Source: a virus
DNA length: 24,330 bases
Strand: one strand, 5' to 3'
Virus record (IMG/VR): IMGVR_UViG_3300000117_000130
Location: 7,206-31,535 of that record
Each line of letters starts with the position of its first letter. Position 1 is the stretch's first letter. The notes beneath the pieces were generated by a model. It did no database searches. It was not told the DNA's origin and worked only from the letters and a program-made list of their open reading frames with translations. A program made the position numbers and the translations under genes. This document shows positions 1 to 24,330 of this stretch, piece after piece.

Positions 1-1461
1 GATTTTGGAGTAGCTAAGATCCCAGTGGCCAAGAAGGATGTATCACGACCCTTCGTGGAGACAAAGTTCTCTGATATTGATATTGTTATTCCAGCGTATG
101 TCACTGATATACAGCGTTCACCCCGTGTTCACATGCGTGCGTTCCTAACTCCCCAAGAGATTGAGAACTGCGTAGAAACAAAGGGCTGGGATAAGGAAGT
201 AGCGGAGGAGTTAATCGAACACTATCGTGGATTCGACTACTCTGGAATGAACCAGACTACGTATAGCTCACTGCGTTCCTCTCAGGCACGAGGGGGTTCT
301 ACGTATGGCATGAACGGAATGGTGGACTCCAAGGATCTAATCGAGGTTGTCTACACGTATCGCCGCCTAATTGACGAGAAGAGTAACTCAGAGGGGATCT
401 ACCTCACTGTATGGAACCCACGCTTAACTACGGGGTATCTCAGCAACGAGCTAATGTCTGGATACGACGAGTATCCCTTTGTGCTAACTCGCTTGAGCAA
501 TGCTGGTAAACGGATTTATGACGTAAATACATTTGGTGATTTGCTACGTGGCCCCCAGAAGCAGATGAAGACACTGCGTGATGGCTGGAGTGACCAGATG
601 GCACTCGCTGTTGCCCCACCACTTCTTCACCCCGTGGGTCGCCCACCTGTACAAATGGGTGCTGGTGCTTGGATCGGTGTTCGTGCAAACGAGAAGTTTG
701 AGTACATGAATGTACCAAATACTTCGGGTGATGCTAGCCAGCTAGAGAAGTACGTACAGCAGGAGGCAATGGATCTAGTTGGACTAAACGAAGGTAGCCA
801 GCTAAGTATGCAACGCCAGCAGTTCTTTATCGATAAGTTCCTTACTCACTGCTCCAATGTGCTTAAATTAGCATACAAATCATTCTTGGTATTTGGTCCA
901 GACGAAAAATTCTTCCGAGTCACTGGATACCCAGATGAGCTAGTTATCTACAAGTCCCCAGAGGACGAGACAATCGATGTATGTATTTCATTCGATGTAC
1001 AAAACCAAGACCCAGAGATGATGAAGGCAAAGATCTCCAGCATCCTAGAGCTAGCTAGAAGCTCCCCTAGCAATACATTCAACCTATCTGCCGCAGAGCA
1101 ACTCGCTGCGAATGCCATTGACCCCAGCATCGCTGATGTTATTATTCAACCCGAAGGTCAAGGACAAGAGGAAATGGTTAAGGATGTCACAGATGATCTC
1201 ACGAAGATCTTCGCTGGTATCCCAGTGGGTGCTAGACCCAATGGTGGTCAGATTGCTATGCAAGTTATTCAGGAATATACTTCACAGCAGTCCATTGCGG
1301 CTCGTATGCAACAGGATCCAGAGTTCGGTACTAATATTCAAAACTACGCAGCTCAGTACCAACAGCAAGCAGTCCAGCAGCAAAATGCTGAGATTGGTCG
1401 ATTGGGGACAGCTCCAGCCCAAATGGGTTCCGTTAGCACTCAAAATATAGAAGAATCCTAA
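1..1461 (+). CDS. Portal protein, 3' part (5' end outside window)
   Basis: The frame is open from base 1 (DFGVAKIP...), so the GTG at 25 is probably an internal valine and the gene begins upstream. About 486 residues are visible. Phage portals form the dodecameric DNA channel at one capsid vertex and bind the terminase. The visible part resembles the portal clip/wing and stem region: a strand-rich segment followed by the helical text RAFLTPQEIENCV, a long alpha/beta middle, and a Gln-rich C-terminal helix (residues about 425-465 counted from base 25) like portal barrel tails. The gene lies upstream of scaffold and capsid genes, the usual place for a portal. It ends in TAATG, overlapping the next start by one base. 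The portal call comes from pattern and position; the terminase would be expected just to the left. Confidence 0.72.
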   Translation, partial: DFGVAKIPVAKKDVSRPFVETKFSDIDIVIPAYVTDIQRSPRVHMRAFLTPQEIENCVETKGWDKEVAEELIEHYRGFDYSGMNQTTYSSLRSSQARGGSTYGMNGMVDSKDLIEVVYTYRRLIDEKSNSEGIYLTVWNPRLTTGYLSNELMSGYDEYPFVLTRLSNAGKRIYDVNTFGDLLRGPQKQMKTLRDGWSDQMALAVAPPLLHPVGRPPVQMGAGAWIGVRANEKFEYMNVPNTSGDASQLEKYVQQEAMDLVGLNEGSQLSMQRQQFFIDKFLTHCSNVLKLAYKSFLVFGPDEKFFRVTGYPDELVIYKSPEDETIDVCISFDVQNQDPEMMKAKISSILELARSSPSNTFNLSAAEQLAANAIDPSIADVIIQPEGQGQEEMVKDVTDDLTKIFAGIPVGARPNGGQIAMQVIQEYTSQQSIAARMQQDPEFGTNIQNYAAQYQQQAVQQQNAEIGRLGTAPAQMGSVSTQNIEES

Positions 1462-1679
1462 TGTCCATCAAGCAAACTGATAATCTAGGGGATGCCATTG
1501 CGTTCCTGTCTAAGTACGAGCAATACGAGTATATCCTTAAATTCATAAAGGAGTGCAGGGAGACTAAATTCCAACTCTTAGAAAAGAGTTTGGATGCCAG
1601 TGAACGTGCTGATGCTAAAATACTCGGTGGTATGATAGAGGATGACTACTTACTGAAAGTCCTTTCACCCCAAGAATAA
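1461..1679 (+). CDS. Small helical protein downstream of portal
   Basis: This is a 72-residue, mostly charged, predicted all-helical protein. Its start codon overlaps the portal stop (TAATG, 1459-1463), which suggests translational coupling by reinitiation. The middle (LKFIKECRETKFQLLEKSL) looks like one long amphipathic helix, and the end (AKILGGMIEDDYLLKVL) like a second. Many podophages carry a similarly short helical gene between portal and scaffold; its function is unknown to me. There are no membrane segment, cysteine pair or catalytic motif. The stop at 1677-1679 is followed by 26 AT-rich bases before the next gene. Confidence 0.7.
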   Translation: MSIKQTDNLGDAIAFLSKYEQYEYILKFIKECRETKFQLLEKSLDASERADAKILGGMIEDDYLLKVLSPQE

Positions 1680-1705
1680 CTGTAAAATACAAGTTAAAAA
1701 TCCCC

Positions 1706-2260
1706 ATGTCTAAATTAAAATTACTATTGGGAGCAGCAAAGCTCGCAAAGAAATCCTACGGCAAGATCAAGAAAGCCAAAAGCTTCTCCAAGAGTGGAGT
1801 TGAGTCCGCTTTCCAGAAGGCCAAGGTTACTCCTACAAACCTAGGAAAAATTACTAAGTCCAAGGCAACCAAGGCAACCAAGGGAGTTGAATCCGCTGGT
1901 GTTGTTAAGAATGTAGCCAAGGCAAAAGCCAAGGGGAATGCGATCCTAGCTGGAACTGCGGCAGTTGTTGGTGCGAGTGTTGCGTACAATAAGAATAAGT
2001 CCAAGAAAGCCAGTGCCCAAAAGCCCGCTACTAAGAAGAGCAAAGCTCCAGTAGCCCCAGTACCAGAAGCCAAGAAGAAATCAGTAAAGATTGCACCCTA
2101 CGAGCCAAAGGCACTAGTAGCAAAGTCCAAGCCACGGGCTCAAAGCTTTAAACCCACTGCTAAGAAAACACCAGCAGTTACGGGAAAAACTAAAACCAAG
2201 AAGGCAAAGACAGTTCGCCGCCGTGCAGGTGTAGCTAGCTCAAGTCGCAGCCGTCGATAA
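1706..2260 (+). CDS. Lysine/alanine-rich basic protein 1 (virion DNA-binding candidate)
   Basis: This 184-residue protein is extremely basic (Lys, Ala, Ser, Pro, Thr, Val) and ends in an arginine/serine tail (RRRAGVASSSRSRR). The first 70 residues alternate KKSK/KAK blocks. Residues about 78-92 form one short hydrophobic stretch (AILAGTAAVVGASVA) that could be a membrane or packing helix, and the remainder is disordered with AKKK/PKA motifs. The composition is like histone H1 tails and bacterial H1-like proteins, and suggests binding to DNA or another polyanion. It sits in the head module next to a second basic gene, so a role in the packaged genome or in assembly is plausible but inferred. 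No convincing Shine-Dalgarno precedes the ATG. Confidence 0.7.
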   Translation: MSKLKLLLGAAKLAKKSYGKIKKAKSFSKSGVESAFQKAKVTPTNLGKITKSKATKATKGVESAGVVKNVAKAKAKGNAILAGTAAVVGASVAYNKNKSKKASAQKPATKKSKAPVAPVPEAKKKSVKIAPYEPKALVAKSKPRAQSFKPTAKKTPAVTGKTKTKKAKTVRRRAGVASSSRSRR

Positions 2261-2278
2261 ACACAGAGGAAAAACATT

Positions 2279-2965
2279 ATGGCAAAAGCAAAACTCGTAA
2301 AGGCACTTGTAAAAGGTGCAGCTAAAGCAGTCAAGAAAGCAGTCAAGAAGAAGACTCCAGCTAAGAAGGCAGTTAAGAAGACAGCTCCAGCTAAGAAGGC
2401 GGTTAAGAAGACTGCAGCCAAGAAGGCAGTTAAGAAGACAGCTCCAAAGGGTCCAAAGCAGGGACCCAAAACAGCAGCGGAGTCCGTAAAAGGTCGCCCA
2501 CTACAGGGACCATCAAACTACAAGGGCAATTTCTTCAAGCCCACTCAAGGACCTAAAACAGCAGCGGAGTCCGTAAAGGGCAAGCCAGTTCAGGGGCCAA
2601 GTGGAGTAGAAGCATTCAAGGCTGGTGCAAAGGCTGGTGCAAAGGCTGGTAAAAAAGCTGGTGCAAGTGCAGCTCGAAAGAAAGTAAAGAAAGCCCTCGG
2701 CAAGGTAAATAAGAGGGGCAAGAAAGTTAAAAAAGCAATTAAGGCCACTAAGAAAAAAGTAGTAAAGGCAGTTAAGAGTCGTACAGCAACGGCCCTTGGA
2801 TCTAGCTACGTCGGGGCAAAACTAGCTGGTGGCGGAAACAACTCCAGTAACTCCAGTAACTCTAGTAACTCCAGTAACCCTAGTCGTCAAAAGGTAAAGG
2901 GAAGCTACTTTACTGAAGCTGAACTAGATGCCGCACGCAAGCGGTTAGCTGCACGTAAAAAATAA
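2279..2965 (+). CDS. Histone H1-like lysine-rich protein 2 with internal repeats
   Basis: This is a 228-residue protein. Residues about 1-60 are built of PAKKAVKKTA-type units, the classic H1 C-terminal tail pattern. Residues about 60-105 hold two copies of QGPKTAAESVKG. Then come a KAGAKAGKKAG stretch, a second KK-rich block, a short Ser/Asn repeat (about 188-202) and a conserved-looking C-terminus (YFTEAELDAARKRLAARKK) likely to be helical. The gene has a Shine-Dalgarno-like AGAGGA eight bases before its ATG, unlike most neighbours, which may mean higher expression. It follows the other basic gene by 18 bases and precedes the scaffold. Nucleic-acid condensation is inferred from composition; a structural role in the capsid is the alternative. 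Confidence 0.72.
   Translation: MAKAKLVKALVKGAAKAVKKAVKKKTPAKKAVKKTAPAKKAVKKTAAKKAVKKTAPKGPKQGPKTAAESVKGRPLQGPSNYKGNFFKPTQGPKTAAESVKGKPVQGPSGVEAFKAGAKAGAKAGKKAGASAARKKVKKALGKVNKRGKKVKKAIKATKKKVVKAVKSRTATALGSSYVGAKLAGGGNNSSNSSNSSNSSNPSRQKVKGSYFTEAELDAARKRLAARKK
2468..2577 (+). repeat. Imperfect direct repeat inside basic protein 2
   Basis: A 23-base segment at 2468-2490 recurs identically at 2555-2577, 87 bases later, and the flanks are also similar. It encodes the duplicated QGPKTAAESVKG motif. The copies suggest a recent in-frame duplication or recombination. Confidence 0.85.
2840..2884 (+). repeat. Five tandem 9-base units (Asn-Ser-Ser type)
   Basis: AACTCCAGT-like units are repeated five times, with one to two changes in units 3 and 5. 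They encode a short Asn/Ser linker between the basic body and the C-terminal helix of the H1-like protein. In-frame copy-number change would alter only linker length. Confidence 0.85.
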
Positions 2966-2974
2966 ATAGCACCG

Positions 2975-2983
2975 TGCTATAAT
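2975..2983 (+). promoter_or_regulatory. Extended -10 promoter candidate upstream of scaffold
   Basis: TGCTATAAT is a perfect TATAAT preceded by TGn. No good -35 is seen at the usual distance, as is normal for extended -10 promoters. It overlaps the 13-base palindrome TAGCACCGTGCTA (2968-2980), a possible operator. Initiation would fall near 2990 and give the scaffold and capsid genes their own transcript. Confidence 0.55.
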
Positions 2984-3028
2984 ACTTTTATCGCCGCACT
3001 GCGGGCGTAAAAATGCAGATAGTATTAT
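2979..3028 (+). promoter_or_regulatory. Leader inverted repeats that can pair with the scaffold start codon
   Basis: ATAATACT (2979-2986) is the exact reverse complement of AGTATTAT (3021-3028), whose last two bases are the first two of the scaffold ATG (3027-3029). Between them lies a GC hairpin: CGCC-GC, loop ACT, GC-(G)-GGCG (2992-3007), extendable through TTTTA/TAAAA. Read-through RNA could close the start codon, while RNA started at about 2990 from the -10 element would lack the outer 5' arm. Confidence 0.45.
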
Positions 3029-4142
3029 GGATCAAACCGCAAATGAGGGTAACGATACAGCCCTAACAGAAGAAGTATCGACAGTCGAACAAGCCAAACC
3101 GCAAACGCTGGAAGAAATTCGGAAAGCACGAGTGGAAAAGCTAAGTCCAACACCAGAAGTGGTAGAGGAATCAGAAGAAGCTCAAGAAGTTGAAGAGGAG
3201 TCCGTTGATGAAATTCAAACGGAAGCCGAAGAAACTACTGAAGCCGAAGTTGAGGAAACTACTGAAGAGGTCGAGGAAGGCGAAGGCGTTCTTTCACAGA
3301 TTGATTGGGATGAGTTGGATGATGACTCTCGCTCGCAAATCGCTATACAGGCCATGGAAGTGCTACCACCAGAAAAACTCGGTGAGCTAGCAAAGAAAAT
3401 GGGTAGTGGTAGTGGTAAACGAATTGGAGAATTAACCTCTCAGATCAAGGAACTCAAAAGCGAGTTAGAAAGTAAAAATGCTGCTCTATCGAGTAGCTTG
3501 GATACTGTCATTGCTCCATCTAATGCATTAGCTTCGGTCACTACAGAAGACGAACTAGAAAGCATCGAGACGGAAACAAAGAACAATATCCGTTTTTACC
3601 AAAACTGGTTAGCTGGAGACGAGGATACATTTGAACACCAAGGGAGTGAATACACTCGCTCGGACATTGTTCAGTATATCTCTAGTCTACAGGATAGATA
3701 TGATGACCTGCCAAAGCAGCGTAAGTATCTTAAACGACTAGAAAACGCTAATAATGAAGCCAAGGAGCTAAACTCCAAAGCTCAAGAAGAGTTCCCTTGG
3801 TTGGGAGATGATGAATCAGACACAAATGTAGAATACAAGAAGATGATTGGTTCTGAGGACATGGCTGTTCTTACTAAGGTTGCACCAGCATTGGCCGCTA
3901 AACTGAAATATCAGTTGGCTCACGCTGCGACAAACATGGTAAAACCCAAGGTTACTCGCAAGAAGAAGATCATCATTCCCCGTAAACTACCCAAAAATGC
4001 AGTAAGTGGCAGCACAGCTAGCAACTCACGGCAGACAGTGGAATCCAATCAGGTAAAGAAATTGAAAGAAGCGGCTGGCAAAGGAAATTTAATTGCGGCA
4101 AGACAACTCAGACAACTTCAAATTAACTCTCGTTACAAATAA
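3027..4142 (+). CDS. Capsid scaffolding protein (probable)
   Basis: This 371-residue acidic protein lies directly upstream of the major capsid gene. Residues about 15-95 are strongly Glu-rich and probably disordered (EVEEESVDEIQTEAEE). Residues about 120-160 form a coiled-coil candidate (GELTSQIKELKSELESKNAA). The middle carries further charged helices, and the C-terminus becomes basic (KPKVTRKKKIIIPRK), ending in a helix with LKEAAGKGNLIAARQLRQLQ. The acidic, coiled-coil middle with a basic C-terminal end is typical of phage scaffolds, whose C-terminus binds the capsid protein. The gene starts at an ATG without Shine-Dalgarno, inside the inverted repeat described separately. No protease motif is seen. 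The call rests on composition plus position. Confidence 0.75.
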   Translation: MDQTANEGNDTALTEEVSTVEQAKPQTLEEIRKARVEKLSPTPEVVEESEEAQEVEEESVDEIQTEAEETTEAEVEETTEEVEEGEGVLSQIDWDELDDDSRSQIAIQAMEVLPPEKLGELAKKMGSGSGKRIGELTSQIKELKSELESKNAALSSSLDTVIAPSNALASVTTEDELESIETETKNNIRFYQNWLAGDEDTFEHQGSEYTRSDIVQYISSLQDRYDDLPKQRKYLKRLENANNEAKELNSKAQEEFPWLGDDESDTNVEYKKMIGSEDMAVLTKVAPALAAKLKYQLAHAATNMVKPKVTRKKKIIIPRKLPKNAVSGSTASNSRQTVESNQVKKLKEAAGKGNLIAARQLRQLQINSRYK

Positions 4143-4159
4143 TAAACTAATATAATATC

Positions 4160-5188
4160 ATGGCATTTGATGCATCATATAACTCTACTCCTCCGACTGG
4201 TTCGGGTGTGGGTAATCGTGAACAATTGTTGGACCTAACAACTGTTCTTGCTCCTCGTCAAGCTCCCGTTTACGGATTGCTTCCAAAACAAGCGGCTACT
4301 GCTGACCTTGTTGAATGGACTGTTGACAACCTCCGTGCCCCAGACGCAGACAACGCTGTTGTTGAGGGTGCTGACGTTGGTACTACTGGTGGCGATGACC
4401 TCAAAGCTCAGTTCGGTAGCCTTAGCCGCCTGAACAATCGCCTTCAACACTTCCGTGATACATTCAATGTATCCAAGAAGCAAGAAATCTTCGATTCTGT
4501 TACTCCAGTTCGTATCCAAGAAGCCGAAGAAAAAGCTGCTTCTCAAGTCCTTCGTGACATCGAGAAAGCTATCTGCTCGGACAATGGTGCTGTATCTGGT
4601 GCTGCTGGCACTGCTGGTAAACTCCGTGGTCTTGGTGCTTGGATTAGCTCCACTGCTACTTCTGATGACGTTGCCGCAGTTCCCTCGGACTTCTTGACTC
4701 CTGCATCTGCTATCCTTGCGGATGGTGCTGAGGAGCTTACTGAAGCTCGCTTCAACGGAATGCTTACTGGCATCTTTGAAGAAACTGGTGAAACCCAAGA
4801 CATGGTTCTCGTTGCTGGTACTCAAGTACGCAACTCCATTATCGATGGCTTCACTCGTGTTCAAACTAGTGGTTCAGCTACTCACATCCACGGCAACAGC
4901 ACTACCTTCAACCAAGGCGATGGCACAGATATCAACTACAATGTTGAAATCTTCCAAGGCCCCTACGGTATCGTAAAGATCATCTCTGCGAATCCTAAGT
5001 GCTTGCCAGATCAGAAGCGTGCATATCTCCTTGATCCTTCCCTATTGGGTTGGTCAGAAGGAATGAGCATGGGTTCTACAATGCTAGAAGACCAAGGTGG
5101 CGGCCCTCGTGGTTACATCGACGCAATGGGTACTCTCTGCGTTAAGGGACCAAACGGTCTCGGTAAGATCACTGACTTCGCAGTCTAG
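4160..5188 (+). CDS. Major capsid protein, SU10-like HK97 fold
   Basis: This is a 342-residue protein. The N-terminal region reads APVYGLLPKQAATADLVEW, then a VEGADVG segment, and this combination (target-type pocket, W-x-x-D-x-L, EGAD) matches the SU10/DUF5309-type major capsid family as I know it. A long helix (residues about 110-145, VRIQEAEEKAASQVLRDIE) fits the HK97 spine helix. Its codons look more uniform and GC-balanced than those of its neighbours, as expected for a highly expressed gene. It starts at ATG 4160, immediately after an AT-rich TATAATATC with no Shine-Dalgarno. It follows the scaffold by 17 bases and is followed by a strong hairpin. The capsid assignment is firm from order and motifs; the exact family should be checked by profile search. 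Confidence 0.85.
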   Translation: MAFDASYNSTPPTGSGVGNREQLLDLTTVLAPRQAPVYGLLPKQAATADLVEWTVDNLRAPDADNAVVEGADVGTTGGDDLKAQFGSLSRLNNRLQHFRDTFNVSKKQEIFDSVTPVRIQEAEEKAASQVLRDIEKAICSDNGAVSGAAGTAGKLRGLGAWISSTATSDDVAAVPSDFLTPASAILADGAEELTEARFNGMLTGIFEETGETQDMVLVAGTQVRNSIIDGFTRVQTSGSATHIHGNSTTFNQGDGTDINYNVEIFQGPYGIVKIISANPKCLPDQKRAYLLDPSLLGWSEGMSMGSTMLEDQGGGPRGYIDAMGTLCVKGPNGLGKITDFAV

Positions 5189-5192
5189 TGGT

Positions 5193-5243
5193 TTGACAAT
5201 TCTGGGGGATGAGGGTCTTATTCCTTCATCCCCCTTATGTCAA
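5193..5243 (+). terminator. Long hairpin after the capsid gene
   Basis: GGGGGATGA (5204-5212) pairs perfectly with TCATCCCCC (5226-5234) around a 13-base loop, and TTGACA (5193-5198) outside it pairs with TGTCAA (5238-5243). No long T-run follows, so it may attenuate transcription or protect the 3' end of capsid RNA rather than fully terminate. Confidence 0.6.
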
Positions 5244-5260
5244 TTAACAATAACTAAATT

Positions 5261-5593
5261 ATGGCCTATACAGATAACGATTCACCAACAGAAGTCTTTG
5301 GAACTGGTTACTCAAGCGACGGATCATCCATTTCATTAACAATTGGATCCTCTAGTTTATTGCCAGAGATCTCTTCAGCGGAAGCAAATGCTACTACTGG
5401 AGATTACCGAAAAGTTCTATACGGTTTGATTGAGGGTGTGTTTCAAAAATATACAGACATCCCTTCATCTGATCTTCCGACCAAGATGGAATTAAAGCGA
5501 GGCACGAGTGAGAATTTGGCTGGAGAACTAACACGAACATACACACTGAAGTTCGTCTTGGATTCCACTGGATTTGAAGTTACTGCTGAATAA
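5261..5593 (+). CDS. Small beta-rich protein after capsid gene
   Basis: This 110-residue protein has no recognised motif. The N-terminus is Ser/Gly/Thr-rich. The middle has one helix (YRKVLYGLIEGVFQKYTDI), and the end alternates like beta strands (RTYTLKFVLDSTGFEVTAE). It is enclosed by two hairpins (5193-5243 and 5601-5632), so it may form a separately controlled transcript segment. Genes in this position in phage head modules are often decoration or head-completion proteins; this is inference from position only. The ATG lies in a TAAATTATG context without Shine-Dalgarno. Confidence 0.65.
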   Translation: MAYTDNDSPTEVFGTGYSSDGSSISLTIGSSSLLPEISSAEANATTGDYRKVLYGLIEGVFQKYTDIPSSDLPTKMELKRGTSENLAGELTRTYTLKFVLDSTGFEVTAE

Positions 5594-5600
5594 AATCAAT

Positions 5601-5632
5601 GGGGATGGGTCACTTGGCCCTCCCCCTTTTTT
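5601..5632 (+). terminator. Rho-independent terminator
   Basis: GGGGATGGG pairs with CCCTCCCC (one bulged T), with a loop of about eight bases, followed by a run of Ts to 5632. This is the canonical intrinsic form. It sits eight bases after the stop of the preceding gene and five before the next ATG, so the downstream genes need read-through, antitermination or another promoter. Confidence 0.8.
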
Positions 5633-5637
5633 AAATT

Positions 5638-5943
5638 ATGTCAAACTTACCAACAGAGGACGAACTCTTTGAGAATCAATTCCGTGTGCTTAATAAGCAG
5701 ATGGAAGCCACCTTCAATCCAAAGATGGAAGAGAAGCGGATTCAGGGGGCTAGGAAGTCAGCATCCTTTTATAAGGGTAAAGAGCATCCAATTCTGGGTA
5801 AACATATTGGTAGTATTCCAATGAACGAATATTACGCAATGAATAAGAAGTACGGAGTGGGCTTTTCTAACGATGACGAGTTCATGAAGTATCTAAACAA
5901 CAAAGTCCTCATGCCAAATGGTATGGCGGCAAATAAATTTTAA
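5638..5943 (+). CDS. Hypothetical head/neck protein, 101 residues
   Basis: This soluble 101-residue protein has no recognised family. It has a charged helical N-terminal half (FENQFRVLNKQMEATFNPKMEEKRIQ), then a segment rich in Tyr, Gly and Lys. It lies between the capsid genes and the neck-like gene, with which it shares a TAATG stop/start overlap (5941-5945), so the two are probably translated together. A head-completion or connector role is possible from position only. The ATG follows the terminator T-run by five bases and has no Shine-Dalgarno. Confidence 0.65.
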   Translation: MSNLPTEDELFENQFRVLNKQMEATFNPKMEEKRIQGARKSASFYKGKEHPILGKHIGSIPMNEYYAMNKKYGVGFSNDDEFMKYLNNKVLMPNGMAANKF

Positions 5944-6644
5944 TGTCCCTAAAGAACGATACATTCGCTGACCTAAAGAATTTAACATTCGCACTGATTG
6001 GTCGTGAATATGCGGACACAACTGCATCCTTTGGTAGACTCAAGTCCCTGTGGAATTACGCAGCTAAGAAAGCCTATCGTCAAACGGATTACTGGGAGCG
6101 GTTCTTCGTCATTGGCGAAGAGCGAATCGTAACCCAAAAGAACAAGGTATCTAGGGATGAGGTTGGTAAGGACTCCATCGACACATACCTACGAATTTAC
6201 AAGAACGATCCAGAAAAACGCAGGGGCGGAGAATACCGATTCGTGGTTAACGCTTCGGGTGCAACACTCACTAGCAATGCTAGCAATGTAAGCACTGAAC
6301 TCTACGAGGGCCCCGATGGTGATGCTTTCTACTTACAGCCAGATAGCACCGAGGAGGAGACCACTGTATTTGTTACTTACAAGAAAGCATTTGAACCAAA
6401 CTACGGGGAAGCTGGTGATACCGAGGAGATTCCTGCGGAGTTAATGCCCTATATGGCTCACCTAGCCGCATACACTTGGCAACGCAGTGTTGAGCAAAAC
6501 TCAGATGAAGCCAACTTTGGATTATCCCTTGCACTTGTTAACTCCATCCTAGAAGACGAGCTAGCTAAGTTGCAATCCCAAGGATTATCAAATTCATACA
6601 TATCTAAAAACGTCCGAACAAATTACAACCAACTAACTATATAA
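5943..6644 (+). CDS. Head-tail adaptor / neck protein (probable)
   Basis: This is a 233-residue protein. The N-terminal half is helical (FADLKNLTFALIGREYADTTA, then RLKSLWNYAAKKAYRQTDYWERF). The middle is beta-like, with an ESTxP-like acidic segment (QPDSTEEETTVFVTYKKAF), and the C-terminal half is helical (PAELMPYMAHLAAYTWQRSVEQNSDEA, LVNSILEDELAKLQSQ). The helical ends, with conserved-looking tryptophans and an end helix before a disordered tail, resemble phage adaptor proteins of the gp4/tubular-A type that sit below the portal. The place after the capsid genes fits. The distance to named families is large and I would not assign a symbol. Confidence 0.55.
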   Translation: MSLKNDTFADLKNLTFALIGREYADTTASFGRLKSLWNYAAKKAYRQTDYWERFFVIGEERIVTQKNKVSRDEVGKDSIDTYLRIYKNDPEKRRGGEYRFVVNASGATLTSNASNVSTELYEGPDGDAFYLQPDSTEEETTVFVTYKKAFEPNYGEAGDTEEIPAELMPYMAHLAAYTWQRSVEQNSDEANFGLSLALVNSILEDELAKLQSQGLSNSYISKNVRTNYNQLTI

Positions 6645-6648
6645 TATA

Positions 6649-6897
6649 ATGTCAACACCCGCATACACAGAACAAAGCCTAGGTAAACGAGGCAGTGAAG
6701 TAATTACATCATCGGCAACTGGTAACTTTGCTATTATTGTAGCTGGTCCCGCTGGAGCTACAGTGAGTGCAATCACTTGCTCAAACAAAGTGAACGCCAC
6801 TGCACTGCAAACGGTACTTCCTGCTGGCTACACTAGCTATGGTAACTTTACTGCCATTACAGTTACTGCTGGATCCATCGAAGCCTACAACGCCTAA
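6649..6897 (+). CDS. Small Thr/Ala/Gly-rich beta protein
   Basis: This 82-residue protein has alternating hydrophobic and Thr/Ser residues (GNFAIIVAGPAGATVSAITC; YGNFTAITVTAGSIEAYNA), which suggests a beta-sandwich. Short proteins of this style occur as minor decoration or tail components, but none is identified. The stop at 6895-6897 is immediately followed in the +1 frame by another beta-like stretch (ATLTIGLNTSNTTVVVSQDV) ending at 6985, so the annotated end may not be the functional one (see the findings). Its ATG lies four bases after the stop of the neck-like gene, in TATAATATAATG, without Shine-Dalgarno. Confidence 0.6.
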   Translation: MSTPAYTEQSLGKRGSEVITSSATGNFAIIVAGPAGATVSAITCSNKVNATALQTVLPAGYTSYGNFTAITVTAGSIEAYNA

Positions 6898-6985
6898 TCC
6901 AGTGCAAGCCACACTAACAATCGGTCTGAACACTAGCAATACTACCGTTGTTGTGTCCCAAGATGTAACACCCCCAGCCCCCTAA
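6839..6985 (+). CDS. Overlapping +1-frame ORF or frameshift extension of the preceding gene
   Basis: An ATG at 6839 inside the 82-residue gene opens a 48-residue +1-frame ORF to TAA 6983-6985. Only its last 28 residues lie beyond the upstream gene's stop, and only these look protein-like (beta-type ATLTIGLNTSNTTVVV). The overlapping start region resembles an out-of-frame shadow. It may therefore be a +1 frameshift extension of the upstream gene, a decayed gene end, or a tiny gene starting at GTG 6902. The sequence alone cannot distinguish these. Confidence 0.3.
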   Translation: MVTLLPLQLLLDPSKPTTPNPVQATLTIGLNTSNTTVVVSQDVTPPAP

Positions 6986-6988
6986 ATA

Positions 6989-8209
6989 ATGCCCAGTAAC
7001 TACAAAGTTTCTTCCGACATAGATACCATCCTAAAGAAGTCAACAAAGGGGGAAGTAGCTACATTTTTAGGCGTAGATGCCAATACGAGTGGTGTTGCAA
7101 CTAATGCGAGCAACATTGCTACCAACACGGCAGACATTGCTACGAATACGGCGGACATAGCTACTAATGCTACAGACATAGCTACTAATGCTACAGACAT
7201 TGCTACAAACACGACAGGCATTGCTACAAACACGGCAAACATTGCTACGAATACAGCGGACATAGCTACTAATGCGAGCAACATTGCTACAAACACGGCA
7301 AGCATTGCTACGAATACAGCGAACATTGCTACCAATACAGCGAACATTGCTACCAATACAGCAAACATTGCTACCAATACGAGTGGTGTTGCAACTAATG
7401 CGAGCAACATAGCTACCAATACGAGTGATATTGCAACTAATGCTATTAACATAACAAATAACGTTCTCAATATAGCTGCAAAAGCACCAATTGTTGATCC
7501 AACTTTTATTGGTGATCTTACAGTAGGACAGATCGAGATTGGCTCAAGCTCAAGCTCTACTGTAGTTGATCTTCTAGATGCATCCAATTCCTCTGAAGCT
7601 CGTGATGCTATCGGAGCAATCAACTACCCTTATACCACGGACTTTCAGTCTGGCGTAGAGCAGACACGAGACCTGACGAGTATTACCAATTCGGATGGTT
7701 ATTTTTTTAACAGTAATCTCACTTCTGTTTACGTTGGTAGTAATGTGACTTCGATTGGGAGTAGTGCCTTTTCATACAGCGCTCTTACCCGTGTAACTCT
7801 TTCTGATAGCGTGACTTCGATTGGGAATTATGTTTTTAGTTCTTGCAGCAGCCTTACCAGCATAACCATTCCTGATAGCGTGACTTCGATTGGGAATTTT
7901 ACTTTTGCTTTTTGCACAAGCCTTACCAGCATAACCATTCCTGATAGCGTGACTTCGATTGGGAATTCTACTTTTGATTCTTGCAGCAGCCTTACCAGCA
8001 TAACCATTCCTGATAGCGTGACTTCGATTGGGAGTTATTCATTTTATTTCTGCAATAACCTTGCTACAATTAACTGTCTAGCTACAACAGCACCCACCTT
8101 GGGTTCAAATGTGTTTAGTGGTGTGTTGGCAACAGACATTCACGTTCCAGTAGGAGCAACAGGATACGGAACTACATATGGAGGTTTGACAGTCGTCGCA
8201 GATTTATAG
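6989..8209 (+). CDS. Tail fibre: trimeric coiled-coil stalk with BspA-like leucine-rich repeats
   Basis: This is a 406-residue protein. Residues 1-33 may be the virion anchor. Residues 34-152 are about 17 heptads of the form IATNTxx (I at a, N at d), the trimeric coiled-coil pattern known as N@d in trimeric autotransporter adhesins. Residues about 155-225 form a linker domain. Residues about 250-365 hold five 22-23-residue repeats with core SITIPDSVTSIGxxxFxxC, the BspA-like leucine-rich repeat (LRR_5) pattern. The last 40 residues look like a cap. A thin trimeric stalk carrying ligand-binding repeats fits a receptor-binding fibre. It is followed by a promoter candidate, a sulfotransferase and a fibre-assembly chaperone. 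The start ATG is four bases after the previous ORF's stop, without Shine-Dalgarno. Confidence 0.78.
   Translation: MPSNYKVSSDIDTILKKSTKGEVATFLGVDANTSGVATNASNIATNTADIATNTADIATNATDIATNATDIATNTTGIATNTANIATNTADIATNASNIATNTASIATNTANIATNTANIATNTANIATNTSGVATNASNIATNTSDIATNAINITNNVLNIAAKAPIVDPTFIGDLTVGQIEIGSSSSSTVVDLLDASNSSEARDAIGAINYPYTTDFQSGVEQTRDLTSITNSDGYFFNSNLTSVYVGSNVTSIGSSAFSYSALTRVTLSDSVTSIGNYVFSSCSSLTSITIPDSVTSIGNFTFAFCTSLTSITIPDSVTSIGNSTFDSCSSLTSITIPDSVTSIGSYSFYFCNNLATINCLATTAPTLGSNVFSGVLATDIHVPVGATGYGTTYGGLTVVADL
7088..7444 (+). repeat. 21-base tandem repeats coding the coiled-coil heptads
   Basis: About 17 consecutive 21-base units of the type ATTGCTACNAATACG encode IATNTxx. Several neighbouring units are nearly identical (for example 7310-7380), so slippage or recombination could lengthen or shorten the stalk in steps of seven residues. 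Confidence 0.9.
7745..8086 (+). repeat. 66/69-base tandem repeats coding leucine-rich repeats
   Basis: The core GTGACTTCGATTGGG recurs at 7745, 7811, 7880, 7949 and 8018 (spacings 66, 69, 69, 69). Between the cores, a segment encoding LTSITIPD is almost invariant in the last units, while a stretch of about 20-25 bases just after the core varies. Confidence 0.92.
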
Positions 8210-8237
8210 TTGACTTTTAAAGGCCTAGATATATCAT
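8210..8237 (+). promoter_or_regulatory. Promoter candidate before the sulfotransferase
   Basis: TTGACT (8210-8215), a 16-base spacer and TATCAT (8232-8237) resemble a sigma70 promoter. The expected initiation, about seven bases downstream, coincides with the ATG at 8244, so the transcript could be leaderless. No Shine-Dalgarno is present. Confidence 0.4.
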
Positions 8238-8243
8238 ATAAAT

Positions 8244-9044
8244 ATGAGTAAACAACTACACTTCGTATCTGGTCTTCCACGAGCTTGCTCAACGCTGCTC
8301 TGTAATCTACTTGCACAGAACCCAAGGGTTCACGCTACGCCTACTAGTGCCTTGCACGAAATAGGCTACATTGCTCGACAGGTCTTTCAGACCGAAGAAG
8401 CTAAAGCGGTGGATATGAAGAATGTCCTTGAGCCTATGTATCTGGACTACGTCAAGGCTGGTTGCGAAAATGCTTTTAACAGTATTACCGACCGCCCAGT
8501 AGTCGTAGACAAATGTCGCTCTTGGATTGGTCACCTAGACCAACTCTTTAAGGTATGGGAGAACGCTAAGGTTCTTGTCCCTGTCAGAGACATACGAGGC
8601 ATCTTGTCTAGTATGGAGAAGAAACGCAGACAGCATCCAGAAGTATTCAACGGAATCGAGAAACAGAATCCGCAGAACTGGACGACGATTGATAAACGTG
8701 TAAACGGCTGGCTACAAAGCCCTCCCATTGGAATTGCTATCGAACGCTTGCACGAAGCCAAGGAACGCTTCGGTGATAAGCTTATGTTCGTTCACGCTGA
8801 GGACTTAACAGAGAATCCACAGGACACAATGAACAGTGTCTGGGAGTATCTGGAAGAAGACCCGTTCATCCACAACACTTCTAACGTAGAGCAATACACC
8901 CAAGAATATGATGTTGGTTTTCCATATGGAGACCACGTCATCCGCCAAGAAGTAAAACCTCTAAAAAAAGATTGGCACGAAACACTTGGTCGCCAACTCT
9001 CAGAACAACTTAATCAAAAATTTAATTGGATAAACGAATTATGA
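8244..9044 (+). CDS. Sulfotransferase family protein
   Basis: This 266-residue protein, a usual size for the family, would transfer sulfate from PAPS to a hydroxyl or amine acceptor. Residues 9-27 contain the 5'-phosphosulfate loop (SGLPRACSTLLCNLLAQNP, a P-loop variant). Residues 111-127 contain the 3'-phosphate segment (VPVRDIRGILSS) with Arg115 and Ser122/123 as likely PAPS contacts. His38 lies in the early region where family members can have a catalytic base, but this is unproven. The fold matches the sulfotransferase class seen in some marine phages and bacteria. It lies between a tail fibre and a fibre-assembly chaperone, so its substrate may be a virion protein, a host surface glycan or lipid. 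It overlaps the chaperone start by ATGA (9041-9044). Confidence 0.8.
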   Translation: MSKQLHFVSGLPRACSTLLCNLLAQNPRVHATPTSALHEIGYIARQVFQTEEAKAVDMKNVLEPMYLDYVKAGCENAFNSITDRPVVVDKCRSWIGHLDQLFKVWENAKVLVPVRDIRGILSSMEKKRRQHPEVFNGIEKQNPQNWTTIDKRVNGWLQSPPIGIAIERLHEAKERFGDKLMFVHAEDLTENPQDTMNSVWEYLEEDPFIHNTSNVEQYTQEYDVGFPYGDHVIRQEVKPLKKDWHETLGRQLSEQLNQKFNWINEL

Positions 9045-9427
9045 AAAACGCCTTAATTAACCCAGAAGGACGAGTCCTTCGCACGTCGGAAGTGGAGTTT
9101 AAATTCACTACCGAAGGTAAAGAAGTCGTAGAACTTACCGACGAGCAAGCCGCACAAGTTGATGCTTCTGATGGAGAATTGTTCTTTGTTGCTGGGAGTC
9201 TTATGACTTTCAAAGCAAAGCGTTGGGCTGAAAACCCAGAATCTGTAAAAGCATCTCTACGTCCAGAGCGTGACCGTCTGCTCACTGCATCCGACTGGAC
9301 ACAGTTAATTGATTCGCCGCTTGATGAAGACACTCGTCCTGTTTGGGCTGCCTATCGCCAAAACTTGCGTGATCTTACAGACAACATCGACGAGAACGGC
9401 GAAGTAACTTTCCCAACTGCTCCATAA
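9041..9427 (+). CDS. Tail fibre assembly chaperone-like protein
   Basis: This is a 128-residue protein. I take the ATG at 9041, overlapping the sulfotransferase stop (ATGA), instead of the TTG at 9026. Residues 1-75 form a strand-rich N-terminal part. Residues about 74-116 read RPERDRLLTASDWTQLIDSP followed by an RPVWAAYRQNLRDLTD segment, the hallmark of the phage tail assembly chaperone family (Phage_tail_APC, Pfam PF16778). Members help tail fibres fold or trimerise and are encoded next to their fibre. This supports the preceding LRR protein as the fibre it serves, although the sulfotransferase now lies between them. The ending is Pro-rich (FPTAP). Confidence 0.8.
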   Translation: MKNALINPEGRVLRTSEVEFKFTTEGKEVVELTDEQAAQVDASDGELFFVAGSLMTFKAKRWAENPESVKASLRPERDRLLTASDWTQLIDSPLDEDTRPVWAAYRQNLRDLTDNIDENGEVTFPTAP

Positions 9428-9428
9428 A

Positions 9429-9596
9429 ATGACAGAAGACATTATATACAAATCTACAATCGGGACAGGGGGCTTTATCGCTACTATCGAACTCGGTCAG
9501 GTTAATTCAATTCTAGGGCTATTCGTAGGTCTCGCTACTCTAGTCTATATGGCGGCTTCGGCAGTCAAAGTAATCAAGGAACTCAAGGATAAATAA
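9429..9596 (+). CDS. Small membrane protein (lysis module)
   Basis: This 55-residue ORF runs from the ATG at 9429 to TAA 9594-9596, one base before the holin start. Residues about 24-47 (QVNSILGLFVGLATLVYMAA) form one clear transmembrane helix, followed by a basic tail (KVIKELKDK). The N-terminus is polar, with a weakly hydrophobic TGGFIATIEL stretch. The one-helix form with a charged end, directly upstream of a holin-like gene, suggests a second holin, an antiholin or a spanin-like partner; no family is certain. The reading frame fills the gap between chaperone and holin and has the AT-rich start context of its neighbours. Confidence 0.65.
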   Translation: MTEDIIYKSTIGTGGFIATIELGQVNSILGLFVGLATLVYMAASAVKVIKELKDK

Positions 9597-9597
9597 T

Positions 9598-9993
9598 ATG
9601 ACACCAGAACTACTAGCAATGTTAGGCGGGGGCGTAAGCGGATTTATCATGAAGATGATCGCAGCTCAATCAGAGAATCAAGCTCGACTATTTGAGCGTA
9701 TGATTCAGAAGCAGGTAGTGGCTGATGACTCAGCGGATCGTGCGGCTGCACGTGGTGGTGTATATATGCGTCGTGCTATTACGGCAGCAGTTATCTTTGC
9801 CATTGTGATAGCCCCATTTATCTTTGCATTCACTAGCATAGGTGTCAGCATTCAATCGGAATCCAAGGGCTTCCTAGGGCTATTCAAGAGCCTAGAATGG
9901 TCCACTGTGCAGGGTTTCGTGGTACTACCAGAGATCCGTCAAACAGCCTTAGCCATTGTGGGTTTTTACTTTGGTTCATCCCAAGTTAAATAA
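9598..9993 (+). CDS. Holin, 3TM/GTA-holin-like
   Basis: This is a 131-residue protein. A glycine-rich N-terminus (LGGGVSGFIMKMIAAQ, residues 9-24) is followed by an amphipathic charged helix (25-56). A strong transmembrane helix spans 59-80 (RAITAAVIFAIVIAPFIFAF), and a second hydrophobic segment spans 106-126 (GFVVLPEIRQTALAIVGFYF). This pattern, with the closing IVGFYFGS motif, resembles the GTA_holin_3TM family (Pfam PF11351), whose members make inner-membrane holes that let endolysin reach the wall. An AAGGA Shine-Dalgarno lies eight bases before the ATG, one of the better sites in the window. It follows a small membrane gene; no endolysin was recognised in this window. Confidence 0.7.
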   Translation: MTPELLAMLGGGVSGFIMKMIAAQSENQARLFERMIQKQVVADDSADRAAARGGVYMRRAITAAVIFAIVIAPFIFAFTSIGVSIQSESKGFLGLFKSLEWSTVQGFVVLPEIRQTALAIVGFYFGSSQVK

Positions 9994-9995
9994 TA

Positions 9996-10046
9996 ATGCC
10001 CAAGGGCAAGCTCCGCAGAGTTCAAAGTATACGGAGGAAGAAATAG
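9996..10046 (+). CDS. Mini-ORF of 16 basic residues
   Basis: ATG 9996 to TAG 10044-10046 would encode 16 residues, eight of them Lys or Arg. It starts two bases after the holin stop and ends directly before the next ATG. The strong GGAGGA Shine-Dalgarno of the next gene lies inside it. It may be a leader whose translation couples the two genes, or simply chance. Confidence 0.35.
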   Translation: MPKGKLRRVQSIRRKK

Positions 10047-10289
10047 ATGAGAAAAGTTCACAAAAGTAAAAAGGGTGGGTTGACTGCCGCTGGTAGAGCC
10101 CACTTCAAGCGAAAGACTGGAGCTAATCTAAAAGCACCAGTAACTGAGTCCAAGCCCACAGGCAAAAAGAAGGCCAGAAAGAAATCATTCTGTGCTAGAA
10201 TGTCTGGTGTAAAGGGTCCCATGAAGGATTCCAAGGGTAGACCAACTCGCAAGGCACTCGCATTGAGCAGGTGGAAATGTCAAAAATAA
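10047..10289 (+). CDS. DUF6321-like small basic protein
   Basis: This 80-residue, strongly basic protein has the motifs KGGLTAAGRAHFKRKTGANL, then KSFCARMSGVKGPMKDSKGR and a TRKALALSRWKC end. These match the DUF6321 family common in phages, whose function I do not know. Two cysteines (in SFCARM and WKC) could bind metal or form a disulfide. The gene has the best Shine-Dalgarno in the window (GGAGGA, about nine bases before ATG), which suggests high expression. It lies between the holin and a very large virion gene; its abundance of Lys and Arg would suit nucleic-acid contact, but that is inference. Confidence 0.75.
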   Translation: MRKVHKSKKGGLTAAGRAHFKRKTGANLKAPVTESKPTGKKKARKKSFCARMSGVKGPMKDSKGRPTRKALALSRWKCQK

Positions 10290-10296
10290 ATAAGCA

Positions 10297-13155
10297 ATGA
10301 GCCTAGGTAATTCAAGCATACATCAACGGGGTGAAATCCCAGAAATCACAAAGTTACCCAATGGACGCATTCGGGTAGTTCGTCGTTTCTATAAGTTCAC
10401 ACGGGAGGATGTTGATAATGTAAACTTGGGTTCCCTCATGGGAGACTTCGGTGACTTGGACACCACTGACGAGCAAATAACAAATCAGGGCTACACTAAC
10501 TGTAGATTGATTTCCTCAGAGGTTGACACCCGTGTTAACTCCGTTTCAAACGACGAGAATCCGCTACTCGTACAGACATACGAAACTCTTACAAGCACCT
10601 TTGTTGAGACCACGGATCCCACTGTTGAAATCAGCGAGAGTGGACTAAAGAAGATTACTAAAGTCTTTCGTGCGATATCTGGAACTACCAGCTCCAATGT
10701 AGTTGGAACAAGCACCCTAGCTACGGGTGAGATCCTAGCTAGCTCGCAGATAGAGGACAGCACTGCGTTCGCCGAATTAACTGAGATATACTTTGAGGCT
10801 GGAATAAGAAAGGTTAGCGTAGATAGGGATTCGGATAGTCAACTTGTTTCGGTTGAATGCATTGGGCTAACCGAGTCCGACGTATCAACGGAACTACAGA
10901 GTCTAATTGGCGACCATGAACTTACTTCGGAGACAACTCAGGATGTAGATGGTTTTGAGACAAAGGTTTTTACATATAAAATAAAGGACCTAACCACACT
11001 GGAAACAACCAGTGATGATTTAAATTTAATTAGAAAGATTGAGCTATCAGAGACAGTCTTTGCCTCTGGTGTTATTAACAGTACTCAGCTTACCTTTGAC
11101 GGGGATGTTTATACTCTAAGGAAGGAAGAGATAAACAATGTTGGGATAATTAAGAAGAGATCAAGAATCTTTGCATTGTATGATTCCGTATCATTTCCAT
11201 CAAATACTTTATTTGAGATTGATAGGACTTACGGGATAGCACTCCCAGTAGCTAGGCAAATAATCCCCGCTGCAACGGCAACTGGAAGCATAGGAGCCAC
11301 TGAGGCACTTCAGGTTGAACCCGTGGACTCCTTTAGATCCCTTAGCTACAAGATACTGAAATCAGATGCAGACCAGATACCAACTCAAGTGTGGTATGAA
11401 AAAAGAAATGTATCGGTATTTCCCAGCGAACTAAGCAGTGTTAGCATTGTTGGAACTCAGAATCCAACTGTAGTTGTAAATTACAAAGAGCCACCCCAAG
11501 TGGGCCTAGTCACTAAGATAACTAGAAAGTTTCATTGGGGAGTTCCAGCCAACTCAGGGGTTGTTATAGGAAACAACTATCGCCCACAGCCCTTCTCTGG
11601 AGCTATTGAGGTAGAAGTCCTAAGGGAGAGTTCTAGTCAGGGAACTAGCAACTCTGAGAGTTCTAATCAGGGAACTAGTAGCAATACATCGGAATCCACT
11701 AGTAACTCGCAGGGAACTTCCTCAAACACATCTACCTCGCAGACGGACTCCAGCAGCACCTCGACATCCAGTGGTGCGTCAAGCGGCACATCTAGCGTCA
11801 CATCCTCTGGTGAATCCAATGTGTCCTCCAGTGGGACATCCTCTGGAGCCTCCTCTACTACGACGGACTCCGCATCCCAAGGAACGAATACCACCAGCAA
11901 CACGGGTTCATCGACATCCAGTGGTCAATCGACATCGAATTCCACTGGGGACTCAAGCAATACTGGTAATAGTTCCGTTACCTCCAGCGGAACAAATAAC
12001 TCAACTTCAACCAGCTCCTCCAGTAACACTGGTACGTCATCTGGAACTAATAACGTAACATCCTCCAACAGTGGATCATCAACTTCTAGTGGGAGTTCAA
12101 ACACAACATCCAATTCAACTAGCTCTAGTACATCTACTTCCTCTGGTACTAGCACTAGCTCTAGTACTGGCACTAGCACCAGAACGGTTAACTCAACGAT
12201 GACCACGGATGTGACCTCGACTGGAACCGATGAAATAACTTCGGGTTCCAGCGATAGGCAGACTCAGTCAAAAATTGATTCCGTCCCCAATGCGGCAACC
12301 CCAATTAGATACACTGAGGTGTCTGGAATAGTATCGGACACTGCCTTCAGTAAGACATCGAATAACACCAATCAGACCGACGGAAATAGCAGTACTGACT
12401 CAACTCAGACTGGAAGCGGTGATAGCAGCAGCACTAGAAATTCAAGTGGAACCAACAATTCCACTGGCAATAATACCTTTAACTCCTCTGGAAACAGCAC
12501 TAGCAACAATACTAGTAACTCTACCTCCAACGGGAGCAGCACTAGCAACAATACTGCTAACGTAACTTCCTCTGGAACCACGGGGGGCACAAGCACTTCA
12601 ACATCGACCTCCTCGGGAACTTCAAGTAACACATCGTCATCAACATCGACCTCCTCTGGTAATTTTACGTCGAACAACACTGGTACGTCATCTGGAACTT
12701 CGACTGGAACTTCTACATCTACCTCCACTGGGTCCTCTGATAGCACGAATGCTAGCACCTCAACTAGTAGCTCAGATAATTCCAGCACCTCAACCAGCAC
12801 TAGCAACAATTCTGGAACATCTTCTAGCTCAACATCCTCAACATCCAGCGGGACATCTAACAATACAAGTGTCTCCAGTGGAGTTTCCATAGGAACATCG
12901 GATGGAACTTCGGTAAATGAAACGCTATCGGAATCAACTAGCTCGACCCTGTCGAAAACTGTAATATCCGTTAACCTACGACCTTGCCTTCGGACTGCAA
13001 CCAGTGTTACTTTTGATGGTAAGACAATAAGCATACCAGCTACTGTCCCCACAAGCATCCCAAGGGATACTTTTATCGAGATAGAAAGATCCTCGTCTCA
13101 CTGGAAGTATAATATCTGGGTGGAACAAATTGTTGAAGTTAAATTGCCAGCATAA
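10297..13155 (+). CDS. Large virion protein with 440-residue Ser/Thr/Asn/Gly-rich region
   Basis: This is a 952-residue protein. Residues 1-about 445 are normal globular sequence, rich in beta strands, starting with a basic KLPNGRIRVVRRFYKFTRED stretch. Residues about 446-888 consist almost only of Ser, Thr, Asn and Gly with some Gln and Asp (units such as SSGTSNTS), split near residues 655-690 by an island (SKIDSVPNAATPIRYTEVSG). Residues about 888-952 form an ordered end domain (VTFDGKTISIPATVPTSIPR). Long linkers between structured ends fit an extended fibre or virion surface protein. No signal peptide or transmembrane helix is seen. The reading frame is intact throughout, so the repeat is maintained protein coding. 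It follows the DUF6321-like gene by seven bases. Confidence 0.7.
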   Translation: MSLGNSSIHQRGEIPEITKLPNGRIRVVRRFYKFTREDVDNVNLGSLMGDFGDLDTTDEQITNQGYTNCRLISSEVDTRVNSVSNDENPLLVQTYETLTSTFVETTDPTVEISESGLKKITKVFRAISGTTSSNVVGTSTLATGEILASSQIEDSTAFAELTEIYFEAGIRKVSVDRDSDSQLVSVECIGLTESDVSTELQSLIGDHELTSETTQDVDGFETKVFTYKIKDLTTLETTSDDLNLIRKIELSETVFASGVINSTQLTFDGDVYTLRKEEINNVGIIKKRSRIFALYDSVSFPSNTLFEIDRTYGIALPVARQIIPAATATGSIGATEALQVEPVDSFRSLSYKILKSDADQIPTQVWYEKRNVSVFPSELSSVSIVGTQNPTVVVNYKEPPQVGLVTKITRKFHWGVPANSGVVIGNNYRPQPFSGAIEVEVLRESSSQGTSNSESSNQGTSSNTSESTSNSQGTSSNTSTSQTDSSSTSTSSGASSGTSSVTSSGESNVSSSGTSSGASSTTTDSASQGTNTTSNTGSSTSSGQSTSNSTGDSSNTGNSSVTSSGTNNSTSTSSSSNTGTSSGTNNVTSSNSGSSTSSGSSNTTSNSTSSSTSTSSGTSTSSSTGTSTRTVNSTMTTDVTSTGTDEITSGSSDRQTQSKIDSVPNAATPIRYTEVSGIVSDTAFSKTSNNTNQTDGNSSTDSTQTGSGDSSSTRNSSGTNNSTGNNTFNSSGNSTSNNTSNSTSNGSSTSNNTANVTSSGTTGGTSTSTSTSSGTSSNTSSSTSTSSGNFTSNNTGTSSGTSTGTSTSTSTGSSDSTNASTSTSSSDNSSTSTSTSNNSGTSSSSTSSTSSGTSNNTSVSSGVSIGTSDGTSVNETLSESTSSTLSKTVISVNLRPCLRTATSVTFDGKTISIPATVPTSIPRDTFIEIERSSSHWKYNIWVEQIVEVKLPA
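11630..12960 (+). repeat. Degenerate low-complexity DNA coding Ser/Thr/Asn/Gly tract
   Basis: Codons AGT/AGC/TCC/TCT, ACT/ACA/ACC, AAT/AAC and GGA/GGT dominate for about 1.3 kb, with no fixed period but many short shared words. A stretch of about 100 bases (about 12260-12360) has normal composition. Long minus-strand open frames here are shadows of this bias. Confidence 0.9.
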
Positions 13156-13170
13156 AGTAGGATTAAATAT

Positions 13171-14391
13171 ATGAGTGTGAAACCCATACAGGACGATATT
13201 CAGGTAAAAGAAGTTGGCGAGCAGCCCAAGGTAGACAAGAGTCAAATAAACTCACAAGTCCTACCGTTGCCACCAATGACCTTCACCCAGCTTGAGGAAA
13301 TGGTTGCTGGAGTTGTTGGTGATATAATCCAGCCAGACCAAGGGTCAAAAAACATTGAGGTATCTAACCTGCAACCCTCGGCGAAGCCCGTAGAGGTTGA
13401 CGTTATTGATACAATTTCAGCGGAACTAACCAAGATATCACAGTCCCAAGACTTCAGTGTTTCGCTTCAAGATACTCAAGTTGCTACACCTCCAGTAGTG
13501 CCCCAGCAAACACCACAAGCCCAAGGAGGCCAAGGTGCAGGAGAACAGAAGGATCCCAAGCAAGCAATATCGGACATCGAGTCCATGGTAGCCGACCTGC
13601 TATCTAAAATAAGTTCAGCAAGGGATAGTTCATCGTCGGGAGGAGAGGGTCACACAACTAGGAGCTTTGTTGATGAAGTCCTAGGTGGAACTCGAAACCT
13701 AGAGGGTGAGAAGCTTGTAGAGGTAGCAAACTTCCTAGGGGAAGATGAGGGGACATCCTTTAAGCAGGAGGAGGATGGCACGTTTACTCAAATACAAGAC
13801 GGTGAGGTTGTTGCTGAGGGACTAAGTCAGGGTGAGGCGAATGAATGGATATCGGATAAGGAAAGAGGGGAAGCCGCAAAGAGCGAGGACTCCGATGCCT
13901 CTCAGACTACAAACCAAACCCCAGATTCCATATCAACTGAGGCAACGATAATCAAGGACACTGATACTTCCACTGCGGAATCTAGGCCATTTAACTTTGA
14001 TCCAGAGTACCTGATATTGTTGGATTATGGGGATGAAAATAACACAATGAAGGCGTATGATCCATACGAGGAGATTGCGGATTTAGGCACTGGAGATGGT
14101 TATTATTTCATTACCTGCGAGATCGCAAACGGAGTAATCACTACATCGGAGTTTGTAAACACACGACCCAGTTACATGAGTGACTTTGCGTCCTCTCCTT
14201 ATGATTTCTGCGAATTTACGGGAACTGGTGCTAATCGAGTTCAAACAAAGGCACACATACCAGTGTGTTACCCAAAACTTCCATCTAGAACGGGTGAAAA
14301 TAAACTTTATTTTGTAAATTACTCTGGACTTTTTGCAGCAACAAACATCTGCGAAGATGGTTTTTCATTCATATACCCAATTAGATTCTAA
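13171..14391 (+). CDS. Virion-associated protein with disordered N-terminus
   Basis: This 406-residue protein has an AGGA Shine-Dalgarno-like site eight bases before ATG. Residues 1-about 230 are acidic, Gln/Ser/Thr-rich and probably disordered, with two helical islands (residues about 33-55 FTQLEEMVAGVVGDI; 128-150 AISDIESMVADLLSKI). Residues about 271-406 (FNFDPEYLILLDYGDENN onward) look globular, with repeated aromatic residues and several cysteines (CEIANG, DFCEF, PVCYP, NICED). No family is recognised. The gene follows the low-complexity protein and precedes two short-spaced genes of different composition, so it is probably the last part of one fibre or baseplate block. Structural function is inferred from position. 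Confidence 0.62.
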   Translation: MSVKPIQDDIQVKEVGEQPKVDKSQINSQVLPLPPMTFTQLEEMVAGVVGDIIQPDQGSKNIEVSNLQPSAKPVEVDVIDTISAELTKISQSQDFSVSLQDTQVATPPVVPQQTPQAQGGQGAGEQKDPKQAISDIESMVADLLSKISSARDSSSSGGEGHTTRSFVDEVLGGTRNLEGEKLVEVANFLGEDEGTSFKQEEDGTFTQIQDGEVVAEGLSQGEANEWISDKERGEAAKSEDSDASQTTNQTPDSISTEATIIKDTDTSTAESRPFNFDPEYLILLDYGDENNTMKAYDPYEEIADLGTGDGYYFITCEIANGVITTSEFVNTRPSYMSDFASSPYDFCEFTGTGANRVQTKAHIPVCYPKLPSRTGENKLYFVNYSGLFAATNICEDGFSFIYPIRF

Positions 14392-14393
14392 AT

Positions 14394-14747
14394 ATGCCAA
14401 TATCTTTTACAAAGTGCAGTGGTTACCCCTTTAAAGTTGTCAATCTTGACGAAGGTAATATATCAGTTTCGGCTGGAGCGGTTAATAGCGTAGCGTCCGA
14501 GATTTGGGAAACAAATTCGAAGCCGACAGAGGTGTGGTTGAAAGTTTCATTGGTTTCTGAGACAGACCAATCTGTGTCTACCTGTGAAGTTCAAGGCACA
14601 GAACCAACTGAAAGCGAAACGGTGGGTAAGCTTTTGATCGCAAACATATCGTGGGAGGACAACACCCCTACTATTTCACAATTTGTCCAAAACTCGCTTG
14701 GGCATACTGCTTGTGGCAGTTCGCATATTTTCTACGTCAACGGATAA
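14394..14747 (+). CDS. Hypothetical 117-residue beta-rich protein
   Basis: The start ATG is three bases after the preceding stop, and the stop overlaps the next start as TAATG (14745-14749). The protein has alternating strand patterns (KPTEVWLKVSLVSETDQSV; GKLLIANISWEDNTPTISQF) and three cysteines. The WxKVSL and SW segments look like a small beta-sandwich, such as a fibre head or attachment domain, but no family is recognised. It belongs with the next gene by overlap and shared codon use, which differs from the surrounding block (few CTAG words). Confidence 0.62.
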   Translation: MPISFTKCSGYPFKVVNLDEGNISVSAGAVNSVASEIWETNSKPTEVWLKVSLVSETDQSVSTCEVQGTEPTESETVGKLLIANISWEDNTPTISQFVQNSLGHTACGSSHIFYVNG

Positions 14748-15988
14748 TGGGATCTTTATATAAAAGGGGGGACGCAATTTGGGGATTAGCGAACGCATGT
14801 GTTCCATCTACAACTATGTTGCGCGAAACCTGCGAAGATCAGTCTGATCCATATAAAAATATCGTAGGTAGCTATAAAAAGTGGAGCCATAAAACCACCC
14901 GCTTCAGGTCGGGCGATCTGACTATAGGCGGCCCAAACGGAGCTTTGATGAAAGACTTAGACCAATACTTCGGCGTCTTTTTTAGGGGCGGCGATTTAGG
15001 GGATTTAATGGATACCTTTGATGGCACTGTCTCCTCTGGCTCTGTTACTCATAAATGCACGAGCTATCCACAAGTCTGTGTGTTGGGAGCTATAGTTACT
15101 AGCAGTCATTATTATACTGGCTTTACCGAAGTAGGGGATACGACAAAAAAGGTATATAAAACAATGAGCATATCTGGGGCAACTCCTTGGTCGGCTTACA
15201 GCACAAGTGGTGATCTTGTTTATATTGAGAGTAGATCTGAATTCCAAGGCTCGGCGACTTACAGCTTCAACAGCACATCAAATGCATGGGAAATCACATC
15301 GGAAAGCAGGGAACGAAGAACCGTCTATCGGGAGGGACCCGATTATAACGGTGGAGGCGTTCCCTCTGATAGCGAGTGGTCTGCGTTTACCGCTTGGACG
15401 CAAAAAGACACCTACAATGAAGACTACGTGGCTTTGTCTTCCGCTTTCACGTCTATGGATTACGAGAAGTATGCGGTAGAAGTCGTGAATGAAGAATACG
15501 ATGACGAGAACAACAACACAGGGTTGTTCCAGATGAGTAACGGAACCATTCGGCCAAGAAATGTCGGTAGTGACACCATAATAATCCGCGAACAAACAAA
15601 CCTCCCTAATGACTCACTTCCGCAATACGATTCAGTTGCTAGACTATCTATTCGAGTTGCGGTTGTAGGAGTTCCGACAGGGACGTATAAAGTCGAACTA
15701 TATGGCGCTCACAGGACTTATTCGTATGACTATCAAACGCGTGATGCTACGAAGGGCAAATTTGAAAAAATCAAATACGCTGACTTGTCAGTGACGGTGG
15801 AAAGCGACTCGTCGATGGCTTGGTCTGATCGCTACGAAGTCACACTTCAAGGCGGATACGAGTATCGCTTAAAATATTTTAGTGATGCTGAATTTGTTGA
15901 AGACGAGTGGGATTTCTTTATTTGCCCCGATAACCCAAATTACAACACATTATATCGATATGGTGGAATGAAATTTCAGCCTGTATAG
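14747..15988 (+). CDS. Hypothetical tail/fibre-type protein, 413 residues
   Basis: I start it at ATG 14747, overlapping the previous stop (TAATG); an upstream ATG at 14651 would overlap the previous gene by 97 bases and adds only shadow sequence. The 413-residue protein begins MGSLYKRGDAIWGLANACVP and is rich in Tyr, Ser, Thr and Gly with many predicted strands. It has no transmembrane helix or enzyme motif. The last 130 residues (LSIRVAVVGVPTGTYKVELY ... GYEYRLKYFSDAEF) resemble a beta-sandwich. The preceding gene and this one have few CTAG tetramers compared with flanking genes and may be a recent arrival, as tail-tip genes often are. The exact role is unknown. Confidence 0.62.
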   Translation: MGSLYKRGDAIWGLANACVPSTTMLRETCEDQSDPYKNIVGSYKKWSHKTTRFRSGDLTIGGPNGALMKDLDQYFGVFFRGGDLGDLMDTFDGTVSSGSVTHKCTSYPQVCVLGAIVTSSHYYTGFTEVGDTTKKVYKTMSISGATPWSAYSTSGDLVYIESRSEFQGSATYSFNSTSNAWEITSESRERRTVYREGPDYNGGGVPSDSEWSAFTAWTQKDTYNEDYVALSSAFTSMDYEKYAVEVVNEEYDDENNNTGLFQMSNGTIRPRNVGSDTIIIREQTNLPNDSLPQYDSVARLSIRVAVVGVPTGTYKVELYGAHRTYSYDYQTRDATKGKFEKIKYADLSVTVESDSSMAWSDRYEVTLQGGYEYRLKYFSDAEFVEDEWDFFICPDNPNYNTLYRYGGMKFQPV

Positions 15989-16058
15989 CACGGACTCGCC
16001 ACCGAGACCTGCCCGCTCAAAAAGTGGCCTGCGACTGCCCAACAAATTATGTAGCACC

Positions 16059-16283
16059 ATGATAATCCGAAACCATAAATCAAAGCCATTGAAATTAACC
16101 AAGGAGCAAGTTGCTGGCTTGCAGCAGGATCAACCCAAGCCCATTGGCCTAGGAGATCGTGTAGAGCGCGTTGCACAACCCATAGCTAGGGTTATTGATA
16201 GGGTAGCTGGCACTAATATACAGGGGTGCGGAGCCTGTCAGAAACGCAAAGAATATTTAAACAAGAAGTTCCCCAATACTTAA
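16059..16283 (+). CDS. Small protein with C-terminal GCGxC motif
   Basis: This 74-residue protein has a basic N-terminus (KSKPLKLTKEQV) and a middle with DRVERVAQPIARVIDRVAG helices. It ends GTNIQGCGACQKRKEYLNKK. The ending, with CxxC followed by KRxxxLN, is a pattern I have seen in many small phage proteins of unknown function. The two cysteines could bind a metal together with a partner or dimer. The 70 bases before it (15989-16058) are unusually GC-rich, contain only a weak 5-base stem (15998-16002 with 16024-16028) and hold no gene. It precedes a large gene by 23 bases. Confidence 0.65.
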   Translation: MIIRNHKSKPLKLTKEQVAGLQQDQPKPIGLGDRVERVAQPIARVIDRVAGTNIQGCGACQKRKEYLNKKFPNT

Positions 16284-16291
16284 ACCCCTTA

Positions 16292-16300
16292 TGGTACAAT
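16292..16300 (+). promoter_or_regulatory. Extended -10 promoter candidate, leaderless start
   Basis: TGGTACAAT is a TGn plus near-consensus -10 hexamer. Seven bases past it is the A of ATG 16307, which would make a leaderless message. It resembles the TGCTATAAT element before the scaffold. No -35 is evident. Confidence 0.4.
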
Positions 16301-16306
16301 AACAAT

Positions 16307-18043
16307 ATGGCAACCTACACACCACCCAGCGGAAATTACGGAGCAATGGATAGAATCAATAAAGATCTACCCAAGGATCAACAGAAGCTAGCTGATGCTG
16401 TCAAAGGTCGAGATAATCGTGGCACGACAGAAAAATTAATGGATGAATTAGTGCCAGACTTTGCTTTGAGTGCTATGGGTGGTAGAACTTTAATGGAACT
16501 AGCTCCAAATAGCCCAAAATTAACTAAAATTGGTAAATATGCTGGAGGTGGTTCTTATGCTCCGCATTTGATGTCCTTTGGTCTTGGCTACGAAGTAGGA
16601 GAACAACTGGACAAACGCTATGATTATAGCGGAAAAATAGCTAATACCCTTGGGCCAATGTATGCACGCCTCAAAGGAGTAGACACCAATACGGGTGCAA
16701 TCAGCCCAGAGGAAAGGGCTGCAATTGCAAGCGGAAGAAACCCAGCACTAGAGCAAAAGGGAAATATCGTTGAGCAACCAATGACTCCAGCGGAGCTTCA
16801 AGCAATCCGAGAGGGAAAGAATCCACTGAAGCCCATTTACGACACAAATTCTTTAGCATCGCCCGCCACTGTTCCCTCGTTAAGCACTGTAGCTATCCCC
16901 AATGTGATTGGCTATGAAGAAATGGCAGGGAAGTCCCAACAAGAAAGAGAAGCAATTGCTTCTAAGGATCTAGGTGCAACGTTTGAAGGAATGTATAAGA
17001 CCAAGGATGGTCAGATGATGGGGCAACTTGCAGCACCAAACGCTCAGTCCAGCGGGATGAATCAAATTATGTCACCCCAAGAGGTAGCTGCATTTGAAAA
17101 TAACCAAGTGCTAAATGAGCAGCCAAGGGTATCTGGAACGCCAGAGGAGGGACTAAGGGAATTTACTGATGCCCGTGGTAATGTAGCATACGGAAATGAA
17201 TCAGCAATCAAGCAGTTCTCCGCACCAGCTACACCAGCTACACTAGCTACACCAGCTGCACCTCGAATGACTGCTGGTCAACAGGCACAAGCTAACTTTG
17301 AAAGAGCAAGAGATAGTGGCAAGGAGTTTACCCCAGAGCAAGTTGTCCAAGCACAGGAATTAGCCGCGAGTGCGGGTCGTACTTTTGACGAGGACACTGG
17401 GTATTCTAAGGACTTTGATCCAGTAATACAGGAAGCTTATCTTGGGAGGCAAAGGGAACTCAAGCCCACCGAAGCCCCAGAAGCAACTAATAGAATCCAG
17501 CCCACAGAGGGCACTCAGCCCCAATCGGATTACGAAAAGCAAGTCCAAGAGGACGAGAAGGGAATCGTAGATCGAGCTAGGGAGCAAGGAAGGAGCCAAG
17601 AATACATTGATAAAATGCTTGAAGCCGTGCGTGAAAGAAGGAATGATGCCGAGGAAGAGCAATCCTACGAGGATCTTAAACGCCAGTTGGAAATTAAGAA
17701 ACTAAACAAGGAACTGAGCGAAGAGGAGGAGCAGGTGGATATCGGCAAGGTTAACTCTACATATAAAATGATGAAGGATCAGGGAGTTAATGTTGATCCC
17801 AACACTGGAGCAATCACAGTTACTGAAAAGGGAATCATAAGAAGCAGCGAAAAGCCCCTAGCTGCAAATTCAGCACTATTCCAGCAATTATCACTTACTC
17901 GTGAAGGTCGATATATCCTAAACACTAGGCCCCCAGAAATCAGCAAGGTTGAGAATCCATCAACGGATCTAGCATATCCAGCTAATGATGGAAGAATTTT
18001 CCGATGGGATGGATCCAAGTGGTCTGTAGTTACGGAACTATAA
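16307..18043 (+). CDS. Virion-type protein, 578 residues, mostly disordered/helical
   Basis: I begin at ATG 16307, because the frame upstream overlaps the CxxC gene and adds 27 residues with no protein-like features. Residues 1-about 115 contain the only compact-looking part (DRINKDLPKDQQKLADAVKG; LMSFGLGYEVGEQLDKRYDY). Residues about 140-390 are Pro/Ala/Gln-rich with repeated ERxAIASGRNP and EGKNPL-like text and a PATPATLATPAAP linker. Residues about 390-490 are strongly charged helix (EEQSYEDLKRQLEIKKLNKE). The end (IFRWDGSKWSVVTEL) is a short aromatic motif. The size, helix content and place before the giant gene suggest an internal or ejected virion protein; I recognise no family. Confidence 0.62.
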   Translation: MATYTPPSGNYGAMDRINKDLPKDQQKLADAVKGRDNRGTTEKLMDELVPDFALSAMGGRTLMELAPNSPKLTKIGKYAGGGSYAPHLMSFGLGYEVGEQLDKRYDYSGKIANTLGPMYARLKGVDTNTGAISPEERAAIASGRNPALEQKGNIVEQPMTPAELQAIREGKNPLKPIYDTNSLASPATVPSLSTVAIPNVIGYEEMAGKSQQEREAIASKDLGATFEGMYKTKDGQMMGQLAAPNAQSSGMNQIMSPQEVAAFENNQVLNEQPRVSGTPEEGLREFTDARGNVAYGNESAIKQFSAPATPATLATPAAPRMTAGQQAQANFERARDSGKEFTPEQVVQAQELAASAGRTFDEDTGYSKDFDPVIQEAYLGRQRELKPTEAPEATNRIQPTEGTQPQSDYEKQVQEDEKGIVDRAREQGRSQEYIDKMLEAVRERRNDAEEEQSYEDLKRQLEIKKLNKELSEEEEQVDIGKVNSTYKMMKDQGVNVDPNTGAITVTEKGIIRSSEKPLAANSALFQQLSLTREGRYILNTRPPEISKVENPSTDLAYPANDGRIFRWDGSKWSVVTEL

Positions 18044-18065
18044 TTATCGTAAACAAATTTAAATT

Positions 18066-21000
18066 ATGTCAGAGGATGTTGCTAAGGGAATTAGTCTAGA
18101 TGAAGCTCGCACCCTAATGAATGGGGGCGACTCCGTCCAAGCGGCAGCGGGAATATCAATGGAGGAGGCAAAGTCCCTCATGAATAATGCTCAAGAGGAT
18201 CAACCATCCTTCACTGACTACTTGCGTTCAGTGCCAGCTACGGCAGTGGATATTATTGCTGGATCCGTTGAGGGTCTTACTTCCGCAATAGGTCAGTTCA
18301 CTGGGGACTACGAGCTAGCTAGAAACATCGGAGAGATCCGCACGGACATCAATGATGTAATTATGGGGGATGCCCCAGAGTCCATCAAGGGGGACTTCGC
18401 ATATAAGCTATCGTCTGGATTGGGCAGCACTATCCCCTACTTGGGTGCAGCACTGGTAGCCAAGCGACCAGATATGCTATCCAAGGTGGCTGCTAGTGGG
18501 TTCTTCCTGTCCTCTGCTGGTCAGCAGGTGCGTGATGACTACCTAGCTACAAAGGGAATAACATCTGAAACAGCAACAGATGAGCAAATGGCTGAGAGTG
18601 TTCGGGCGGGTGCTGTCGGTGCAGTCCCCATTGCACTAGCTGAAAGGCTTGGTGCTGGAGCTATCCTAAAGCCATTTACAAAGGGAGCTATACCCGCAGG
18701 CAAGGTTATGGAACGCATTAGTCAGTATGCTGTGGCGGGTGCAGGTGAAGCAGCTACGGAAGTAATGCAGTCTGGAATCATTAACAGCATAGCTAGCTAC
18801 GTAAGTAAGTATGATGAGGATCGTCCAATAACTAGGGGCATGGCTGAGTCCGCACTAATTGGTTTCCTAGTGGGGGGCGGTGTAAACGCTGGTGTTGATA
18901 CGGTGCAGCGTGCATTGACTCAATCGGATCGCATGCGTGCGGGTGTCCAAGATGGTAGCCTTAATGCAAATGATGTCATTGATCCCGATGTGGGTTCACA
19001 GATGGCAGCCATTGCCATGGAGAACGACTCTGTTCCAGAAGTTGATAGCGATCAACAGGCGAGACTAACAGATAAGAACAGTTTATCTAATTTTGTATCC
19101 AAGACATTAACACCCATCAGCCGTCGCTTGGGTCGTGCTGGTAAGGAAGTTGTACGTGAGTTCCGTAAGTTTGAAATGGATACTGGCATGAAGATCAATG
19201 AATACAAGGAGGCGGTAAGCCCCTTCAGTCAGAGAATGCTGGATCTGAAGAAGAGCAGCCCAGAGGACTACAAGATACTCTCACGGGCACTAGCTAATGC
19301 AAATGAGCTAGCAGAATCCCTACCTAACAGTGTTCAGCAGGACTTAGAAAAGAAAGCACAGATACAGCCAGAGATAATCAGATCCTCAAGTGAACAGTTA
19401 CTGGACATTGCAAATCCAGACGCACAGATAATTAACCAGCAGATTGATCAAGCTAGGCAGGCATTAGAAGCATCTGGATTAAAGACTAAAATTCACATTA
19501 TTGAGTCTGGTAACTCTTACTACGATCCGTCTTCCAACACCATAGCAATTAGTGCGGAGCAGGCCGACGGAACAACTGTTGCACACGAATACTTCCACGC
19601 CGCTCTTGGTCAAGCTGTAAAGACCGATTTAGAATTGCAGGGCATGACTCGCAATATGTTCGACAGTGTTATCCGTGCCTCAGTGGATGGGTCATCACTT
19701 AACGAACAACTAAAGGGATTTGTTTCCCAGTATGATGAGAACATCCAGAACGAAGAGTTCCTAGCCCAGACCGTTGGCGAGCTAGCTAGGCAATACAAGA
19801 CTCTGGACGTAAACACTAGGACACGGGTTAAGTTGTGGATTAACCAAGTCATGCAGAAGTTAGGGATCAGTGGTGTATTCAAGGAGGCTGAGACGGATGT
19901 CGAGGTTATCGAGCAGCTAAATGCATTCGCTAGATTCGCTGGGGACTCGGAGGCACTTACGGAGAAACTTAATCCATCATTCGTGCAAGAAATGCTAGAC
20001 CCCAAGGGCGAGCAAGCAATTTTAAGTGAACCAGTTCAGGCTTCAAAGCTACAGCTAGCTAACTTTCAGGACTTACCTAAACTAAAATTTACATCCAAGC
20101 CCAGCAAGTATTCTAGGATAGCTAACGGAAACCAAATAAACTTTGCTGAATTTATATCTAAATTAAAGTCAGAGAACGCAAGGGTTTCTTTTTGGGCAGC
20201 CGATCAGTTTGGCAGCGGAACATACACCGATGAAGTAAGCGGTAAGAAATACGACCTAGATGGAGGAATCAGTTTTCCGTTAGATAAAAAAGGGAAGCGT
20301 AAGGATTATGTTTGGGCTTCTACTGCGGATTCATCTATCAAAAAAATGCTAGCTGAGTCTGATTACGTATTTTTAGTGTCTGGTAAGCCAGACTCTCAAA
20401 TGCTTTTTAATAAACAAACTCACCAGATTGTAATAGATCGAGCAAAGAAAAAGTATGGAAGCCTTGATAATGCTCTTGATAGTATATTGAAAATTGCCGA
20501 GAGGGATGGCAGGGATAACGATCAGTTGAATGCCATGCGGAATATACGCAAGTTTGGTGCAGATAAGTATTTTAAAGATAAATCCAATACTGATGTGGGT
20601 AAATTCCTAAAGGCACTGAAAGGCCAATACGATTTAAAGGTCGATTCAGAATACAGGGAAGCAATAAGATCCATAATGCCAGACACAAACAACCTTAGGG
20701 ATGGTTTCCTTAAGGATAATGACTTTAACTTTCTTGATGTAATGGGAGTGATTAAGCCCAGTGGTGAAGTTGATGACAACTCTTCTGGTCACGGAACATA
20801 TAGGGACGGCGTTCGCGGTGAGTTCATTGGAGTTCCAGATGTAAAGGTTCCTGTCCATGATCTATTCACGGATGATGCAAAGGTGTTGTTCAAGGATGAG
20901 ATGGTAAAAAATTCAATTGCGGCAAAGGTTGCTAGATATACCAAGAAAACAAAGGGGATCCCTAGTGATGTAGAAGTCTCTGGGTTTATGGCAGAATCAG

Positions 21001-22859
21001 AAAAATATGCGTCTTCATTTATGAATATGCCATCCAAATATCATGGTGTTTACTCTGGTGGATCAACTGGGTTTAAATCAAGAAACGCAGAAACATTTAT
21101 TAATCCGTTCCCAGAGGGCGATCCAGTTACCGCAGAACAAATGACTGAGGGTGCAGGTGCTATTCGTCGCCAAAAGGAACGCAGGGAACGCACAGCAACC
21201 GAGGAGGAGATCATTCGTGGTCTGTCCGATGATGGTATGCGTCTTCTAGAAAAGCATGGGATGGTAGATGACTATCGCTCTGTGCGTGAAACCCTTGACA
21301 AAATCAAGGAGGAATACAAGGCACTTGGTCTAGATGCTAACTTTATCGACAACTACTTCCCTCGCTTGGTTCAAGACCTAAAGGGACTAAAGGAATCCTA
21401 CGGACAGGAAACTGGGATTGTTGACCAAGAGATTCGTCGCTACGAAAAAATGACTGGTCAAACACTCTCGGACTCCGAGCGTCAGATCATGTATGAGAAG
21501 CTAGCTAGATCAAGAATGCATCGTGGTGGAGCTTCCTCTCCTAGTAATATGAAGGAGCGTAGGACTGAGCTACTGCAAGAACCCCAGATGCAATACTACG
21601 CTGATCCCGAAGTAGCTCTAGATAACTACATTGAGAAAATGGTTAACGCCATTGAGACCAAGAAGCTAATCGGTGATGCTGCGTCTGGAAAGACCGAGGG
21701 TTCTGATCCAGTAGCTGGAAGGCTAGGGGAAGTGATGAAGAAGATGGCCGATGAGGGTCGCTTGCGTGACGATCAAATTGAAGTTATACAGGGTGCTGTG
21801 GCAGCTAGATTTGGTCAACACGGCAGTCAGTATGGCTTTGTCAAGGGAGCTAAGAACATGGGCTACCTAGCTACAATGGGTAACGTGGGGTCAACCCTTA
21901 CTCAGTTGGGTGACTTCTACTTCACTATGGTTCAGAATGGACTGATCCCCACCGTCGAGGCAGTGATGGGCAAGAAGAACATAACAGTGGAAGACTTGGG
22001 TATAGCTAAGGATTTAGTTGAAATCGACAGCAAGCAGGGGGCTGGAATGTTTTCCAATAGCGTTAAAAGTGTGTTTAAATGGACGGGGCTAACAGCCTTT
22101 GATAGGTTGGCTAAGAATACGAACATTAATGCGGCACACAATGTCCTGACCAAGGGTGCTAAGGCCAGCCAGACTAGCAACAAGTATAAAAAAACCCTAG
22201 CTAGGCTCAAGAGAACTCAGGGCAATGATGCATACAAGACGATAGCAGACCTACAGAATGGAGTTAAGAGCGACCTAGTTATTGAGGCTCTATACAATGA
22301 GCTAGCTGACGTAGCTCCAATATCCCTTACTGAAATGCCAGAGGTATACGCTGGAAACCCGAACCTTAGGATTATGTATAGCTTAAAATCCTATACCATT
22401 AAGCAATTTAACTTTGTCCGTGAGCGTGTGTTCTCTAAGCTAATGCAGGGAATAGCTACCAAGAACCCCCAGATGATTGGAGAAGCATCCGTGGATACAA
22501 TGAAGATCCTAGCATTTTCTACCCTAGCAAACGGATCCGCGGATGTGCTGAAAGCAATTGTGTTTAATCGCGAAATAGATGAGGACGATTTCTTCTGGGA
22601 CACATTCCTGCGAATCTTCGGCATAACTAAATACACTACAGTTCAAGCCAGAAAAGAAGGTTTAGGGATGGCTGTGTTGAAGATGGTAGCTCCACCGCAA
22701 TTCGGAATGCTGGACGATATCGCAAAGGACGTATCGGGGGCCAGAAGCCTAGAGGAAATGAGAACAGCAAAGTTTGTTCCTTTTGTAGGAAAGCTGTACT
22801 ACTGGCGAGAGGGCAGGGGCGAGGATGTTGAAGAAAAACTCTCTAGGCTCAACAGATAA
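18066..22859 (+). CDS. Giant virion (ejection-type, polyvalent) protein with HExxH domain
   Basis: This 1597-residue protein starts at ATG in a TAAATTATG context. Residues 1-50 have two GISxxEAxxLMN repeats. Residues about 60-290 hold several hydrophobic helices (AVDIIAGSVEGLTSAIG; GSTIPYLGAALVA; ALIGFLVGGGVNA), as in proteins that enter membranes. Residues 475-515 include HEYFH (507-511) in TTVAHEYFHAALG, a zinc metallopeptidase motif, with acidic residues about 55 later (NEEFLAQTVGELA) as candidate third ligands. Residues about 675-1015 form a distinct unrecognised domain. Residues 1030-1597 are helical, and the end (GNPNLRIMYSLKSYTIKQFN, KFVPFVGKLYYW) resembles large polyvalent protein C-terminal domains. 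Such proteins are packaged and ejected, which would place the peptidase in the host envelope or cytoplasm. It overlaps the convergent gene by 11 bases. Confidence 0.72.
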   Translation: MSEDVAKGISLDEARTLMNGGDSVQAAAGISMEEAKSLMNNAQEDQPSFTDYLRSVPATAVDIIAGSVEGLTSAIGQFTGDYELARNIGEIRTDINDVIMGDAPESIKGDFAYKLSSGLGSTIPYLGAALVAKRPDMLSKVAASGFFLSSAGQQVRDDYLATKGITSETATDEQMAESVRAGAVGAVPIALAERLGAGAILKPFTKGAIPAGKVMERISQYAVAGAGEAATEVMQSGIINSIASYVSKYDEDRPITRGMAESALIGFLVGGGVNAGVDTVQRALTQSDRMRAGVQDGSLNANDVIDPDVGSQMAAIAMENDSVPEVDSDQQARLTDKNSLSNFVSKTLTPISRRLGRAGKEVVREFRKFEMDTGMKINEYKEAVSPFSQRMLDLKKSSPEDYKILSRALANANELAESLPNSVQQDLEKKAQIQPEIIRSSSEQLLDIANPDAQIINQQIDQARQALEASGLKTKIHIIESGNSYYDPSSNTIAISAEQADGTTVAHEYFHAALGQAVKTDLELQGMTRNMFDSVIRASVDGSSLNEQLKGFVSQYDENIQNEEFLAQTVGELARQYKTLDVNTRTRVKLWINQVMQKLGISGVFKEAETDVEVIEQLNAFARFAGDSEALTEKLNPSFVQEMLDPKGEQAILSEPVQASKLQLANFQDLPKLKFTSKPSKYSRIANGNQINFAEFISKLKSENARVSFWAADQFGSGTYTDEVSGKKYDLDGGISFPLDKKGKRKDYVWASTADSSIKKMLAESDYVFLVSGKPDSQMLFNKQTHQIVIDRAKKKYGSLDNALDSILKIAERDGRDNDQLNAMRNIRKFGADKYFKDKSNTDVGKFLKALKGQYDLKVDSEYREAIRSIMPDTNNLRDGFLKDNDFNFLDVMGVIKPSGEVDDNSSGHGTYRDGVRGEFIGVPDVKVPVHDLFTDDAKVLFKDEMVKNSIAAKVARYTKKTKGIPSDVEVSGFMAESEKYASSFMNMPSKYHGVYSGGSTGFKSRNAETFINPFPEGDPVTAEQMTEGAGAIRRQKERRERTATEEEIIRGLSDDGMRLLEKHGMVDDYRSVRETLDKIKEEYKALGLDANFIDNYFPRLVQDLKGLKESYGQETGIVDQEIRRYEKMTGQTLSDSERQIMYEKLARSRMHRGGASSPSNMKERRTELLQEPQMQYYADPEVALDNYIEKMVNAIETKKLIGDAASGKTEGSDPVAGRLGEVMKKMADEGRLRDDQIEVIQGAVAARFGQHGSQYGFVKGAKNMGYLATMGNVGSTLTQLGDFYFTMVQNGLIPTVEAVMGKKNITVEDLGIAKDLVEIDSKQGAGMFSNSVKSVFKWTGLTAFDRLAKNTNINAAHNVLTKGAKASQTSNKYKKTLARLKRTQGNDAYKTIADLQNGVKSDLVIEALYNELADVAPISLTEMPEVYAGNPNLRIMYSLKSYTIKQFNFVRERVFSKLMQGIATKNPQMIGEASVDTMKILAFSTLANGSADVLKAIVFNREIDEDDFFWDTFLRIFGITKYTTVQARKEGLGMAVLKMVAPPQFGMLDDIAKDVSGARSLEEMRTAKFVPFVGKLYYWREGRGEDVEEKLSRLNR

Positions 22860-23388
22860 AGCAACTTAAATCATCTTTACTGGGGGCACAGTTTGCGGCA
22901 CTCTTGCTGATCAAGATATGCGGTATCTTATACAAGTCATCGGGGTGAATCTTGGACAGCAGGTCATCCCTTCCGTATTTTTTTCTGGAATACATCTTAT
23001 ACATGCAATCCTTGGGCGAGCTAACATGGGTGCTTTTATCCACCAAGCTATCTACTAATTGTATTAAATCCTCCTTGCGAACTAGCTGAAACTCTTTTTC
23101 TCGCTCAAAAGCAAAGTGCGTGGCTTTCCCATACAGCCACCCACTCCCTCCAGATATTCCCCTGAACTCAATCCATAGGGTCTCTGGGTCTTTTATGGAC
23201 TTAACGTCAACGTCCATTGATAGTCTGCAACGGAAGTCTATGTGATCAAACTGACCATTTTGCACTCCAGTTAGCTCAATATTTGATCCAAAGAAACCAT
23301 CAATTGATTTCTTGAAGTCGCACTCGGCTGCGGCACCCTTCTCACTGGCCCTGCCAGTTCTGTCTAGCTCGTTTCTATATGATTTCAT
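22849..23388 (-). CDS. PD-(D/E)xK nuclease-like protein
   Basis: I choose ATG at 23388 (179 residues), not the GTG at 23406: a strong GGGGAGG Shine-Dalgarno lies nine bases before the ATG, and the GTG would be inside that hairpin. A FDHIDFRC strand is followed by SMDVDVKS (Asp59, Asp61 and Lys63 from the chosen start) and LWIEFRGISGGSGWLYG. An acidic residue, strand, D-x-K and a G-W-L-Y-G motif are typical of small phage proteins with a restriction-endonuclease-like fold. The C-terminal half is basic and helical. A role in DNA repair, recombination or host DNA degradation is inference. It faces the late operon and overlaps the giant gene's end by 11 bases. The late-operon terminator and this gene's ribosome site share bases. 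Confidence 0.5.
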   Translation of the reverse strand: MKSYRNELDRTGRASEKGAAAECDFKKSIDGFFGSNIELTGVQNGQFDHIDFRCRLSMDVDVKSIKDPETLWIEFRGISGGSGWLYGKATHFAFEREKEFQLVRKEDLIQLVDSLVDKSTHVSSPKDCMYKMYSRKKYGRDDLLSKIHPDDLYKIPHILISKSAANCAPSKDDLSCFIC

Positions 23389-23397
23389 ATTAATGGG

Positions 23398-23438
23398 CCT
23401 CCCCACCTAACATAGCGCTAAGTGGGGAGGTTTTTTTT
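23398..23438 (+). terminator. Rho-independent terminator of late operon; hairpin also holds opposite-strand SD
   Basis: CCTCCCCAC (23398-23406) pairs perfectly with GTGGGGAGG (23422-23430), followed by eight Ts (23431-23438). This is a canonical intrinsic terminator for plus-strand transcripts. On the minus strand the same stem contains the GGGGAGG Shine-Dalgarno of the nuclease-like gene. It is the first strong terminator after the structural genes. Confidence 0.85.
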
Positions 23439-23510
23439 ATCGGGATTAATAGAGGTGGAAACAATGACAAAACCACCCGCTGGGGATTGCTCCATCAGCT
23501 TACCGACAAA

Positions 23511-23735
23511 TTATTTATTCCTAGATCTGTTTGTTTTCTTTGATTGAACACGTAGATTTTTACGAGAGGTATTGCGAGGGTTGCGATCCTTATGGTCGAT
23601 GTCCTTGCCTTTTAGCTTGGATTTCCCGACTGCTTTGACCATCTTGCGTCTTGATTTCTTTCGGGCATCGTTACGCTTTCGCTGTTCTGGCTTGCTCTGG
23701 TAATTATCGTATTCTTTTCTGTAGTTCCTAGGCAT
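23511..23735 (-). CDS. Small HNH-type endonuclease-like protein
   Basis: This is a 74-residue, very basic protein: MPRNYRKEYDNYQSKPEQRK, then ARKKSRRKMVKAVG, KDIDHKDRNPRN and SRKNLRVQSKKTNRSR. The DHKDRNPxN...NLRV signature is that of short phage HNH proteins, in which the DH and the N-x-x-N-L-R elements form part of the metal and DNA site. The family is usually 60-110 residues and often nicks or cuts DNA near packaging or replication modules. The upstream gene ends 28 bases before it. No Shine-Dalgarno precedes its ATG. The 104 bases between it and the terminator hold no gene, apart from weak GC stems. Confidence 0.7.
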   Translation of the reverse strand: MPRNYRKEYDNYQSKPEQRKRNDARKKSRRKMVKAVGKSKLKGKDIDHKDRNPRNTSRKNLRVQSKKTNRSRNK

Positions 23736-23754
23736 TATTAGATTTTAACACAGG

Positions 23755-23767
23755 GTGATTAAATCAC
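23755..23767. repeat. Perfect 13-base palindrome between minus-strand genes
   Basis: GTGATTAAATCAC is an inverted repeat of six bases on each side of one central A. It overlaps the stop of the coiled-coil gene and lies upstream of the HNH gene start on the minus strand. It could be an operator or a transcript hairpin. Confidence 0.4.
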
Positions 23768-23967
23768 TCTTTGGATTCTTGGTTAACTAGAATTCGCTCC
23801 TGTAGCCTAGCTATCTTATTTTTCATCTTCTCGATGTCAAGATTAAGAGTCTCGTTCTGTTTGGACAGTGCATCGCATGCCTTTGTCATGGCGTTTAAGC
23901 CCCTAACTAGCACGTTTTCTGTGTCTGGTGCAAACATTACTACTTCATTGGTTTTTTTACTACTCAT
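23764..23967 (-). CDS. Small coiled-coil protein A
   Basis: This is a 67-residue protein. Residues 10-30 have a beta-like start (VVMFAPDTENVLVRGL), then residues about 25-60 form a coiled coil (ALSKQNETLNLDIEKMKNKI, ARLQERIL). There are no cysteines or membrane helix. Its ATG overlaps the upstream gene's stop (ATGA, 23964-23967), so the two are probably translated together. The pair may oligomerise or bind a phage or host protein; function unknown. Confidence 0.6.
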   Translation of the reverse strand: MSSKKTNEVVMFAPDTENVLVRGLNAMTKACDALSKQNETLNLDIEKMKNKIARLQERILVNQESKE

Positions 23968-24134
23968 AGTGGGTTTATTGTTTCCTTGTTTATTGCCCCG
24001 ATGGCTTGTTTTAGTTGGTTGTTCTCCTCTTGGAGTCTAAGGTTTTCGTTCTTAATGTAGATGAAATCCTCTTTTATTTGATGCAATACTTTAATTAATG
24101 TCAAATCTTTTCTATCTTCGCTTGGTTCTTTCAT
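23964..24134 (-). CDS. Small coiled-coil protein B (56 residues)
   Basis: Minus-strand ATG at 24134 to TGA ending at 23964. The sequence begins MKEPSEDRKDLTLIKVLHQI and continues with an amphipathic stretch KEDFIYIKNENLRLQEENNQ whose Leu/Ile/Asn spacing fits a short leucine zipper. It overlaps the next gene's start by ATGA. The composition matches its neighbour, and the coupling suggests a functional pair. Confidence 0.6.
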   Translation of the reverse strand: MKEPSEDRKDLTLIKVLHQIKEDFIYIKNENLRLQEENNQLKQAIGAINKETINPL

Positions 24135-24170
24135 AATGTTTATGTATTCAGTAAATGTAAGCGTATGGCT

Positions 24171-24330
24171 TCAACGTGTCGCTTGTGCCATCATTTCGTC
24201 AATGGATTCTCTGTCACAGTCACAATACAGTAGGGCTGTGTCTGGTTCATAGATCTCACAGTTGTTATCAATCAGCCAGTCGAGCCGTTCCTTGTCCTTG
24301 CGGAAAGCCCGCTTGCCGTCCTGATACCCT
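24171..24330 (-). CDS. Partial gene cut by window end
   Basis: Fifty-two codons are open from 24329 down to TGA 24171-24173, with no start inside. The sequence is acidic (GYQDGKRAFRKDKERLDWLI ... YCDCDRESIDEMMAQ), with three cysteines (one in NNCEIY, two in YCDCD). The codons look coding. It is the C-terminal part of a gene whose start lies to the right of the window, in the same minus-strand block; its family is unknown. Confidence 0.5.
   Translation of the reverse strand, partial: GYQDGKRAFRKDKERLDWLIDNNCEIYEPDTALLYCDCDRESIDEMMAQATR

Follow-up and report, generated by a model that had tools for sequence, protein, structure and literature searches.

The hairpin in front of a nuclease-like gene in the window (the whole 24,330-nt stretch of DNA analysed here, which belongs to a 31.5-kb virus record) is probably P4, the 3′-terminal stem of a structured phage RNA that is encoded on the early strand at the early/late junction and that has been reused in the lineage of the window. 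Over 100 viral contigs carry the RNA, as does C75C1, the single deposited phage genome in which it was found. A sequence-only reading of the window had described this hairpin as a late-operon terminator that shares its stem with the Shine-Dalgarno (SD) sequence of the opposing gene, and had not recognised the stem as part of a larger conserved RNA, of which it forms one helix. The features of the window that are needed below are as follows.

18066–22859, plus strand: giant late gene, 1597 aa (open reading frame; overlaps the nuclease gene tail to tail by 11 bp)
22849–23388, minus strand: PD-(D/E)XK-fold nuclease-like gene, 179 aa (open reading frame; fold of the AlphaFold2 model)
23404–23398, minus strand: SD sequence GGGGAGG for the nuclease gene, base-paired inside P4 (sequence and fold)
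23430–23398, minus strand: P4 hairpin, 14 bp on the early strand, with the SD sequence in its 3′ arm
23397–23438, plus strand: late-strand intrinsic-terminator-like site, P4 stem plus U8 tail (−18.7 kcal/mol)
23512–23436, minus strand: three-way junction; P1, 23510–23503 with 23443–23436; P2, 23499–23479; P3, from 23478
23512–23398, minus strand: whole structured RNA, ca. 115 nt, three-way junction P1–P3 plus terminator-type hairpin P4
23511–23735, minus strand: HNH_3 protein gene, 74 aa (Pfam HNH_3, 1.3e-7; 88–95% identical in relatives)

Hairpin site in the window

On the plus strand, positions 23398–23430 read CCTCCCCAC..GTGGGGAGG and are followed by T8 at 23431–23438, as verified base by base; a GC-rich stem lies directly 5′ of a U-tract, the arrangement of a late (plus-strand) intrinsic terminator. 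The last three T of the U8 (23436–23438) face the 3′ strand of P1. When terminators were searched with loops of up to ca. 30 nt, 23397–23438 was the sole strong plus-strand site in 22600–23800, and no other was found after the stop of the giant gene (22859) up to 23800. A simple terminator scan, with a loop limit of 8 nt, overlooked this site. These searches agree with the earlier claims that no terminator lies just past the giant gene and that the first strong one on the late strand, with its stem at 23398–23430 and its U8 at 23431–23438, lies beyond the convergent gene. In the early (minus) direction, the tail behind the stem in the window, CCCATTAATA, is not U-rich and does not give an intrinsic terminator.

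The distance from GGGGAGG to the nuclease ATG (23388–23386) is 9 nt, and both the sequence and the minus-strand fold place this motif within the stem, just as the sequence-only reading had it. The minus-strand fold of the hairpin has an energy of −28.0 kcal/mol (z, −5.9), equalled by 0 of 200 shuffles, and the plus-strand fold has −20.2 kcal/mol (z, −2.0), equalled by 7 of 200. The hairpin is more than chance. The stem of the window is better as minus-strand RNA because its two inner wobbles, G-U in that RNA, become A-C in the plus-strand RNA.

Structure and covariation of the RNA

In the window, the stop codon that ends the upstream HNH gene also begins the RNA, and the entire stretch from this stop codon to the nuclease ATG is conserved. 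P1 is formed by UUUGUCGG/CCGAUAAA, P2 is capped by a GYAA tetraloop with an A-U closing pair, and the nucleotides within and around the junction are conserved. In an alignment of 23 sequences, 16 of the 22 pairs vary on both sides, and the covariation score was 0.512 compared with 0.223 for shuffled alignments and at most 0.21 for slid versions. A second alignment comprised 36 sequences outside the model; its P1 core pairs were standard in 36/36 and its score was 0.483 versus 0.191 for shuffled alignments, with GGUAA, GAGYAAUC, and one GG fixed by the search pattern and the P1 pairs beyond GG/CC left free. In this second alignment, P1 pairs 6/76, 7/75, and 8/74 showed 17, 19, and 11 double changes, respectively. 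RNAalifold recovered the junction unguided on both alignments.

The covariance model (R1) scored the window, whose sequence is part of the model, at 73.5 bits (E = 2.3e-16). It gave one strong match per carrier contig, and no strong match in HNH-only relatives or distant nuclease homologs. A search of Rfam 15 with the elements of the window, C75C1, and L269 returned no family near its gathering score; BTnc231, Atu_C7, and other weak matches lay far under their gathering scores and were rejected, and these matches probably reflect terminator-like ends. The comparisons indicate that the predicted RNA is a previously uncatalogued fold with strong covariation.

Distribution and genomic context

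Most of the carriers, which make up a large group of phages, are uncultivated. Viral contigs scanned with a sequence pattern gave at least 119 stretches, the covariance model gave 83 matches among the first 100 new loci, and the RNA is kept across phages whose helicases are 44% identical. Phage C75C1 (OQ984151, 39,484 bp), which is outside the model, was found via its terminase (70% identity). Its RNA scored 64.5 bits (E = 4.7e-15) and occupies a 148-nt gap between the giant late gene and the early operon; its P4 has the form A7-stem-U7, a bidirectional terminator, and the nuclease is missing. A literature search on C75C1 found nothing on this phage, and searches of named phages with the window DNA or with either nuclease subfamily (see below) gave no match. 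A weak covariance-model match in L355 (0.0025) was set aside; it has no terminator hairpin behind the junction. Two phage-like contigs that carry the RNA were binned with Bacteroidota (L354, from a Lewinellaceae MAG, and L356, from the single-cell assembly of Flavobacterium sp. SCGC AAA160-P02) and hint at the hosts of part of the clade.

A large convergent gene was located at the same place in nearly all contigs examined, and in most of them it ends ca. 25–50 nt behind P1 of the junction. Upstream of the RNA lies the last gene of the early module, with a DnaB-type helicase usually 0.2–2.3 kb away. In most relatives, no gene follows P4 and only the stop of the convergent gene lies behind it. 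The genes before the RNA form an exchangeable cassette, which includes the 74-aa HNH protein, a 240-aa HNH protein with an AP2-like domain, an endonuclease VII-like protein, and 140-aa proteins of unknown function. In some phages (L323, L310, and L270), the stop codon of the upstream ORF lies inside the RNA. In the subgroup of L323, L318, L300, L283, L262, L263, and L294, this stop is the TAA in the GAGTAAT loop of the RNA, and several members have a TTGACA-like box behind the terminator.

A perfect TATAAT was located 0–35 nt upstream of the RNA start in 15 of 34 representatives, versus 4% in shuffles, the phages being related and the counts not independent. Many of these boxes read GTGTATAAT, a sequence that usually occurs once per locus, at the RNA start. 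No −35 box was evident near the RNA start. The group of the window has no TATAAT near the RNA start; therefore, the RNA would exist there only as a segment of a long mRNA.

This context bears on whether the element is a separate RNA at all or only gives the early mRNA a 3′ end that is regulated or protected, as terminator and stabiliser. Its fixed position where the early operon ends and the upstream stop codon inside the RNA of the L323-type phages speak for the latter. However, the near-invariant junction and tetraloop exceed the needs of a terminator, and many lineages have TATAAT at the RNA start. We regard a mere 3′ end as possible, though not as the likely explanation.

Strand and termination of P4 among relatives

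A comparison of hairpin conservation showed that P4 is kept, with compensatory changes, in every relative. When one scanning rule was applied to both strands, the early strand gave the more stable P4 in each of 68 distinct elements, with a median difference of 7.9 kcal/mol. The G-U wobbles in 57 P4 stems numbered 148 when read as early-strand RNA versus 13 as late-strand RNA, a count in which the stems had been picked on the early strand, so that the two-strand scan is the fairer test. These results argue strongly that the P4 stem is selected as early-strand RNA.

In nuclease-less phages, P4 on the early strand is followed by a U-rich tail, which gives the form of an intrinsic terminator, and in several cases the tail is folded into a longer A-U stem. 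The late strand of these nuclease-less elements is U-rich in only 1 of 39. The early-strand U-tract of the nuclease-bearing group is often shifted or broken, as in the window (CCCATTAATA). P4 showed no late-strand terminator in L007, L025, L026, L031, L034, L036, L041, and L212. The predicted late terminator is real in the window but appears lineage-specific, because a usable late-strand U-tract is restricted to the window and its nearest relatives.

It had been proposed that one hairpin both ends late RNA and restricts translation of the opposing gene. Both geometries are indeed present in the window, the late terminator as well as the SD sequence in the stem. Late termination as the main role of the hairpin is not supported, since no good late-strand U-tract occurs outside the window and its closest relatives and the stem appears to be selected as early-strand RNA. 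A hairpin that is mainly a late-operon terminator, with the covering of the opposing SD sequence as a second selected role, would account for the U8 tail, for this being the only strong plus-strand terminator in the region, and for an SD sequence within the stem. It does not account for a stem that is always better on the early strand, for the absence of the late-strand U-tract from most nuclease-bearing and nearly all nuclease-less lineages, or for the conserved three-way junction, and we consider it unlikely. Elements that have a gene behind P4 and elements that have none showed no significant difference in the predicted binding of their 3′ arm to the anti-SD sequence (p = 0.22); therefore, the SD role may be incidental to the G-rich stem.

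Nuclease-like gene behind P4

The 179-aa protein had no sequence match in Pfam, PHROG, or PDB. Its AlphaFold2 model (pLDDT 78.7) matched I-Ssp6803I, NhoI, Hjc, and RecU with Z of 7–8.8, and the best structural matches were nearly all PD-(D/E)XK enzymes (Z up to 8.8). E22, H49-I50-D51, V62-K63, and E74 were invariant in 30 homologs, in which the catalytic acidic residues and lysine are represented by E22, D51, and (D/E)-V-K63. Based on the model, the protein has a PD-(D/E)XK core fold and is a predicted nuclease; the earlier label "nuclease-like" is backed by this fold.

The protein is encoded in eight viral contigs, and a relative with 70% identity in two more. In all of them, a hairpin with a G-rich 3′ arm, often of a different sequence, lies directly before the ATG. 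A search with the HNH neighbour gave eight further contigs with a different nuclease subfamily at the same place behind the same leader. The two subfamilies are homologous (hhalign, 99.7%), and genes of both have their start immediately after P4, the SD-like G-rich arm preceding the ATG. The leader is absent from distant homologs in other phages (30–47% identity to subfamily 2).

T4-related homing endonuclease genes (I-TevI, segB, and mobE) and the T4 genes e and soc have hairpins that sequester the ribosome-binding site, and expression is released by a late promoter that lies in the hairpin (PMC2988022, PMC3014915). As in these genes, the nuclease SD sequence of the window lies ca. 8–9 nt before the AUG and would be masked by a stable hairpin in readthrough transcripts. 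In contrast to them, the hairpin of the window looks like a former early-strand terminator that closes a larger conserved RNA as its last helix, no sigma70-like late promoter was seen within it, its opposite strand also has a terminator, and the nuclease gene is convergent to the late genes. A timing switch of the T4 kind, known from I-TevI, mobE, and e, in which the hairpin blocks the SD sequence on long early RNA and a late promoter in the 5′ arm yields a short late mRNA with a free SD sequence, is suggested by the same layout in the known phage nuclease genes (PMC2988022, PMC3014915). We nevertheless consider it quite unlikely: a scan for sigma70-like sites found no such minus-strand promoter at P4, the 4-nt loops of L025 and L026 leave no room for a conserved promoter outside the stem, and the nuclease gene runs in the early direction, opposite to the late genes. 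A promoter in the hairpin loop was rejected, the loop sequences being variable among relatives.

A riboswitch-like element, in which the junction would sense a ligand or protein and toggle P4 over the nuclease SD sequence, has the classic layout of a junction and an SD hairpin right before the ATG as well as conserved nucleotides in and around the junction, but it is very improbable, since no alternative pairing of P4 was established and most carriers have no gene behind P4, and therefore control of a downstream gene cannot explain the conservation of the RNA.

Proposed origin and role of the RNA

The fold of the RNA, its strand, its fixed position, and the terminator form of P4 where no gene follows are established at the level of comparative sequence evidence. 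In the explanation that we prefer, P4 as the reused end stem of an early-strand RNA, the three-way junction and the terminator-type hairpin would make up the 3′ end at which the early operon abuts the convergent late operon. We infer that in the lineage of the window the PD-(D/E)XK nuclease gene sits behind P4, that a weakened early-strand U-tract lets early transcription read through P4, and that the nuclease gene uses the G-rich 3′ arm of P4 as its SD sequence. The strong P4 stem would keep nuclease translation low on the early readthrough mRNA, and the A-rich stretch before P4, which is the U8 on the opposite strand, would make the stem a late terminator in this lineage. The G-rich terminator arm would have been ready as an SD sequence when the nuclease gene settled behind P4; the terminator presumably came first and the SD role later, because the terminator form is more widely distributed.

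The three-way junction is kept where no gene follows and is unneeded for the SD and terminator roles; therefore, it probably has a role of its own. We consider a stable small RNA, or a scaffold or component of an RNP, the most likely identity of the RNA. On balance, we lean toward a new family of free-standing phage RNA, retained at the early/late junction over a broad clade of phages and with a dedicated function, trans-acting or in an RNP, whose terminator stem has become a translational lock on the nuclease in some lineages.

Known systems share parts of this arrangement. The A7-stem-U7 of C75C1 is like a bidirectional terminator between convergent operons, and the window has the late-strand half of one. 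Unlike such a terminator, most relatives have only the early-strand U-tract, and a covarying three-way junction precedes P4. Lambda OOP RNA is a phage-encoded small RNA. Like the phage small RNAs (reviewed in PMC12197685), the RNA described here is short and structured, ends in an intrinsic terminator in most members, is convergent to another gene, and in many members has its own −10-like element. It differs from the known ones in its three-way-junction fold and in having no Rfam family match. The packaging RNA of phi29 is also phage-encoded and built on a three-way junction. Our RNA resembles it in both respects, but it had no match to it or any other family in Rfam, and a packaging role is without support.

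The phage clade that carries this conserved, covariation-supported RNA has a single identified relative among the deposited genomes, and the fold, strand, start, and end of the RNA are testable. One palindrome can act as a terminator on each strand and as a lock on a ribosome-binding site, and G-U versus A-C changes can reveal the strand under selection. The RNA would count as a new phage regulator if it acts in trans.

Other observations

Two related phages carry a 72-nt tmRNA-like tRNA domain in their early region (L007:2131–2202, also in L008; Rfam tmRNA, 59.4 bits). Its 5′ and 3′ ends are joined by a short hairpin, and it has a CCA end and no tag-coding part. It is possibly a tmRNA mimic or the remnant of an attachment site. 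Among the structural genes of the window, 6989–8209 encodes a BspA-type leucine-rich repeat protein (LRR_5, E = 1e-55), whose N-terminus has weak matches to tail fibres.
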